From NCBI GenBank assembly GCA_005116745.1, contig SWDS01000006.1, positions 268,935 through 332,934 on the forward strand: DNA of 64,000 nt. The letters run 5' to 3'. A program made the translations under genes and the position numbers. The stretch comes from Nitrospira sp. Its GTDB lineage: Bacteria; Nitrospirota; Nitrospiria; Nitrospirales; Nitrospiraceae. Under the pieces are notes generated by a model. That model was not told the origin of the DNA and did not search any database. It saw only the letters and a program-made list of their open reading frames with translations. Below, in pieces: positions 1 to 64,000 of the stretch (position 1 is its first letter; each line of letters opens with the position of its first letter).

Positions 1-1555
1 CGTCACCGATATGAGTTTCCGTGTTGTCGGGTTGTGAGAACACGTACACTCCTTGGCTTGCCCGGTACCAATTATCACGAGCGTTCGCAAGGTGGATGTT
101 CGAGTACCAGAGTTCGATATGGTCGTTCGTGGTTGGGCGTGCTTGGAAGTTCCCTGAGAAACTCATCATATTCTTCCACGCGATGACATCCATGTATCCC
201 ATGTGAATGTGATTCGTCGGGAAGAAGTTCTCAAACGTGTTGGCGGTCTTACAATCCCCATAGGCCGCGTTGAGGGTACAATTCGCTCGGCCGTCTCCTG
301 AGGCATAGTCGAAATTAAAGGCGATTCGAGGTTTGCCTGGTAGGTTGAAGGCGGTATATCCGATCCAGTTTCTCGTGGCCCATGCATTGATGTGGAGACA
401 CTTTCCCTCTCCTCCAGGGTCACCACAGAGGGCGCTAGCGCTCGCAGCGGTGTCCCCCATCTGACCGAACTGATAGACCACTTCGCTGGACGCATCGAAA
501 TAGCCCTTTTTCATGGCCACACGTGTTCCGACGGTATGGCGAGTTTGATTGCCGTGCTTCGGGGTGCCCAGCCCCTGGGAAGAAATGTCTCCTCCGCCGA
601 GGTTGCTCTTGTAATAGGCGTAGAATGGTTCTATCAAAAACCCAGGGACTGTCTTGATCTGGTTGTACAAGATAAAGAGGTCCGCATCTCCGGCCGCATT
701 TCTTGCTTGACCTGTCCCCCCGATGTTTGGGTTTCCGCTCCCGAGGGCTGCTCCTTGTACCAGGTCCGTTTCTGCTGTCCGAAACCAGCCAGCATGGGTA
801 TCCATGATGCTGTGGCTATACTGCACCATGACCCCGTCAAACGAGAAGCCTGTGTTGGCCCAATCGAAGTGGCCGAACAAGCTTTGGTCCCCGAAGACGA
901 GATACTGCCGGCCTGCCTTCACTCCCAAATTTTGGATGCCGGCAAAATTACGGATCAGCATATAACCGGCTCGTACGCCGAGTGAGCAGACGGGTCTTCC
1001 TCCCGGGCTTGGCGTAGACCCGCATGTATGGATAATGGGGTCTCCATTGACCCCCGCGCCTCCGGCGCCGACCGGTGTGCCGTTTCCACCCCAGGTACGA
1101 GAATCAATCAGTTCAAGGTAGAAATTGACATCAGGGGACAGGTCGTAGCCGATACCCAGTCGGGTCATCTGTTGGACGAATTGATCATTGGCTTTACCGA
1201 GGAGGTTGTTTGGTGCAATGCCGGGCGCATTACATTGTCCAGCCGCTCCGATTCCGCCACCAAAACAGACGTTGTTGCGGTATTCAGGTCGGACCCGAAG
1301 ATCGGCGCGCATCCAGAGGTTGCGAAGGTCAAAGTTCCTTCCAGTTTTTGGATCAAATGGTTCGTAGGCTTCTTTTTGTGGGATCCCGCGGCCGATCACG
1401 ATTGGATTGGTGATCTTTTCGCCTGGTGGTAATTCAAAGGCGCTTTGGGCTGGACTACAAAGAGCAATAAGCCCAACCCCTGCTATCGTCGCCGTGAGGA
1501 GAACTGTCTGCCATTGTCCCTGTCGTGGTTCACGAGTCGTTTTGGGGGTATTCAT
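1..1555 (-). CDS. alginate-export-type outer-membrane porin (3' end outside window)
   Basis: The reading frame is open on the minus strand from an ATG at 1555 to the left edge, giving about 518 residues without a stop; the C-terminus lies outside the window. The N-terminus (MNTPKTTREPRQGQW) is followed by a hydrophobic stretch and an AQSA-like cleavage region, so export to the outer membrane is expected. The mature part is rich in alternating aromatic and polar residues, with phrases such as LRVRPEYRNN, GYDLSPDVNFYLELIDSRTW and LGVKAGRQYLVFGDQ, which are typical of the alginate-export (AlgE-like) beta-barrel family that is common in Nitrospira. The family name is from recognition, and the transported solute is unknown. 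A TatA-type gene lies downstream of nothing here; the neighbours upstream are tat genes on the same strand about 125 bp away. Confidence 0.8.
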   Translation of the reverse strand, partial: MNTPKTTREPRQGQWQTVLLTATIAGVGLIALCSPAQSAFELPPGEKITNPIVIGRGIPQKEAYEPFDPKTGRNFDLRNLWMRADLRVRPEYRNNVCFGGGIGAAGQCNAPGIAPNNLLGKANDQFVQQMTRLGIGYDLSPDVNFYLELIDSRTWGGNGTPVGAGGAGVNGDPIIHTCGSTPSPGGRPVCSLGVRAGYMLIRNFAGIQNLGVKAGRQYLVFGDQSLFGHFDWANTGFSFDGVMVQYSHSIMDTHAGWFRTAETDLVQGAALGSGNPNIGGTGQARNAAGDADLFILYNQIKTVPGFLIEPFYAYYKSNLGGGDISSQGLGTPKHGNQTRHTVGTRVAMKKGYFDASSEVVYQFGQMGDTAASASALCGDPGGEGKCLHINAWATRNWIGYTAFNLPGKPRIAFNFDYASGDGRANCTLNAAYGDCKTANTFENFFPTNHIHMGYMDVIAWKNMMSFSGNFQARPTTNDHIELWYSNIHLANARDNWYRASQGVYVFSQPDNTETHIGD

Positions 1556-1680
1556 ACTATACTCTGGAAAAGAATTGAGTTGATTTGCGCAGGTCCTTCA
1601 GCAGGAGGGGGGAAATAGAGGAGAAGCTCTCTAGTCCGTGTCCTCTTCGTGAAATCACGCATTGATGATGTGTGGTTATT

Positions 1681-1980
1681 TTATATCTGACCCAACTTGC
1701 TCATGGGTGTGGGGGCCTCCTCCGGAGGTGTCCCTGCAGCTGTAATCTCTTCTTCGGCTTCTTTTATGGAAGATTGAAGGTCTTGTTCGACCATTTTGAC
1801 TTCTTGCTGAATCATGTTCAGCTCTGGTTCTACGGACTTACGAAGGTCCTCAGCTGTATCTTTAAAGCCCTTAATGGCTTTGCCGACTTGGCGACCGACT
1901 TCAGGAAGTTGTTTGGGACCAAATAGGAGAAAGGCGATCACCAGAATAATTAAGATCTCGCTGGCTCCTAATCCAAACAT
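1681..1980 (-). CDS. Tat translocase subunit, TatA/TatB family
   Basis: This 99-residue protein has the TatA/B plan: a short N-terminal membrane helix (residues about 7-21, SEILIILVIAFLLFG), the FGP-x-x-LP hinge (FGPKQLPEVGR) and an amphipathic helix ([18 protein letters not shown]), then an acidic, charged tail ending in a proline-rich segment. The FGPKQLP hinge with a proline and an acidic tail that includes a coiled-coil-like stretch (ELNMIQQEVKMVEQDLQS) leans to TatB or a second TatA, but sequence alone does not settle it. It lies 69 bp downstream of another TatA-type gene in the same direction and probably shares its transcript. It would help export folded proteins such as the Tat-signal NxrA encoded in this window. 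Confidence 0.85.
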   Translation of the reverse strand: MFGLGASEILIILVIAFLLFGPKQLPEVGRQVGKAIKGFKDTAEDLRKSVEPELNMIQQEVKMVEQDLQSSIKEAEEEITAAGTPPEEAPTPMSKLGQI

Positions 1981-2049
1981 GAATCACGGTACGAGAAAAG
2001 GTAATGCCATTGATCTCTTGCTGTTCAGTCGTCCAGCCACTCAGGCCGC

Positions 2050-2334
2050 TTACCCTTGTTTTACCTGGCTTGGGTGTGTCGATTGGGGCGTAGGCGATGG
2101 TGAGGCTTCTGATTGGGCACCGACCTGATTTGACGCTGCTGCCTGCGACTGGCCCTGTTGAGACTGTTCGGCCGGTGTGACGTCAATTGCATCAGCTTCG
2201 TGCACAGACTTTTTGAAACCTTTGATGGCTTTTCCGAGGCCTTCTCCCAATTGGGGAAGTTTACCTGCGCCGAAAATGATCAAGACAATGATCAAAATCA
2301 GCATTAATTCCATCCATCCAAATGAACCGAACAT
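2050..2334 (-). CDS. tatA: Sec-independent protein translocase protein TatA
   Basis: TatA forms the pore-like assembly that lets folded, twin-arginine-signal proteins cross the inner membrane. The 94-residue product has a short hydrophobic helix ([16 protein letters not shown]), the FGxGKLPQLG hinge and an amphipathic helix ([14 protein letters not shown]), followed by a low-complexity tail rich in Gln, Ala, Ser and Pro. An upstream in-frame TTG exists at 2346, but the ATG at 2334 is preferred because a GAGG ribosome-binding site lies six bases before it and because TatA proteins normally start at this point (MFGSFG). The second TatA/B-type gene follows downstream. No tatC is in the window. 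Confidence 0.9.
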
Positions 2335-2477
2335 CCAGAACCTCAAAAGAAAGTGATGAGTATGGATCCTAACTCGCTATGTTCCTGGAATAGAGAGACT
2401 TTTACTCTGCACCCTTCGCTGCGAAGGCTATAGGAAAATTGCAGGACAGTCAAGATGAAGTGAGTGATCGTGTGGGG

Positions 2478-3560
2478 TTAGAACGGTTGAATTATTCCAC
2501 CTCCAAGGACATGGTCACCTTCATAGAAGACGGCGGATTGACCAGGACTGAGTGCCCGTTGAGGCACCTGGAACTGAATGCGGAGGCTTGAGGAGTTCAA
2601 TGGAGACAGAATCGCGGGTGTCGGGGGTGTCGCGTAGCGGACTTTGACCTGAACTTCAGCGGATCTCTCCAATAAATGGGACGCAAAGAGGTTGAGGTCG
2701 CTCACCGTGCACTCGTGTCTGCGTAGGGATTCTTCTGGGCCGAGCACGACGGTATTGGTCGCTGGCCGTACCTCTTGCACGTAGAGCCGTTGTCCTGTGG
2801 CAATACCAAGGCCTCGTCGTTGACCAGGGGTGTAGAACGCAATTCCGTCGTGTTGGCCCAGGGGCTGCCCCGTCTCATTGATAAAGAGACCTGGTCGTTT
2901 GGCCTCGGGAAGCTCCTTTTCGATAAACGTACGGTAGTCTCCTTGGGTGACAAAACAGATCTCCTGACTTTCCTTCAGCTCGTCGGCTGGGAGCCCCAAG
3001 GCCTCCGCTTCTCTCCACACGTCAGGTTTTCTCAGATTGCCCAAGGGGAAGAGGAGTTTGGGCAGCCAGTGAGGGTTAAGGCGGTAGAGAAAGTAGGTTT
3101 GATCCTTGCGATCATCGGCGGCTCGCGCCAGGACCGGAATGCCCTGATGGTTTTGGAGACGAGCGTAATGGCCTGTTGCGACGTAATCGACCTTGCGTGC
3201 AGCGGCGAGATCGATGAGGCCCCGAAGCTTTACTCTCTCGTTACAGCGAACACAGGGATTGGGTGTGGTGCCAGTCGTATAGCCGTGAAGAAAATCGTCA
3301 ATCACTCCTTTCTGAAAGGTGTCACGGGTATCGATCACTTCGTGAGAGATGTTGAGCTGTTTGGCGACGTGCTTGGCGATACCGACCTTGCAACAGCTTC
3401 GTTCTTGCCATTTTTTGGACGTTGCGGCGGTTTCGTCCTCGTGTTCCCATACTTGGAGGGTGACGCCGTGCACCTCGTAGCCTTGGTGAACGAGCAATGC
3501 AGCTGCGACGGAGCTATCAACTCCACCGCTCATACCGAGAAGGACGGTTGGACGAGTCAT
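2478..3560 (-). CDS. mnmA: tRNA-specific 2-thiouridylase MnmA
   Basis: MnmA adds sulfur to position 2 of the wobble uridine (U34) in tRNAs for Lys, Glu and Gln, using ATP. The 360-residue length is normal for the family. The N-terminal PP-loop GMSGGVDSS (residues 9-17) binds ATP. The two cysteines that act in catalysis are in NPCVRCNE (about residue 100) and in the EICFVTQGDY segment (about residue 200). The C-terminal beta-barrel ends with GDHVLGGGIIQ. It is encoded on the minus strand, between a bactofilin upstream and tatA downstream. Two other tRNA U34 modification genes, mnmE and mnmG, also lie in this window, so both halves of the mnm5s2U pathway are represented. Confidence 0.96.
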   Translation of the reverse strand: MTRPTVLLGMSGGVDSSVAAALLVHQGYEVHGVTLQVWEHEDETAATSKKWQERSCCKVGIAKHVAKQLNISHEVIDTRDTFQKGVIDDFLHGYTTGTTPNPCVRCNERVKLRGLIDLAAARKVDYVATGHYARLQNHQGIPVLARAADDRKDQTYFLYRLNPHWLPKLLFPLGNLRKPDVWREAEALGLPADELKESQEICFVTQGDYRTFIEKELPEAKRPGLFINETGQPLGQHDGIAFYTPGQRRGLGIATGQRLYVQEVRPATNTVVLGPEESLRRHECTVSDLNLFASHLLERSAEVQVKVRYATPPTPAILSPLNSSSLRIQFQVPQRALSPGQSAVFYEGDHVLGGGIIQPF

Positions 3561-3596
3561 TGGAGGAGTATTGTACCGGGAGGAGTGGGTAAAGGG

Positions 3597-4043
3597 CTAG
3601 AGGTCTACCACGCGAGTCTTGCCACGATGGGACGGGAAATCGTGCACGTTCTTGGATGACGGTTGACCGTCATCGACCCATTTATGAGCTCCCATATCAC
3701 ACATGCCATGGAAGTGTGCGCCATCTTCGATCGAAATGCCCGGTGTGCGAATGTCGCCGATGAGCACCCCAGGTTTAAGGATTTGAATTTTAGCCGTGGC
3801 TGTGACTGTACCGTTGACCTTGCCGCTGGTCATGAGGGTGCCGGCGGAAAGAATGCCTTTGATCACCGCCTGCTCTCCAATAATAAGAGTCCCGGTGGTG
3901 TGGACTTCGCCTTCAACACGACCGTCGATTCGAATGGTTCCATCAAAGTTGAGGATACCCTTGAAATCGACGCCCTTTCCGAGGAAGGTGAAATTGTCGC
4001 TGTCGCTGGTTTCCTGAGTACTTTTGTCGCCTAGAGCCCACAT
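3597..4043 (-). CDS. bactofilin family cytoskeletal protein
   Basis: Bactofilins polymerise without nucleotides into filaments or sheets that place other proteins at the cell envelope. This 148-residue protein has a short polar N-terminus, then the bactofilin right-handed beta-helix core from about residue 20 to 110, with the repeating pattern GVDFKGILNFDGTIRIDGRVEGEV, seen here in pieces such as KGILNFDGTIRIDG and GTLIIGEQAVIKGIL. A polar C-terminal tail follows. A paralogue with the same core lies directly upstream (4173-4667), and parB-parA lie beyond it on the same strand. AAGGAG lies twelve bases before the ATG, somewhat far for a normal ribosome-binding site. Confidence 0.88.
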   Translation of the reverse strand: MWALGDKSTQETSDSDNFTFLGKGVDFKGILNFDGTIRIDGRVEGEVHTTGTLIIGEQAVIKGILSAGTLMTSGKVNGTVTATAKIQILKPGVLIGDIRTPGISIEDGAHFHGMCDMGAHKWVDDGQPSSKNVHDFPSHRGKTRVVDL

Positions 4044-4109
4044 CAGTTGTTCTTGCTCCTTGTGACAAATCCGAGGAGGTGCCGTCCTTCAGTGGGATTG
4101 GACAGGAGA

Positions 4110-4145
4110 GAGGGGGGCTTATTCAGTGAGAAGGAGCCTCCCCTC
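4110..4145 (-). terminator. hairpin between the two bactofilin genes
   Basis: The arms 4110-4119 and 4135-4145 pair over ten bases with one bulged base and enclose a 15-base loop. It sits between the end of one bactofilin gene and the start of the next. No run of T follows on the minus strand, so intrinsic termination is only a possibility. Confidence 0.35.
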
Positions 4146-4172
4146 TGTGTGTCGTCTAGTGTATCACATGCT

Positions 4173-4667
4173 CTAGGTGGAAACCCTCCGGATAGCTGGT
4201 TCATTGGATGTCGTGACCGCATGGAGATGTGTGGTGTCACGTTGGGATGTGGAGGTGGCTTCTTCCATCTCCAGGGTGCCATTGAAGAGGACCCCATCTT
4301 CCATGGACAGCATGGGTGTGGTGACTCCGCCGTTGATAATCGCGGGTGCTCGCAGCTTCATCTTATCTCTGGCATAAATATCTCCTGTAATTTTCCCCTT
4401 ACAGACGATCGTGCCGGCCGTTACTTTTGCGGTGATAACGGCTTCTTCTCCAACTAAGAGGATGCCATCGGTATGGATTTCCCCCTCAAGAGTCCCATCA
4501 ATCCGGACGGTTCCGTTATAGGTGATTGTCCCCTTAAACATGACGCCTTTTCCGACGAATGCGCTGACGTCTTGGCCTGGTTCTTGGCGCATAGGTTCAA
4601 GGCTCGATCCATTGCCTTCAATATCAACCTCGTCGGAACGCCTACTGTCTTGTTTATCCTTCCACAT
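4173..4667 (-). CDS. bactofilin family cytoskeletal protein (second copy)
   Basis: This is the second bactofilin of the pair, 164 residues from the ATG at 4667. That start is preferred over an upstream GTG (4685) because AGGAGG lies seven bases before it. A charged, disordered N-terminus of about 45 residues (KDKQDSRRSDEVDIEGNGSS) precedes the beta-helix core, which shows GKGVMFKGTITYNGTVRIDG, GTLEGEIHTDGILLVGEEA and repeated short beta turns. The C-terminus is polar. The core aligns segment by segment with the neighbour at 3597-4043, so the two look like an old tandem duplication. parB is the next gene upstream on the same strand. Confidence 0.88.
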   Translation of the reverse strand: MWKDKQDSRRSDEVDIEGNGSSLEPMRQEPGQDVSAFVGKGVMFKGTITYNGTVRIDGTLEGEIHTDGILLVGEEAVITAKVTAGTIVCKGKITGDIYARDKMKLRAPAIINGGVTTPMLSMEDGVLFNGTLEMEEATSTSQRDTTHLHAVTTSNEPAIRRVST

Positions 4668-4838
4668 ACGCTCGCCTCCTCTCACGATTTGGGCTAGGGG
4701 AATCCGGCTGAAGGGCGGAATCCTTATCGTTAAGAGATATATCGGTCAGTTCCACCGAGATATTGAGCGGCCATCTGGGTAAAAGCGCAATGAGAAGCGT
4801 TTTTTGGGCGCGTCAGGGGTACCAAGGCACGATGAACG

Positions 4839-5687
4839 TTAGCTGAGCAGGGTCTCCACAACACCATCAAGTTCCTCGGGGGAAAAATAATGAATGACGA
4901 TCTTCCCTCCTTGATTATGAGGGTGAATGCTCACCTTTGTGCCCAACCGTTTCTGTAACCTGGCTTCGAGGTCCGCCCATGGGGAGCTGTGAGATGTCTT
5001 GTGCTGCCGTTTCTTTCCTGTAAGGGAGGATTCCACGAGTTTTTCTGTTTCCCTGACAGACAGAGCTCCAGACGCCACCATTTTGCCAATCCTCAACTGG
5101 TCTTCGGGGGATGAAAGGCCGAGGAGGGCTTTCGCGTGACCCGTTGTGAGGGTGCCTTCGTGGACGAGCTCCTGGAGCTCAGGATGAAGATGGATTAGCC
5201 GAACAAAGTTCGCCACGGAAGAACGATCACGACCGACTTTCGTGGCAATGGCGTCTTGTGTCAGACCGAATTCATTCATCATACGCGAATAGGCTCGTGC
5301 CGTTTCCATAGGATTCAAGTCTTCCCGTTGGAGATTCTCCACCAATGCCAGCAAGAGTGATTCTTGATCACTGCAATTGCGAATAACGACGGGAATGGTC
5401 TCTAGGCCAGCTTCTTTCGATGCGCGCCATCGGCGCTCTCCAGAGATTAGTTCATAGATGCCGTCCCCTTTGCGCCTGACCATAATCGGCTGAAGCACTC
5501 CGCTCTCCTTGATGGACGCAGCAAGTTCAGCGAGTTCGTCTGGCGGGAAGGTGTGCCGTGGTTGATAGCGATTGGGGACAATCGTCTCGATCCGTATCCT
5601 CTGAACATCGGTCGGCTCCGTAGATGGACTCAACGTGGAGGATGGGAGGAGGGCACCAAGGCCTTTACCGAGGGCTTTTTTCTCCAT
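4839..5687 (-). CDS. parB: chromosome partitioning protein ParB
   Basis: ParB binds parS sites, spreads along DNA using CTP, and with ParA segregates the origin region. The 282-residue product starts KKALGKGLGALLPSS, a typical ParB/Spo0J N-terminus. The ParB N-terminal domain carries the GERRWRAS motif (about residues 85-92) that binds nucleotide. The helix-turn-helix (LTQDAIATKVGRDRSSVANF) recognises parS, and a short dimerisation domain ends the protein. ATG 5687 is chosen; a TTG at 5693 is closer to AAGGAG and cannot be excluded. The start overlaps the end of parA by 23 bases, so the two are translationally coupled. Two parS-like sites lie just upstream of parA and at the rsmG start. Confidence 0.95.
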   Translation of the reverse strand: MEKKALGKGLGALLPSSTLSPSTEPTDVQRIRIETIVPNRYQPRHTFPPDELAELAASIKESGVLQPIMVRRKGDGIYELISGERRWRASKEAGLETIPVVIRNCSDQESLLLALVENLQREDLNPMETARAYSRMMNEFGLTQDAIATKVGRDRSSVANFVRLIHLHPELQELVHEGTLTTGHAKALLGLSSPEDQLRIGKMVASGALSVRETEKLVESSLTGKKRQHKTSHSSPWADLEARLQKRLGTKVSIHPHNQGGKIVIHYFSPEELDGVVETLLS

Positions 5688-6441
5688 GAGCAATAAACTC
5701 CTTAGCTAAATGTACGTAAGACTGCGAGCCGGCTGATGCGACGTTGTACAGAATTCCAGGTCGGCCGTAACTCGGAGCTTCTGCGAGGGACACGTTGCGT
5801 GGGATGACCGCGTGATACACCTTGTCAATGAAGTGAGAGCGCACTTGTTCGGCTACCTGTCTGGCTAAGCTATTACGCGAGTCAAACATCGTCAGGACGA
5901 TGCCCTCTAGATCTAGACGTGAGTTAAATGATTGACGAACAAGATCGATGCTCCGGATGAGTCTGCTCAGACCTTCCATCGCATAATATTCACATTGAAC
6001 CGGTATGAGAACTGAATCCGCAGCAGTAAGAGCATTAATGGTGAGGATTCCAAGGGCTGGAGGGCAATCTAGAAAAATAAAGTCATAGGTCTCTCTAATC
6101 TCACTCATGATGGACTTGAGATGACTTTCACGGCTTTCAAGATTGACAAGCTCAATCTCAGCTCCTGCAAGGTCAGAGTTGGCCGGAAGAATGGAGAGTC
6201 CTGGAACTGATGTTGCCATTGAAGATTCTCGAATCGTGCTGATTTTAGCTAGACAACTGTACGTTGTGTTCTTTAACGATCCGTGGTCAATGCCGAGACC
6301 ACTCGTGGCATTTCCCTGAGGATCCATATCGATGAGCAGAACTGATTTTCCTTCTAGGGCAATGGCAGATGAGAGATTTATCGCCGTAGTAGTCTTACCA
6401 ACTCCGCCTTTTTGATTCGCAACCGCAACGACCTTTCCCAT
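5665..6441 (-). CDS. parA: chromosome partitioning ATPase ParA (Soj family)
   Basis: ParA is a dimerising ATPase that moves ParB-parS complexes over the nucleoid. The 258-residue length is usual for chromosomal ParA. The deviant Walker A motif KGGVGKTT is at residues 11-18 (ANQKGGVGKTTTAINL), Walker A' LIDMDPQGN near residue 40, and Walker B FIFLDCPP near residue 120. It overlaps parB at its 3' end and starts about 24 bases downstream of a perfect parS palindrome. rsmG is the next gene upstream, as in many bacterial origin regions. Confidence 0.96.
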   Translation of the reverse strand: MGKVVAVANQKGGVGKTTTAINLSSAIALEGKSVLLIDMDPQGNATSGLGIDHGSLKNTTYSCLAKISTIRESSMATSVPGLSILPANSDLAGAEIELVNLESRESHLKSIMSEIRETYDFIFLDCPPALGILTINALTAADSVLIPVQCEYYAMEGLSRLIRSIDLVRQSFNSRLDLEGIVLTMFDSRNSLARQVAEQVRSHFIDKVYHAVIPRNVSLAEAPSYGRPGILYNVASAGSQSYVHLAKEFIAHGEKSPR

Positions 6442-6464
6442 TTGTGGAGCTCCTACAACAGAAT

Positions 6465-6480
6465 TGTTCCACGTGGAACA
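6465..6480. promoter_or_regulatory. parS centromere-like site
   Basis: TGTTCCACGTGGAACA is a perfect 16-base palindrome and matches the widely conserved ParB-binding parS consensus (TGTTNCACGTGNAACA). It lies between rsmG and parA, next to the parB-parA genes whose product should bind it. Confidence 0.93.
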
Positions 6481-6497
6481 CCAAGTGTGTGTTTCAT

Positions 6498-7157
6498 TTA
6501 GACCGAAGGCATAACAATGGAAATAACTCTCTGCCCATATCCATTCTGCAGTTGAAATATGTGTTCACGCAATAATGACCAGTTTGAAGAAAGATCAGAT
6601 GGGGGAATTGGTTGTGATGAAAACAGAATGGCCTTCCCTTCTTGTCGAAGGAGTTTTTGACCATCTTTTAAAATTAAACCATGCTTCAAGGCACGAGTCG
6701 CCAAGTAATCAAATGATCCGTATGGCATGCGTTCGTTCATGAATCTCTCTAGAGTACCGGCGAATATGTCAATATTTTCAAGTTGAAGAAGGCCGATGAT
6801 GAACCGAAGGAAGGAGACCTTCTTGGCGACCGGCTCAACGAGAGTCATATGCATGTCTAATCTAGCGAGTTTTAAAGGAATTCCAGGAAATCCAGCCCCT
6901 GTACCGACGTCAAGGAATCTGGCTCCGACCTTGACATCTTCAGCTTGGAGTGCGGCTAAAGAATCCACAAAGTGTTTGATAATAATCTCATCATTTAGCG
7001 TGATGCGTGTGAGATTGAAGGATTGATTCCAGATCTGAAGCTGCTCAAGGTACACCATAAATTGCTGTACCTGTTCAGTACTGAGTAGAACGCCGATTTC
7101 AGCCGAACTTTCTTGAAGCAGCAATGAAGGCGAACTCGATTGTTCCACGTAGAACAA
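6498..7157 (-). CDS. rsmG: 16S rRNA (guanine527-N7)-methyltransferase RsmG
   Basis: RsmG methylates N7 of G527 in 16S rRNA with S-adenosylmethionine. The Rossmann motif FLDVGTGAGFPGIPLKL (about residues 83-99) binds the cofactor, and family landmarks such as WNQSFNLTRI and IIKHFVDSL precede it. The frame opens with a TTG at 7157 that lies inside a parS-like site; an in-frame GTG at 7148 is an alternative, and neither has a clear ribosome-binding site, so the true start may be anywhere in the first 30 codons. mnmG lies upstream and parA downstream on the same strand, the usual order in origin-proximal clusters. Confidence 0.93.
   Translation of the reverse strand: MFYVEQSSSPSLLLQESSAEIGVLLSTEQVQQFMVYLEQLQIWNQSFNLTRITLNDEIIIKHFVDSLAALQAEDVKVGARFLDVGTGAGFPGIPLKLARLDMHMTLVEPVAKKVSFLRFIIGLLQLENIDIFAGTLERFMNERMPYGSFDYLATRALKHGLILKDGQKLLRQEGKAILFSSQPIPPSDLSSNWSLLREHIFQLQNGYGQRVISIVMPSV
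7141..7156. promoter_or_regulatory. second parS-like site, one mismatch
   Basis: TGTTCCACGTAGAACA differs at one base from the perfect parS at 6465-6480. It overlaps the presumed start codon of rsmG. Its distance from parAB is under 2 kb, which fits clustered parS sites near an origin. Confidence 0.75.
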
Positions 7158-7208
7158 TTACGCTGATGCTTGAGCGAGGTCAATAGGAAAGGTTGGTTTG
7201 ATGGAATT

Positions 7209-9101
7209 TCAGGAAAGTACGTGCTGTATAGGAGGGAATTGACGCCTGCTTTTTTCTATCGCAACCAGAAGTAAGGATATAGCAGCTGGAGTTACTCCGG
7301 ATATTCTCGATGCCTGCCCAACCGTCTCCGGTCTTACCCTATTGAACTTCTCTCGAACCTCACTGGAAAACCCTGAAATAGAATTGTAATCAAACGTATA
7401 AGGAATCAATTTCTGCTCAAGCTTCTTGAATTTCTCAACTTGCTGGATCTGCCGACGTACATAACCTTCGTACTTGATCTGGAGCTCGACTTCTTCGCCG
7501 ATTTCGATCTCAGGAATAACTGGCATCCCAAAAGCTTCTAGAAGTTCTTGATAGCTCGCTTCCTGCCGGCGAAGAAGCTGTGCCATGGTCATAGCAGCCG
7601 ATGCATTTTCGAGATACGTGCCTTTGGTCTGCAAACGGATTTCTTCGGTGAATGATGGCCTGGCTGTATTCAGATGTTCGATCTCCATTTCAATCAAACG
7701 TCGCTTTCGCAAGAACCTTTCGTACGCGTCATCTGGAATCAGTCCGACGTCGTATCCAACTGGCATGAGTCGAAGGTCCGCATTGCTATGGCGGAGAAGC
7801 AATCGATACTCAGCTCGAGAGGTAAACATTCGATATGGTTCGTAGGCATCTTTTGTAATGAGATCATCAATGAGTACGCCAATATAGGCTTGGGACCGGT
7901 CCAGGATGAGAGGAGGTCTCTCTCTCAGCTTCAGAACGGCATTGATCCCGGCAACCAAGCCCTGCGCTGCTGCTTCTTCATACCCAGAAGTCCCATTAAT
8001 TTGTCCGGCATGATAGAGGCCAGCAACCTGCTTTGTCTCGAGCGTTCGGTAAAGTTGGCGTGGGGGAAAATAATCGTACTCAATCGCATAGCCAGGTTTG
8101 AGTATTTTGGCCTGTTCTAATCCAGGGATTGTTTTCAGCATAGCGGCCTGGACATCAACCGGCAGGCTGGTTGAAATACCGTTCGGATAAAATTCGATCG
8201 AGTCCAGTCCTTCGGGTTCAATGAAAATCTGGTGACGTTCTTTCTCCGCAAAACGCACGATTTTATCCTCGATGGATGGACAGTACCGAGGGCCGGTCGA
8301 TTCAATGACACCGCTATATAGCGGTGAGCGATCGAGATTCTTTTGAATAATGTCGTGTGTCTCTCGGTTGGTATAGGTCAAATGGCAGAGTACTTGTCTG
8401 GTCGTGATGTGTTGAGTCCGATAGGAGAAAGGAGGGGGAGGGGAATCACCGGGCTGAGGAATCATCACCGAGAAATCAATCGTCGCCTTGTCCAATCGTG
8501 GAGGGGTCCCGGTCTTGAGCCGGCCAACCTCAAACCCAAGATCCCGCATACAATCCGAAAGGTGTTCGGCTGAAGCTTCGCCGGCGCGACCGGCGGGAAA
8601 ATGGTTGAGACCGATATGAATAAGACCCTTAAGGAAAGTACCTGATGTCAGTATGACTGCCTTGGCATCGATCCTCTCGCCTGAGCCTGTGACAATCCCG
8701 GTGACCGTACCCCCAGCCACGAGCAGTCGGTCCACGACTCCTTCGGCAAGCGTCAGATGCTCTTGTGAGGCCATTGTTTCCTGCATCACCATACGATACA
8801 GCGATTTGTCGCATTGGGCGCGCAATGCCCGCACTGCGGGTCCTTTGCTTGTGTTGATGAATCGAAATTGAATCCCGGCACGATCCGTGTTTCGCCCCAT
8901 CTCACCGCCGATCGCATCGATTTCTTTCACGAGGTGTCCCTTAGCGATCCCACCGATGGCAGGATTGCACGACATCTGCGCGATTCGGCTCAGCTCCATC
9001 GTCAGCAGCAAGGTGTTCGCACCCATTCGTGCCGCAGCCAGCGCGGCTTCGCACCCGGCATGACCGCCTCCCACTACGATAACATCAAATGCGATGGCCA
9101 T
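7209..9101 (-). CDS. mnmG: tRNA uridine-5-carboxymethylaminomethyl modification enzyme MnmG (GidA)
   Basis: MnmG with MnmE forms the FAD- and GTP-dependent complex that installs the (carboxymethyl)aminomethyl group on U34 of certain tRNAs. The 630-residue protein begins with the FAD-binding [10 protein letters not shown] motif (residues 12-21). Signature segments include [21 protein letters not shown] and the C-terminal helical domain that contacts MnmE and tRNA. The ATG at 9101 is preferred over an upstream TTG because it is preceded by GAGG and because it leaves an 8-base gap to the end of mnmE. mnmE is immediately upstream, so the partners are co-transcribed. Confidence 0.96.
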
Positions 9102-9109
9102 CAGTTCCT

Positions 9110-10561
9110 CTATTTGCCAATACAAAACTCGGAAAAAATCTCATCCAACACTTCGTCAGACGTAATGGTTCCAACAATCTCACCCAGTGCATCAGCGGCA
9201 CCACGGAGATCGACCGCAACACATTCTGGCTCTATGCCTTGTTGGACCGAGGCCAGTGCGTCATTGAGTGAGGCCTCCGCACGTTCGAGCGCCGCCCGAT
9301 GCCGAACGTGAGTGACAACGACACCATCGCGAGATTCAAAGGACGGCTTCACAAATTGTGAGTGAATCACGGACTTCAAGGCGTCAAGTCCCTCGCCCGT
9401 TTGGGAAGAAATGGGAACAACCTTGCACGGTGTATCAGCGCGCAGTGCGTCGGTCAGCCGTTCTACGAATGCTGCGTCGCAAAGATCGATTTTATTAATG
9501 ACAAGGACATGTTCAGCATGAAGGGTGGGGGAACGGAGATTTCTCAGATCCATCTGTGTCAGTTGAGCAGCGTCCAAGACATATAAGATGATATCCGCCT
9601 GGCCTTGAGCTTCGATGGAACGACGGATGCCCTCTTGTTCAACAAGGTCGGTGGTATCACGCAGCCCAGCGGTGTCGATCAACGTGATTCGCAGACCGAG
9701 CCAGGTAATGGACTCTTCAATAATATCGCGAGTCGTGCCGGGGATATCAGTCACAATCGCTCGATTCTCCCGGAGTAAACGATTCAGCAAACTCGACTTG
9801 CCAACATTGGGCTCCCCGGCGATCACCACGCGGACTCCCTCGCGCAGGACCCGTCCCGTCTCGGCAGTCTCCAACATCCTCCGAACGTGATCCAGTGTCT
9901 CCTGGAGAGAGCCGATCATCTCCTCGCGCCGGACGAACGTAATATCTTCTTCTGCGAAGTCGATCCCTGCTTCTAGGTGAGCCAACAGTCTGACGAGTTC
10001 AGTACGCAAACGATGGACCTGTTGCGTGAGTTCGCCGCGGAGCTGGCGTTGTGCCAATTTGAGGCCCAGCTCTGATTTGGCCCTGATGGTGTCCAGCACC
10101 GCCTCAGCCTGAGACAAATCCAGGCGGCCGTTCAAGAAGGCTCGTTTGGTAAACTCTCCTGCCTGTGCCAGCCGGGCTCCGGCAACGATGCAAGCCTGAC
10201 AGACTCGTTGCAGGACGAGCCCATTGCCGTGGCAGTGGATCTCCACCACGTCCTCTGCGGTAAACGACCGAGGCGCCTTCATATAGACCACCAGGCCTTC
10301 GTCGATGATCTGCTCTGTCAACTGACTAGCCGTGGAGCTTGAATGGCTACTGATTGAAGGAGCAGGTGGAAAGAGAATATCGGCCAGGTACAGCGTGTGA
10401 GAAGCGAGGGTATGAAGCGATTTCTTGGAACGCAGCCGAACCACGTGGCTTGTGATGTCAACCGCATGCGGCCCGCTTATCCGAACGATACCAATACCGC
10501 CCTCACCAACAGGAGTGGCAATTGCACAAATCGTATCCTCGGGCGTTCCGACAGCTGGCAT
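9110..10561 (-). CDS. mnmE: tRNA modification GTPase MnmE (TrmE)
   Basis: MnmE is the GTPase partner of MnmG in tRNA wobble uridine modification. The product (about 483 residues) has the N-terminal tetrahydrofolate-binding domain ([22 protein letters not shown]), a helical domain, and an inserted G domain with [12 protein letters not shown] (G1), the DIPGTTRD switch, DTAGLRD (G3) and NKID (G4). The protein ends in CIGK, the family's invariant C-terminal motif with its functional cysteine. ATG 10561 is used; a GTG two codons upstream is possible. It sits between yidC and mnmG on the minus strand. Confidence 0.96.
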
Positions 10562-10612
10562 GTTCACACGCGTTCGTGAGGATCCGTCACATCGAACGAA
10601 ACCGACCGAGCC

Positions 10613-12307
10613 TCATTTCTTGCCACCTTGGTCATCCGTCGTCAGTGCTGTGGCGGGAGTTCGAAAGAAAAAGTGATCCGTCACGAATTGTTGCACAATG
10701 GTGAGCACATTATTGGTCAGCCAATACAACACGAGGCCGGCAGGAAAATTGACGAACAGGAATGTCATGGCCACCGGCAGCATCAACATCATTTTTGCCT
10801 GAGTCGGATCCATCGTCGTCGGTTGGATCTTTTGCATCACCATCATGCTGATTCCCATGATGATCGGCAGAATATAGTAGGGATCCTGAAGCGACAGGTC
10901 GGTGATCCACAGCCCTAACGGCGCTTGGCGCAAATCGATCGTCATGTACAGAATATTAAACAGCGACACGAAGACCGGCATTTGCAATAACATCGGGAGA
11001 CAGCCACCCACGGGATTGACTTTGTGGTCCCGGTACAGCTTGATCAGTTCCTTGTTCAAGCGGTCACGATCGTCCTTGAACTTTTCTTGGACAGCTGCCA
11101 CTTTCGGCTGGATGCCCTGCATCTTCTTCATCGATGTGTAACTTTTATATTGTAAGGGGATAAACAACACCTTGATGCAGATGGTGAGGAGGATGATCGT
11201 CACTCCATAATTATGCGTATAGTCATTGATATAACGCAGCACGGAGAAGATGGGCTTGGCCACGGCCCTGACCGTGTCCCAGCTCCCGAAAAGGAACCAG
11301 CCAAAATCAATGGTATCTTCGAGCCGAATTTGCAGACTCTGGAGGGTGTCAAACTCCTTGGGGCCGGCAAAGAGCTGGAGTTCGAGTGGTGTTCCGGAGG
11401 AATCAACCGGTAACCGTACCGCCGTGGAGATAAGCTTGTCTCCTTGCTTCTTAGGCCAAGCGGACGCGCTCGTCTTTGGAATAAGTGCAGAAATGAAGTA
11501 CTTATCTTGTAGCGCGACCCATTTCACAGGACCCTTGAGCTCTGTCTCGGTTTCCGGCATGTCGTGTTCAATTTTGTCGTCAATAAGCGAGGCGGCTCCG
11601 ACAGAACCGATAAACCCTTCTCCCCAATCCACAACCCCAAAATTCGTCCCCAATCCTAGTTTCACTGCTTCTGTGAGCCCACTGGATTTCAACGCGATAT
11701 CGACGACATAGCTCTCGGTGTGAAACGTCAGGCGCTTTTCCAATCGTACGCCGGTTGCTGGATTACTGTACGAGAAGGTGATATGGCCCGTGGGGTGGCC
11801 CTGGTCCAATGTCGTAAAGTCCTTTTCGACCCTATAGATCCCTTCGCTTATTTCTTTTGAATGAGAGGTGTCATCCACTGTGACCGTCAAGGGCTCGGCA
11901 AACTTGCCGCGCTGTCGTACGAGTTGTACGAAGGGCTTTCCATCGGAACTGCTGCGATAGCGTTTGAGTTCCCAGCTCGTGAGTGCGGCCCCACGGGTCG
12001 TAAACGTAGCCCGGTAGAGCTCCGTTTCAACCACGATGAATTCCGGCGCAGAAGATTCTCGACGTGAATCTTGGGGAGAAACATCCCCAGCGGATGGTTT
12101 TTGTGGTGCAATGGTCGTGGTCGCGGGAGCGCCCGGGGTTGGAGACGCAGGGCCTATACTCGAAGGAGATGACGTATCGCTTATGGAAGGTTCCGCCTCT
12201 TCCGAAATAGTCGGTTCAGGGAGTAGGCCAAGCTCTTTGATGATGTACTCATACCCAAAGATAATCCCAAGAGAGAGAAACAAGAACACGATGACGCGCT
12301 TTTCCAT
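10613..12307 (-). CDS. yidC: membrane protein insertase YidC
   Basis: YidC inserts and folds proteins in the inner membrane, alone or with Sec. The 564-residue length matches the Gram-negative form. An N-terminal membrane helix (VIVFLFLSLGIIFGYEYII) is followed by a Ser/Pro/Thr-rich linker and a large periplasmic beta domain (about residues 90-340). The conserved C-terminal core has five membrane segments, with family blocks NYGVTIILLTICIKVLFIPL and PVGGCLPMLLQMPVFVSLF. The conserved Arg of the hydrophilic groove probably lies in the region around residue 365. yidD, rnpA and rpmH are upstream in the same direction. Confidence 0.96.
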   Translation of the reverse strand: MEKRVIVFLFLSLGIIFGYEYIIKELGLLPEPTISEEAEPSISDTSSPSSIGPASPTPGAPATTTIAPQKPSAGDVSPQDSRRESSAPEFIVVETELYRATFTTRGAALTSWELKRYRSSSDGKPFVQLVRQRGKFAEPLTVTVDDTSHSKEISEGIYRVEKDFTTLDQGHPTGHITFSYSNPATGVRLEKRLTFHTESYVVDIALKSSGLTEAVKLGLGTNFGVVDWGEGFIGSVGAASLIDDKIEHDMPETETELKGPVKWVALQDKYFISALIPKTSASAWPKKQGDKLISTAVRLPVDSSGTPLELQLFAGPKEFDTLQSLQIRLEDTIDFGWFLFGSWDTVRAVAKPIFSVLRYINDYTHNYGVTIILLTICIKVLFIPLQYKSYTSMKKMQGIQPKVAAVQEKFKDDRDRLNKELIKLYRDHKVNPVGGCLPMLLQMPVFVSLFNILYMTIDLRQAPLGLWITDLSLQDPYYILPIIMGISMMVMQKIQPTTMDPTQAKMMLMLPVAMTFLFVNFPAGLVLYWLTNNVLTIVQQFVTDHFFFRTPATALTTDDQGGKK

Positions 12308-12346
12308 GAGGAGGCTATGCTTTCTTTGATAAAGATATACTCGTCG

Positions 12347-12556
12347 CTACTTGACCGGGTCTTCTCCACCGGGGTGGAAGGGGTGACATTTCAGAAGCCG
12401 GAGGATGGTTAAGCCGAGTCCCTGTAATGCTCCATATTTCGTGATCGCATCTGAGGCGTATTGCGAACAACTGGGTTCAAATCGGCATGTGCGACCGTAC
12501 AAAGGGGAAATCACCATGCGGTATCCTTGAATCAGCCACAGACACAGTGATCGCAT
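12347..12556 (-). CDS. yidD: membrane protein insertion efficiency factor YidD
   Basis: YidD is a small inner-membrane-associated protein that aids YidC-dependent insertion. The 69-residue product carries the family signature: GYRMVISPLYGRTCRFEPSC followed by SQYA, then GLTILRLLKCHPFHPGG. The open frame extends further upstream, but the ATG at 12556 is chosen because family members begin a few residues before the GYRMVISP block and because it lies one base after the rnpA stop codon. The order rnpA-yidD-yidC is standard. Confidence 0.93.
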   Translation of the reverse strand: MRSLCLWLIQGYRMVISPLYGRTCRFEPSCSQYASDAITKYGALQGLGLTILRLLKCHPFHPGGEDPVK

Positions 12557-12557
12557 A

Positions 12558-12923
12558 TCAATGGGCCTTTGCTCGAAGCACATGCAGGCGCTCAAGCGAC
12601 GTTCTCCACGCTTGGACCAACCCCTCATGGGATTGCAGGAGTGCATCTCGCTTTGGAAACACGAGAAGTCCTCGGCCCGGAACCAAGTCCGGATGTAATT
12701 GCCTTACCAGTTCACGAAAGACTCGTTTCGCCCGATTGCGCCGGACGGCATTCCCAAATCGCCGTCCCACGATAATTCCAATCCGACTCGGCGCATCGTC
12801 CATCTTGTGCGCCAAGAGATTGAAGAGCCCGGTTGAAATTCGGCGACCATGTTGTTTAACGGTCTGAATATCTCGGCTGCTGCGCAAGAAGATACCATGG
12901 TCTATGCGAGGTTTCGGTGTCAT
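12558..12923 (-). CDS. rnpA: ribonuclease P protein component
   Basis: RnpA is the basic protein subunit that helps RNase P RNA cut the 5' leader from tRNA precursors. The 121-residue product shows the family RNR block, RRFGNAVRRNRAKRVFRELVR (seen in the stretch around residues 54-74), and the FPKRDA segment. It lies between rpmH and yidD, as usual. No clear ribosome-binding site precedes the ATG, so coupling to the rpmH transcript is likely. Confidence 0.94.
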   Translation of the reverse strand: MTPKPRIDHGIFLRSSRDIQTVKQHGRRISTGLFNLLAHKMDDAPSRIGIIVGRRFGNAVRRNRAKRVFRELVRQLHPDLVPGRGLLVFPKRDALLQSHEGLVQAWRTSLERLHVLRAKAH

Positions 12924-13069
12924 TGAATGAAGGAGGTATTTCGACGCCGCATCCTATCCGTTCACGATCCCGGAGAAGGCTCTAGCTGGTAGGTGAGCGC
13001 ACGCTCAACAGCAACGCGAGAGAATTGGAGAGCGACCCGAAGGACACCTGCCGATCCGACACGATGTAC

Positions 13070-13207
13070 CTAGACAGTCAACCGAGCTCGTCCCTTAGCC
13101 CTCCGGCGGGCCAGCACCTTGCGTCCGTTCTTGGTGCTCATACGTTTTCTAAACCCGTGCTCACGCTTCTTTTTTAAGTTGGACGGTTGTCGCGATGTAA
13201 AAGACAT
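13070..13207 (-). CDS. rpmH: 50S ribosomal protein L34
   Basis: The 45-residue, highly basic product is the large-subunit protein L34, whose family landmark is the [20 protein letters not shown] block followed by [12 protein letters not shown]. The open frame runs further upstream, but the ATG at 13207 gives the normal L34 length and follows a GGGAA ribosome-binding site. It is the first gene of the rpmH-rnpA-yidD-yidC cluster. Confidence 0.95.
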
Positions 13208-13678
13208 AAGTTCCCTTTCCGTTCCCTCGCTTTGAATAGTCAGGTCAAATGAACGGTGGATTATAGGGGAGGCATGTGGGCCTGTCAATTTCAGGCTGCC
13301 TCCAACCATCGGTCGGTGTGGCCGGCTGCGACCCCTAAATGTCCATAGGATTGAGGCACTTTTGCTTTTGGCCACCAGAGTGCCACAAAGTCAGGTGTCA
13401 CGGGATGATCAAAGTCACCATAAACATTCGAAATAGATAGAATTGTTACCTGATACCGACAATTATCGGTGGCACCGAGCTTGCTGCATGTTTTAGGTGT
13501 GCCAGTATGCCAGAAGGGCGTAGTCTGTTAAGCTGGCGTATCTATCATGCAATAATCTTTATAGTATTCGAGGGGTAGTACCAGCGGCGGATCAGGCACT
13601 GCTACGCATAGGATGGATGCAAGGACAGCTGAATTGAACAAAATCGATGGATAGAACCTGTAAGGAGGATTCTTCGTT
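13208..13678. other. 470-bp intergenic region between divergent genes
   Basis: This region separates rpmH (minus) from the lipoprotein operon (plus) and should hold both promoters. I searched it for DnaA boxes (TTATNCACA) and saw none. A 14-base near-palindrome, CCGACAATTATCGG, lies at about 13467-13480. I see no gene here. Confidence 0.5.
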
Positions 13679-14290
13679 ATGTTGAGAAAAGCATCACTTG
13701 TCTCTCTAACCCTGACTCTCATGATGATTGCTGGATGTGCGGAACCTCCTACCCAGCAGATCCAGGAAGCAGAAAAGGCTCTCAAAGATGCACAGGAAAG
13801 CGGCGCGGCCACCTATAGCGCTGAAGAGTATGCCAAGCTGGAAGGGACCCTTACCACATTGCGGAAAGAAGTCACCGATCAGGATGAAAAATTCTCACTC
13901 TTTCGAGACTATGGCAAGGCCCAACAATTGTCTGCCTCGGCCAAAGCGGATAGTGAACGGATCAAGACGGCCGCGACCCTAAAGAAGGAAGAGGCGAAGG
14001 CAGCTGCTTTACAAGCCCAACAAGTCGCCGAAGAGGCAGTAAAAGCCACGCAAGATTTGGTCGCCAAGGCACCGGTTGGAAAAGATCGCGCCGCAGTGGA
14101 GGCCATCAGGAACGACGTAGACGGGCTCAAGTCGTTACTGAAACAGGTTCAGGCATCGATCGACAAAGAAGATTATCCGGCTGCGCAAACCCAGGCGAAG
14201 GCCATTCATGACATGAGCCAAAGCGTGTCAGCCGAAATACAGAACGCACTTGCGAAGGTGGGCAAAGGAAGACCTGCGAGGAAAAGATAA
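13679..14290 (+). CDS. predicted lipoprotein with alpha-helical domain (DUF4398-like)
   Basis: The 203-residue protein has a lipoprotein signal: a charged start, a hydrophobic core and the lipobox IAGC with Cys at residue 20. The mature part is almost all helix, rich in Ala, Lys, Glu and Gln, with repeated A-x-x-A patterns (EAEKALKDAQESGAATYSAE), which resembles the DUF4398 family. The C-terminus is basic (KGRPARKR). AGGAGG lies about ten bases upstream of the ATG. It is the first of four same-strand genes spaced by 8, 9 and 21 bases, the next two of which are L,D-transpeptidases, so a role in envelope or peptidoglycan maintenance is inferred but not shown. Confidence 0.82.
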   Translation: MLRKASLVSLTLTLMMIAGCAEPPTQQIQEAEKALKDAQESGAATYSAEEYAKLEGTLTTLRKEVTDQDEKFSLFRDYGKAQQLSASAKADSERIKTAATLKKEEAKAAALQAQQVAEEAVKATQDLVAKAPVGKDRAAVEAIRNDVDGLKSLLKQVQASIDKEDYPAAQTQAKAIHDMSQSVSAEIQNALAKVGKGRPARKR

Positions 14291-14298
14291 CGCACGGC

Positions 14299-15432
14299 AT
14301 GGCGCGTGACCAGACACATACGAGGCTTGCCGCAATTTTCTGCGTCCTCTGCGTGGCTGGGTGTGTTCAAGCTGTTCCACCGGACCTCCTTGTTGCTCTT
14401 GAGGCCATCGACCAAGACTTGATCGCATTGCGGGCTCCGGAAGCTGCGCCTGAGGAGTATAGGCAGTTTGTTCGCCAATGGGTCTCTCTGAAAGCGCGCG
14501 TCCAATTGGATGATGATCTGATCAGATGGCCATGGGAAGTGAGTGATCTTGAGAATGAACTCCGCCGGCTGTACATCACGAGCGAACGTACCGTCTCCCA
14601 GCTCCACGAGCGGCACGCCTCGCAGCACCGCACGGCGCAAGCCACGGTGGCTCGCCTTGAAGAACAGCTTCATGCGATTACCTCGAGAGTCGAAGCGATC
14701 GATGGGCGCATCCTCCTAGGAGAACGAGTCGTTCAAACGGATCTTCTGGTCAAACAAGCGCGCTCCTTCTTCGAGCAAAAAGACTTCCAACGAGCCATGC
14801 ACGCGGCGGAGAAAGCGGATCATGCGCTCAAGGCCCAGACGGCATTGCTCAGTCAAGAATTGGGACGATATGCCGACGAGAATCGAATCGCCTCTTGGCA
14901 GACGATGGCCAGGCAGACGATCGAGTGGTCACGCATCCACCAATCAACGGCCATCGTGGTGAGCAAGGCCGACCGAGAATTGATACTCTACAAGAGCGGG
15001 CGGAGGGTGCTATCATACCCCGTCCGGTTAGGATTCAATGGCATGCTGGAAAAGCAGGTCCAGGGGGATGGGGCGACACCAGAAGGCCGGTATCGAGTGA
15101 CGGATAAGCGTGGTCCAGGGCAAACGCAATTCTACCGAGCCCTGGCTCTAGATTATCCTAATGCCGAAGATCGGCGGCGATTCAACTATGCGAAGAAGTC
15201 GGGAAGGATTAGCCCGGCCAAAGGCATTGGTGGCCAAATCGAGATCCATGGAGCCGACAATGAACTGTTGGCTCGGACCCTTGGGTGTATCATGCTCGAT
15301 AATCCGAATATGGCGATGCTCTTCGAAGGCGTTTCTGTCGGGACACCGGTCACGATCGTGGGTGCCTTGACCAGGGAGAACGCAGTGGCCTTGGCCTTAT
15401 CGGAACTTGCGCAGCGAAGAACTCAAATCTGA
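14299..15432 (+). CDS. L,D-transpeptidase family protein (YkuD domain)
   Basis: L,D-transpeptidases form 3-3 peptidoglycan cross-links or attach proteins to peptidoglycan. This 377-residue protein has an N-terminal signal with a lipobox-like VAGC (Cys at residue 22), a long helical region (about 30-200), then a YkuD domain. The domain starts at TAIVVSKADRELILYKSGRR and contains GDGATPEGRYRVTDKR and the catalytic HGA...TLGCIML segment, with the nucleophile Cys and the conserved upstream His. The usual SHGC is TLGC here, a variant found in this subfamily. It lies 8 bases after the lipoprotein gene and 9 bases before another L,D-transpeptidase gene. Confidence 0.88.
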   Translation: MARDQTHTRLAAIFCVLCVAGCVQAVPPDLLVALEAIDQDLIALRAPEAAPEEYRQFVRQWVSLKARVQLDDDLIRWPWEVSDLENELRRLYITSERTVSQLHERHASQHRTAQATVARLEEQLHAITSRVEAIDGRILLGERVVQTDLLVKQARSFFEQKDFQRAMHAAEKADHALKAQTALLSQELGRYADENRIASWQTMARQTIEWSRIHQSTAIVVSKADRELILYKSGRRVLSYPVRLGFNGMLEKQVQGDGATPEGRYRVTDKRGPGQTQFYRALALDYPNAEDRRRFNYAKKSGRISPAKGIGGQIEIHGADNELLARTLGCIMLDNPNMAMLFEGVSVGTPVTIVGALTRENAVALALSELAQRRTQI

Positions 15433-15441
15433 GTGTAGACT

Positions 15442-16080
15442 ATGCGCCGACTCCTTCTTGCCACGTCAGTGGTCGTCTTGCTCCTTCTCCTGGTCGTGAG
15501 TACCCGGTCTATGAATCCTGCAGCGCCTGGGGATTCCCAAGCGGTTCACCAGCCTGCAGTTCAGGACAACACCAGCCTTCGTACATTGCAAGCCCGGTAC
15601 AAGACGCTTTCCAAACAGTTATCACAGCTCATGCCACGCGAGCCCTATATCTTGGTGGATACGGCCAGGAATCGACTGTATGTCAAGCGTCATGATGAGG
15701 TGGTCCTTAACGCAATTGCTTCGACTGGGAGCGGAACAATTCTCGACAAGCCTGGCGAAAGCAAGAGTCAGTGGATTTTCGATACGCCCCGTGGAGAGTT
15801 TCTTGTAAAGACAAAATTAGCGAATCCCACCTGGATTAAGCCGGATTGGGCCTTTATCGAAGAAGGGCTCGCGGTTCCGCAAAACGCTGCCGAACGAGCG
15901 GAACAAGGTGTGCTAGGCGATTATGCGCTAGGTTTTGGAAAAGGCTACTTCATCCATGGGACGCTCTATACCCGATTGTTGGGGAAGAATGTGACACATG
16001 GATGCATCCGGCTGAATGACAGCGATCTTAAAGGTGTCTACCAGCTCGCCCGAGTGGGGACACCCATCATGATCTTTTGA
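15442..16080 (+). CDS. L,D-transpeptidase (ErfK/YbiS/YcfS/YnhG type)
   Basis: The 212-residue protein has one N-terminal membrane segment (LLLATSVVVLLLLLVVS) that acts as signal or anchor. The YkuD domain starts at PYILVDTARNRLYVKRHDE, and the catalytic block is HGTLYTRLLGKNVTHGCIRL, with the nucleophilic Cys in THGCIRL. The product should act in the periplasm on peptidoglycan. It is the third gene of the 13679-16746 operon. The active-site motif is complete, in contrast to the next gene. Confidence 0.92.
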   Translation: MRRLLLATSVVVLLLLLVVSTRSMNPAAPGDSQAVHQPAVQDNTSLRTLQARYKTLSKQLSQLMPREPYILVDTARNRLYVKRHDEVVLNAIASTGSGTILDKPGESKSQWIFDTPRGEFLVKTKLANPTWIKPDWAFIEEGLAVPQNAAERAEQGVLGDYALGFGKGYFIHGTLYTRLLGKNVTHGCIRLNDSDLKGVYQLARVGTPIMIF

Positions 16081-16101
16081 CCCCTCCACAGTGCGCAGAT
16101 A

Positions 16102-16746
16102 TTGATGATGAAACTCTGCGCCATTCTGATCCTCTTCGTCTTCACCACGCCAAGCTGGGGAAAGGACCTTGAGGCTTTCCCTGACCTCCAGCTCAACGAC
16201 GTACAAGGACTGAAAGAAGCAACCCGTGTGCTTGAGGAAGAACTCAAGCTCGCGGCACGCCCGCAGACCTATCTACTGATTGATCTGGTTGGGAGCACCA
16301 TCCAGATTAAAGGGCGTGGCATCGGGCTCCACCAGATTCCGATCATTCGCTGGTCTGGTGAATCGGGAAACGAATTAAAAGGGATACACAAGCTGGTGGC
16401 GCGACCATCAGTCGTTCGACGAAAAATCGATCCGGGTGCCGCAGGTGAACAGGAGCCGATTTCACTCGCCGATATGCCTACCGACTATGTCGTGTCATGT
16501 TCGCCTCCGATGACCATTGCCGTGGTTCCCTCGACAGCCGGCGAAACCCTCCTTCGCGGCGCCGCCATTCTGGGAAAATCAGGGTGGCATCACGTGCAAC
16601 ATTGGGCCAGCTCGCTCTTCACCGACGCGCCATCAACACCGACACCTCATCTGCAACTCACCATCGCGGTCGACCATGCGCAGTCCTTGGCCTGGTCGCT
16701 GGTGGACGGGATGGCGATCGTCATTCGCCGGCCAGCCGATAAATAG
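16102..16746 (+). CDS. secreted L,D-transpeptidase-like protein without catalytic motif
   Basis: The 214-residue product has a cleavable-looking signal (LCAILILFVFTTPSWG) and no recognised catalytic motif. Its start, TYLLIDLVGSTIQIKGRGI, mirrors the beginning of the YkuD domain in the preceding gene (PYILVDTARNRLYVKRHDE). No HGxx(S/T)HGC block follows, and the only clear Cys in the mature part is in VVSCSPPM. A non-catalytic partner or a decayed paralogue is my inference. It is the last gene of the operon, 21 bases after the second L,D-transpeptidase gene and 24 bases before the RHS gene. Confidence 0.75.
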   Translation: MMMKLCAILILFVFTTPSWGKDLEAFPDLQLNDVQGLKEATRVLEEELKLAARPQTYLLIDLVGSTIQIKGRGIGLHQIPIIRWSGESGNELKGIHKLVARPSVVRRKIDPGAAGEQEPISLADMPTDYVVSCSPPMTIAVVPSTAGETLLRGAAILGKSGWHHVQHWASSLFTDAPSTPTPHLQLTIAVDHAQSLAWSLVDGMAIVIRRPADK

Positions 16747-16770
16747 GTAGCGCACGCATAGGCAACGGGT

Positions 16771-19197
16771 ATGAGTACGCTTCTGGAGAAGAACACGACC
16801 GTCCGGACCTTTAACAGCCAGGGCTTTCTCACGGCCATCACCGACCGCACCGGCAACACCGTGACGATTGTTGGGAACGGCGCGCAGATTCAGCAGATCA
16901 TCGAGCCCGGCGGCCGCGCCCTCACGTTCCAATACAGCGGCGGTGGCATCAGTCAGATCACCGATCCACTCGGCCGCACCGTCACCTATACCTATGAAGG
17001 CGTCCCGGTGCCCTATGCGTTTCCCCGGCTGCGGAGCGTCACCAATCCGGCCGGCGGCACGACGACGTATACCTACGTGCCCACCTTCAAGCCGTATGAT
17101 CTCGAGCGCATCACCGACGCGCGGGGGATTACCTATCTGACGAACACCTACTGCACGGGATCGACCTGTCCGCCCGATCCCGCCGTCGTTACCCAAACGG
17201 CAGCGGATGGGGGGATCACCCGCTTTGACTATGTCATGACGAATCGCACGGTCACGCAGGCCACCGTCACCGATCCACGAGGGCACCAGTCCGTCCATCG
17301 CTTCAACAGTCGAGGGCATGAGGTCGTCGGCATCGATGCGCTGGGCCAGCAGACCAGACTGACCCGAGACTATGTGACCAATCAGGTCATGGAGGTCCGT
17401 GATCCCCTCAATCGCCTCACGAAGTACACGTATGACGCGAATGGCAACGTCACGAGTGTCATCGATCCAGAAGGCCATCCCACGCTCGTCGAATACGAGC
17501 CGACCTTCAACCGCGTCACGAAGATCACGGACGCGCTGAACCAGATCACGCGGTTCACCTACGATCCGGCCAACGGGAATCTGCTCACCATCACGGACCC
17601 GCGCACGCACACCACCACGGTGGCCTACAATGCCGTCGGGCAGCCGAGCAGTGTGACCGATCCACTGAACCATAGTTCGACCTTCGAGTACGACGCCGTC
17701 GGCAACCTCATCTCGAGCACCGATCCGGTCGGCAACAAGACCCAGCAGAGCTACGATGCGGTGAGTCGGCTCACGGCCCTGATCGATCCTCGGGGCAAGA
17801 CCACCCAGTTTGACTACGACTCTGTGAATCAGGTCTCGCAGATCACCGATGCCCTCAGCGGCGTGACCGGCTTCACCTACGATCCCAACGGCAATCTGCT
17901 CACGCTGACCGATGCGAAGAACCAGACCACGACCTATACCTACGACACGATGGATCGGTTGGCAACCAGGAAGGACGCCTTAAATCGAACAGAAAGTTAC
18001 GCCTATGACCTCGCGGGCAATCTGAGCACCTTCACCGATCGGAAGAGTCAGATCACAAACTTCCAGTACGACCCGCTCGACCGGCGCACGCTCACCAGCT
18101 ACGCCGACAGTACCAGTGTGACCGCTGCCTATGATGCGGTGGGGAATCTGACGAAGCTTACGGACAGCACCACCGGCGCCATCGACTGGACGTACGATGT
18201 GCTCGATCGCGTGACGCAGGAAGTCACGCCGCAAGGGATCGTCCGCTATACCTACGACGCCATTAGTCAACGGCTCACCATGCGGGCGAATGCCCAGCCG
18301 CCGGTCACCTACGGCTACGATGCCAATTCCCAGCTGTCCCAAGTCACGCAGGGTACCCTGTCAGCGACCCTGACGCACGACGCGTTAGGCCGGCGCACGC
18401 AATTGCAACGCTCCAACGGGGTGACGACGACCTATAACTATGATCCCGCTTCACGTTTGTCAGGAATCACCCATGCCAAAGGCACGACCACGCTGGAGCA
18501 GCTCACGCATGGCTTCGATCCCGAGGACAACAAGACGCAGGCGACCCAACTGATTCAGACCGCCACGGCGCTGCCTCCCGCTGTGACGGCGGCCTATAAC
18601 GCGGTCAATGCGCAGATTCAATTCAACAGTGGAACCCTGGGCTATGACCCGAACGGCAATCTGACCAACGACGGCACGACGACCTATGTTTGGGATGCGC
18701 GGGATCGGTTGATTGGGATCAGCGGAGGCACCAGCGCCACCTTTAGCTACGATGCGCTCAATCGCCGCATTGCGAAGACCATCAACGGTTCCACGACCAG
18801 CTACTTATATGACGGAGCGGATATCGCCATAGAGGCGGGGGTCAGCAATGCCAGCTACCTGAGCACGCTGAACATCGACGAACCGATTGTGCGGCAGACC
18901 TCCACGGGCAATGAGTACTACCACACGAACGATATGGGTTCGACGCTCGCCCTGAGCAATGATGCCGGCGCGGTGACGACGACCTATACCTACAGTCCAT
19001 TCGGTTCAACCAGCATCACAGGGCCTTCGACCAATCCCTTCCAATTCACAGGGCGGGAGAACGACGGGACCGGCCTCTACTATTACCGCGCTCGCTACTA
19101 CAGCCCCTCCCGCAGCCGGTTCCTGAGCGAAGATCCGTTGGAGTTTGGAGGAAAAGGGGACAGGCTACTTTTCTGTGAGAGTCTGAGTGCAATGTGA
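16771..19197 (+). CDS. RHS-repeat protein, apparently truncated at both ends
   Basis: The 808-residue product is made almost wholly of YD/RHS repeats (for example YDANGNVTSVIDPEG, YDAVGNLISSTDPVG) and reaches the conserved RHS core (FTGRENDGTGLYYYRARYYS followed by PSRSRFLSEDP). RHS proteins wrap a C-terminal toxin or effector in a repeat shell. This copy has no signal peptide or start domain: it opens inside repeats, with no ribosome-binding site and a stop codon three codons before the ATG. After SEDPLEFGG the frame runs into repeat DNA and stops, so no toxin tip exists. Both ends therefore look lost, and the gene may be a pseudogene or a silent donor cassette. Confidence 0.85.
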   Translation: MSTLLEKNTTVRTFNSQGFLTAITDRTGNTVTIVGNGAQIQQIIEPGGRALTFQYSGGGISQITDPLGRTVTYTYEGVPVPYAFPRLRSVTNPAGGTTTYTYVPTFKPYDLERITDARGITYLTNTYCTGSTCPPDPAVVTQTAADGGITRFDYVMTNRTVTQATVTDPRGHQSVHRFNSRGHEVVGIDALGQQTRLTRDYVTNQVMEVRDPLNRLTKYTYDANGNVTSVIDPEGHPTLVEYEPTFNRVTKITDALNQITRFTYDPANGNLLTITDPRTHTTTVAYNAVGQPSSVTDPLNHSSTFEYDAVGNLISSTDPVGNKTQQSYDAVSRLTALIDPRGKTTQFDYDSVNQVSQITDALSGVTGFTYDPNGNLLTLTDAKNQTTTYTYDTMDRLATRKDALNRTESYAYDLAGNLSTFTDRKSQITNFQYDPLDRRTLTSYADSTSVTAAYDAVGNLTKLTDSTTGAIDWTYDVLDRVTQEVTPQGIVRYTYDAISQRLTMRANAQPPVTYGYDANSQLSQVTQGTLSATLTHDALGRRTQLQRSNGVTTTYNYDPASRLSGITHAKGTTTLEQLTHGFDPEDNKTQATQLIQTATALPPAVTAAYNAVNAQIQFNSGTLGYDPNGNLTNDGTTTYVWDARDRLIGISGGTSATFSYDALNRRIAKTINGSTTSYLYDGADIAIEAGVSNASYLSTLNIDEPIVRQTSTGNEYYHTNDMGSTLALSNDAGAVTTTYTYSPFGSTSITGPSTNPFQFTGRENDGTGLYYYRARYYSPSRSRFLSEDPLEFGGKGDRLLFCESLSAM

Positions 19198-19229
19198 CTT
19201 TGACGGGATGTGCGAGTGAGTGGCGAGTG
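19163..19229 (+). repeat. RHS-linked repeat, copy A
   Basis: These 67 bases match 23424-23490 without gaps at about 57 positions. The start (GGCTACTTTTCTGT) resembles REP-type repeats found at 22467-22496. Downstream, a second shared block (19327-19346) leads into the start codon of the RHS fragment at 19342. The copy begins exactly where the RHS core of the preceding gene is cut off. Confidence 0.75.
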
Positions 19230-19341
19230 AGAGAGAAAAGAAAGAGAAAAGGGGCAAGGCAGCTTTTCGGGTGCGCACTCTGGCGTGATGGATTCGAAAT
19301 AGAAGGACGAGAGATTTCTCATCAGGGATGAAAGACTGGGG

Positions 19342-19818
19342 ATGAAGCAGATGACATTTGGCAAAATTGTGTCCGTTGTGACCTGCGTGCTGATGCTGTG
19401 TGTATTCGTCCCGCCACCGACGATCGCCGACCAGGCCCAGTACATCTACGACGACCTCGGCCGGCTCTCGCAGGTGATCGATGCGCAGGGCAATGTCGCG
19501 ACGTACCAGTACGATGCCGTCGGCAATCTGCTCTCCATTACACGGAACACCGGTGGCGTCGGCGCGCCGACCATCACGGCCTTTACCCCGAACACCGGCA
19601 ATGCGGGCGCCTCGGTCAGCGTCTCCCTCACCGGTACGAATCTGACCGGCGCTTCGCTCGCGACGAACAATCCTGGCATCCTTGTCCGCAATGTAGTGAC
19701 CACGCTGACTTCGATCACCGCAACGTTCCAGATTGCAACAGTGGTGATGGGGTCGGTTCTTGACTTTGCATTGCCTGCTCCCAAGGTGGCGAGGTTCATC
19801 GGCGTGCCTGAGAGGTGA
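19342..19818 (+). CDS. N-terminal fragment of an RHS protein with IPT/TIG segment
   Basis: The 158-residue frame has a signal peptide (IVSVVTCVLMLCVFVPPPTIA), one RHS repeat (IYDDLGRLSQVIDAQGNVAT and YDAVGNLLSI), then an IPT/TIG-like beta domain (ITAFTPNTGNAGASVSVSLT). In intact proteins of this type the TIG segment is followed by more repeats. Here it breaks at about residue 132 (ATFQIA), where an inverted-repeat element begins, and the last 26 residues are encoded by that element. The gene is therefore a truncated N-terminal piece and probably not functional. Confidence 0.7.
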   Translation: MKQMTFGKIVSVVTCVLMLCVFVPPPTIADQAQYIYDDLGRLSQVIDAQGNVATYQYDAVGNLLSITRNTGGVGAPTITAFTPNTGNAGASVSVSLTGTNLTGASLATNNPGILVRNVVTTLTSITATFQIATVVMGSVLDFALPAPKVARFIGVPER

Positions 19819-19901
19819 GGTCAAGTAATGACCCATGAGGATTGCATTCGTGCATCCTGTCGTCACGTGAGTGGAGTGCAAAGTCAATAACTGACCCCAT
19901 C
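19746..19901. mobile_element. MITE-like element with 25-bp terminal inverted repeats
   Basis: The ends 19746-19770 and 19877-19901 are inverted repeats that agree at 23 of 25 positions and share the core TTGACTTTGCA / TGCAAAGTCAA. The 156-base unit has no gene of its own. It interrupts the RHS/TIG fragment. A non-autonomous REP-type or MITE-type element is the simplest reading; no target duplication was verified. Confidence 0.65.
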
Positions 19902-20134
19902 TCTGCCCCACAAAAGAGAGAAGAACCGCAAACTCTCCGCGAGAGATGTAATTACTGGCCGGCAGACGGGACACCTCGTCAAAGGTGTCTATCAAATCCG
20001 GGTCACCTCAGGCCAACCCCTTTTCCTTTCCATCAACCCTTTTATTTCCTGCGCGTGGTCTGATAATCCAGCAGCTTATCGACATGGTTCTCAATGAAGA
20101 GTCTCCATGAAGCCAACGCTTCTAAACAAAACCG

Positions 20135-20158
20135 CGCCGTTGTGTTACAACAACGGCG
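20135..20158. other. perfect 9-bp hairpin upstream of the methyltransferase gene
   Basis: CGCCGTTGT (20135-20143) and ACAACGGCG (20150-20158) form a perfect inverted repeat with a six-base loop, about 35 bases before the methyltransferase start. It may be an operator for the restriction-modification genes or a terminator of the upstream RHS remnants. No controller (C) protein gene was seen. Confidence 0.45.
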
Positions 20159-20192
20159 GACTTATTTATACCGCCAATGGTGAAGCTTAACG

Positions 20193-21302
20193 ATGTCTAG
20201 CCCGGCAATCGCCCTACCAACCCCAGCTCCACGAATCAAGATTGTCTACAGCCGGGAAAACTTCTTGAGCGTTCCTTTGCCCGAGCGCATCGCGGATTAC
20301 CCCGAGCTTCGCTACATGGGATCCAAACGTCGCTTGTTGCCATGGATCCACGGCGTTCTGAGAACCCTTCCATTCGAGACGGCGGCGGACCCGTTCGTTG
20401 GAAGCGGTTGCGTCGCCTTTTTGCTCAAAGCGATGGGCAAGCGGGTCATCGCATCAGATTTTTTGAACTTTCCCACCGTACTAGCCGCGGCAACGCTGGC
20501 CAACAACAAATACAGGCTGGACAGTCCCGCCATAAAAAAACTTCTTGCGCCGCGAAACAACGGCCCTCATTTCATCGAGAAAACTTTTGACGGGATTTTC
20601 TACACGCCGGATGATCTTCGTTTTCTTGACCGAGTTTGCGGCAATCTCGAAACTCTTGAGCGCCCAGCCCAACGCGCCCTTGCCCAAGCGGCCCTGATTC
20701 GGTCCTGTCTGAAAAAACAGCCGCGTGGAGTATTTACGGTCTCCGGTGATTTGTCCCACTACGACGACGGGCGGCGTGATCTCCGGCTGACCATCGAAGA
20801 GCATTTTATCGAGCAGGTTGCAGTCTTCAACCGCGTGGTGTTTGACAATGGCCATCGCCATACGGTGAAGCGGGCCGACGTTTTCAGCTTGAAGCCGAAC
20901 GGCGTTGATCTCGTATATTTGGACCCGCCCTATGTACCGCGTTCAGACGACAACTGTTACATCAAACGCTACCACTTTCTTGAAGGGCTTTCCTGCTATT
21001 GGAAGGGCCAGCGCATCATGGAAGAAACGCGGGTCAAGAAGATCGAAAAACCCTATACGCCGTTCAGCTATCGCAGAAGTGCCATCAAGGCGTTTGACAA
21101 GCTGTTTCAGATTTACCGGGAGAGCATCATCGTTCTCTCGTATAGCTCGAACGGCTTTCCTGACCGCGAGGAACTCGAAAGCCTCTTGCGGCGCTACAAA
21201 GGATCCGTGACCGCTTTCGAGAAGCCTCACCGTTACCATTTTGGCACTCACGGCAGCGTTGAACGTGCCGAAGTGAGTGAATACCTGATCGTGGGACGGT
21301 GA
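20193..21302 (+). CDS. type II DNA adenine-N6 methyltransferase (D12 class)
   Basis: The 369-residue enzyme should methylate adenine in a short recognition sequence and protect the host from the adjacent nuclease. After a 35-residue extension it has a D12-class layout: LRYMGSKRRLLPWI, then the AdoMet-binding DPFVGSG (about residues 66-72), and the catalytic DPPY (about residues 249-252, LVYLDPPYVPRSDDNCY). A C-terminal FxKPHRYHFG segment follows. The recognition sequence cannot be read from the protein. The endonuclease gene starts one base after the stop codon. Confidence 0.9.
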   Translation: MSSPAIALPTPAPRIKIVYSRENFLSVPLPERIADYPELRYMGSKRRLLPWIHGVLRTLPFETAADPFVGSGCVAFLLKAMGKRVIASDFLNFPTVLAAATLANNKYRLDSPAIKKLLAPRNNGPHFIEKTFDGIFYTPDDLRFLDRVCGNLETLERPAQRALAQAALIRSCLKKQPRGVFTVSGDLSHYDDGRRDLRLTIEEHFIEQVAVFNRVVFDNGHRHTVKRADVFSLKPNGVDLVYLDPPYVPRSDDNCYIKRYHFLEGLSCYWKGQRIMEETRVKKIEKPYTPFSYRRSAIKAFDKLFQIYRESIIVLSYSSNGFPDREELESLLRRYKGSVTAFEKPHRYHFGTHGSVERAEVSEYLIVGR

Positions 21303-21303
21303 A

Positions 21304-22137
21304 ATGGAAGTTATCGCGCAGAAGCTTGACGACATCGTTGACAGCCTTCAGCTTCTCACCGTCGAGTGGAAGGACGACACAGCCCGCCGCGTCATCGACC
21401 GGCTGAAAAACTTCCCCGTCAAAAAGGCTTACGCGCTAGCGGATGTGACGGCGCTCTTGGATGAGAATTTTGATGACGGTATCTTGATACTCCGGCTGTT
21501 CCTGGGTTTTTCGAAGGACCAGTTCGTTTCCGTGCTGCGGGGTATCCGGGATGAGAAGAGCATCGGCGTCAAAAGCTACCGCGCCAACTCCGAGAGCTTT
21601 GCTGAAGACCTTCTCAGCATGGGACTTTTGAAAGCAATGGCGCAAGAGGCGAACCGCAAACCTCACTGGAGCGACACGCTTGTTGAGAGATTGCGTAGCG
21701 GGCGAGGCAGCGCTATTTCAGGCCAGAAGCGCGGGCGCGGCGTTGAGGATTTTGCCGAAGTGATTGTCAAGAAGGTGTTCGGCTCTAAGTTTGATATGCG
21801 CTGCACATTCACCGGCCCAAAAGAAAAGGCGAAGTGCGATTTCGCCATTTCCTCGAAGAGCTCTCCGCGCATCGTCATTGAGTCCAAAGGCTACGGCGCG
21901 ACAGGCTCCAAGATGAGCGACATCATCGGGGACATCGAGCAGATCATCAGGGCCAAGCGCCCGGACACGGCGCTTTTATTTTTCATGGATGGTCTGACGT
22001 GGAAGCAGCGCAAGAGCGACCTTCGGAAAATCGTTGAGTTTCAAAATGCGGGCGGCATCACCCGGATCTACACCTATGCCATGGCCGAGCAGTTTGAGGC
22101 GGACTTGCGCCAACTCAAAGCTGAGTGCAAGCTCTAA
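21304..22137 (+). CDS. predicted type II restriction endonuclease (PD-(D/E)XK fold)
   Basis: The 277-residue product follows the methyltransferase with a gap of one base, which is the main reason for the assignment. A PD-(D/E)XK-like site is visible at about residues 179-198: KCDFAI, a short spacer, then RIVIESKGYG, giving the D and ESK residues needed for metal-dependent cleavage. The N-terminal half is mostly helical and shows nothing I recognise. The family and recognition site are unknown to me. The pair lies in the repeat-rich island, so horizontal gain is likely. Confidence 0.75.
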   Translation: MEVIAQKLDDIVDSLQLLTVEWKDDTARRVIDRLKNFPVKKAYALADVTALLDENFDDGILILRLFLGFSKDQFVSVLRGIRDEKSIGVKSYRANSESFAEDLLSMGLLKAMAQEANRKPHWSDTLVERLRSGRGSAISGQKRGRGVEDFAEVIVKKVFGSKFDMRCTFTGPKEKAKCDFAISSKSSPRIVIESKGYGATGSKMSDIIGDIEQIIRAKRPDTALLFFMDGLTWKQRKSDLRKIVEFQNAGGITRIYTYAMAEQFEADLRQLKAECKL

Positions 22138-22466
22138 GAAGCCGGAGTCCTAACGCTTACTTGTGATGCTTCACAAAAGGTAAGCTCCCCCCTTCCTCTT
22201 GTCACCATAGCTACATTCGACTGACCCGATCAATGGTCGCAGGTGCTGTGGTTCTATCTCGGCCAAATCCTTTGCTTGATGGTTGTGTCTTTAGCTCAGG
22301 AGAGACTTTGCCGGTGCTGCCGAGCTTGTGTCCTGTTGTAGAGGGCATGGAAGGCCCTCACACGCCAACATTTCCTGCCAGGGGTTTGGCGTCTCATTAC
22401 AGATACTCTTTTGCTTCCCAGATTCAACTCTCCAGTGCATAACATTCAACCGCCTCTGGTCAGCGC
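22138..22466. other. intergenic stretch with no recognised gene
   Basis: Between the endonuclease gene and the REP-type pair I see no convincing coding region, RNA or repeat. Short open frames here have no ribosome-binding sites and no recognisable composition. Confidence 0.45.
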
Positions 22467-22682
22467 GGAGGAGAAAAAGGGGCCAGGCTACTTTTCAGGG
22501 GATGTGCGGGGCCGTCCGCGTGGGCGCAGCGTGGAGGCGAGACCAAGCAGGGCGGCCATCCTCGCCTGCCAGTCCGCAGTCCCGAAGGGTTGTTGCCGAT
22601 TCACGCAGGTGCGCAGCGTGGTGAGTTCATGATCGACGAGCGGCTGGAGGTAGGGAAAAGTAACCTGTCCACCTTTCCCTCC
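22467..22682. repeat. inverted REP-type pair flanking a transposase relic
   Basis: The left arm (22467-22496, with GGCCAGGCTACTTTTC) and the right arm (22655-22682, with GAAAAGTAACCTGTCC) are inverted, imperfect copies of the same sequence. They resemble the start of the RHS-linked repeats at 19163 and 23424. Between them lies the C-terminal piece of a REP-associated transposase. Confidence 0.65.
22488..22640 (-). pseudogene. C-terminal remnant of a REP-associated tyrosine transposase (RAYT)
   Basis: The minus-strand frame ends with QPFGTADWQARMAALLGLAS followed by TLRPRGRPRTSPEK. This matches the conserved C-terminal end of Y1/IS200-like REP-associated transposases (PFG..W...TA..LGLESTLRPRGRPRK). 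Only about 50 residues remain. The HUH and tyrosine catalytic parts are missing, so this is a dead relic. It lies between inverted REP-type arms, which supports the assignment. Confidence 0.72.
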
Positions 22683-22767
22683 ACGCACCAGGCATTTTCG
22701 AAGCCGTTCAGGCCATGATGCTTTTAGTGTAGGTGTCCGTCAAATAGGGCAAGTTCTGCTTGCCTCT

Positions 22768-22795
22768 TTGCAATCCAGCTGCCTGCCGCTATAAT
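22768..22795 (+). promoter_or_regulatory. sigma-70-type promoter of hicBA
   Basis: TTGCAA (22768-22773) and a perfect TATAAT (22790-22795) are separated by 16 bases. Transcription would begin near 22802, directly before the ATG at 22803, so the antitoxin message may be leaderless. Confidence 0.65.
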
Positions 22796-22802
22796 GAGCA
22801 CC

Positions 22803-22994
22803 ATGGAGTCGGCCAAATATATCTATTGGCAAGATCAAGACCACTGGCTCGGTTACCTGCAGGACTATCCCGATTACTGGACGCAAGGGGAATCGTTTGA
22901 GGATCTGCAGGTACATCTTCGAGATCTATACTGTGACCTCACCAGCGGCGAAATCCCTGGAGTTCGGAAGCTCGCTGAGCTGACGGTCCGGTGA
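22803..22994 (+). CDS. hicB: HicB family antitoxin
   Basis: HicB binds and silences the HicA RNase and usually represses its own operon. The 63-residue product shows the HicB fold start (AKYIYWQDQDHWLGYLQDYP) and the typical TQGESFEDLQVHLRDLYCDL segment. It has no room for a separate DNA-binding domain. ATG 22803 is preferred over ATG 22794 because the latter overlaps the TATAAT box. The stop codon overlaps the toxin start by four bases (GTGA). The antitoxin is first, the reverse of the classical hicA-hicB order, but this order is known for the family. Confidence 0.85.
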   Translation: MESAKYIYWQDQDHWLGYLQDYPDYWTQGESFEDLQVHLRDLYCDLTSGEIPGVRKLAELTVR

Positions 22995-23170
22995 AGCGCA
23001 AAGATCTCATCCGACAACTTGAAGCCATTGGGTGTGTGCTCGTTCGTCACGGTGGAAAGCACGATTGGTATCACAACTCTGCCACGAAGATTTCCCAGCC
23101 CGTTCCTCGCCACACCGAGATCAAGGAACATCTCGCAAAACGTATTCTGAGGATGCTAGGCAACTCCTGA
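22991..23170 (+). CDS. hicA: HicA family toxin (mRNA interferase)
   Basis: HicA is a small dsRBD-like ribonuclease that cuts mRNA and stops translation. The 59-residue product starts with GTG and reads VKRKDLIRQLEAIGCVLVRH, then GGKHDWYHN. The family motif G-x4-RHG-x-H with the catalytic His is present, as is the basic end (HLAKRILRMLGNS). It starts in the four-base overlap with hicB, so the genes are translationally coupled. The length and motif are normal for HicA, so the gene is probably intact. Confidence 0.88.
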   Translation: MKRKDLIRQLEAIGCVLVRHGGKHDWYHNSATKISQPVPRHTEIKEHLAKRILRMLGNS

Positions 23171-23690
23171 GGTAATGAAGGCCGAGTTTATCGGTATCGT
23201 TCTCGCCTCTGAGTCTTCTTCCCTCTACCATAGCAAAGTCCATCTTCGAGCCTAACCCAGTGGCTGTCTTGTCACTTTTCCCAGTTTGAGGAAAAGGGCT
23301 AGGCCGGTATAAAAGTCGAGTATTCCAAGGGCAAATATGTCTCCAAGGAGCTGATCCTCCTCACTCGCTAGTCCTTCGAAGCATCCGGCAGACGGAAGAT
23401 GAAGGTCCTGCTGAAAAAAGAACGGCTACTTTTCTGTCGGGGCTTGAGTACAATGTGGCTTTAGCGGGATGTGCGAGTGAGTGGTGAGTGGTGATGAAAG
23501 ACCGGTGATGAAGCCGATGGTTTTATCAAAACTGCTGACAATGGGTTGGCCGTACCCTTTACCAAAGCACATGGGCCTGTACGCAAAGACACCAAGAAGC
23601 GTTGCCTTTTTTAGACTGACTCCATAAGATGCGGAGGATCACTCACCATCTCCACTACCACAATCTCATTGAGGCGGGAGGTCGATATCT
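23171..23690. other. 520-bp region with decayed RHS sequence
   Basis: The region holds copy B of the RHS-linked repeat at 23424-23490 and a second shared block at 23493-23512. An ATG at 23508 begins MKPMVLSKLLTMGWPYP, similar in position and sequence to the start of the RHS signal peptide at 19342 (MKQMTFGKIVSVV), but stops after 39 codons. No other gene is seen. Confidence 0.55.
23424..23490 (+). repeat. RHS-linked repeat, copy B
   Basis: It aligns without gaps to 19163-19229 (about 57 of 67 positions). The downstream block with the shared GATGAAAGAC...GATGAAGC pattern at 23493 is also common to both copies. Copy B has lost the RHS gene that should follow it. Confidence 0.75.
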
Positions 23691-25382
23691 ATGCGAATGA
23701 GTGACAAGCTTCCAGCATTATTCCAATCCACAGTCAATCCGGCTTTAGATGCGCTGACTCAGGCGCAGGTCATTGAGCGCCTCTGGGCGAAAGACCATCG
23801 AGTTTGGAAGCAGGACCCCAGGGAGATCGTCGACCGGTTGGGGTGGTTGACGTTGCAGGATCAGATGCCTCAACAGCTTGGACCACTACGAAATTGTGTG
23901 TCCACGGCTAAGGAGATGAAGGTCAAGGATGTGGTGCTCCTGGGGATGGGCGGCAGCAGTCTTGGACCTGAGGTGTTCCGCACCGTGTTTGGCGCTCAGA
24001 AAGGGTCTCCGCGCCTGTGGGTATTGGACTCAACTGTTCCTGGCTGGGTTCGGCAGGTCACGAAGGCCATTTCTCCATCGCGGACCCTCTTTCTCGTGGC
24101 GAGCAAATCCGGTGGAACGATTGAAGTCATGTCACTCTTCGCCCACTTTTGGAAGCTCGTGACGAAGGCCAAAGGGAATCATGGAGGAAAGCAGTTTGTC
24201 GCGATTACCGACCCGGGGACCGGCTTAGAAAAGATGGCGCGGGACTATGAATTTGGACAGATCTTCACCAACCCAGCCGACATCGGCGGGCGGTACTCGG
24301 TGCTCTCTCTCTTTGGTCTGGTACCCGCGGCGCTTCTGGGACTCGATGTCACGCGGCTTTTGGACCGCGCTGCCGGCATGGCGGAACGATGCCGGCAGCA
24401 AGAAGACGCCAAGGCGAATCCTGGTGCCTATCTCGGCGCAGTGATGGGGAGCCTTGCCAAAACCGGACGCGATAAGGTGACGGTCATTGCGTCACCGTCC
24501 CTCGCGACGTTCGGGCTCTGGGTCGAGCAGCTTCTTGCGGAAAGTACGGGCAAAGAGGGCACAGGACTCATCCCCATCGCACAGGAGCCGGTGTTAAAGC
24601 CGAGTGCCTATGGAACCGACCGGTGCTTCGTCTATCTCAAACTCAAAGGAGAAAAGAACGGGGCGCTCGATCGGGCTGTGCAAGCGCTTGCCAAGGCCGA
24701 GCACCCAGTCCTGCAGTTTGACTTGCGTGATCGCTATGATCTCGGGGCCGAGTTTTTTCGATGGGAGTTTGCGACGGCGATCGCCGGGCATGTGCTGGGG
24801 ATCCATCCCTTCGACCAACCAAATGTACAAGAGAGCAAAGACAACACCAATCGGGTTCTGGACACGTTCCAATCGACCGGGCGCTTGCCAGAGCAGGTGA
24901 GTAGCTCCCCTAAAGACGTCGCACAAGATCTCGCGAACCAGCTTCATCCCGGAACCTATCTTTCCGTCCTGGCCTACACTACGCCGTCACGTCCGTTCGA
25001 AACGGCGGTGCGTCGTCTCCGCCAAACCCTGATGACGAAACATCACGTTGCGACCACATTTGGATACGGGCCTCGGTATCTTCATTCAACCGGACAGCTT
25101 CACAAAGGCGGTCCCAAGACCGGGGTCTTTCTTGAACTCGTGGACCGAATGTCGCCGGACACGGCCATTCCTGGTAAACCATTCTCGTTTGGCACGTTGG
25201 CCCAGGCTCAGGCGGTCGGCGATCTGGCATCACTGCGTGCGCACGATCGTCATGCGATCCGCGTTCAATTAGGGCGTGACCAGGTTGCCATGGTGAACGC
25301 GATCACGGCGGCACTGGCACCAGCCTCATCAGGCCGACGGCGTGGAACAGTGAAGAAACGTCCCAAGCGCGTTTCCCGCTGA
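23691..25382 (+). CDS. pgi: glucose-6-phosphate isomerase
   Basis: The enzyme interconverts glucose 6-phosphate and fructose 6-phosphate. The 563-residue protein shows the sugar-phosphate isomerase domain with VVLLGMGGSSLGPEVF (about residues 80-95), FLVASKSGGTIEV (about 137-149), and the later segment HPFDQPNVQESKDNTNR near residue 375. The sequence resembles the isomerase half of the transaldolase/isomerase fusions seen in some bacteria, but no transaldolase domain is present. GGAGG lies nine bases before the first ATG. It leads a tightly packed operon with pgl, glk and rpiA. Confidence 0.93.
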   Translation: MRMSDKLPALFQSTVNPALDALTQAQVIERLWAKDHRVWKQDPREIVDRLGWLTLQDQMPQQLGPLRNCVSTAKEMKVKDVVLLGMGGSSLGPEVFRTVFGAQKGSPRLWVLDSTVPGWVRQVTKAISPSRTLFLVASKSGGTIEVMSLFAHFWKLVTKAKGNHGGKQFVAITDPGTGLEKMARDYEFGQIFTNPADIGGRYSVLSLFGLVPAALLGLDVTRLLDRAAGMAERCRQQEDAKANPGAYLGAVMGSLAKTGRDKVTVIASPSLATFGLWVEQLLAESTGKEGTGLIPIAQEPVLKPSAYGTDRCFVYLKLKGEKNGALDRAVQALAKAEHPVLQFDLRDRYDLGAEFFRWEFATAIAGHVLGIHPFDQPNVQESKDNTNRVLDTFQSTGRLPEQVSSSPKDVAQDLANQLHPGTYLSVLAYTTPSRPFETAVRRLRQTLMTKHHVATTFGYGPRYLHSTGQLHKGGPKTGVFLELVDRMSPDTAIPGKPFSFGTLAQAQAVGDLASLRAHDRHAIRVQLGRDQVAMVNAITAALAPASSGRRRGTVKKRPKRVSR

Positions 25383-25383
25383 T

Positions 25384-26160
25384 ATGGCTGCCACGCCAGA
25401 CATCCGCATTGCGCCAGGTACCCAGGAGTGGGGACAGGCGGCTGCTTCCTTGATCCTTGCAGTGAGCCAACAAGCGATTCAAGCCCACGGCCGGTGCCTC
25501 ATCGCCCTCTCTGGAGGGTCCACCCCGAAGACGCTCTATCACGTCCTGGCGACTCCCGAATGGGCCACGCGATTCGATTGGTCGCGTATGGTCTTTCTGT
25601 TTGGTGACGAACGCTGTACGCCACCGGACCATCCAGAAAGCAATTTTCGAATGGCGCAGACGGAGCTCTTTCAACCGCTGAACATTCGACCGGAACAGGT
25701 GTACCGCATGAAAGGCGAGAGCGACGATGCAACGGCTGCCGCTCGGGAGTACGAGGCAATAATTCGACGACTGACGAACAGCCCGGCTCCACGGGTTCCG
25801 GTTCTGGACCTCGTGCTTCTAGGGATCGGAGACGATGGGCACACCGCCTCGCTCTTTCCCGGAACCGCAGCCTTGCAGGAAGACTCGAGGATCGTCACAG
25901 TTGGTCACGCTCCCGCAGGCATCAGATCTCGCCTCACAGTGACCCTAGGTGTCTTGAATCATGCGGCTGTGGTACTGTTCCTCGTGACGGGATCCGGTAA
26001 AGCCCACATGGTCCGAAGGGTTCTCAACCAAGAATCTGAAGCAGATCGGTCTTTGCCAGCGGCGAGGATATTGCCCGCGTCGGGTCGACTCGTGTGGATG
26101 CTTGATCACTCAGCCGCACAACAGCTGAAGAAGACGTCATCACCTCAAGGAGAGACATGA
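25384..26160 (+). CDS. pgl: 6-phosphogluconolactonase
   Basis: The enzyme hydrolyses 6-phosphogluconolactone in the oxidative pentose phosphate pathway. The 258-residue product has the family landmarks LSGGSTPKTLYHVL (about residues 40-53), FGDERCTPPDHPESNFRMA (about 78-96), and LLGIGDDGHTASLFPG (about 143-158). The start codon lies one base after the pgi stop, and its stop overlaps the glk start (ATGA). Glucose-6-phosphate dehydrogenase, the preceding enzyme, is not in this window. Confidence 0.95.
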   Translation: MAATPDIRIAPGTQEWGQAAASLILAVSQQAIQAHGRCLIALSGGSTPKTLYHVLATPEWATRFDWSRMVFLFGDERCTPPDHPESNFRMAQTELFQPLNIRPEQVYRMKGESDDATAAAREYEAIIRRLTNSPAPRVPVLDLVLLGIGDDGHTASLFPGTAALQEDSRIVTVGHAPAGIRSRLTVTLGVLNHAAVVLFLVTGSGKAHMVRRVLNQESEADRSLPAARILPASGRLVWMLDHSAAQQLKKTSSPQGET

Positions 26161-27227
26161 TTCTCGCGGGGGACATCGGAGGAACGAAAACCAACCTAGC
26201 GCTCTATGACTGGACCACCGAGCGAGTGGAACCACTACGCGTGGAAAGCTTTCACAGCGGCGATTACACCTCCCTCGAAGACATTCTCGTAGAATTTCTC
26301 ACACCGCCAGAACCGCCAATTCCATTGGATTTAGTGGGGTCTGAGGGAGGGGAGAAGATCCAAAAGGCCAGTAAGCCGGCGTCCGAACCAGTGAAGCTCA
26401 CAGCCGCCTGTTTTGGAATCGCAGGACCGGTGATCGACAATCGTTGTCAAACGACGAACCTTCCCTGGGTGGTAGATGGTCCAACCATCGCGAAACAGTT
26501 CAGCATCCCTCGTGTGCAGTTGCTCAACGACTTAGAAGCCACCGCGTACGGACTTGTGTGGCTGCGAGCGGATGAGCTGGAAGTGCTGAACACGGGCAAT
26601 CCTCCGAAAAAACGACAAGCTCTTGCGCTGATCGCCGCCGGGACGGGATTGGGTGAAGGAATCTTATTTTGGGATGGGAAATCGTATCGCCCGATGCCAT
26701 CGGAAGGGGGGCATACGGACTTTGCGCCAAGCAACGATCTGGAGATCGAATTGCTTCGTTATCTCCGGGGCCAATACCTCCATGTGAGCTATGAACGGAT
26801 TCTGTCCGGTCCGGGCCTCCACGCAGTCTATGAGTTTTTGCATGACACCAAGAAGAATGAACCGACGTGGTTAGCGGAAAAAATAAAAGCTGGCAATCCA
26901 GCCGCTGAAATTGCGCAAGCTGGATTGCAGGGACAAGCCGAGATCGCCAAACAAGCGTTGGACCTCTTTGCGTCGATCTATGGCGCGGAAGCCGGGAATC
27001 TGGCGTTGAAGGCGCTCTCGCTGGACGGCGTCTATGTGGGTGGTGGAATTGCGCCGAAGCTCATCAAGAAACTGCAAGACGGCACCTTCATGAAAGCTTT
27101 TACCAACAAGGGGCGGTATAAGCGTCTCATGAGTCAGATGCCTGTGAAAGTCATTATGAATCAGCAGACGGCTCTGCTCGGCGCCGCGTCCGTCGCGGCG
27201 GCTCTCTCGCTCGCACCTACGCCATGA
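26157..27227 (+). CDS. glk: glucokinase
   Basis: The enzyme phosphorylates glucose with ATP. The 356-residue product begins with ILAGDIGGTKTNLALYD, the phosphate-1 motif of the ROK/hexokinase fold. The segment LNDLEATAYGLVWL carries the catalytic Asp, and LIAAGTGLGEGILFWDG, SEGGHTDFAP and GGGIAPKL are the remaining glucokinase signatures. The length is normal. It overlaps pgl by four bases and rpiA by four bases, so translation is coupled across the operon. Confidence 0.94.
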   Translation: MILAGDIGGTKTNLALYDWTTERVEPLRVESFHSGDYTSLEDILVEFLTPPEPPIPLDLVGSEGGEKIQKASKPASEPVKLTAACFGIAGPVIDNRCQTTNLPWVVDGPTIAKQFSIPRVQLLNDLEATAYGLVWLRADELEVLNTGNPPKKRQALALIAAGTGLGEGILFWDGKSYRPMPSEGGHTDFAPSNDLEIELLRYLRGQYLHVSYERILSGPGLHAVYEFLHDTKKNEPTWLAEKIKAGNPAAEIAQAGLQGQAEIAKQALDLFASIYGAEAGNLALKALSLDGVYVGGGIAPKLIKKLQDGTFMKAFTNKGRYKRLMSQMPVKVIMNQQTALLGAASVAAALSLAPTP

Positions 27228-27922
27228 CGTTGGTTGATCTCGATCATCTCAAGAAAGCAGCAGCCCTAAAAGCTAGTGAATTCGTCCGCAGCGGCATGGT
27301 CGTCGGCCTGGGGACAGGGTCCACGGCAAAACATCTTCTGGTGGCGCTTGGCGAACAGGTCAAGGCGGGCATGAAGCTGCGAGGCGTGCCGACGTCACAA
27401 GAGACTGCCCTGTTCGCCAAGCAGGCAGGTATTCCACTGATCGACACCGAGAATCGGTGGGAGATCGATGTCGCCATCGATGGAGCGGACCAAGTCGATC
27501 CCCATTTCAATCTGATCAAAGGCGGTGGGGGCGCGTTGTTGAAAGAAAAGATCGTGGCTGCGTCTGCAAAACAGTTCATCGTGATGGTTGACCACACGAA
27601 ACAGGTGCCGGTGCTCGGAGGGTCCTTCCCGCTCCCTATCGAAGTGATCCCCTTTGGGTGGGGCAGTACCGCCCGGGAAATTGAAGCGCTGACCAAAAGC
27701 CGCGTAGTACTCAGAGAACGCAACGGGGCTCCGTTTAGGACCGAGGCCGGGAATCTGATCGTTGACGTGCATATCGATCGCATCAGTCAGCCGGGTGAAC
27801 TAGAAACCGCCCTCAACCTCATCCCCGGTGTCGTGGAGACGGGGCTCTTTGTCGGTCGAACGAATGTGTTGATTGTCGGTGCGCCCCAAGGTGTCCACAC
27901 CCTCCATGCTCCCAAGGTATGA
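27224..27922 (+). CDS. rpiA: ribose-5-phosphate isomerase A
   Basis: The enzyme interconverts ribose 5-phosphate and ribulose 5-phosphate. The 232-residue product has the RpiA blocks VGLGTGSTAKHLL (about residues 27-39), DVAIDGADQVDPHFNLIKGG (about 83-102) and LLKEKIVAASAKQFIVMVD. The catalytic Glu/Lys environment in GGGGALLKEKI is intact. It overlaps glk by four bases. The presumed start of the aminopeptidase gene lies inside its last codons. Confidence 0.96.
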   Translation: MTLVDLDHLKKAAALKASEFVRSGMVVGLGTGSTAKHLLVALGEQVKAGMKLRGVPTSQETALFAKQAGIPLIDTENRWEIDVAIDGADQVDPHFNLIKGGGGALLKEKIVAASAKQFIVMVDHTKQVPVLGGSFPLPIEVIPFGWGSTAREIEALTKSRVVLRERNGAPFRTEAGNLIVDVHIDRISQPGELETALNLIPGVVETGLFVGRTNVLIVGAPQGVHTLHAPKV

Positions 27923-30653
27923 GCACTTGCTCAGCAGGCGAGAGATCCTACAGGCACTTGGGCGACAGGCTCGCTTCCTTCTGGCCGCTCCAATAGCGTA
28001 TACACTCGTACCATCCGAATCCGCAGACGCTTCAACAACAACCAGAGCACAAGGTGAAGACATGAGTGTTGATGATATTTCAGGCAGCAACGATCCGTAT
28101 CGGCTCCCACGGCACGTGATTCCGACCCGGTATGACCTGAGGCTTGAGCCGGATCTTACGACCGGACGCTTCACGGGCCAAGCGACGATTCTCATCATGG
28201 TCAAAAGGACGACACAGACCATTCTCTTGAATGCTGTGGATCTTGTGCTTCGGTCCGTCATGGTTGAGGGATTACACCGAGCCCCACTCAACGCGACAAT
28301 CGAATTGGAACAACAGACCCAACGGGCTAGATTGTCATTTCAGGAGACCATCGATCCAGGCGAATGGACGCTCACCATTTCGTTTGAAGGCACACTGAAC
28401 GACCAGCTCCGCGGCTTCTATCGGAGTACCTACAAGGACGCGTCGGGGATCACGCAGACCCTTGCGGCTACGCAATTCGAAGCCACCGATGCGCGGCGCG
28501 CCTTTCCCTGCTGGGATGAGCCGGATTTCAAAGCCATCTTCGCGACGACATTGGTCATCGATCCACACCTCACTGCCGTTTCGAACACGGCGGTGGTGTC
28601 TGAATTAATTGAGCACAACAAGAAGGTCGTACGGTTTGCCGACAGCATCATCATGTCGACCTATCTGGTGGCCTTCATTGTGGGGCAGATCGAAGCAACG
28701 AAGCCAGTCTACGTAGGCAAGACACCGCTTCAACTCTGGACGATTCCTGGAAAACAGCCGCTCACGCCCTTCGGGCAGGATATTGCCGCTGCGTCGTTGA
28801 AGTTTTTTGAAGACTACTACGGGATCCCATACCCAGGAGATAAGCTGGATCTTCTTGCGATCCCAGATTTTGCCTCAGGCGCAATGGAAAATTTTGGGGC
28901 GATCACGTTCCGTGAGACGGCACTGCTTGTCGATCAACGGACGGGAACGCACGCTGAGCTCGAACGAATTGCCGATGTCGTGGCCCATGAAAATGCTCAC
29001 ATGTGGTTCGGCGACTTAGTGACGATGTCCTGGTGGAATGGGTTGTGGCTGAACGAGGCCTTCGCGACCTTCATGGAGATGCTCGCCGTCGACGCCTGGA
29101 AACCGGAATGGAAACGGTGGGAAACATTCAGTGTTGCCCGCGCAGCTGCGTTCTCGGTCGATGGGCTCATGAGCACTAGGCCGATTGAATTCCCGGTCCA
29201 CGCCCCTAAAGACGCGGATGCGATGTTCGATATCCTGACCTATGAAAAAGGCGCATCGGTTCTCCGCATGTTGGAACAGCATATTGGTCCCGTCCTGTTC
29301 CGTGACGGAGTCCGGCAGTATCTTCGCGCCCATGCCTACGGCAATGCCGATACCAAGGATTTGTGGGCTGCCCTTGGCACGGTCGCCCGCCAGCCGGTTC
29401 CCGAGCTGATGGACGGCTGGATCTTTCAACCAGGTTTCCCCTTGGTAACGGCGGAAGTATGCGGTCAAGAATTACAACTCTCGCAGCAGCGCTTCACCTA
29501 TCTCATGCAACAGTCGGTGTCGGAACAGCTCTGGCAAATCCCGGTGCAGATTCGCCTAGTCATCGGCGAGCGCACAGAACATCGGCGACTATTGCTCACG
29601 GAGCGTGAGACGACGATCGGAGTCCCAGCGGGGGTGACCTCCATCTTTGTCAACGAGGGTGGCCATGGATTTTATCGGGTTCGCCATCGGGCTCCGCTTT
29701 TGGAGCAGCTTCTCGATCAGGGCCTCAATCGTCTGGCTGCGATGGAACGATTCAACCTCATCAGCGACGCATGGGCCACCACCGTGGCGGGGCTGATGCC
29801 GCTTCCCGAGTATCTCCAACTCACCGCGCGTTTCAAGGGTGAGCGAGATAGGAATGTCTGGACCGTCGTCCTCGACTCCTTCTCCTTCTTGAACAGGGTC
29901 ATTAGATCAAAAGAGAGGGCTGCCCTGGAAGCGCTTGTTCGTGACCGAGTGATGCCGGCGGTGAAAGACCTTGGCTGGGATCCGAAGCCGGGAGAATCAG
30001 ATCTTATCAAACAGCTGCGAGGGGATCTCATCGGCGCACTTGGCAAGCTTGGCAACGACTCGGAAACACAGCAGGAAGCGGCAGAACGGTATCAGCAATA
30101 CCGAAAAGACCCGTCGACCACCGACGCGAATATTGTGCCAGCCCTCGTCGGGATCCTAGCCCATACGGGAGACGAGGCGCGCTATGAGGAATTCTCAGAA
30201 CGCTATCGCACCGCTTCCACCCCACAAGAGGAGCGACGGTATCTCTTTTCGTTGGCGGCCTTTCGGCCCAAGGAACTACTCACGCGGACGCTGGCCCGGA
30301 CGATCAACGGCGAAATCCGTACGCAAGATGCTCCGTTTATCGTCGGGGCGCTGATGATGAATGTGGATGGGCGAGAACAGGCCTGGGAGTTTGTGAAGGC
30401 GAACTGGGATCAAATGGATCGGCTGTTCCCCAAACAAGGCCTCAGGCGCATGTGCGGGGGTATCCTTGGCCTGGCAACACCGGAGATCGAACAAGACGTG
30501 CGTGCATTCTTTATTTCGCGCAAGATCGATCTAGGAGGGAAGACACTGGAGCAGTATTTGGAACAACTCCGTATTGCGGTCTCGTTCCGAGAACGGGAAG
30601 GGGCTACACTGCGGGCGTATCTTCAACGTCAACAATCAGGAGTTTCATCATGA
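27906..30653 (+). CDS. M1 family metallo-aminopeptidase
   Basis: The enzyme removes N-terminal residues from peptides with one zinc ion. The product from ATG 27906 has 915 residues. The GAMEN exopeptidase motif (GAMENFGAITF) and the zinc motif HENAH-x18-E (VAHENAHMWFGDLV followed by LNEAFATFME) are complete, and an ERAP1-like C-terminal helical domain fills the second half. The start is unclear. ATG 27906 gives a Tat-like start (SRREILQ, then a modestly hydrophobic stretch); the ATG at 28062, with AAGGTG five bases before it, gives a cytosolic enzyme that starts just before the conserved domain (YRLPRHVIPTRYDLRLEP). A VOC gene is coupled at the 3' end. Confidence 0.9.
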   Translation: MLPRYEHLLSRREILQALGRQARFLLAAPIAYTLVPSESADASTTTRAQGEDMSVDDISGSNDPYRLPRHVIPTRYDLRLEPDLTTGRFTGQATILIMVKRTTQTILLNAVDLVLRSVMVEGLHRAPLNATIELEQQTQRARLSFQETIDPGEWTLTISFEGTLNDQLRGFYRSTYKDASGITQTLAATQFEATDARRAFPCWDEPDFKAIFATTLVIDPHLTAVSNTAVVSELIEHNKKVVRFADSIIMSTYLVAFIVGQIEATKPVYVGKTPLQLWTIPGKQPLTPFGQDIAAASLKFFEDYYGIPYPGDKLDLLAIPDFASGAMENFGAITFRETALLVDQRTGTHAELERIADVVAHENAHMWFGDLVTMSWWNGLWLNEAFATFMEMLAVDAWKPEWKRWETFSVARAAAFSVDGLMSTRPIEFPVHAPKDADAMFDILTYEKGASVLRMLEQHIGPVLFRDGVRQYLRAHAYGNADTKDLWAALGTVARQPVPELMDGWIFQPGFPLVTAEVCGQELQLSQQRFTYLMQQSVSEQLWQIPVQIRLVIGERTEHRRLLLTERETTIGVPAGVTSIFVNEGGHGFYRVRHRAPLLEQLLDQGLNRLAAMERFNLISDAWATTVAGLMPLPEYLQLTARFKGERDRNVWTVVLDSFSFLNRVIRSKERAALEALVRDRVMPAVKDLGWDPKPGESDLIKQLRGDLIGALGKLGNDSETQQEAAERYQQYRKDPSTTDANIVPALVGILAHTGDEARYEEFSERYRTASTPQEERRYLFSLAAFRPKELLTRTLARTINGEIRTQDAPFIVGALMMNVDGREQAWEFVKANWDQMDRLFPKQGLRRMCGGILGLATPEIEQDVRAFFISRKIDLGGKTLEQYLEQLRIAVSFREREGATLRAYLQRQQSGVSS

Positions 30654-31018
30654 TCAAGCATATCGCGTTTACTATGTATCCCGTAACCGATATGGCGCGA
30701 GCGCGGCAGTTTTATGAAGAGACGCTCGGTCTCCGGTTGACTCGCCGGGAGGCCCACGAGTTCGAGTGGATCGAATATGATCTTGATGGTGGAACCTTCG
30801 CCCTCACGAATGTGAAACAAGGAGGCGCACCTAGCGCCGAGGCAGGTGGAAGTATCGCCTTTGAAGTTCAGAACGTCGATCAAATGGTTGAGCAATTGCG
30901 CGGCAAGGGTGTGCGCATCAAACTTGAACCGTTCTCGACACCGGTTTGCCGCCTCGCAGTCATCCTAGACTCGGAAGGCAACGCCGTCACGCTGCATCAG
31001 GCAACACAAGTCTGGTAG
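30650..31018 (+). CDS. VOC (glyoxalase/bleomycin resistance) family protein
   Basis: The 122-residue protein has the vicinal-oxygen-chelate pattern: IKHIAFTMYPVTDMARARQF followed by YEETLGLRL at the start, and LAVILDSEGNAVTLHQ at the end. VOC proteins bind a metal and act on small substrates such as methylglyoxal adducts, antibiotics or aromatic diols; the substrate here is unknown. Start ATG overlaps the aminopeptidase stop (ATGA), and CAGGAG lies ahead of it, so it is the last gene of the run. Confidence 0.88.
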   Translation: MIKHIAFTMYPVTDMARARQFYEETLGLRLTRREAHEFEWIEYDLDGGTFALTNVKQGGAPSAEAGGSIAFEVQNVDQMVEQLRGKGVRIKLEPFSTPVCRLAVILDSEGNAVTLHQATQVW

Positions 31019-31192
31019 GACTTGCATACGATATGTACTCTTCGCAAGATCGATCTGGGTGGGAAAACCTTGTCAGTATTGGGAGCAACTCTATCTTGTT
31101 GTGGCATTCTGTGAGCCAGAAAGTCTTACGATACAAATCGTTATTGTGAGATCGCTAGAAGGATAGGGCAGATCTTCTGCTAAGAGGACACC

Positions 31193-31969
31193 GTGAGCTT
31201 GGACGAGAACGGCGCAAGGTCAGAGCGGCAACCCAATGCGAATGCTGTGGAAACCTCTTCAGACCTCCCAGGATCCTTGATCTCTATTCATAATGGCAAT
31301 CGGTTAGACATTTGGCTGAAACGACTAAGTCATTTATCGCAGGTCGGGCTTTTCCTTTTCACAGCATGGGCACTATATTTTACAGTGATACCGCTTTACC
31401 AAAAAGCGCTTCTTGATGAAGCAATTGCAAGGAAGGAAATTGAGCTTAAAGAGGCAAATATTGAACTGGAAAAAGCATATGGGCGAATTAAGTTTTCGGT
31501 TCTGAAGGACTTTGTGTTTATGGCAGGTGCTAGGTGCAGCGCTTTGAAGTATAGGGAGCCTGAACGTGGGAAGCCACTTCCTCCTTTTGCGGAACTCTTC
31601 GAGTTGGATGTTCCTGCTTGTTTAACTAAAGCTGCAGAAGAATACACTCCACTTAAGGTACTGAAACCAGAGGATCGAAAGCTCCTCGACCAAAGTCTTC
31701 TTACCTTGAGCCGGGAATTATTGAACATTCGGCAGCGAGCAAAAGCAGAATATGACGATGTGCCTAAACGTGCTACGGCCAACCCTAACGCACTCACACC
31801 GCCGGGAGAAGATAGAGGGGAGCTACTGAAATTAATTGCCAAGCTTGTGTCACCAGAGGTGTATAAACGGTATGCTCTTGAGGCCATCATTGAAGAGGAG
31901 CAATCTCGTATTGGGAACACCTATGGTGATACAATTCGACAGCGAGTACTCACATTAATACCAAAATAG
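31193..31969 (+). CDS. hypothetical membrane protein with coiled-coil
   Basis: I do not recognise this 258-residue protein. It has a polar N-terminus of about 40 residues, one membrane segment (VGLFLFTAWALYFTVIPLY, about 49-67), a coiled-coil-like stretch (DEAIARKEIELKEANIELEK) and a mixed C-terminal domain. GTG is the start codon, preceded by AGAGG. The base composition is more AT-rich than its neighbours, and an IS110 relic lies just downstream, so horizontal gain is possible. Confidence 0.7.
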   Translation: MSLDENGARSERQPNANAVETSSDLPGSLISIHNGNRLDIWLKRLSHLSQVGLFLFTAWALYFTVIPLYQKALLDEAIARKEIELKEANIELEKAYGRIKFSVLKDFVFMAGARCSALKYREPERGKPLPPFAELFELDVPACLTKAAEEYTPLKVLKPEDRKLLDQSLLTLSRELLNIRQRAKAEYDDVPKRATANPNALTPPGEDRGELLKLIAKLVSPEVYKRYALEAIIEEEQSRIGNTYGDTIRQRVLTLIPK

Positions 31970-32014
31970 TTGAGGCCCTATCTCGTGGAAAAGGGTCAGC
32001 AACTGTCTTGAAAA

Positions 32015-32180
32015 TCAAGCGGGCTGACTGACGGCCACCTGCCACGAGGTTCCGCTTTTCTCCATTGCATTGAGAATGGCGAGTAGCTTTCGCATTCATG
32101 CCGTTAACGCCAACTTCTTCGCTTTTCCGGCCTGACACAAGCGCCGATAGAAGATGCGGATCAGTGGGTTCCTCTGTTCA
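32015..32180 (-). pseudogene. C-terminal remnant of an IS110-family transposase
   Basis: Read on the minus strand the sequence gives NPLIRIFYRRLCQAGKAKKL, then ALTA, a stop, and MRKLLAILNAMEKSGTSWQV. This matches the C-terminal end of IS110-type transposases (NPxIRxFYxRLxxxGKxxKVALTACMRKLLxILNAM). The stop replaces the conserved Cys. Only about 55 codons remain. Confidence 0.72.
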
Positions 32181-32364
32181 GTGCACGGCAATCCTGAGTT
32201 GTTCAGTGGATGGAGACTGATCTTCTGCGTCCCGCTCGATATTAGCGAGAAGCCTATCCAAAAACCTGGGCGATTAATTTCGAGAGAGGTCCTAGTCATT
32301 TCCCCAGGTTGTCTAGGGCTTTGCATCTCGTTACAATCACATAAAACTTTTGTTGGGAAGTCAA

Positions 32365-32895
32365 ATGTCGAATCTCCACTGTCCAACTTGCGGGGCGAGC
32401 AAAATCCGCCTCGCGGCAAGAAAATCTCTTTCTGATGTTCTGCTGAGCGGTCTGACGATCTATCCGTTTCGGTGCCAGCTCTGCGCCGATCGCTTTCGAA
32501 CATTCCTTGGCCGCCGCACGCCCAATCCCCGTCGCAGCTTCGATCGCGTCGAGGTGTCCTTCCCGGTCTGGTTCAAATCTCGACGATCCTCACCCTCTTC
32601 CCGACTAGGGCATGAGGGCGTGATTGATAATCTGTCGATTCGTGGATGCCGAATTCGTTCCGCCGCTCCCATGAGGATTGGCTCGCGATTGGAACTGGAA
32701 TTCCAGTATTCAGACAATTCTTTCCCGGTGATGATTGAGGAAGCGGTTGTGCGCTCCATAGCCGATGGCGCGATTGGCCTGCGCTTCACCAAACTTCATC
32801 GCAGTGAGGAACGGCGCATTCGTCAGCTCATCGATGTGTGGCTGCCCGAACTCTTGCCCACGAGTGAACTAAGTACAAGCAGTCCCCGCACCTAA
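32365..32895 (+). CDS. PilZ domain protein with N-terminal zinc ribbon
   Basis: The 176-residue protein starts with a zinc-ribbon-like pair of knuckles (CPTCGASK ... FRCQLCADRF, about residues 5-37). A PilZ domain follows, with the c-di-GMP-binding R-x3-R in RRSFDRVEV and the second motif D-x-S-x-x-G in DNLSIRGCRI. PilZ proteins bind cyclic di-GMP and pass the signal to partners. ATG 32365 is chosen over a TTG upstream because GGGAAG precedes it. The genes around it do not suggest a target. Confidence 0.85.
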   Translation: MSNLHCPTCGASKIRLAARKSLSDVLLSGLTIYPFRCQLCADRFRTFLGRRTPNPRRSFDRVEVSFPVWFKSRRSSPSSRLGHEGVIDNLSIRGCRIRSAAPMRIGSRLELEFQYSDNSFPVMIEEAVVRSIADGAIGLRFTKLHRSEERRIRQLIDVWLPELLPTSELSTSSPRT

Positions 32896-32906
32896 GCCAG
32901 GCACTG

Positions 32907-35576
32907 TTACTCCTGCCGAAGCACGGACAACGGCGGTTGGCCAAGAATTCGATAGGTGCTGAGGAAGCCTACCAGCATGGTGAGGATGATCGTCGCTATG
33001 ACACCCACAGCCAGAACAGCTGGTTGAAGGTTCCAGGAGAGATCAAACACGGTCTCCAGAACAGCCCATGACAGCACACTGGCCAGCGCACAGCCGAGCA
33101 ACCCACCCAAGGCCCCCAACAAGGCATATTCGACTGCAAATGAACGTGCGATCATGCTGCGAGTTGCACCCAGGGCTTTCAGGATGACTGACTCGTACAA
33201 CCGGCGATAGCGTGTCGCCGCCAGGGCCGCAGCCATCACCAGGCCTCCGGATAGCACACAGAACAGCGCAATAGCACGAATGGCGAGGGACAGTCGATCC
33301 AATACCTTCGCAAAACTGTCGAGGACGTCGCCCATATTGATGGCTGTCACATTAGGAAAGGATGCGACGACCGCTTGCTGTAAGGCCACCTCTTCAGACG
33401 GGGCGACACGAGCGGTGGCCACATAGGTATGCGGAGCTCCATCAAGGGCGCCGGGAGAAAAGATCATATAGAAGTTAGTCGAGAAGTTTCCCCACTCTAC
33501 TTGTCGAATGCTGCTGATCTCTCCAGTGATGGGTGTTCCTTGTATATCGAGCTCAAGGGTGTCTCCGACTGTGAGGTCAAGTTGCTTCGCCGCATCCTCC
33601 TCGATCGAGATCAGCGGTTTGGTAAAGACCTGTCCCGGTTTCCACCACTCGCCCCGAACGACCTTGTTGTCTTTGGGAAGATCATGGAGGAACGTCAGGA
33701 CGTACTCGCGTGTCAGGTACCACTTCTTCCGCCGTTCTTCCTTCTGGGCGGCTTTCTCTTTCTGCTCTTCCTCCTCCGACGTCGCTTCGATTTTGACCGG
33801 TTCCCCCTTCAGACCAGCGAGTCGTGATCGCACCAATGGGGTCAGCTTGGGGGCCTGATCGCTGGACCGTTGGTGCAAGAGACTGACGAATTCTTCCGCT
33901 TGATCGGGCTGGATATCGATAAAGAAAAATGTTGGCGAGTCGGTCGACCGATTCTCACTGACCTGCGCGAGGAGCGATCGTTCAACGAGCGACACCGTGG
34001 TCACCACCATCACGCCGATTCCGATTGCAATCGTGATGTTCACGACCTGGTTACCCGGTCGCACCACGTTCCCCAGGGCCTGGCGAAGGATGAGCGCCTC
34101 AGGGCGTGGTCCGTTCTTAAGGGCGCTAAGTGCCAGATGGGCTGAAGCTCCCAGCAGCAGCACCGCGGCGGCAAACGCGAAGATAAAGAGCAGACCTACT
34201 CTCCAGGAGTTCGCTTGCCAGATCGATAAGAGCGCCAATCCCAGGCCGATACCGATCGACGTGATGGCCTTTGCTGGGTCAAGCCCCTTCCAGAACATCC
34301 ACCATCGGGTCCTGTCTGGGGCGCTGGCGGAAGCAAGTGGGGCGACATCACGGCGAAAAATCCGAGCCGGTTTCACATCGCGAATCGTCAGTAATGGCCA
34401 CAGTGTAAACAAAAGCGTCGATAGGATACCCAAGGCTAATCCCTTGGCTAAGGGAGCGAGGGGAAGCGTTCTCCCTCCCTGAGTGAATCCCAATTGGTCA
34501 AGAAGATCCGATGCCATCAGCGCTGTGATCATCCACGGAAGTCCTTGGTGGAGCAGCACACCGATCATCAGACCAACCAAGCTTCCACCCAGCCCAAGGA
34601 TCATGGCTTGCAACCCATAGGTCTGGATGATGGTGGAAGAATCTGCGCCGACTGTCTTCAAGATGGCGATCGTATGGAGCTTTTCTCGCACAAAGGCATG
34701 AACCGATGTGGCAACCCCCAGGCCTCCTACAAATAGCGCGGCCAATCCGATCAAGCCCAAATAACGGGTTAGCTGTTCCAACGACTGTTTCAGCTGCGGC
34801 TGTGCGTCTCGGTAACTGGACACGCGGGCCGCATCGAGCGCAAGTCGTCCCCTCAACTCGTAAAGCAATGGCTCAGGCGCCATCGTGCTTGGGACTTTCA
34901 GTAGATATCGCTCGCGCATCCTGCTGCCGACCTTGATCAACTCCGCTGTGCGAAGCCCCTCTCGTGACATCAACACACGGGGGCCAAGGCTGAAGGCGTT
35001 AGCCATGCGATCCGGTTCCGTCCTGACTACCCCGGTGATGATGAACAGACCTTGTCCGATCCTGAGTTGATCTCCCACCGCGAGCTCCATCCGGATCAGG
35101 AGAGATTCCTGCACGACCACTCCAAAACAGGTATGGTCGGGGCACCGGCGCGTTTGCTGGCGAAGCAGATCCACGAAGTCGCCCTGTGGCTCCAGTCGGA
35201 GCGTGCCATACAACGGATACTGAGGTTCGACGGCTTTGAGCTCGATGATCTGTGTCGGCTGTCCACTTCCGGATAATCCGGCCCTTGCGGCCATCGCAAC
35301 GAGCTCGCTGACGTGGGTGAGTGCGACTCCACGATCAGTCAATGCATCCAGCACTTCCTGGCCTGTGGAGCTAATCGGGCGGGAGAGTCGGATTTCAAGG
35401 TCGCCTCCGAGCAGGCCTCGCGCTTCCTTGGTCACGGCTTGTTCAACCTGTGCTCCGAAAAGAGAGACCCCGGTCAATGCGCCTACGCCGACTGCAATAC
35501 AGACCAAGAAGTAAAGAAAGTGTCGCCATGCCGCGCGCGTTTCTCGCCACGCCATGTTGATGATGAAGAATGTCAT
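32907..35576 (-). CDS. ABC transporter permease, FtsX/MacB type (YbbP-like)
   Basis: The 889-residue membrane protein has an N-terminal helix, a long periplasmic loop, three central helices around residues 260-400, two more near 430-480, a second long loop, and three C-terminal helices. The two FtsX-type modules (for example LGLIGLAALFVGGLGVATSV and IALFCVLSGGLVMAAALAA) fit the YbbP permease of the YbbA-YbbP pair. It shares a four-base overlap with the ATPase gene upstream, and a TesA-like esterase is divergent beyond it, the same association as tesA-ybbA-ybbP in E. coli. The substrate is unknown; lipids or lipoproteins are possible. Confidence 0.88.
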   Translation of the reverse strand: MTFFIINMAWRETRAAWRHFLYFLVCIAVGVGALTGVSLFGAQVEQAVTKEARGLLGGDLEIRLSRPISSTGQEVLDALTDRGVALTHVSELVAMAARAGLSGSGQPTQIIELKAVEPQYPLYGTLRLEPQGDFVDLLRQQTRRCPDHTCFGVVVQESLLIRMELAVGDQLRIGQGLFIITGVVRTEPDRMANAFSLGPRVLMSREGLRTAELIKVGSRMRERYLLKVPSTMAPEPLLYELRGRLALDAARVSSYRDAQPQLKQSLEQLTRYLGLIGLAALFVGGLGVATSVHAFVREKLHTIAILKTVGADSSTIIQTYGLQAMILGLGGSLVGLMIGVLLHQGLPWMITALMASDLLDQLGFTQGGRTLPLAPLAKGLALGILSTLLFTLWPLLTIRDVKPARIFRRDVAPLASASAPDRTRWWMFWKGLDPAKAITSIGIGLGLALLSIWQANSWRVGLLFIFAFAAAVLLLGASAHLALSALKNGPRPEALILRQALGNVVRPGNQVVNITIAIGIGVMVVTTVSLVERSLLAQVSENRSTDSPTFFFIDIQPDQAEEFVSLLHQRSSDQAPKLTPLVRSRLAGLKGEPVKIEATSEEEEQKEKAAQKEERRKKWYLTREYVLTFLHDLPKDNKVVRGEWWKPGQVFTKPLISIEEDAAKQLDLTVGDTLELDIQGTPITGEISSIRQVEWGNFSTNFYMIFSPGALDGAPHTYVATARVAPSEEVALQQAVVASFPNVTAINMGDVLDSFAKVLDRLSLAIRAIALFCVLSGGLVMAAALAATRYRRLYESVILKALGATRSMIARSFAVEYALLGALGGLLGCALASVLSWAVLETVFDLSWNLQPAVLAVGVIATIILTMLVGFLSTYRILGQPPLSVLRQE

Positions 35577-36349
35577 GGGCGGGATTCGGGCGCAGAGTCA
35601 GAGAGTGACTGATCGGCGGGAACCACGTGATTCTTGCGTGGAGAATCAGTTGTGACGTCACTGATCGATCCCGAATACGAGGGCATGGAATCAGACTCCA
35701 CACGCCCGTCACGGAGGGACAGCACGCGCTGCATCGATGAAGCGAGCGTGGTATCGTGTGTCACGAGCACGAGTGTGGTTCCATGATCGCGATGTAGTGA
35801 GAGCAGCAGCGCAATGACATGGGCACCGGTGGAACTATCCAGATTGCCGGTCGGTTCATCGGCCAATAAGATGGGTGGCCGGCAGGCAAAGGCACGGGCC
35901 ACGGCGACTCGTTGTTGTTCCCCTCCGGATAATTGAACTGGATAGTGTTCCATACGGCTGGACAACCCAACCGCAGCCAGCAAGTCGGCGGCCCGTTCAC
36001 CAGCGCGCCGCTCGCCACTGAGTTCAAGGGGAACTGCCACGTTTTCGATGGCCGTCAGCGTGGGAATGAGATGAAAAGATTGAAAGATATAGCCAACTTT
36101 TTCACGTCGAAATCGGGCCATCTGGCTTTCACCCATCGCTGTGATATCTATTTCATCGAGCTGAATGGATCCGGTGGTTGGTCGATCGAGGCCGGCCATC
36201 AACCCAAGCAATGTCGATTTGCCGCTTCCGGATGGCCCCACAATCGCGACCGTCTGCTTGGCCGGGATGTCAAAGGTGATGCGGTCAAGAATTGTGACAG
36301 AACGGCCTGCGGCTGGTAGAACCATCGAGACGTGTTTGACGCTAATCAT
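35573..36349 (-). CDS. ABC transporter ATP-binding protein (YbbA/LolD-like)
   Basis: The 258-residue ATPase powers the permease encoded downstream. Walker A is GPSGSGKST (about residues 39-47), the Q-loop is in [14 protein letters not shown], the signature is [16 protein letters not shown] and Walker B is [12 protein letters not shown]. The C-terminal 35 residues are polar and not part of the fold. The stop overlaps the permease start by four bases. The upstream region is shared with the divergent esterase gene. Confidence 0.93.
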
Positions 36350-36435
36350 AAAAACTGCTCACTTCTTTGGTGAGAAAGAAACATTGGACGATATTATACT
36401 GTCTGGAGAGATATGAGCTAGTTTTGTATCACGGT

Positions 36436-37122
36436 ATGCCATTATCACGACGACTTCATCTGATTCCGCTGCTGATGTTCGTAGTTCTACTCTGGCCGTT
36501 GGTCTCGGATGGAGCCTCCACCTCAGCATCAGACACGAGGCCCCGTATCGTGGCGTTTGGTGACAGTCTTACTGCCGGACTCGGGGTACAAGCCGTTGAA
36601 TCCTACCCGGCTCAACTTCAACGCCGACTTGATAGCCTCGGCTACCACTATCGGGTGATCAACGCCGGTGTGAGTGGCGATACAACGGCCGGCGGACTTC
36701 GACGCGTACCCTGGATTCTGAACAATAAGCCTGAGCTGGTGATTCTCGAATTGGGTGCGAACGATGGACTTCGAGGGCTCCCCGTCGATCAAACTCAAAG
36801 TAACCTTCGTCAGATCATCCGACAATTACAGGAATCCGGTACGACGGTGGTCTTGGCGGGGATGAAGTTGCCGCCGAATTACGGACAGGACTACACGGCT
36901 AGCTTCGAAGCCATGTACCGGATGCTGGCCAAAGAGTGCCAACTTCTTCTCATCCCCTTTTTCCTTGAAGGAGTGGGTGGTTCATCCTCGCTGAATCAGG
37001 CTGACGGCATTCACCCAACCAAGGAAGGGTACGAAGTCATCGTGGAGCAAGTACTGAAAGTGCTCAGGCCAATGCTGAATGAGCGGGTACACAAACCCAC
37101 GACCGCCCATAAGCAGAGTTGA
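36436..37122 (+). CDS. SGNH/GDSL hydrolase, TesA-like arylesterase
   Basis: The periplasmic esterase has a signal peptide (LIPLLMFVVLLWPLVSDGAS) and all four SGNH blocks: FGDSLTAG with the nucleophile Ser, NAGVSGDTTAGG, LGANDGLRG and DGIHPTKEGY with the catalytic Asp and His. The 228-residue length fits the TesA family. ATG 36436 is used; a longer frame from 36367 lacks support because the signal peptide starts here. It is divergent from the YbbA-YbbP-like ABC genes, an arrangement also known in E. coli. Confidence 0.9.
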   Translation: MPLSRRLHLIPLLMFVVLLWPLVSDGASTSASDTRPRIVAFGDSLTAGLGVQAVESYPAQLQRRLDSLGYHYRVINAGVSGDTTAGGLRRVPWILNNKPELVILELGANDGLRGLPVDQTQSNLRQIIRQLQESGTTVVLAGMKLPPNYGQDYTASFEAMYRMLAKECQLLLIPFFLEGVGGSSSLNQADGIHPTKEGYEVIVEQVLKVLRPMLNERVHKPTTAHKQS

Positions 37123-37196
37123 AGGCGAGATGCTCGATTAGAGCCCGTACGAATGTTAGACAAGGTGACGTAAGCGGGTCAACGAAGCGCTATTCT

Positions 37197-37385
37197 TTAC
37201 GACTTCTTGAAAAACGTATCATAGACGCCGTACGCGAGGATCCCCCCTATCAGCACGTAGTATAGGCCGCTGATTCCGCTATAATCAGGAGGCCCTCCAC
37301 CTTCTGGAGCGTTCGCTAACGCCGGTAAAGCCTGGAGCAGCAAGGTTCCCGTTAACAGACCTATTTGTGAAAGTAGCCGTTTCAT
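37197..37385 (-). CDS. small exported membrane-anchored protein
   Basis: The 62-residue product has a signal peptide (LLSQIGLLTGTLLLQALPAL followed by ANA), a Gly/Pro-rich spacer (PEGGGPPDYSG) and a second hydrophobic helix (LYYVLIGGILAYGVYDTF) that ends in KKS. It is not recognised. GGGGGAAAG directly precedes the ATG at 37385. It lies between the esterase and SWIM-protein genes, which point toward it from both sides. Confidence 0.7.
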   Translation of the reverse strand: MKRLLSQIGLLTGTLLLQALPALANAPEGGGPPDYSGISGLYYVLIGGILAYGVYDTFFKKS

Positions 37386-37502
37386 CTTTCCCCCTTCTAA
37401 ATCCTGACACAAAAAGTGGGGCTCATCATACTGAATGTTGGCCGTGAGGCGCAAGAGGGAGCCAGTTTGGGAGAATCGGCGTAGGGACGGGTCAACTTGT
37501 AA

Positions 37503-38402
37503 TTAGTGGGGAGGCGGTACAACGGCTGACTGAAGCGCGTCAGCCACATCTTTAAATGAGCCGATAAGCTTCTCGAGCTGAGAGCCCTTCTGCTGCATAT
37601 CATCCGTCACTGCCCGCATCTGTGCGATGTACCGCACGATCTCGGTTGTCAACTTGCTGACTGTGGCCAACACTTCCTTGTAGGAGGCCACTTCCCGTTG
37701 AAGTTCCTGAGTGGTGGCCTGTGCGGCATTGCCCTCCCGCAGAGAGGTCTGGAGTTGTTGTGTGAGCTGTCCAACGTCCGCGTCACGGTCTTTCAACTGA
37801 GATTCGAGGTTCGTCATGACCTCTTCATTTTCCCTGCGTCGCTCCTCAAGGTTCCGAATCGTTTGGATCCACGTCAGGGCCGCTCCGGGACCGAGTGCGG
37901 GCGGACTAGGAAGCGGCTCCTGCCGCTCAAGAGCTTTTGTCGCAGGCTCTAGCCATTCCAAAAAGACCATGACCTCACTCAGCTTCACGTCTGGCGTGAC
38001 CGAGTGCGGGGTGGTCCTTTTCCCATTCTCGGAAGAGGCGACCGGAGGTGCCGGGATCGATCCCTTTGCAGGTTTTGCTTTGCGTGATGGCTGGGGCTGG
38101 GCCCAGCGCTGATATTCCAGCAGCACCGCGATGCAATGGCGGCACATCGGCTCTTCGGGAAGCGTGCAGGAACATTTCGAGACAAGGTGACCGTCTTTCA
38201 GTCGGATGGTCTGCTCGTATAGACCAGAATGACCGACGACGGCCGACGTAATCTGCGAATCATCGGCCTCGACAATACGGACGCGATTTCCAGTCAAATA
38301 TTGATGGGCAATTTGAAAGGACGAGGCGTCCGAGACGGCCTGGATCATTTGAGAATCGAGCAAACCAAGTCGTTCAGCGTTGCAGGGAATTTTCTTTTGC
38401 AT
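37503..38402 (-). CDS. SWIM zinc-finger protein with C-terminal coiled coil
   Basis: The 299-residue protein has a SWIM zinc finger in about residues 60-105: the motif CxC-xn-CxH reads as CSCTLPEEPMCRHC (Cys, Cys, Cys, His), typical of SWIM. A Pro/Lys-rich linker follows. The C-terminal half is a long coiled coil (NLEERRRENEEVMTNLESQL and more). SWIM domains bind DNA or proteins; the function here is unknown. ATG 38402 is chosen; a TTG at 38480 extends the frame by 26 codons without a ribosome-binding site. Confidence 0.8.
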   Translation of the reverse strand: MQKKIPCNAERLGLLDSQMIQAVSDASSFQIAHQYLTGNRVRIVEADDSQITSAVVGHSGLYEQTIRLKDGHLVSKCSCTLPEEPMCRHCIAVLLEYQRWAQPQPSRKAKPAKGSIPAPPVASSENGKRTTPHSVTPDVKLSEVMVFLEWLEPATKALERQEPLPSPPALGPGAALTWIQTIRNLEERRRENEEVMTNLESQLKDRDADVGQLTQQLQTSLREGNAAQATTQELQREVASYKEVLATVSKLTTEIVRYIAQMRAVTDDMQQKGSQLEKLIGSFKDVADALQSAVVPPPH

Positions 38403-38546
38403 GTACGTGCGAAGATCTCTTGTGTTGCTACTGAGGATGCATGATGGCCTCAGTGTGCCGAGCGACTTAAATCCTGTCAAGCAATGAGTGGTTTTGTATT
38501 GCCCTGTGTTATCTGACGATCTGAAGAGTAAGGCGCTGAGGTGGTC

Positions 38547-39557
38547 CTACCGGCAGGGTTTGGCTGAACTGGACTTGCCCATAGGTGTCAGCCAAATATA
38601 GTCCGCAATGGATTCTTGTATGAGAGCCTGAACATTGGCAGTTTTACTGGGCTCGAACGACGTCATGTAAATCGTAGCCTGTTTGATGTCACCTCGCAGA
38701 CGTCTGGCAACTCGCTTCGGTACGGGGAGGTTAAATTGAACATGGCCAGCTCCCGTGTAACTCACGATCATACGACGACGGCCGTCATTCTCGCGGCGAA
38801 ATTCTTCTTGCGTGATGACCAGCGTTCTTGCCATACCCTCATCCCGGACCATCGATGCCTCATACATCGTCCGGAAGTGCTCCTCGCTTCCTCCGTGGCA
38901 CCGTACCAACTGATCGACAATCCTCTCGCGGTACGCGGGGTCGTCGACGATATCCTCCTGTAGGATTCCCCACGGCGCCCATTCAGGTTCCTGCCTGGCT
39001 TGATCAAGCCCTAATTTTACGACACGACGAATCAAGGGCTTGGGTGGGTTCATCGCCCGGACGGACAAGCGTCGTTCTCGAGCAAACGTCACCAATGGCG
39101 CGTAATCTTCAAACGCGCCACCCCAATTCTGTTTCCAGCGCACCTGTTCCAAGAACTCGCTCGTAATTGGCTGATTGGCCGCGACATAGCCGTCGAGTGC
39201 CGGTTGGCCGTCCCAGCCGAACATCTCCATCCCAATGGTGGGCTCGATGTCATCAGCCACCAATTGATTCAGCACTTTCAGCGCGGCTTCAATATGGTAG
39301 GGATTATGGTGTTCCTCTCCCAGATAGACGATGTCGTGCTGTTCCAGCTTTGTCATCAATTCTGCAAACGGGAGCACGCGCCCGCTGTGAGTCTCAAGAA
39401 TCTGCCAGGGTTGCCATCCCTCATCGACGACGGAACGGAGGCTGCCCTCGCGGTCAGCCGCACAGCCGATCGGTAATGCCAGCAGACCGACGAGCATGAG
39501 TAGCAGGCCGATCAATCGCCAACTTAGTGAATCGGTGGATAAGAATGGTAGTGGCAT
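38547..39557 (-). CDS. ChaN-family (DUF399) lipoprotein
   Basis: The 336-residue protein has a lipoprotein signal with the lipobox LPIGC (Cys near residue 29). The ChaN/DUF399 fold is shown by VYLGEEHHNPYHIEAAL, IGMEMFGWDGQPALDGY and the later AGHVQFNLPVPKRV. ChaN proteins bind haem or iron and lie at the outer membrane, which is established for some members only. ATG 39557 is preferred because AGGAG lies seven bases ahead of it. The next gene is divergent. Confidence 0.87.
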   Translation of the reverse strand: MPLPFLSTDSLSWRLIGLLLMLVGLLALPIGCAADREGSLRSVVDEGWQPWQILETHSGRVLPFAELMTKLEQHDIVYLGEEHHNPYHIEAALKVLNQLVADDIEPTIGMEMFGWDGQPALDGYVAANQPITSEFLEQVRWKQNWGGAFEDYAPLVTFARERRLSVRAMNPPKPLIRRVVKLGLDQARQEPEWAPWGILQEDIVDDPAYRERIVDQLVRCHGGSEEHFRTMYEASMVRDEGMARTLVITQEEFRRENDGRRRMIVSYTGAGHVQFNLPVPKRVARRLRGDIKQATIYMTSFEPSKTANVQALIQESIADYIWLTPMGKSSSAKPCR

Positions 39558-39683
39558 GAAACCACTCCTATCATACTGAATAAGCATGAACAAGCAGACT
39601 TGACGCTGAAGTTTGAAGATTACTATGCTCCTACCCTTGGATTCCAATCGACACCCACTTCTATACGCGACGATCAAACGTTC

Positions 39684-40991
39684 ATGAGTCTCAACCCGCT
39701 TGCTGACTTCCGCCGTGTTGTGAGTGTTCGCGCACGTCAGGTGCCGGGACAATGGGAGGCCTCAAGGAAATTGATAGAAGGTGCCATTTTCCCCTCTACC
39801 CTTGCCCGACTCCGTGCGGCCGTGCAGAACAAAGATCTTCCGGTTTCAGTAAAAGAAACCTTGTTGCGCCTCTTTGAACAGCCCGTGCCACGGCGCGTTC
39901 AGGATATCGATGGAGAGTGCCTCAAGTCCGTCACGGGCCTTCCTCCGGCTAAAGCCCTACGCGCACTCGCCATCTTTTTTGAGTTGGTGCCTGCAGCAGC
40001 CGTGAGGTGGCCCGTGCCGCACCTATCGAGTGAGGAGGTCGAAGAAGCCGTACGGCAGTTGGACAATCCATTTGACTTCCTTCATCGCACTGAGGTGGCC
40101 TCTGTGTTGGAGATTGGGGCTGGGGATCTCTCGTTCGCTGAGGAGTTAGTGGATCTGTATGGCTCCGAGCTCACGCAACAACCCCACCCGTTCATCATTC
40201 ATTGCCTGGATCGACTCGACCCTCGTTCTCAACTGGGCGGTCCGCTCCATGCGAATCCGGAGAGGCTGCAGAAGTTGCAGCAGAGGGCTGAGGTGTCGTT
40301 CTCCTTCTTCGGCAATCAAGACATGTTCACACTTGGCGATCTGGATAAACAGGAGTTGCTGGCCCCACGATATACCATTGCCACCTGTTGGGCCCCAGCC
40401 ACACCGACCTTCGCCTATGAGCCGACCAGGCTCTCTGAGGCTTTCATTCAGAAGGAGCTGGAGAGCACCAAAGGGGTCTTCCACCAGACATGCTTTGGGA
40501 GGGAACCAGCGCTCGAAGTCCAGCATGCTGGCCGTGCCCTCCTCTTCCCGCCGTGGAAGTTTGAGATCGTCGGCCCCCTTGCTCTCCTGAGCCTGCTTGC
40601 CCGTCGCGGATGCCTGTGTGTCCTGGGAGCAGTGGATGCGCAGGTATTTTGGGAGCTTCTCGCTCAGTTATTGGAGGAGCCACGCTATCGCCCGCTAGAC
40701 CAACCTTTTACCCCCGTCAATCTGCCCACCATTTTTGGCGAGGTCTATCATGTTCTGGCCGGTCTCGCGATCGGTGAGTCCATTGACTTGGCTGGGGTGG
40801 CAGCCCTTCGGCGTCACTATCTTGGGTCAGGCTCCTCTTCTGCCATGGATGGCGGTGCCGGTCATTTTCGATATGTCCGCATCAGCCGAGGTGCCACCTT
40901 CCCGGGCATTCCTGCGAGCAGCACCGCACGGAAGTTCTCGTCCATGACCGAAGAAGTTCCGCCGTGGTTCATTACACTGGTTCCTGCGTGA
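39684..40991 (+). CDS. hypothetical protein with methyltransferase-like motif
   Basis: I do not recognise this 435-residue protein. At about residue 140 it has VLEIGAGDLSFAEELVDLYG, which looks like an AdoMet-binding motif I, and the following HCLDRLDP could be motif II. No further methyltransferase motif is clear. The C-terminal half is rich in Leu and Ala and ends with a Ser/Thr-rich tail. The frame extends to TTG 39600; ATG 39684 is used, and neither has a clear ribosome-binding site. It lies upstream of the MoxR operon with a gap of 148 bases. Confidence 0.7.
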   Translation: MSLNPLADFRRVVSVRARQVPGQWEASRKLIEGAIFPSTLARLRAAVQNKDLPVSVKETLLRLFEQPVPRRVQDIDGECLKSVTGLPPAKALRALAIFFELVPAAAVRWPVPHLSSEEVEEAVRQLDNPFDFLHRTEVASVLEIGAGDLSFAEELVDLYGSELTQQPHPFIIHCLDRLDPRSQLGGPLHANPERLQKLQQRAEVSFSFFGNQDMFTLGDLDKQELLAPRYTIATCWAPATPTFAYEPTRLSEAFIQKELESTKGVFHQTCFGREPALEVQHAGRALLFPPWKFEIVGPLALLSLLARRGCLCVLGAVDAQVFWELLAQLLEEPRYRPLDQPFTPVNLPTIFGEVYHVLAGLAIGESIDLAGVAALRRHYLGSGSSSAMDGGAGHFRYVRISRGATFPGIPASSTARKFSSMTEEVPPWFITLVPA

Positions 40992-41139
40992 GCGACTGGT
41001 CTAAGCCTCGTGCCATGATGCCTGATCGTAGGGGCGCAAAAATCTTGAATAAATTGACCGTCTCCAGCCCCTTTGTTAGACTTCGATCGTGTCCGATCAC
41101 CAGCCAATCCTCCAACGCCAGTTCACGCCCTAGACCATC

Positions 41140-42081
41140 ATGAATCCAACGGGAATCATTCAAGCCATCCAGGACAATATTGCGCGGGTGATCAAAGGTA
41201 AGCCGCAGGTGATCGAAATGAGCATTGTCGCGCTTTTGGCTCGCGGGCATCTCCTTCTCGAGGATGTCCCAGGGGTTGGAAAAACGACGCTCGCGCATAG
41301 TCTTGCGAGATCGCTCGATTGCTCCTTCAAGCGCATTCAGTTCACAAGCGATCTGCTTCCATCTGATATCGTGGGCGTCTCAATATTCAATCGCCAGAAA
41401 CAAGCCTTTGAATTTATGCCGGGTCCGATTTTCGCCAATATCGTATTGGCGGATGAAATCAATCGAACGACACCGAAGACACAAAGTAGTCTGTTGGAAG
41501 CGATGAGCGAAGCGCAGATTTCTTTCGATAATAAAACTTATCCCTTGAATCAGCCCTTCATGGTCATAGCAACCCAGAATCCCGCCGAATACCATGGCAC
41601 GTTTCCTCTTCCGGAGTCGCAGCTGGATCGGTTCTTGATGCGGCTTCGCATCGGCTATCCCTCGCCGGAGGAAGAAAAAAAGGTCCTTGACCGACCACAA
41701 TCACTCCATCCGGCCGAAGAGCTCCAACCATTGCTGCCGACGCAGGATGTCCTGCTACTCCAGGAGCAGGTCGATCGCGTACTCATGGAGGAAAGCATTA
41801 CGGACTATCTCTTGGCCATCGTCCAACGCACCAGGCAGTCTGACCTCTTGTCATTGGGGGTCAGTACCAGAGGAGCGTTGGCGTTGAGTCGGGCTGCCAA
41901 GGCCTTGGCGCTCGTCCGCGGGCGGACCTATTGTCTGCCGGATGATATTAAGGAACTGGCCCCCATCGTGTTGTCTCACCGCATTATGGTGGCCCGCGCG
42001 CAGGGGTTGCGTCAGCGAAGTGGTGAGCACGCTGAGCGGATCATCCAGGATTTGGTCGACTCGATTCCTGTTCCCGTCTAG
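41140..42081 (+). CDS. MoxR-family AAA+ ATPase
   Basis: MoxR ATPases act as chaperones for the maturation of enzyme or envelope complexes, often with DUF58 and transglutaminase-like partners. The 313-residue protein has Walker A GVGKTT (residues 45-50), Walker B LADEIN (about 104-109), sensor 1 in ATQNP and the arginine-finger region LDRFLMRL. It is followed by a DUF58 gene (gap 42 bases) and a transglutaminase gene that overlaps it, so a three-gene operon is evident. Confidence 0.94.
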   Translation: MNPTGIIQAIQDNIARVIKGKPQVIEMSIVALLARGHLLLEDVPGVGKTTLAHSLARSLDCSFKRIQFTSDLLPSDIVGVSIFNRQKQAFEFMPGPIFANIVLADEINRTTPKTQSSLLEAMSEAQISFDNKTYPLNQPFMVIATQNPAEYHGTFPLPESQLDRFLMRLRIGYPSPEEEKKVLDRPQSLHPAEELQPLLPTQDVLLLQEQVDRVLMEESITDYLLAIVQRTRQSDLLSLGVSTRGALALSRAAKALALVRGRTYCLPDDIKELAPIVLSHRIMVARAQGLRQRSGEHAERIIQDLVDSIPVPV

Positions 42082-42123
42082 GTCTTTCCCTACATCTGTG
42101 TCCCGGCGTGGAGCTGGTGGTAC

Positions 42124-43242
42124 ATGCTGCGTCAATCTCCTTCCTTTCTTCATCGAATGTTTCGCCACCGTTCGACAAGCGTGACTTCAGAGGGGGTTCA
42201 ATTCCTGCTCTTTACTATGGCGATCGGTATCGCCGCCATCAATACCGGCAATAATCTGTTCTATCTTTTGCTCGCGATGATGCTGAGTCTCGTGTTGATC
42301 TCAGGAGTTGCAGCGGAATACTGCTTGCGACGGCTGGAATTCCATCGTCACCTTCCCGATCATCTCATCGTGAATGAACCAACCACCGCCACACTGGTCG
42401 TGAAGAACCGGAAGTCACAGCTCCCCAGCTTTTCATTGAAGCTGTTCGATGTCAGTGACGGCCGGAAGCTGGATCGAGGTCTGGAGATTCACCAACTCCC
42501 TCCAGGCGCCAGCCAGCTGATGTCATATCCGCTCGTCGCCACGCGGCGTGGTCGGTTGCAACTGGACGGTGTCTGTGTCGGGACGGAGTTTCCGTTCGGG
42601 CTCTTCATGAAGCACACGTTTTACCCGATCGATGAAACGGTCATTGTCTGCCCGGAACTCAAGCCGATCGACGAGCGGCTGTTCCAGGGGCTTCTCACAG
42701 TTGGAGCGGAACAGAGCATCCCGCAGCGGGGGCCTGGCAATGATTTATACAACCTGCGTTTGTATCACGCCGGGGATGACTCTCGAAGCATTCATTGGCC
42801 GACGACAGCACGGACGTCTCAATTGACGGTTCGAGAAACCGAGGCCGAAGACCAACGCCGAGCGACCATTTATCTACCGACCGTCGCTCCGGTGAGTCAC
42901 GATGCCGTATTTGAACAGGCGGTGTCCATCACCGCTTCCATCATTCAGCACTTGGCACAACGCGGGTACGTGCTCCAATTGCTTGTGGGGTCGTCTCGGT
43001 CATCATTCGGTCAAGGAGACCGTCACCGCTTGGAACTTCTTCGAATGCTGGCTCTTTGCGAACGGTGCTCACCCCTTGAAGGGTCTGCCGTACTGACAGA
43101 ATTGTCTGGTGACCCTTTGGAAGTCGACGAGGGGGCGGTGATTGTCGTGCAGCCATGGCGGGGACCGGGGGACATCAAGCCCGAACAGCCTGATATTTTG
43201 ATTAACGGACACCTCATCGCCGGAGCATCACATGCCGTTTGA
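42124..43242 (+). CDS. DUF58 domain protein
   Basis: The 372-residue protein has two N-terminal membrane segments (FLLFTMAIGIAAINTGNNLF and YLLLAMMLSLVLISGVAAEY) and a cytosolic DUF58 domain with the signature YHAGDDSRSIHWPTTARTSQ. DUF58 proteins have a von Willebrand A-like fold and work with MoxR ATPases. It overlaps the transglutaminase gene by 11 bases. The function of the operon is not fixed by sequence. Confidence 0.9.
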   Translation: MLRQSPSFLHRMFRHRSTSVTSEGVQFLLFTMAIGIAAINTGNNLFYLLLAMMLSLVLISGVAAEYCLRRLEFHRHLPDHLIVNEPTTATLVVKNRKSQLPSFSLKLFDVSDGRKLDRGLEIHQLPPGASQLMSYPLVATRRGRLQLDGVCVGTEFPFGLFMKHTFYPIDETVIVCPELKPIDERLFQGLLTVGAEQSIPQRGPGNDLYNLRLYHAGDDSRSIHWPTTARTSQLTVRETEAEDQRRATIYLPTVAPVSHDAVFEQAVSITASIIQHLAQRGYVLQLLVGSSRSSFGQGDRHRLELLRMLALCERCSPLEGSAVLTELSGDPLEVDEGAVIVVQPWRGPGDIKPEQPDILINGHLIAGASHAV

Positions 43243-45427
43243 TCAGGCCCTTCGGTTCGCGTCGATTTGGCTGGCGTCTACGTCTTTCATCGGGTTGACG
43301 CTCGGAGCCGGTCTTCCGGAATGGCTGGCTGCGTTAACCGGGGCCGCACTGATCCTTGCTCTCTTACGGAACGCAGGGGGCAGGTCTGTGGGGCGACTCG
43401 CCACCTATACGCTCATGTCAACCACCGGATGGAATCTTCTGGTAATCGTCGGATTTCTTGGATTCTGGGTGGATATGTTGTGGGTCTCGGGCGAACTCCT
43501 TCCGGCCGGAGTTCACTTCCTCATGATCCTCATGATCATCAAGCTGTTCAATCTCAAGCTTCGTCGTGACTATTTGCATCTCTACGCCATCAGTCTCGTC
43601 GCGATTCTGGCTTCCGGGTCTCTCACGACGGATCTGTGGTATCTCCCGATTTTCTTGCTCTATCTTGTAGTTGGCGTGTGGACGCTGTTGCTGTTTCAGC
43701 TGACGAAACATTCAGAGGAACCCCGCATCCTCACGATGTCGGTCGCTATGCGACCACAACCTCCTCTGGCATCGGTTAGCCAGGTCACGCCACAATTCTT
43801 TTGGCTGGCCAACGGGCTTGCACTGGCAACCTTTGGGCTGACGTTGGTGATCTTCTTCACGATTCCTCGGGTCGGCGCCGGGTTCTACCAAAAGGGCTTT
43901 GGGGAGAACATTCGCACGTCGGGATTCTCCGAAACGGTGAACTTAGGAGAGATTGGGCCTATCAAGCGAGATCCCAGCGTCGTCATGCGGGTTGAGCTAT
44001 CCGATAGCCTCCCACAGCAAGCAGGTCGCCTGTATTTACGTGGAGTGGCCTTCGATCAATACGATGGCAAGGCCTGGATGAATCGGCTGAACTACAGGCG
44101 GGCGATGAGCGAAGACGCGGCCGGGACCTTTGTTCTTCGTAGTAGCCGATCTCTGACAACCCCCCGCCTTGGCGACACCATACGACAGAACATTCTGTTG
44201 GAGCCGCTCGACACTCCGGTTCTCTTTGCTGCTCCGTTTATCGAAAGAATCAGTGGAAAGTTCCCGGGCGTCCAGTCTGACCTCACCGGTTCGGTGTATC
44301 TCCCGTTCCCTAGTTCGTCACGGATCGAATATTCCGTCCTCTCCAGATCCAACTCGGTGCTACCGGAGGATCTCGGCGCGGAGCCCGGTGTCTACCCTGA
44401 ATCGGTTATCCGACATTTCCTGCAGATTCCTAGTCAACCCGAGCGGATTGCCGTCCTAGCAAAGGAAATCACGCACACGCAGCGCACCATCTATGACAAA
44501 GCCACCGCCATCCACTCATTCCTGACGCACAACTTTCGGTATAGCCTTGATGCGCCTCTGGCAGAGCAGGACCAGCCACTGGAAGAGTTTCTCTTTACCC
44601 GCAAGACCGGGTATTGCGAACACTACGCCACCGCCATGGTGATCATGCTTCGGACGATCGGAATCCCGGCGCGTCTCGTCACGGGATTTCTCGCCACTGA
44701 GTGGAACGAATACGGCAACTACTATGTGGTCAGACAGCAAGACGCTCATGCATGGGTGGAGGTGCACCTACCGCATTCCGGGTGGATTACGATGGACCCA
44801 ACTCCTCCTTCGATCGAAAGTATCGGCAGCGGGTCTCCCGCATGGCATGCGTTGGGACGAATGTTGGATACCATCAGACTTCAGTGGGGTCGATTTTTTG
44901 TGCAGTACAGCGCGGCTGATCAGCTCGCTGTTGTGCGGGAATTGAAGGCGGGGAGTACATCGGCCAGAAACAAGGCATTTGATTCTATAAGCACGCTCTT
45001 CAGCCCGTTCATGGCCATGTTTGGCGGGATGGCGGGCTATGCGTCTAAAGGAACGATACAGTCGTTGGCTGAGCTGCTTATCCCCACACTGATTGGCCTT
45101 GCCGTGCTTCTTTGGCTAGGGATCAGGCGGCCATGGGTCAAGGGGATGATCTCTAAGAAAACGACTCGCGACGAGCAGGTTATTATGCAACTCTACGGAC
45201 GAATGATCGGACATCTCGCTCGGAAGGGCATTGCTAAACTCACTGCGATGCCGCCCCTTGAGTTCGTCCGCCTCACTCAGGAGCGGTGGAGCAATGCCGG
45301 TTCAGCGGTTGCGTCTATTACCGATCTTTATTGCCGAGCCCGATTCGGTCAAATCTCCCCCACCAGAGAAGAACTGTCACTCGCTGAAGACCATCTTCGC
45401 GACCTGATGACACTCGAGAAACCGTAG
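43232..45427 (+). CDS. transglutaminase-like membrane protein (TgpA/DUF3488 type)
   Basis: The 731-residue protein has a block of about six N-terminal membrane helices (residues 5-210, DUF3488), a periplasmic transglutaminase-like domain (about 400-520) and one late membrane helix (LLIPTLIGLAVLLWLGI). The catalytic triad is visible: Cys in RKTGYCEHYATAM, His in QQDAHAWVEVH and Asp in TMDPTPPS. A short cytosolic tail follows. Such proteins are coupled with MoxR and DUF58 genes in many bacteria. A role in envelope modification is inferred. Confidence 0.92.
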   Translation: MPFDQALRFASIWLASTSFIGLTLGAGLPEWLAALTGAALILALLRNAGGRSVGRLATYTLMSTTGWNLLVIVGFLGFWVDMLWVSGELLPAGVHFLMILMIIKLFNLKLRRDYLHLYAISLVAILASGSLTTDLWYLPIFLLYLVVGVWTLLLFQLTKHSEEPRILTMSVAMRPQPPLASVSQVTPQFFWLANGLALATFGLTLVIFFTIPRVGAGFYQKGFGENIRTSGFSETVNLGEIGPIKRDPSVVMRVELSDSLPQQAGRLYLRGVAFDQYDGKAWMNRLNYRRAMSEDAAGTFVLRSSRSLTTPRLGDTIRQNILLEPLDTPVLFAAPFIERISGKFPGVQSDLTGSVYLPFPSSSRIEYSVLSRSNSVLPEDLGAEPGVYPESVIRHFLQIPSQPERIAVLAKEITHTQRTIYDKATAIHSFLTHNFRYSLDAPLAEQDQPLEEFLFTRKTGYCEHYATAMVIMLRTIGIPARLVTGFLATEWNEYGNYYVVRQQDAHAWVEVHLPHSGWITMDPTPPSIESIGSGSPAWHALGRMLDTIRLQWGRFFVQYSAADQLAVVRELKAGSTSARNKAFDSISTLFSPFMAMFGGMAGYASKGTIQSLAELLIPTLIGLAVLLWLGIRRPWVKGMISKKTTRDEQVIMQLYGRMIGHLARKGIAKLTAMPPLEFVRLTQERWSNAGSAVASITDLYCRARFGQISPTREELSLAEDHLRDLMTLEKP

Positions 45428-45448
45428 CAGAATCAGGAAGCGGCACTC

Positions 45449-45493
45449 CTTCGTACAGATCGTGAAAGCGTCCAGGAGAATAGATGTACGAAG
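45449..45493. other. inverted repeat between tgpA-like gene and tRNA-Gly
   Basis: CTTCGTACA (45449-45457) and TGTACGAAG (45485-45493) are perfect nine-base inverted repeats 27 bases apart. They lie between two convergent transcripts and could serve as a bidirectional terminator, though no T-run follows. Confidence 0.35.
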
Positions 45494-45522
45494 AATCAGT
45501 GTGAAGTTAAAGATAATCTCGA

Positions 45523-45597
45523 TGGAGCGGGAAAAGGGATTTGAACCCTCGACCCTCGCCTTGGCAAGGCGATGCTCTACCACTGAGCTATTCCCGC
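45523..45597 (-). tRNA. tRNA-Gly (anticodon GCC)
   Basis: The minus strand folds as a tRNA: acceptor GCGGGAA/TTCCCGC, D arm AGCTCAGTGGTAGAGCA, anticodon loop TTGCCAA with anticodon GCC, T arm GGGTTCAAATCCC, discriminator T. The terminal CCA is encoded at 45523-45525. The 75-base length is normal. Confidence 0.97.
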
Positions 45598-45696
45598 TCG
45601 CGAGGTTTGAGGTGTGGAGTGTACTGACCTCTCAGGGTACTGTCAAGCCAGGACTCTGTTGGATTCACAGAAAATTATCAGTTACAAATATTGGAA

Positions 45697-45746
45697 CGTT
45701 ACATATTCGTAACGAATGCAGATATTGCCAAGGTGGTTGTAACGAA
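45697..45746. promoter_or_regulatory. candidate operator or activator site upstream of nxrAB
   Basis: CGTTAC (45697-45702) and GTAACG (45709-45714) form an inverted repeat with a six-base spacer. GTAACGAA occurs at 45709-45716 and again at 45739-45746, 30 bases apart, or about three helical turns. The site lies about 210-260 bases upstream of the predicted sigma-54 promoter, where enhancer-binding proteins usually bind. Confidence 0.4.
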
Positions 45747-45954
45747 ACAATATGATTTAAAAAGAAATTAAAATCATAAACAGCGCAAGACGCAGCCTCT
45801 AATCACATAAATATTAAATGAAAACTGCTACTCATACTACTCATAAGCTATAAATGATCGAACCACGATATGTGTAAGTGAAAAACTTGAAACGAAATTG
45901 TTTTACATATACTTATGTGAAGTGGAATGAAGCAGTTTCTAAGCAGACAGCGTA

Positions 45955-45970
45955 TGGCTCGAATATTGCT
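45955..45970 (+). promoter_or_regulatory. sigma-54 (-24/-12) promoter of nxrAB
   Basis: TGGCTCGAATATTGCT agrees with the RpoN consensus TGGCACG-N4-TTGCT at all but one base, with the required GG-N10-GC spacing (GG at 45956-45957, GC at 45968-45969). Transcription would start near 45981, about 195 bases before nxrA. Confidence 0.7.
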
Positions 45971-46175
45971 GAATTTTACGGTTGCAAGGAATGGTATGCG
46001 GTGATATATGCTTCACTGCTTTCTTTCAACATGCTAGTGCTGAGTATATGAGTTTCATGCGTACAACGCATAACAGAAAACAAATGAATGCTGGTTCACA
46101 TACATCCAGCTGGTATGAAAACAAACAAGGAAACTGGGCTCGTTCAAGTTCATAAACGTTGAGGAGGTATCCACA

Positions 46176-49100
46176 ATGTTCTTGTCACGTCGACAATTTT
46201 TGAAAGTCTCTGCTGGCACTGTTGCTGCCGCAGCCGTGGCGGACAAAGTCCTGGCATTGACGGCTCTCCAGCCGGTGATCGAAGTTGGCAACCCGCTGGG
46301 AGACTATCCGGATCGATCCTGGGAACGGGTCTATCATGATCAGTATCGCTACGATTCATCCTTCACATGGGTCTGCTCCCCCAATGATACGCATGCCTGT
46401 CGTGTGCGCGCCTTCGTTCGCAACGGAGTGGTCATGCGTGTGGAGCAGAATTATGACCACCAAACCTATGAAGACTTATACGGCAATCGTGGAACGTTTG
46501 CCCACAACCCACGGATGTGCCTAAAAGGGTTTACTTTCCATCGACGTGTGTATGGCCCGTATCGTTTGAAAGGGCCTTTGATGCGGAAGGGTTGGAAGCA
46601 GTGGATGGATGACGGTTCTCCCGAGCTGACTCCAGAAACCAAGCGCAAGTACAAGTTCGACAGTCGCTTCCTCGACGATATGCTTCGTGTCTCCTGGGAT
46701 ACGGCGTTTACCTATGCGGCGAAGGCGATGATCATCATTGCCACTCGGTACAGCGGTGAAGCTGGAGCGCGACGTCTTCGCGAGCAGGGGTATGCCCCGG
46801 AAATGATCGAGATGATGAAGGGCGCTGGTACCAGATGCTTTAAGCATCGTGCCGGAATGCCGGTCCTCGGTATTATCGGGAAGATGGGCAATACTCGGAT
46901 GAACGGTGGAATCAATGCCTTGTTGGATACCTGGATCCGTAAGGTGAGTCCTGAGCAGGCACAGGGCGGTCGCTATTGGTCGAATTACACCTGGCACGGA
47001 GATCAAAATCCTTCCCAGCCGTTCTGGTCCGGCGTGCAGGGTTCGGACATTGACCTTGCAGATATGCGCTTCTCGAAGCTGAATACAAGTTGGGGGAAGA
47101 ACTTCGTCGAGAACAAAATGCCGGAAGCGCACTGGAAGTTAGAGTGTATTGAGCGCGGCGCCCGTGTGGTTGTCATCACGCCAGAATACAATCCTACTGC
47201 CTACCGTGCCGATTATTGGATGCCTCTACGCCCACAGTCGGACGGTGCAATTTTCTTGGGCGCCATGAAAATCATCGTCGACGAAAACATGCATGACGTC
47301 GATTTCTTGAAGCAATTTACCGATGCTCCAATATTGGTGCGTACGGATACGTTGCAATACCTGGATCCGCGCGATGTTGTGGCGGATTACAAGTTCCCCG
47401 ATTTTTCCAAGAGCTACTCTGGCCGCATCCAATCCTTGAAACCTGAGCAGGTTGAACGGCTCGGTGGAATGATGGTGTGGGACCATACGAAGAAGCAAGC
47501 CGTGCCGCTCCATCGGGAGCAAGTGGGATGGCACTATACGAACAGTGGTATCGATGCCGCGCTTACCGGCACCTATCGAGTCAAGCTGCTCAATGGCCGA
47601 GAAATTGATGCTATGCCGGTATGGCAGATGTACATGGTGCATTTCCAGGACTATGATCTGGACACAGTCCATCAGATCTGCCGCACACCGAAGGATCTCC
47701 TTGTGCGGTGGGCTCGTGACTCGGGCACCATTAAACCCGCTGCAATCCACAACGGTGAAGGTGTCTGTCACTATTTCCATATGACGGCGAACGGGCGCGC
47801 GGCTGCCATGGTGCTCATCATCACCGGCAATGTCGGCAAGTTTGGCACCGGGCAGCATACCTGGGCTGGCAACTACAAAGCGGGAGCGTGGACGGCAACG
47901 CCATGGTCGGGTGCCGGATTAGCCGTACACACGGGTGAGGATCCCTTCAATATTACGTTGGATCCGAATGCCCACGGAAAGGAAATTAAGACTAAATCAT
48001 ACTATTACGGCGAAGAAGTTGGTTATTGGAACCATGGGGACACGGCGTTGATCGTCAATACGCCAAAGTATGGGCGAAAGGTGTTTACCGGTAAGACCCA
48101 TATGCCGACACCGAGCAAATTCCGTTGGGTAGTCAATGTCAACGTGCTGAACAATGCCAAGCACCATTACGACATGGTGCGTAACGTTGACCCGAATATC
48201 GAATGTCTGATTACGCAAGACATCGAAATGACGTCTGATGTCAATCACAACGATATCGCCTTTGCCTGTAACTCCTGGATGGAGTTCACCTATCCGGAAA
48301 TGACGATTACGGTGTCCAATCCATGGGTTCAGATTTGGAAGGGCGGCATCAGGCCGCTGTACGATACCCGTAACGACTTGGATACCTTTGCGGGTGTTGC
48401 CGCCAAGCTATCGGACATGACTGGCGACAAGCGCATGAAGGACTATTTCGCCATGGTCTACGCGAACCGAGTCGACGTCTATGCCCAGCGCATGCTGGAT
48501 GCATCGAGCACATTCTACGGGTATTCAGCCGACGTCATGCTGAAGTCGGAAAAAGGTTGGATGGTCATGGTCCGCACGTACCCACGGCATCCTTTCTGGG
48601 AAGAAACGAATGAGTCGAAACCGATGTGGACCCGTAGCGGACGATACGAAAACTACCGTGTCGAACCCGAGGCCATTGAGTACGGAGAAAACTTTATCTC
48701 CCATCGAGAAGGTCCGGAGGCCACACCGTATCTCCCGAATGCTATCTTCACGACGAACCCATATGTTCGGCCTGACGACTATGGCATTCCAATTACGGCA
48801 CAACACCACGATGACAAAACGGTCCGGAATATCAAGTTGTCGTGGCATGAAATCATGCGTCATTCGAATCCTCTGTGGGAAAAAGGGTATCAGTTCTACT
48901 GCGTGACTCCAAAAACCCGCCACCGAGTCCACAGTCAATGGTCCGTGAACGACTGGGTACAGATCTACGAGTCCAACTTCGGTGATCCTTATCGTATGGA
49001 TAAGCGGACGCCAGGGGTCGGCGAACACCAGATTCATATCAACCCTCAAGCCGCCAAAGATCGTGGGATCAACGATGGTGACTATGTGTATGTCGATGGG

Positions 49101-49613
49101 AACCCGGTAGACCGCCCCTACCGCGGATGGAAGCCGAGCGATCCTTACTACAAGGTGGCACGGCTGATGATTCGCGCCAAATATAACCCGGCCTATCCGT
49201 ACCACGTGACCATGGCCAAGCATGCGCCATATGTTTCCACCGCGAAGTCCGTCAAGGGCCATGAGACTAGGCCGGATGGACGGGCGATCGCGATTGATAC
49301 CGGATATCAATCTAATTTCCGGTACGGTGCCCAACAGTCGTTTACCAGGAATTGGTTGATGCCCATGCACCAGACCGATTCGTTGCCGGGCAAACACGCG
49401 ATTGCCTGGAAATTCAAATGGGGGTATCAAGTCGATCACCATGCGATCAATACGGTGCCCAAGGAATGTCTCATCCGCATCACTAAGGCCGAAGACGGCG
49501 GAATCGGCGCCCGTGGTCCGTGGGAACCAGTTCGGACCGGGTTCACGCCAGGTCAAGAGAACGAGTTCATGATCAAATGGCTCAAGGGCGAACATATTAA
49601 GATTAAGGTGTAA
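46176..49613 (+). CDS. nxrA: nitrite oxidoreductase alpha subunit NxrA
   Basis: NxrA is the molybdopterin catalytic subunit that oxidises nitrite to nitrate. The 1145-residue protein opens with a twin-arginine signal (SRRQFLKVSAGTVAAAAVA), so the enzyme is exported folded to the periplasm, as in Nitrospira. The N-terminal iron-sulfur site is Cys67-x3-Asp71-x3-Cys75 with Cys115, with Asp in place of one ligand seen in related enzymes. The rest matches the DMSO-reductase type II fold, and the C-terminal dinucleotide-binding domain ends near the stop. GAGGAGGT lies eight bases ahead of the ATG. nxrB follows, 88 bases downstream. No chaperone or gamma subunit gene is next to it. Confidence 0.96.
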   Translation: MFLSRRQFLKVSAGTVAAAAVADKVLALTALQPVIEVGNPLGDYPDRSWERVYHDQYRYDSSFTWVCSPNDTHACRVRAFVRNGVVMRVEQNYDHQTYEDLYGNRGTFAHNPRMCLKGFTFHRRVYGPYRLKGPLMRKGWKQWMDDGSPELTPETKRKYKFDSRFLDDMLRVSWDTAFTYAAKAMIIIATRYSGEAGARRLREQGYAPEMIEMMKGAGTRCFKHRAGMPVLGIIGKMGNTRMNGGINALLDTWIRKVSPEQAQGGRYWSNYTWHGDQNPSQPFWSGVQGSDIDLADMRFSKLNTSWGKNFVENKMPEAHWKLECIERGARVVVITPEYNPTAYRADYWMPLRPQSDGAIFLGAMKIIVDENMHDVDFLKQFTDAPILVRTDTLQYLDPRDVVADYKFPDFSKSYSGRIQSLKPEQVERLGGMMVWDHTKKQAVPLHREQVGWHYTNSGIDAALTGTYRVKLLNGREIDAMPVWQMYMVHFQDYDLDTVHQICRTPKDLLVRWARDSGTIKPAAIHNGEGVCHYFHMTANGRAAAMVLIITGNVGKFGTGQHTWAGNYKAGAWTATPWSGAGLAVHTGEDPFNITLDPNAHGKEIKTKSYYYGEEVGYWNHGDTALIVNTPKYGRKVFTGKTHMPTPSKFRWVVNVNVLNNAKHHYDMVRNVDPNIECLITQDIEMTSDVNHNDIAFACNSWMEFTYPEMTITVSNPWVQIWKGGIRPLYDTRNDLDTFAGVAAKLSDMTGDKRMKDYFAMVYANRVDVYAQRMLDASSTFYGYSADVMLKSEKGWMVMVRTYPRHPFWEETNESKPMWTRSGRYENYRVEPEAIEYGENFISHREGPEATPYLPNAIFTTNPYVRPDDYGIPITAQHHDDKTVRNIKLSWHEIMRHSNPLWEKGYQFYCVTPKTRHRVHSQWSVNDWVQIYESNFGDPYRMDKRTPGVGEHQIHINPQAAKDRGINDGDYVYVDGNPVDRPYRGWKPSDPYYKVARLMIRAKYNPAYPYHVTMAKHAPYVSTAKSVKGHETRPDGRAIAIDTGYQSNFRYGAQQSFTRNWLMPMHQTDSLPGKHAIAWKFKWGYQVDHHAINTVPKECLIRITKAEDGGIGARGPWEPVRTGFTPGQENEFMIKWLKGEHIKIKV

Positions 49614-49701
49614 ACCAGGACGCACGATAGAGCGTGTGAGGCTCAACCGTGAATGTGCAGGGCCTCATGCGGAGAACGTCGAACATAGAACGGAGGACGC
49701 A

Positions 49702-50991
49702 ATGCCTGAAGTCTATAATTGGCAGCTGGGACGTAAGATGTTGTATCCCTACGAGGAACGACATCCGAAGTGGCAGTTTGCCTTTGTCTTCAACATCAAT
49801 AGGTGTTTGGCCTGTCAGACCTGCAGCATGGCCGATAAGTCGACCTGGCTCTTCTCGAAAGGCCAGGAATATATGTGGTGGAACAACGTGGAAACCAAGC
49901 CGTATGGCGGGTATCCACAGTTCTATGACGTGAAAATCACGCAGCTGATTGAGCAGGTCAATCCGGGTGGCCAAGTCTGGAACGTCCGCGTGGGGCGGAA
50001 ACATCATGCCCCCTACGGCGTCTTTGAAGGGATGACCATTTTCGATGCGGGAGCCAAAGTGGGCCAGGCCGCCATCGGCTATATTCCAACGGACCAGGAA
50101 TGGCGCTTCGTCAATATCTATGAAGACACTGCCACTTCAATGCGCGCCTTAGTCGAAGGCATTGACAAGACCGGCTTCTCGCGGGATGAACCCTGGAAAA
50201 TGACCGGGAGCAGCCTCCCGGAACACGAGACCTTCTTCTTCTATCTCCAGCGTATTTGTAATCATTGCACCTATCCCGGCTGCTTGGCGGCCTGCCCTCG
50301 GAAGGCGATTTACAAGCGGCCAGAGGATGGCATCGTCCTCATCGATCAGAACCGGTGCCGGGGTTACAAGAAGTGTGTCGAGCAATGCCCCTATAAGAAG
50401 CCCATGTATCGGGGGACGACCCGCGTCAGTGAGAAGTGTATTGCTTGTTATCCGCGTATCGAAGGGAAAGACCCTCTGACAGGCGGCGAGCCGATGGAGA
50501 CGCGCTGTATGGCAGCTTGTGTCGGAAAGATTCGCATGCAGAGCTTGATGAGGATCGGAGAGGACGGGCTGTGGGCGGAAGATCGGTGGCATCCGCTGTA
50601 CTATGCGATCCGGGTGGAGCAAGTGGCGTTGCCGTTGTATCCGCAATGGGGAACTGAGCCCAATGGGTTCTATATCCCACCGCGGCATTCCCCACGGGGC
50701 TATGCCCGGCAGATGTTTGGTCCCGGCGTGGACAATGCCATTGAAAAATACTTGGTCCCCAGCCGCGAACTGTTGGCAGTGCTCCAGCTTTGGCGAGCCA
50801 GTCAGCAGATTGTGTTCCGCTACGATGTCATCCCTGGGCCAAAAGTATTTGAAACCCAGATCCACGGGAAGCGGTTCGAGATGTACAACGACACCGTCTT
50901 GGGCTTCAATAAGTCGGGGAAGGAAGTGGCCAGGATTCAGGTCGAAGAGCCGATCTATATCCGGCCAGCTGAGCGCGTAACCTGGCTATGA
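49702..50991 (+). CDS. nxrB: nitrite oxidoreductase beta subunit NxrB
   Basis: NxrB carries electrons from NxrA through four iron-sulfur clusters. The 429-residue product begins MPEVYNWQLGRKM, the standard start, after CGGAGG. Cluster ligands are visible as Cys35-x2-Cys38-x2-Cys41 (CLACQTC), CNHCTYPGCLAACP, CRGYKKCVEQCPYKK and CIACYP with CMAAC later. It has no signal peptide, so it is probably carried across the membrane with NxrA by the Tat system. A strong hairpin lies 28 bases after the stop codon, closing the operon. Confidence 0.97.
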   Translation: MPEVYNWQLGRKMLYPYEERHPKWQFAFVFNINRCLACQTCSMADKSTWLFSKGQEYMWWNNVETKPYGGYPQFYDVKITQLIEQVNPGGQVWNVRVGRKHHAPYGVFEGMTIFDAGAKVGQAAIGYIPTDQEWRFVNIYEDTATSMRALVEGIDKTGFSRDEPWKMTGSSLPEHETFFFYLQRICNHCTYPGCLAACPRKAIYKRPEDGIVLIDQNRCRGYKKCVEQCPYKKPMYRGTTRVSEKCIACYPRIEGKDPLTGGEPMETRCMAACVGKIRMQSLMRIGEDGLWAEDRWHPLYYAIRVEQVALPLYPQWGTEPNGFYIPPRHSPRGYARQMFGPGVDNAIEKYLVPSRELLAVLQLWRASQQIVFRYDVIPGPKVFETQIHGKRFEMYNDTVLGFNKSGKEVARIQVEEPIYIRPAERVTWL

Positions 50992-51018
50992 TCTGACACA
51001 GTCACTGTGTTCGAATGG

Positions 51019-51047
51019 GGGGCGGAGTCCTTCTTGGGCTCCGCCCC
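51019..51047 (+). terminator. hairpin terminating nxrAB
   Basis: GGGGCGGAGTCC (51019-51030) pairs with GGGCTCCGCCCC (51036-51047) through 12 pairs, one of them G-T, with a five-base loop. There is no T-run, so it may protect mRNA 3' ends or act with other factors. Confidence 0.6.
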
Positions 51048-51272
51048 TGCTTGGTTCAGAGCGGCAGCGTTCCAGCATTTATCTGGACAATCACTTCGTG
51101 ATAATTTTTCAAGCACATCCGTGTATCGACATTTTCCAGGCACCTCTTCACTCATGTCACCGTCCTGGCCAGTGACCAGCCCAACACCTACATACGGCTC
51201 TCAACAAAACTAGAGCCAAACTATCTCCCTCTATCAGTCTTTTGGCTCACCTGCACTGCTTCTTCTGCACGC

Positions 51273-51677
51273 TTGACGAGACAGACTGTGTCCAGTACAG
51301 TTTTGGAGTATGGTGTCTTTGCTATTGTATTGGGGAGTACTCCCGGCGTGACATCACATCAGCAGCAAGCAGTTCCCTTTGCTGCCCAGTCCATTCCATT
51401 TGATGAGTTTCTCGCTTCCGGTAAACTCCCAGATGGCTATCTGAATAGCGAATATGTCGCTCAACAGTTCGTTGAGCGCCTTGTTCATTATATCCTCAGT
51501 GTTCCAGCCGGCAGTTATTCCATGTCTCAGCTGAGCCAACTTCTGGAGCAGCTTGATCCACGCACACAGGTCTTTTTCTTCAAACGGTTGAAAGAAACCA
51601 GCCCGGACTGCTTAAAGGATTTTGCATCTCTCTACTATGGCTTCATGAATGAGTTCCACTCGCTCCTCTTCACCTAA
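51273..51677 (+). CDS. hypothetical protein downstream of nxrB
   Basis: I do not recognise this protein, at most 134 residues. It has a helical middle and the segment SVPAGSYSMSQLSQLLEQLD. The start is unclear: TTG 51273 opens the frame, GTG 51288 and TTG 51303 are alternatives, and none has a ribosome-binding site. It lies between the nxrB terminator and an insertion sequence, and its stop is about 50 bases before the left IS end. No functional link with nxr is shown. Confidence 0.45.
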   Translation: MTRQTVSSTVLEYGVFAIVLGSTPGVTSHQQQAVPFAAQSIPFDEFLASGKLPDGYLNSEYVAQQFVERLVHYILSVPAGSYSMSQLSQLLEQLDPRTQVFFFKRLKETSPDCLKDFASLYYGFMNEFHSLLFT

Positions 51678-51730
51678 ACCTCAACAAAAAATCCCCCTGT
51701 AGATAGCAAGTTAAGTTGTCCGGTGTATGG

Positions 51731-53101
51731 AGCACATGATCTGTCCGGGTTTTTCTCTCGATCATTTCAGCCCGAGGCCAAAATTTCTTTCCTCACAGGT
51801 GGCCTAGGAGCCACGATCGGTCCGTCGCCCGATCTCTGGATCGGCCCGCGACGGCGGGGCGGGGCGCCTTCGGACTCGATCACCCGCCCATCCGGCTGAT
51901 ACCGCACCAAGCATCGCGGGCCATGAAACACCGCCAAGGTGCTGTCGGGATACTCGTGGACCCGTATGGTGACCTTCACGTAATGGAAGCGGTGGCGATC
52001 TGGCGGGATCTGCAGATGCCGGCCCTGATACCGCACCGTATTGTCCTTGGCGACGACGCGGTTCTCCTGCACGCAGAGGATCTCGGCGAGGGACGTTCCG
52101 ACCCACGGGATGAAGGCAGTGCCGGGTTCCGCCGCCGCTACCGCAAAGCGTCGGTTGTAGGCCGGAAGCAATTGCTCGGCGAGATACCGGTTGGCCGCTG
52201 CCATCGTGGTGATCTCGGCCAGGGCCAGCTCTTTGGACAACCGATCTTGGAGGGTGCGGAAGACGCGCTCCGATCGGCCGCGGGCTTCCGGCGAGTACGC
52301 GGGAATGCGCGTGATGCCCAGTTGCTGTAAGGCCCGATGCACCTGCGTCAGCCGGGTCTTGTCCACCTTGCCTCCGGCCTCCTCCGTCACCCAATAATGC
52401 GAGCCGCGATCGGTATAGAGGGAACTGAAGAGGCCCTGTGTCTCAATGACCTCTCGCAGCCCCTGGAAGCTGCTCATGGTCCCTTCCTCCTCCACGAAGA
52501 AGGCCGAATAGAGGTCACTCGTGGCATCATCCATCGTCACAATGAGATCCCACTGACAGCCGGGCACCCATTCATGGGTCGAGCCGTCTTGGTGCAGCAT
52601 CATGCCCGGCAACGGTTTGCGGGGACGCTTCTTCCGATGCGCCCCGCGTCGAGGCGCGCGGACCACATGTCCAGCGATCTGCAGCCGGTTCTTGGTCCAC
52701 GTGTAGGACCGCTGCCCCCCATGCTCCGCCTGCCAGCGCTCGTAGAAGTGTTTCACCCTCCAGCCTGTGTACTGGCTCTCATACAGCGTCACCATCTGGA
52801 GGGCCTCATCGACGGGGACCGCCCGGGCCGACGCTCGGCCCAGCCGACGATCCTCCAGCCCCTCAATGCCCTCCGCTTCATAGCGGGTGCTCCACCGCCG
52901 AAACGTGCGTTCCGTCACGCCCAGCATCTCCGCTGCCTCCGCCATCGTCAGATCTCGCCGCTGTCGTCGCGCATACAACTCCTCAAATCGCATCTGTCGC
53001 ACCTCCTGTAGGACGGTTGCCCGTGTCATGGTGGCCCTCCTTGAGGGCGCACCCTAAACCGGACACTTCACGTGCTACAAAACCCGGACAGATGATGTGC
53101 T
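51731..53101 (-). mobile_element. insertion sequence, ISNCY-type
   Basis: The 1371-base element is bounded by inverted repeats 51731-51753 and 53079-53101, which share the outer core CTGTCCGGGTTTT with one mismatch near the outer end. A related second repeat (AGCACGTGAAGTGTCCGG) lies inside the right end, and a similar copy lies just outside the left repeat. The only gene is the transposase. I saw no target duplication. Confidence 0.82.
51767..53029 (-). CDS. ISNCY-family DDE transposase
   Basis: The 420-residue protein has an N-terminal helix-turn-helix (LTMAEAAEMLGVTERTFRRW) and an rve-type integrase core. The DDE residues fit as Asp in MMLHQDGSTHEW, Asp in LYTDRGSHYW and Glu in EARGRSERVFRTLQDRL. 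A basic tail (RRRGPIQRSG) follows. AAGGAGG lies five bases ahead of the ATG. The protein length and the complete motifs suggest an active or recently active element. Confidence 0.9.
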   Translation of the reverse strand: MTRATVLQEVRQMRFEELYARRQRRDLTMAEAAEMLGVTERTFRRWSTRYEAEGIEGLEDRRLGRASARAVPVDEALQMVTLYESQYTGWRVKHFYERWQAEHGGQRSYTWTKNRLQIAGHVVRAPRRGAHRKKRPRKPLPGMMLHQDGSTHEWVPGCQWDLIVTMDDATSDLYSAFFVEEEGTMSSFQGLREVIETQGLFSSLYTDRGSHYWVTEEAGGKVDKTRLTQVHRALQQLGITRIPAYSPEARGRSERVFRTLQDRLSKELALAEITTMAAANRYLAEQLLPAYNRRFAVAAAEPGTAFIPWVGTSLAEILCVQENRVVAKDNTVRYQGRHLQIPPDRHRFHYVKVTIRVHEYPDSTLAVFHGPRCLVRYQPDGRVIESEGAPPRRRGPIQRSGDGPIVAPRPPVRKEILASG

Positions 53102-53125
53102 AGCTACACAAACAAAAAATACTCC

Positions 53126-53153
53126 TTGTCGGCACTCCAATCTCATGTATAAT
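53126..53153 (+). promoter_or_regulatory. sigma-70-type promoter for the small gene at 53183
   Basis: TTGTCG (53126-53131) and perfect TATAAT (53148-53153) have a 16-base spacer. The promoter lies only 25 bases after the insertion-sequence end. Confidence 0.6.
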
Positions 53154-53182
53154 TGCAGCTCATCCAAAGGAGAAGGAGTATT

Positions 53183-53551
53183 ATGCTTCCATCGTTACAA
53201 AGGGCCGTCACCAGCTTCTACAATTTGATTTACGAAGCCCAGGCGTTTGCCACCGCAATGGCACGAATCGATACTGCGGAGCAGGAGCATTACGCCGGAC
53301 GTATTGAAGGCCTTAATTGGGTCCTCGACCGCTGTCAGGAACTAGAAGACATGGACACCAACCTGACGCCAACGTCCCTCCAGCGTATCCTGGGGGAAGT
53401 CAAATCAGATTTGGAACATGAGCTATCCGTCCAGCGAAGAGAAAAAGGACGGCGTGCCGATGGACGGGAGGAAGCTCTCAATTTCGTTGCGGATTATCTT
53501 TCAAGCCTCATCACAGCAACCGAAATCGAGTCTGCTAAAACCACCGTCTAA
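53183..53551 (+). CDS. hypothetical small helical protein
   Basis: The 122-residue protein is almost entirely helical and charged (ARIDTAEQEHYAGRIEGLNW, then a RREKGRRADGREEAL segment). No domain is recognised. AAGGAG lies nine bases ahead of the ATG at 53183, which is chosen over an upstream TTG/ATG run. A promoter and a hairpin terminator bracket the gene, so it is a single transcription unit. Confidence 0.75.
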   Translation: MLPSLQRAVTSFYNLIYEAQAFATAMARIDTAEQEHYAGRIEGLNWVLDRCQELEDMDTNLTPTSLQRILGEVKSDLEHELSVQRREKGRRADGREEALNFVADYLSSLITATEIESAKTTV

Positions 53552-53571
53552 CAGGGTCTTTTCAAGCAACA

Positions 53572-53610
53572 GGGGGCCTGCCTCTCCTCACGCGGCAGAG
53601 GCACGCCCCC
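53572..53610 (+). terminator. hairpin after the 53183 gene
   Basis: GGGGGC (53572-53577) pairs with GCCCCC (53605-53610), and TGCCTCT (53579-53585) with AGAGGCA (53597-53603), with one C-C mismatch between them. The stem has 13 pairs and starts 20 bases after the stop codon. No T-run follows. Confidence 0.55.
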
Positions 53611-53926
53611 CCTTCTCCGCCAATCTCTCGGCCTCAGAAGAGTTACTCACCATCCACGAGATTGCTGTATTGTCCCATGAGACAGGACCACGCTAGCCTA
53701 CCGTTTTGTCTGACCAGGAGCACACTCATTCAGTCTAATTTCAACTCGCAGGTGCGAGCGCACGTCCTTAAGCGGTAACTCTTCAAGCTACAGTCCGCGA
53801 GTTCTTGGATCGATCGTCTCAGCCGAGGATGGCTTTTATTAGCCAAGCGGGCAGATCATCAGTATGATCCAGATCGAAAAGTAGTAACCCTTGACCAAGA
53901 CTTCTCATTCTCACTAAGATAACACT
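53611..53926. other. intergenic region with no recognised gene
   Basis: I see no coding region, RNA or repeat here. Short open frames show no ribosome-binding sites. Confidence 0.4.
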
Positions 53927-54214
53927 ATGTTTCCACCTTCTCGCAAGCCAGGCAGCCAGTGGATTCCTGGCCCTCATCGCACCCCCAGAAGCAGGCCACG
54001 TCCCTCTGCAGACACTCCACAAGAGCAATTCGGCTCACTCAATGCCTCTCTATTGTTCTGCCCTCGGTGCCGTGTGGCTACTCCGACAAGAGAACGACTT
54101 CTTCTCGTTCTGCCAACCGGCAATCTGTATGAATATCTCTGCAGCCACTGCGGAACCTCTACGGGGTCGAAGACAGACAATCCCGCCAAGACCCCTCAGA
54201 TCGTCGCTCCCTAG
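53927..54214 (+). CDS. hypothetical zinc-ribbon protein
   Basis: The 95-residue product has a Pro/Arg-rich N-terminal half (PSRKPGSQWIPGPHRTPRSR) and a zinc-ribbon-like pair FCPRCRVATPTRE ... YLCSHCGTSTG near residues 44-75. Nothing else is recognised. No clear ribosome-binding site precedes the ATG. Other frames in this stretch are also open, so this is only a plausible gene. Confidence 0.5.
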   Translation: MFPPSRKPGSQWIPGPHRTPRSRPRPSADTPQEQFGSLNASLLFCPRCRVATPTRERLLLVLPTGNLYEYLCSHCGTSTGSKTDNPAKTPQIVAP

Positions 54215-54456
54215 CCCTTTCACACATCAACGGTTGCAGAATCTCGTCCAGCCTACTCGTATGGGCAACGAAGATCGTGATCTGAAATCCATACACCTGA
54301 CGATGCTGATCGCACAGAAGTCTAAGCGCCTGAAGGTAGAAAGCCAAAAAACGGTATGTCTGAGGACCTACAGAAGAGATGGACGGCGGTCAAAGACAGC
54401 AACCCAGACCCAATATGCCAATGCGAGAAGGAGAGAGAAATAACGGAGCGCCTGGG

Positions 54457-54717
54457 TCAATCAATTTGGTCAAGTGGAATGCCTTCCTCAATCAGCATCA
54501 CCGGAATGTGGTCGCGGATGGGGTAGAGAATCTTCCGATCAGAGCGAATCAAACCACCGTCAAGCTCGCCAGACACGGGGCGCTTCCCTGCATTCTTCAA
54601 TTCGCCGCGCGCAATTGTAGCATTGAGTTTCTGAATGAGAGACTCTTCGGCCAGACTCACTGCTTGTTTCGTTTCCGGGCAACAGAGGATTGCCAAGAGT
54701 TCTTTATCAATACTCAT
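54457..54717 (-). CDS. Trm112-like (YcaR/UPF0434) family protein
   Basis: The 86-residue product opens MSIDKELLAILCCPETKQAV, with the Cys-Cys-Pro knuckle of the YcaR/Trm112 family, and ends in a segment with YPIRDHIPVMLIEEG, the family signature. The role of the bacterial proteins is unclear. ATG 54717 is chosen over a TTG three codons upstream because GGGAGG fits it. Confidence 0.87.
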   Translation of the reverse strand: MSIDKELLAILCCPETKQAVSLAEESLIQKLNATIARGELKNAGKRPVSGELDGGLIRSDRKILYPIRDHIPVMLIEEGIPLDQID

Positions 54718-54851
54718 GACCGTCAACCTCCCGCTGTGTGATGGAAGGTAGAATAATCGATAGCCACATCAAGCGCAAGCTGCCAGAACGAACTCCTCAT
54801 CCTCTGGCATATCTGCTACACTGAGCGGACCTTCCTCAAGGAAATGTCGTG

Positions 54852-55460
54852 ATGATCAAAGCCTTCTCGAAGACATGCATGGCGGGCCTCATCGTGCTGG
54901 TCCCCGCCTGGGCAACGTTCTTGATTCTCAGGACACTTTTTACGACACTCGACAGCTTGGTTGGACAGTACATATCAGATCCTCTCCCCGGCCTCGGACT
55001 GCTCCTCTTGATCGTCCTTCTTATTGTTGTCGGTCTCATCGCTGATCATGTCATCGGGCAAGGCTTGCTGGCGCGGCTTGAACAACGCATTGAAAAGATC
55101 CCTCTGGTACAGAGCATCTATCTGACATTAAAGGGAATGACCGACGTACTGAATTTTCGCTCTCGCTTCGGGCGCAGCAAAGTGGTTGCCTTTCCGTTTC
55201 CGCGCGACGGCTGTTGGGCGTTGGGATTTGTGATGGGCACGGCGCCTCCAGCCGTTCAAGTCGAGCCTGCCCACACCCTCTTCATGGTTTTCGTTCCCAC
55301 CGCGATTCATCCCTTTACCGGCTTCCTGGCCTTCATCCCGGAACATGCACTACGGGCGATCAATCTTCCGGTCGAAGACGCGATGAAAATGGAGTTTTCC
55401 GCTGGGTTCTATAGACCACCAAACGGCTGGCTCGACGCGTCACCATCGCGTCTCACATGA
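54852..55460 (+). CDS. DUF502 family membrane protein
   Basis: The 202-residue protein has two N-terminal membrane segments (MAGLIVLVPAWATFLILRTL and LLLLIVLLIVVGLIADHVIG), then a cytosolic or periplasmic domain with LARLEQRIEKIPLVQSIYLTL and GFVMGTAPPAVQV, typical of DUF502. The function is unknown. AAGGAAAT precedes the start; a GTG one codon earlier is possible. A GNAT gene follows after three bases. Confidence 0.87.
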   Translation: MIKAFSKTCMAGLIVLVPAWATFLILRTLFTTLDSLVGQYISDPLPGLGLLLLIVLLIVVGLIADHVIGQGLLARLEQRIEKIPLVQSIYLTLKGMTDVLNFRSRFGRSKVVAFPFPRDGCWALGFVMGTAPPAVQVEPAHTLFMVFVPTAIHPFTGFLAFIPEHALRAINLPVEDAMKMEFSAGFYRPPNGWLDASPSRLT

Positions 55461-55463
55461 TCT

Positions 55464-55964
55464 ATGGCGAGTGAGAGCATCCAGATCAGACCGGCGACCA
55501 GGGACGATACAGACACCATCGTCGAGTTCAATAGGGCGATGGCACTCGAAACAGAGAATCGCCGGCTCGATCTCCCAACATTGCGCCAGGGCATTCGAGC
55601 ATTCTTAGAAAGCCCTGGCTATGGATCGTATATCGTGGCTGAACTTTCAGAAGACAAGAGCCGCAAGCCGATCGGCCAACTGATGATGACGTACGAATGG
55701 AGTGACTGGCGAAACGGGGTCTTTTGGTGGATTCAGAGCGTCTATGTCGCTCCAGAACGGCGTGGCAGGGGGGTATTTCGAGCTATGTACAAGCATATCT
55801 TGGCCAAGGCGAAAACCGATCCAAAAGTCTGCGGGATTAGGCTGTACGTGGAGCGAGAGAACCGCAGCGCTCAAACCGTGTATCAGCGTGTGGGGCTCGC
55901 GCCGTCCGTCTACACGGTATTCGAACAGGATTTCATTCTGGGGCCTGAGGCGATCCAGAAATAG
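55464..55964 (+). CDS. GNAT family N-acetyltransferase
   Basis: The 166-residue protein has the GNAT fold: IQIRPATRDDTDTIVEFNR at the start and the acetyl-CoA-binding VYVAPERRGRGVFRAMYKH (Q/R-x-x-G-x-G/A) near residue 95-112. The acceptor substrate cannot be read from sequence. It follows the DUF502 gene at three bases and precedes a lipoprotein gene. Confidence 0.9.
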   Translation: MASESIQIRPATRDDTDTIVEFNRAMALETENRRLDLPTLRQGIRAFLESPGYGSYIVAELSEDKSRKPIGQLMMTYEWSDWRNGVFWWIQSVYVAPERRGRGVFRAMYKHILAKAKTDPKVCGIRLYVERENRSAQTVYQRVGLAPSVYTVFEQDFILGPEAIQK

Positions 55965-55977
55965 ACAAGGAGTTCAC

Positions 55978-56364
55978 ATGAAAGTTGGTCGCTGTGTGCT
56001 CGGTTTCGTTATGGCTGCATTGTTGTTTCAAGGCTGTGCCTTCAGTCGAGGGACGGTCGGAGATGACGTCAAAACCGAGATCGTCGTGGCGATTCAGAAA
56101 GGGACGACCACGAAAACAGAAGTGGTCAACCTGCTGGGCGCACCAGATCGGCTGCTTCAACTCAACGGACGGGATGTCTTTCACTATTATCGCTATGATG
56201 CGAAGGCGGGAAGCCTGCTCCTAATTCTCCTCAACTTCACGCGTCTTTCAGTGAAGAGTGATGACGTGTTTATCATCGTGAATCGTGACGGGATCGTCGA
56301 AGAGGTCATTTCATCGAAACGCACAGATAACTTGAGCTTTCGATTTTGGCCATTCGGGGAGTGA
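55978..56364 (+). CDS. SmpA/OmlA-like outer-membrane lipoprotein (first of pair)
   Basis: The 128-residue lipoprotein has the lipobox FQGC (Cys near residue 20). The pattern AIQKGTTTKTEVVNLLGAPD followed by a tyrosine-rich strand (DVFHYYRYDAKAG) fits the SmpA/OmlA (BamE-like) fold. AAGGAG lies seven bases before ATG 55978. The next gene is a paralogue with the same PGKTTLTDVVTRLGAPD motif, starting one base after this stop. Membrane-protein assembly is a possible role, not shown here. Confidence 0.82.
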   Translation: MKVGRCVLGFVMAALLFQGCAFSRGTVGDDVKTEIVVAIQKGTTTKTEVVNLLGAPDRLLQLNGRDVFHYYRYDAKAGSLLLILLNFTRLSVKSDDVFIIVNRDGIVEEVISSKRTDNLSFRFWPFGE

Positions 56365-56365
56365 C

Positions 56366-56791
56366 ATGAAGAATGTAGGGGAAAGGGCCATTTCCTTACT
56401 GGTGGCGGTGATGGTGAGTCTGCCATTCATGGGGTGTAATGTGGCTCGCGTGACCCTCAATACCACTCTCACTCCAGAGAGCGTCGCATTTATCGTTCCG
56501 GGAAAGACGACGTTGACCGACGTTGTCACCAGGCTCGGCGCACCAGATACCATCACAGATGCTGATTCAGGGCTTGTTGCCACATACCGGTTTCTCGACG
56601 TGAAATACTCGCGGGTTAATTTTGGGTGGTTAGCGAAACCGTGGACGCCCGTGGATCCAGATTTCATCTTTTCACGGACTGGACTTGGTCTCGATGAGTT
56701 CCAAGTGTTCTGTAGTCCTAACTGGGTTGTAGTGCAGCAAGGTTTTCAACGTAGTGTCACCAGACCTCCGTTCCATCCCTATCCGTTTTAA
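56366..56791 (+). CDS. SmpA/OmlA-like lipoprotein (second of pair)
   Basis: The 141-residue protein has the lipobox FMGC (Cys near residue 24) and the SmpA-like segment PGKTTLTDVVTRLGAPDTIT, followed by VATYRFLDVKYSRVNFGWL. It resembles the preceding gene, so the two are a tandem pair. The C-terminus is Pro-rich (TRPPFHPYPF). The stop is followed by a promoter for the next gene. Confidence 0.8.
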   Translation: MKNVGERAISLLVAVMVSLPFMGCNVARVTLNTTLTPESVAFIVPGKTTLTDVVTRLGAPDTITDADSGLVATYRFLDVKYSRVNFGWLAKPWTPVDPDFIFSRTGLGLDEFQVFCSPNWVVVQQGFQRSVTRPPFHPYPF

Positions 56792-56820
56792 CCACACAGA
56801 ATCCACCACTCCACAACGAA

Positions 56821-56850
56821 TTGCCGCTGTTCTCCTCCGGCGGCTATAAT
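56821..56850 (+). promoter_or_regulatory. sigma-70-type promoter of the LOG-family gene
   Basis: TTGCCG (56821-56826) and perfect TATAAT (56845-56850) have an 18-base spacer. Transcription would start about 56857, close to the ATG at 56859, so the message may be leaderless, as proposed for hicB. Confidence 0.6.
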
Positions 56851-56858
56851 GATAAATT

Positions 56859-57713
56859 ATGGATCAGAAAACCACGGACCATCCACCGCAACTCGACAGT
56901 GACCGCGTATCCTCGTCCTATATCCCAGCTGATAAAGATACAGAGTTTCTCCAGCGGGATGAGCTTCGGCCCATTCGCATCGGTCTCGAACTGCTCAAGC
57001 CAGAACTCATTCAAAAGGAAGAACAGATCCAATCCACCATCGTCGTCTTTGGCAGTGCAAGATTGCAGGAGCCAACTGCTGCGAGGCAGGCACTGAAGAA
57101 GGCGGAGGAAGAAGCAGATCAGGCGCCGAACGACCTTGGCTGCCAACGCAAAGTCTCGATTGCCAAACGGCAGCTTGATCTCGCTAAGTATTATGATGTG
57201 GCCCGAGAATTTAGCCGCCTCGTCTCATCGACCTGCCAAATTGATGGCCACTGTGATTACGTGATCGTGACAGGCGGGGGTCCCGGCATCATGGAAGCAG
57301 CCAATCGTGGCGCGGCGGATGTGAACGCTAAATCGATCGGGTTAAATATTACCCTACCGCACGAGCAGTACCCGAATCCCTATATCACGCCAAGGCTGAG
57401 TTTTCAGTTCCGCTATTTCGCGATCAGAAAAATGCATTTCCTCATCCGAGCCAAGGCACTTGTCGCGTTTCCCGGAGGGTTCGGCACACTCGATGAGTTG
57501 TTCGAAACGCTCACCTTGCTCCAGACCGGGAAAACCCAGAGCGTCATCGTCGTGTTGGTCGGACGGGCCTTTTGGGAGCGGCTCATCAACTGGCAATTCC
57601 TGGTTGATTGCGGATTAATTGTACAGGCAGATCTGGGACTGTTTCACTACGCTGAAACGGCCCAGGAAGCCTGGGACCTCATCTCACGTCACAATGGAGT
57701 ACCTACGATATGA
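56859..57713 (+). CDS. LOG family protein (TIGR00730 type)
   Basis: The 284-residue protein has a long N-terminal extension, then a LOG/lysine-decarboxylase-like domain with GGGPGIMEAANRGA (about residues 145-158) and PGGFGTLDELFE (about 205-216). LOG proteins release cytokinin-type or nucleotide products by phosphoribohydrolase action; the natural role in bacteria is unclear. The stop overlaps the next gene by four bases. Confidence 0.9.
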   Translation: MDQKTTDHPPQLDSDRVSSSYIPADKDTEFLQRDELRPIRIGLELLKPELIQKEEQIQSTIVVFGSARLQEPTAARQALKKAEEEADQAPNDLGCQRKVSIAKRQLDLAKYYDVAREFSRLVSSTCQIDGHCDYVIVTGGGPGIMEAANRGAADVNAKSIGLNITLPHEQYPNPYITPRLSFQFRYFAIRKMHFLIRAKALVAFPGGFGTLDELFETLTLLQTGKTQSVIVVLVGRAFWERLINWQFLVDCGLIVQADLGLFHYAETAQEAWDLISRHNGVPTI

Positions 57714-59107
57714 AACTCTCATTCCATGGCGCTGCCCGTTCTGTCACCGGAAGCAGACATCTAGTGGAAGTGCCAGGCTTTCGAATGTTGTTGGATTGCG
57801 GAATGTTTCAAGGCCGACGAGATGAGGCGGTACGGAAAAACCGAGAACTGGGCTTCGACCCAAAATCGCTCAGCGCCGTCCTGCTGTCACACGCGCATAT
57901 CGACCATTCGGGCGCGCTGCCGGTGTTGCCGCGACAGGGCTTCTCCGGGAAAGTCTACCTTACCCGAGCATCAGCCGATCTCGCGGGCATCATGCTCGAA
58001 GATTCCGCCCGCGTGCAAGAAAACGACTGCCGGTACGTGAATAAACAAGAGAAGCGGCGCGGGAGAACCTGCATTCAGCCCTTATATGACGGCAACGACG
58101 TCAGGAAAGTAGTCAAGCAGTTTGAAGGGGCACGATACGGGGATCAGCTGAAGATTGCCCCGCGCGTGGTAGCGTCGTTTCATGATGCCGGGCATATCCT
58201 GGGATCGGCAGCCGTCCGCGTGAAGTATACGGCGCGCGGGAACAGCACCACCGTCTTGTTTAGTGGCGACCTAGGGCGGTCTCACATGCCGATCCTGCGT
58301 GATCCGGAGCCGCCGCCCGCCTGCGATATTCTCATTCTGGAATCCACCTACGGCGACCGTTTGCACGAACAGGCCGGCGAGGAGATGAAAAAGAAAGCCC
58401 AGGACCTAATCGCCCACGCGCGGCTACACAAAAGCAAGATCATCGTGCCTGCCTTCGCGGTGGGCCGCACCCAAGAGCTGGTAATGCGGATTAAGGAGCT
58501 GGTGGGTGAAGGGCGCGTCGACCCCATTCCCATCTATATCGATTCGCCCTTGGCTGGTAAGGCAACAGACGTCTTCAAGCGTCACCCGGAATGTTATGAC
58601 GAGGAAACGCTGAAGACCTTTTCTTCAAATAACGACGTCTTCGCCTCGCGCTACATCCACTTCGTGTCATCATCCGAGGACAGCAAGCGGCTCAATGCTA
58701 TGCGGGGCCCCTGTGTCATCATCTCTTCGTCGGGGATGTGCGAGGGCGGCCGGGTCATTCACCATCTGAAACATGCCATTCAGGATGAAGCGAACGTGAT
58801 CGTGTTCGTCGGCTTTCAAGCCGAACATACACTTGGGCGCAAACTCGTCGAGGGCTGGGATGTCGTGCCAATCTTTGGGGTGCCGACGAAGCGACGCGCT
58901 CAGATCGTCAAGTTCAACGGCCTGTCGGCCCATGCCGATCGCAATGATCTGTTGGCCTATGTGCGAGCAATCACCCCACGACCCAGCACCGTCTTCATCG
59001 TGCACGGAGAGGAAAAACAAGCACTCTCATTGGGTGCTGCGATCCAGGCGGAACATCCAAAGATCGATGTGCGAATTCCTCATCAGAACAGCACACATGA
59101 GGTATAA
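57710..59107 (+). CDS. beta-CASP metallo-ribonuclease (MBL fold)
   Basis: The 465-residue protein has the metallo-beta-lactamase motif HAHIDHSG (residues 63-70) and the later GDLGRSHMPILRD and STYGDRLH. The beta-CASP part has PAFAVGRTQELVMRI, SSSGMCEGGRVIHHLKHA and the final SAHADRNDLLAY with His/Asp of the metal site. It resembles bacterial RNase J/CPSF-type proteins; whether it is an endo- or exonuclease is not known. It is coupled to the LOG gene by a four-base overlap and to the P1 peptidase gene by an 11-base overlap. Confidence 0.9.
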   Translation: MKLSFHGAARSVTGSRHLVEVPGFRMLLDCGMFQGRRDEAVRKNRELGFDPKSLSAVLLSHAHIDHSGALPVLPRQGFSGKVYLTRASADLAGIMLEDSARVQENDCRYVNKQEKRRGRTCIQPLYDGNDVRKVVKQFEGARYGDQLKIAPRVVASFHDAGHILGSAAVRVKYTARGNSTTVLFSGDLGRSHMPILRDPEPPPACDILILESTYGDRLHEQAGEEMKKKAQDLIAHARLHKSKIIVPAFAVGRTQELVMRIKELVGEGRVDPIPIYIDSPLAGKATDVFKRHPECYDEETLKTFSSNNDVFASRYIHFVSSSEDSKRLNAMRGPCVIISSSGMCEGGRVIHHLKHAIQDEANVIVFVGFQAEHTLGRKLVEGWDVVPIFGVPTKRRAQIVKFNGLSAHADRNDLLAYVRAITPRPSTVFIVHGEEKQALSLGAAIQAEHPKIDVRIPHQNSTHEV

Positions 59108-60320
59108 GTCTTTGCTGGTGAGATCAGTCGGCGGCGAGCGACTGACTCAGTTGCTTCTACTGTCCTGCATTGCCATCTTAATTTCTGGTTGCCTTTCCAC
59201 GGCGGCTGCCGAATCGGATCAGAGCCGTCATCGTCTTCGAGATCTTGGCATCGGCATCGGGTCTTATCAGCCAGGCCCTCTGAATGCCATTACCGACGTG
59301 GCCGGCGTGAAAGTCGGTCACACGACCCTCATCCAAGGCGACGGGCCGCTCAAGCCAGGTCAGGGTCCAGTCCGTACCGGCGTGACGGTCGTGATTCCAC
59401 GCGACGATGTGTGGCACAAGAAGGTGGCTGCCGGTTCCTTCGTCCTCAACGGCACGGGTGAAATGACCGGCCTCTCCTGGGTGGCGGAGTCGGGCTTTCT
59501 GGAGTATCCCATTGCACTCACGAATACGCTCAACATCCCGCGCGTGGCCAACGGTGTCATGAGCTGGATGATCAAACAATATCCGGCGATCGGCATCGAA
59601 GACGACACGCTCACGCCGGTGGTTGCCGAATGTGACGATGGACGATTGAACGATATCCAGGGCCGCCATGTGTCCGAGCAGGATGTCATCGCTGCGCTCG
59701 ACGGGGCCAGCGGCGGTCCGGTGCAAGAGGGCACCGTCGGGGCCGGCACCGGGATGGTGTCCTATGGATTCAAGGGCGGCATCGGCACCTCGTCAAGAAA
59801 ACTGTCCGAGAAAGAAGGCGGCTATACGATCGGTGTCTTGGTCAATGCGAACCATGGCCGCAGGCCGGAACTCCTCATCGCGGGTGTGCCGGTGGGCAAA
59901 CTCTATGAGCCGCCGCCACAGATGTCTGATGTCCTCTCTCCGGGCCAGAGCGAAGGCTCCATCATCGTCATCATCGCCACCGATGCGCCACTCGACAGTC
60001 GACAACTCACACGACTCGCGAAGCGCGCCGCGCTGGGCCTTGCCCGCACCGGTTCCACCGCCCGGCACAGTAGCGGCGACTTCATGCTCGCCTTTTCAAC
60101 GGCGAACGTCATTCCTCACTATCCAGCAGAATCCACATACCAGCTGACCCATCTCGCCGACACCCATCTGAATCCGCTCATCTCAGCGACAGTGGAGGCC
60201 ACCGAAGAAGCGATCCTCAATGCCCTCACCATGGCCACCACCGTCACAGGCCGTGATGGGCATCGGATTGAGGCCATCGACCTGGGCCGCCTCCACACAC
60301 TCCTGTCCGGTTCGCGATGA
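59097..60320 (+). CDS. P1 family (DmpA-type) aminopeptidase, predicted lipoprotein
   Basis: The 407-residue protein is a member of the P1 family, which cleaves itself to expose a catalytic Ser or Thr. The conserved block GAGTGMVSYGFKGGIGTSSR (about residues 215-235) includes the GTS self-cleavage site. The N-terminus has a hydrophobic stretch and lipobox-like ISGC (about residues 30-33), so it may be lipid-anchored, unusual for the family. ATG 59097 is chosen over a longer upstream frame because the signal starts here. It overlaps the preceding gene. Confidence 0.87.
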   Translation: MRYKSLLVRSVGGERLTQLLLLSCIAILISGCLSTAAAESDQSRHRLRDLGIGIGSYQPGPLNAITDVAGVKVGHTTLIQGDGPLKPGQGPVRTGVTVVIPRDDVWHKKVAAGSFVLNGTGEMTGLSWVAESGFLEYPIALTNTLNIPRVANGVMSWMIKQYPAIGIEDDTLTPVVAECDDGRLNDIQGRHVSEQDVIAALDGASGGPVQEGTVGAGTGMVSYGFKGGIGTSSRKLSEKEGGYTIGVLVNANHGRRPELLIAGVPVGKLYEPPPQMSDVLSPGQSEGSIIVIIATDAPLDSRQLTRLAKRAALGLARTGSTARHSSGDFMLAFSTANVIPHYPAESTYQLTHLADTHLNPLISATVEATEEAILNALTMATTVTGRDGHRIEAIDLGRLHTLLSGSR

Positions 60321-60422
60321 AACTGATCCACTAAATTTCTGAGCGTGTGTTGTGAGGTGAACCAAGCTTGCAAATGTGGCGACTCCCTCGCTATCCTGCC
60401 AGAGTTAACCCGGAGGAATGGT

Positions 60423-60650
60423 ATGGCCGACTATCAGATCGGCGGCGGACTCCAGCTGCTGACGGCGGTACAAAAAACAGAAGCCTTTGCCGAGTTCCTC
60501 AAGGAGCGGATGGTGCACGCGTTGGAAACCGAGGACCCGACCGAACTGCACTACCTCCTGGCACAAGTCGACGACTACCACTCGTATCTCTGGCGATATT
60601 ATAAAAAGCTCGCGCAGACCCGATCCCAGCGCATGGATCCGGGAGTCTGA
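60423..60650 (+). CDS. small conserved-looking helical protein
   Basis: The 75-residue protein (starts MADYQIGGGLQLLTAVQKTE) is helical and acidic in the middle (LETEDPTELHYLLAQVDDYH). I do not recognise it. GGAGG lies six bases ahead of ATG 60423, so it is real. It sits between the peptidase and FIST genes. Confidence 0.7.
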   Translation: MADYQIGGGLQLLTAVQKTEAFAEFLKERMVHALETEDPTELHYLLAQVDDYHSYLWRYYKKLAQTRSQRMDPGV

Positions 60651-60677
60651 TCGCTAGCCGTTTACTCACGCCTACGC

Positions 60678-61886
60678 ATGCCTGGTTTATCGTCATCTGC
60701 CCCACAGAACACGGCCTTCCGTTTTGCCAACGCCCTGGCACAAACGGGCGATACGGAAGCCGCTGCCCGGGATCTTGCCGATGCGATTCAGACGCAGCTT
60801 GGTGGTACGCCGATTGATCTCGTCTGTGTATTCTTTTCAGCCCATCATGCGGCGCGAGCTGAGGTGTTGGCGAGTATGCTGACCGAGCAGCTGTGTCCTC
60901 GATTGCTCATCGGGTGCAGTGGAGAGGGTGTGATTTCAGGAGCCGAGGAATTGGAAACGGCTCCGGCCGTGACCGTATGGGCGGCGGTGCTTCCAGGCGT
61001 TGGGCTGGACGCCTTTCAGTCAGCATTTTCACCCACGCAGGACCAGTTCCAACTCTCCGGATGGCCTCCGCCAGGGGCGGGGGATACGCCCATTCTGTTA
61101 TTCGCCGATCCCTTCACGACTCCCGTTCAAGAAGTCCTTGGCCTCATCGATGAGCGATACCCTGGAGCCAAAGTCATTGGAGGACTCGCTGGGGGTGGAC
61201 ACGAGGCCGGCATGAATCGACTGATTCTCCATGAGCAGGTTCTCGATGGTGGGTTGGTCGGTGTCCGCCTGTCTGGACCGATTGACGTTCGCCCCATCAT
61301 CTCCCAGGGATGTCGTCTAGTCGGCGAACGGTTTGTGGTCACGAAGTCGGATGGCAATCTCATCCATGAGCTTGGGGGGACACCAGCACTCGAACGCTTA
61401 CAAACCGTGTTCGAAACGTTGAAGGAGGAAGACCGGGGCCGGGCCCATCGAGCCCTCCATCTCGGCATCGTGATCGATGAGCATCGGAACCGATTCGAGC
61501 GCGGCGATTTTCTCATTCGAAACCTCTTGGGGGCCGACCAAACGAGTGGGGCGATTGCGGTTGGAGAGGTGGTGCAAGAAGGACAAACGGTGCAGTTTCA
61601 TCTGCGCGACGCGGAATCAGCCACGGAAGACTTGAACGTCCTGTTGGCGACCGATCGAGCCGGTCATCGGCATCCTGCTCTTGGCGCGCTCATGTTCAGC
61701 TGTTGTGGCCGAGGTCGGGGGCTGTTCGGCAGACCTCATCACGATGCCGCCGCCGCGACCGACCGACTGGGACCGATTCCGATCGCGGGGTTCTTCGCAC
61801 AAGGTGAGATCGGTCCTATTGGAAACCGCAACTTCTTGCATGGCTACACGGCCAGTCTGGCGCTCTTTGCCGAACGAGATTCGTAG
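60678..61886 (+). CDS. FIST N-/C-domain sensory protein
   Basis: The 402-residue protein is a FIST protein: the N-terminal module has VFFSAHHAARAEVLASMLTE and PRLLIGCSGEGVISGAEE, and the C-terminal module includes GDFLIRNLLGADQTSGAIAV, GALMFSCCGRGRGLFGRPHH and PIAGFFAQGEIGPIGNRNFL. FIST domains are small-ligand sensors usually fused to signalling domains; here no partner domain is present. The ligand is unknown. The next gene is an FKBP isomerase, which does not clarify the function. Confidence 0.9.
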   Translation: MPGLSSSAPQNTAFRFANALAQTGDTEAAARDLADAIQTQLGGTPIDLVCVFFSAHHAARAEVLASMLTEQLCPRLLIGCSGEGVISGAEELETAPAVTVWAAVLPGVGLDAFQSAFSPTQDQFQLSGWPPPGAGDTPILLFADPFTTPVQEVLGLIDERYPGAKVIGGLAGGGHEAGMNRLILHEQVLDGGLVGVRLSGPIDVRPIISQGCRLVGERFVVTKSDGNLIHELGGTPALERLQTVFETLKEEDRGRAHRALHLGIVIDEHRNRFERGDFLIRNLLGADQTSGAIAVGEVVQEGQTVQFHLRDAESATEDLNVLLATDRAGHRHPALGALMFSCCGRGRGLFGRPHHDAAAATDRLGPIPIAGFFAQGEIGPIGNRNFLHGYTASLALFAERDS

Positions 61887-61949
61887 CCAAACTCCAGTTG
61901 ACCGAACAATCTCTCCCATGCCATACAGATAAGACGAAGGAGACGCGCT

Positions 61950-62393
61950 ATGAAATTTCTATCAATCTCATCAATGGTCATGTTGTTAGTTCTGACATCG
62001 ATATTAGGAGGAGAACGCATTATGGCAGCGAGCGAAAAGGGGTCAAACGCGCAGGACATTACGACATCGTCCGGGCTCAACTACGTGGATCAGGTGGTCG
62101 GATCCGGAGACGTGGCCGTGTCTGGCAAGACGGTGAGCGTCCACTATACGGGGTGGCTGGAAAACGGTAAGAAGTTCGATAGCTCCGTCGATCGTGGACA
62201 GCCATTTTCATTTCCTCTCGGCGCTGGGCGTGTCATTAAGGGCTGGGACGAAGGGGTGCAGGGGATGAAGGTGGGAGGCAAGCGCAAACTTACCATCCCA
62301 TCCAATTTAGGCTATGGACCACAAGGTGCCGGTGGTGTCATCCCACCGAATGCCACGCTGATTTTCGACGTCGAATTGCTCGGGGTGCGATAG
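61950..62393 (+). CDS. exported FKBP-type peptidyl-prolyl isomerase
   Basis: The 147-residue protein has an N-terminal hydrophobic signal ([16 protein letters not shown]) and an FKBP domain with [32 protein letters not shown] and [20 protein letters not shown]. The ligand-binding residues (Tyr, Trp, Asp, Phe and Ile/Tyr) are in place. It should assist folding in the periplasm. It is followed by gcvT after seven bases. Confidence 0.93.
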
Positions 62394-62400
62394 CCCGATC

Positions 62401-63513
62401 ATGCAGCAGACACCGCTCATCGCACAACATCGCGCCGCCGGGGCCAAGCTGGTCGACTTTGCCGGCTGGGAAATGCCCATCCAGTACAGTGGCGTGTTGG
62501 ATGAGTATCACACGGTTCGGAGCAAGGCCGGCCTCTTCGATGTCAGCCACATGGGACGCATTGTCGTCACCGGCTCCGGCGCGGAGTCGTTCATCCAGCG
62601 CATGACGACCAATGATCTCGCAGCGTTGCGGCCTATGCAGGCGCAGTACTCGATGGTCTGTAACGAGCAGGGCGGCATCAAGGACGATATCTTCGTCTAT
62701 CGGTTAGCGAGGGCCGGGGAATTTCTGTTGTGTGTGAATGCGTCCAATCGAGAGAAGATTGTCTCGTGGCTGACGGAGCACAGCCGGGAGGATTCTGACT
62801 GTCAGGTCTCCGACCGTTCAGCGGAGATCGCGCAAATCGCCCTGCAGGGACAAGCGGCGCGAGCGATCGTCGCAGCGGTTGGATTGCCACAGTTGGAGCA
62901 GCTCAAGCTTAGAGAATCCATAATGGCGCGAGTCGCGGATGTGGAGTGCCTGATTGCACGAACGGGCTATACCGGAGAATTCGGCTACGAGTTCTATGTC
63001 TACGGACCAGCCGGCCCCGTCTGGGACAAGCTGTTGGACACGGGCCAGTCGTTCGGGTTGAAACCGGCGGGACTCGGGGCACGGGATCTCCTGCGTCTGG
63101 AGATGGGCTATCTGCTCTACGGCAACGATATCGATGAACGCACGACACCGATCGAGGCCAGCGCGGAATGGGCTGTGCGCTTCGAGAAGGGAGACTTTAT
63201 CGGCAAGCCTGTGTTGCTGACACAGAAGCAAGCGGGTGTGTCTCGCCGATTCGTGCGCTTTGAGTTACTCGAAAAAGCTGTTCCGCGCCATGGGTTCACC
63301 ATCCTCTCGTCTTCGTCGCCGCAGTCGCCCATTGGAGAAGTGACCAGCGGCAATCTTTCTCCCCTTCTTCAGAAAGGGATCGGTTTGGGTTATGTGTCCA
63401 CGAAGTATAGTGACGTTGGAACGGACCTCTGTATCGACATTCGAGGAAAAGCGGTTCCAGCCAAGGTGGTGAAGGCGGCATTCTATAAAAAATCGGTGAG
63501 GCGTGAAGGGTAA
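62401..63513 (+). CDS. gcvT: aminomethyltransferase (glycine cleavage system T protein)
   Basis: GcvT transfers the aminomethyl carbon from the H protein to tetrahydrofolate in glycine cleavage. The 370-residue protein has the family N-terminus (QTPLIAQHRAAGAKLVDFAG) and LFDVSHMGRIVVTG, plus the folate-binding RTGYTGEFGYEFY and the catalytic Asp in GARDLLRLEMGYLLYGNDID. The length is normal. No gcvH, gcvP or glycine riboswitch is found in this window, so the other subunits are elsewhere. A Nudix gene follows. Confidence 0.94.
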   Translation: MQQTPLIAQHRAAGAKLVDFAGWEMPIQYSGVLDEYHTVRSKAGLFDVSHMGRIVVTGSGAESFIQRMTTNDLAALRPMQAQYSMVCNEQGGIKDDIFVYRLARAGEFLLCVNASNREKIVSWLTEHSREDSDCQVSDRSAEIAQIALQGQAARAIVAAVGLPQLEQLKLRESIMARVADVECLIARTGYTGEFGYEFYVYGPAGPVWDKLLDTGQSFGLKPAGLGARDLLRLEMGYLLYGNDIDERTTPIEASAEWAVRFEKGDFIGKPVLLTQKQAGVSRRFVRFELLEKAVPRHGFTILSSSSPQSPIGEVTSGNLSPLLQKGIGLGYVSTKYSDVGTDLCIDIRGKAVPAKVVKAAFYKKSVRREG

Positions 63514-63543
63514 GGGGTGAGAAGCGAAGGAGAGTGGTCTTCT

Positions 63544-64000
63544 GTGACGAGAAACATCTATACCGGCAAAGTTGTGACGCTGAATGTCGACACCGTGAAA
63601 TTACCGAATGGCGTGACGATTGATCTCGAGACCATCCGCCATCCAGGGGCCGCTGCAGTTGTGCCCATGAAAGACGATGGCACGGTGGTGTTGGTTCGGC
63701 AGTTCCGTCATGCGGCCGGGGGATTCATTTATGAAATTCCAGCGGGAAAACTTTCTCCTGGTGAAGACCCATTGCATTGTGCGGCACGCGAGCTGGAAGA
63801 AGAAGTCGGCTATCGCGCGTCTTCGTTTGAACTGCTCTCCAGCATCTTTACCGCACCGGGATTCGCGGATGAAGTGATCCACGTCTACAAGGCGACCGGA
63901 TTGATACAAGGCAGGCAGCAACTGGATCACGACGAAGTCTTGGAGATTGTCGAGATGCCGCTGACCGCTGCGATGGAAAGAATCGTAGATGGGACGATTC
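63544..64000 (+). CDS. Nudix hydrolase, ADP-ribose pyrophosphatase type (3' end outside window)
   Basis: The frame is open to the right edge (152 residues so far). The Nudix box G-x5-E-x7-RELEEEVG reads GKLSPGEDPLHCAARELEEEV, as far as limits on length allow, with the metal-binding Glu residues intact. The substrate is probably ADP-ribose or another NDP-sugar. GTG 63544 is the working start; an in-frame GTG at 63517 is also possible. The gene lies downstream of gcvT. Confidence 0.88.
   Translation, partial: MTRNIYTGKVVTLNVDTVKLPNGVTIDLETIRHPGAAAVVPMKDDGTVVLVRQFRHAAGGFIYEIPAGKLSPGEDPLHCAARELEEEVGYRASSFELLSSIFTAPGFADEVIHVYKATGLIQGRQQLDHDEVLEIVEMPLTAAMERIVDGTI

Follow-up and report, generated by a model that had tools for sequence, protein, structure and literature searches.

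Sigma-54-dependent regulators adjoining nxr genes have been noted and proposed to control nxr paralogs (PMC6606698, PMC7522533). In N. moscoviensis, nxrAB paralogs, which are the same operon as the one considered here, have the adjacent regulators NITMOv2_4531 (NifA-like) and NITMOv2_4539, and the authors inferred sigma-54 control from these neighbouring genes; near the nxrA_1 copy, they found no regulator (PMC6606698). The classical NtrC- and NifA-type sigma-54 promoters provide a second comparison, with an enhancer, a bend site and a -24/-12 element as their parts. Their textbook enhancer sites are TGCACC-N5-GGTGCA for NtrC and TGT-N10-ACA for NifA.

The locus analyzed here lies in a stretch of 64,000 nucleotides from a Nitrospira sp. 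contig, which we refer to as a whole as the window, and contains nxrAB preceded by a long leader with the following features:

45826..45843, + strand: predicted enhancer TGCTACTCATACTACTCA, consensus TGNTAC-N5-CTACTCA, centred at about -146 from the predicted start
45903..45915, + strand: A/T-rich IHF-like position TTACATATACTTA, weak in the window and clearer in relatives as TATCAATAGCTTA
45955..45970, + strand: predicted sigma-54 -24/-12 promoter TGGCTCGAATATTGCT, conserved in the genus and beyond
45981, + strand: predicted sigma-54 transcription start, placed 12 bases 3' of the C of the -12 element
45982..46010, + strand: sigma-70-like extended -10 promoter TTGCAA-N17-TATATG, with TG at 46002-46003, overlapping the sigma-54 start region
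45998..46019, + strand: terminator-like hairpin followed by a T-rich tract, an alternative reading of the sigma-70-like region
46162..46167, + strand: AGGAGG ribosome binding site of nxrA, conserved in the alignment
46176..49613, + strand: nxrA, nitrite oxidoreductase alpha subunit, 1145 aa
49702..50991, + strand: nxrB, beta subunit, with a probable ATG start at MPEVYNW

The assembly holds nxrAB in single copy. It also encodes an AmoA-family gene, by which we identify the organism as a comammox Nitrospira (complete ammonia oxidizer). Nitrite oxidoreductase is thus one of two energy-yielding oxidations, and its description in the original prediction as the main energy-gaining enzyme was overstated. 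The mechanically called nxrB open reading frame begins at 49636, 22 codons 5' of the conserved ATG, and the true start is probably 49702. On the strand opposite to nxrAB, a tRNA-Gly (GCC) gene (45523-45597, minus strand) separates the upstream operon from the nxrA leader. About 0.8 kb 3' of nxrB, also on the opposite strand, is a transposase-like ORF (51767-53029, minus strand) with HTH_23 and an IS481-type leucine zipper match.

The original prediction had placed a sigma-54 motif with exact GG-N10-GC spacing and one mismatch at 45955-45970, and we re-found its sequence, position and spacing: TGGCTCGAATATTGCT matches TGGCACG-N4-TTGCW at 11 of 12 positions, the sole mismatch being T instead of A at the fifth base. 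The stated distance of about 195 bases upstream of nxrA fits the predicted start at 45981, but not the motif itself, which lies 205-220 bases before the ATG at 46176. Taken alone, a single 11/12 match is no proof of a promoter and is not significant, since the 64 kb window contains two matches with one mismatch against 0.67 expected from shuffled sequence, and two were reached in 12 of 100 shuffles. Scanning the organism's own genome with the -24/-12 pattern gave 41 matches, compared with 28 in a backward control, and a genome scan by this pattern alone is uninformative.

We searched for nxrA in 79 genomes of the genus and obtained 93 usable upstream regions. About 50 of the 93 carry the same GG-N10-GC element as the window (class I; consensus TGGYTYGAATATTGCG), at distances to the ATG that vary from 114 to 288 bases. 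Among 29 diverged class I representatives, mean pairwise identity was 79% over the 16 motif columns and 68% over the enhancer element, compared with 28-34% in neighbouring columns that belong to neither element. A score of at least 10/12 was reached by 23 of the 93 upstream regions, where 1.4 are expected, and outside the genus by 16 of 27, where 0.45 are expected; these 16 comprise nine regions with 11/12 (0.03 expected) and seven more with 10/12 (0.42 expected). Many of the motifs outside the genus read TGGCCCGAAAATTGCT, and Candidatus N. defluvii nxrA has CGGCACGTGAATTGTA at -200. The invariance of GG and TTGC among class I loci is built in by the anchor search, and anchor-free consensus scans agree with it. 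Common descent inflates these conservation counts, but the divergence of the flanks shows constraint on the sigma-54 element itself.

Two features of the motif do not follow from sigma-54 recognition. Class I loci conserve even their AATAT spacer, a constraint that the sigma-54 consensus does not impose, and the last base of the -12 element is G in most relatives (TTGCG) rather than the usual W. These features could be taken to mean that the 16-base motif and the element upstream of it are operators of a regulator unrelated to sigma-54, with the likeness to a -24/-12 promoter accidental. We consider this very improbable: GG and TTGC at N10 are precisely the bases that do not vary, and outside the genus the spacer is altered while GG-N10-GC is retained. 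Moreover, a GG-N10-G[C/T] element persists in other nxrA classes whose sequences differ, next to bEBP (enhancer-binding protein) genes, which lie directly 5' of such nxrA copies in N. moscoviensis (NZ_CP011801.1) and one further genome. This arrangement ties the GG-N10-G[C/T] element to bEBPs.

When class I loci were aligned by their -24/-12 motif, the enhancer-like element came to light; nearly all of them carry it, mostly 121-127 bases 5' of the -24 element. Of 50 loci, 35 match all nine scored bases, where none is expected. In the organism's own genome, TGNTAC-N5-CTACTCA has a single exact match, at 45826-45843, and in the 79 genus genomes 30 of 33 exact matches, among the matches listed, precede nxrA. 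The range given for bEBP sites is 100-150 bp upstream (PMC7057263), and the element appears to be a dedicated, essentially nxrA-only candidate enhancer at the textbook distance. Between enhancer and promoter, 16 of 50 class I loci match WATCAANNNNTTR at 8 or more of 9 positions, compared with 5.2 expected, with the matches clustered at -49 to -53 from the T of -24; the match in the window is weak. IHF-type bend sites are common at sigma-54 promoters without being obligatory. The locus resembles classical NtrC- and NifA-type promoters in the kinds of element, their order and their spacing, with the bend site here a possible one. It differs from them in its enhancer consensus, in having about one target per genome, and in the overlapping sigma-70-like promoter found at many loci.

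The genome encodes one RpoN, with the RpoN box ARRTVAKYRA, and about 19 bEBPs (19 strong PF00158 matches). None of the PF00158 matches falls inside the window, the one closest to nxrA on this contig being about 38 kb away; likewise, no bEBP gene adjoins the class I nxrA copies in the other genomes examined. The locus differs from the regulator-linked paralogs of N. moscoviensis, both in the absence of a bEBP beside nxrAB and in promoter class and enhancer. Together, the conservation of the motif, the nxrA-specific enhancer-like element, and the presence of RpoN and bEBPs in the genome strongly support a functional sigma-54 promoter for nxrAB.

We compared gene content to narrow down the activator. 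Genome G029 (2.0 Mb), which has the class I promoter, encodes only four bEBPs, orthologs of the regulators L101, L107, L108 and L115, and genome G028 keeps the class I promoter without L101 and L115. This elimination, which gaps in the genomes could mislead, leaves two regulators encoded elsewhere in the genome:

C10:197.7-200.2 kb: L108, the regulator of a kinase/response-regulator pair whose kinase is a membrane histidine kinase
C10:242-246 kb: L107, NtrX-like, the regulator of an NtrYX-like pair whose kinase is NtrY-like

L108 is present in 49 of 49 and L107 in 48 of 49 high-quality genomes of the genus. Elimination falls short of proof, and we regard these two-component regulators as the best candidates for the class I activator. 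L115, a PAS-bEBP, had seemed attractive because the HTH of its G029 ortholog differs, as does the enhancer half-site of G029. We set aside both L115 and L101, since G028 lacks them and yet keeps the element. Separately, we observed a conserved cluster in the organism's own genome (L263 5988-11748, on C6) that encodes a multi-PAS kinase, a receiver protein, a PAS-bEBP and a response regulator whose GAFTGA motif reads GAFTDA. The PAS-bEBP of this cluster has CxxC motifs and is present in most of the genus, and was not found in G028.

Downstream of the -24/-12 motif, the sigma-70-like element occupies +2 to +30 relative to the predicted sigma-54 start, and a single base separates its TG from the -10. 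In 13 of 50 class I loci, TTGMRA-N14-TGNTATATG is matched at all 14 fixed bases and at a fixed offset, where none is expected. Identity is 0.90 in the -10, 0.77 in the -35 and 0.44 in the spacer, and about 16-20 loci including the window conserve the pattern. We read 45982-46010 as a sigma-70-like promoter, and since it is conserved and overlaps the start region, sigma-54 control of nxrAB is probably not exclusive. The original prediction, that nxrAB would be controlled by an enhancer-binding protein and ATP hydrolysis, is therefore borne out as to the sigma-54 promoter but goes too far if control is taken to be exclusive.

One could go further and suppose that the sigma-70-like element is the main nxrAB promoter, with the sigma-54 site kept mainly for a special condition or occluding the start. 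The perfect matches at a fixed offset are consistent with this, as is the weak expression of the class I copy of N. moscoviensis under steady nitrite oxidation (PMC6606698). It is nevertheless the less likely reading: more than half of the class I loci lack the element, whereas the sigma-54 motif defines every one of them and nearly all have the enhancer, and in the window the -35 and -10 each match the E. coli consensus at only 4 of 6 positions. A weaker rival takes 45982-46019 as an attenuator hairpin within a sigma-54 leader and not as a promoter. The window has both the hairpin and the T tract, and terminator-like structures occur in 24 of 48 leaders compared with 10.7 expected, a roughly twofold enrichment. 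The nearest relatives, however, preserve the -35 and -10 hexamers and their 17-base spacing better than the stem, and termination at +40 would be unusually early, making attenuation unlikely. We also considered a nas-type (ANTAR) antitermination leader and dropped it: the hairpin has no more than some 17 bases before it, and the stem is poorly conserved.

Searching for the motif at other nxrA copies, a check suggested with the original prediction, gave a divided result: it is present at the roughly 50 class I copies, and further copies have two other GG-N10-G[C/T] classes, but at 22 second-copy loci sigma-54 matches do not exceed chance. Where a genome has two nxrA copies, one class I copy is paired with one lacking the sigma-54 motif in at least 17 cases. 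The second copies belong to the same family (protein about 88% identical) and also have a conserved long leader. Their upstream regions (L053-L070, L076, L081, L086, L089, L090, L096, L098) differ from class I: many share GGTAGT-type repeats (CGGTAGTT, TCGTAGTTT, CCGGTAGTCTTT) followed by GCTAAACT. The repeats are probably sites of another regulator, and their presence in place of the sigma-54 match points to different control.

N. moscoviensis combines several of these classes. Its nxrA_1 shares the class I promoter of the window, and nxrA_2 to nxrA_5 have other -24/-12 types; a strict GG-N10-GC scan missed nxrA_2, nxrA_4 and nxrA_5, which were found when GT was allowed at -12. At nxrA_5, a TGGCACAGGGCTTGTA promoter is accompanied by a TGTCAG-N6-CTGACA palindrome. 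Palindromes like this one precede the GG-N10-GT promoters of some nxrA copies, namely nxrA_5 and its relatives (upstream regions L028, L049 and L094), and they are likely enhancers for a different bEBP. During steady nitrite oxidation, nxrA_5 is by far the most highly expressed copy and nxrA_1 is expressed about 27-fold less (PMC6606698). Because nxrA_1 is weakly expressed, a class I promoter alone does not imply high expression.

We infer the following mechanism from the elements and their conservation. RpoN-RNA polymerase would sit on the -24/-12 element at 45955-45970 as a closed complex for transcription of nxrAB. A hexameric enhancer-binding protein, encoded in trans and best sought in the L108 or L107 pair, would bind at 45826-45843, about 146 bp 5' of the start, and use ATP to open the complex, perhaps assisted by bending of the A/T-rich stretch between enhancer and promoter. 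The sigma-70-like promoter over the same start region would probably give a basal level, here and in related genomes, and the two polymerases would compete for the overlapping start region. We consider this account very probable. More speculatively, and less likely than not, nitrite oxidation in Nitrospira may be switched by a two-component sigma-54 activator that occurs throughout the genus, is not linked to nxr and acts through an enhancer with one target, L108 being the best candidate, with two-copy genomes splitting nxrAB into a sigma-54-controlled and a sigma-54-independent enzyme.

In the literature searched, the PNAS genome papers for N. defluvii and N. moscoviensis aside, we found no account of these promoter elements, of the enhancer or of the split into classes. 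As far as that literature shows, the new part is the anatomy of promoter and enhancer, sigma-54 control of nxr having been argued earlier only from neighbouring genes. For comammox and other nxr loci with no nearby regulator, the analysis supplies a concrete promoter, two named candidates for the regulator and an enhancer sequence that could serve as bait. Differences in behaviour among nxr paralogs gain a possible explanation from sequence, namely the division into sigma-54 classes I, II and III and sigma-54-free copies, and this explanation is relevant to the response of nitrifiers to nitrite supply. If the sigma-70-like promoter is real, nxrAB would not have to fall silent when the activator is absent. 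Overall, these cells appear to turn on nitrite oxidoreductase through an ATP-driven regulator.
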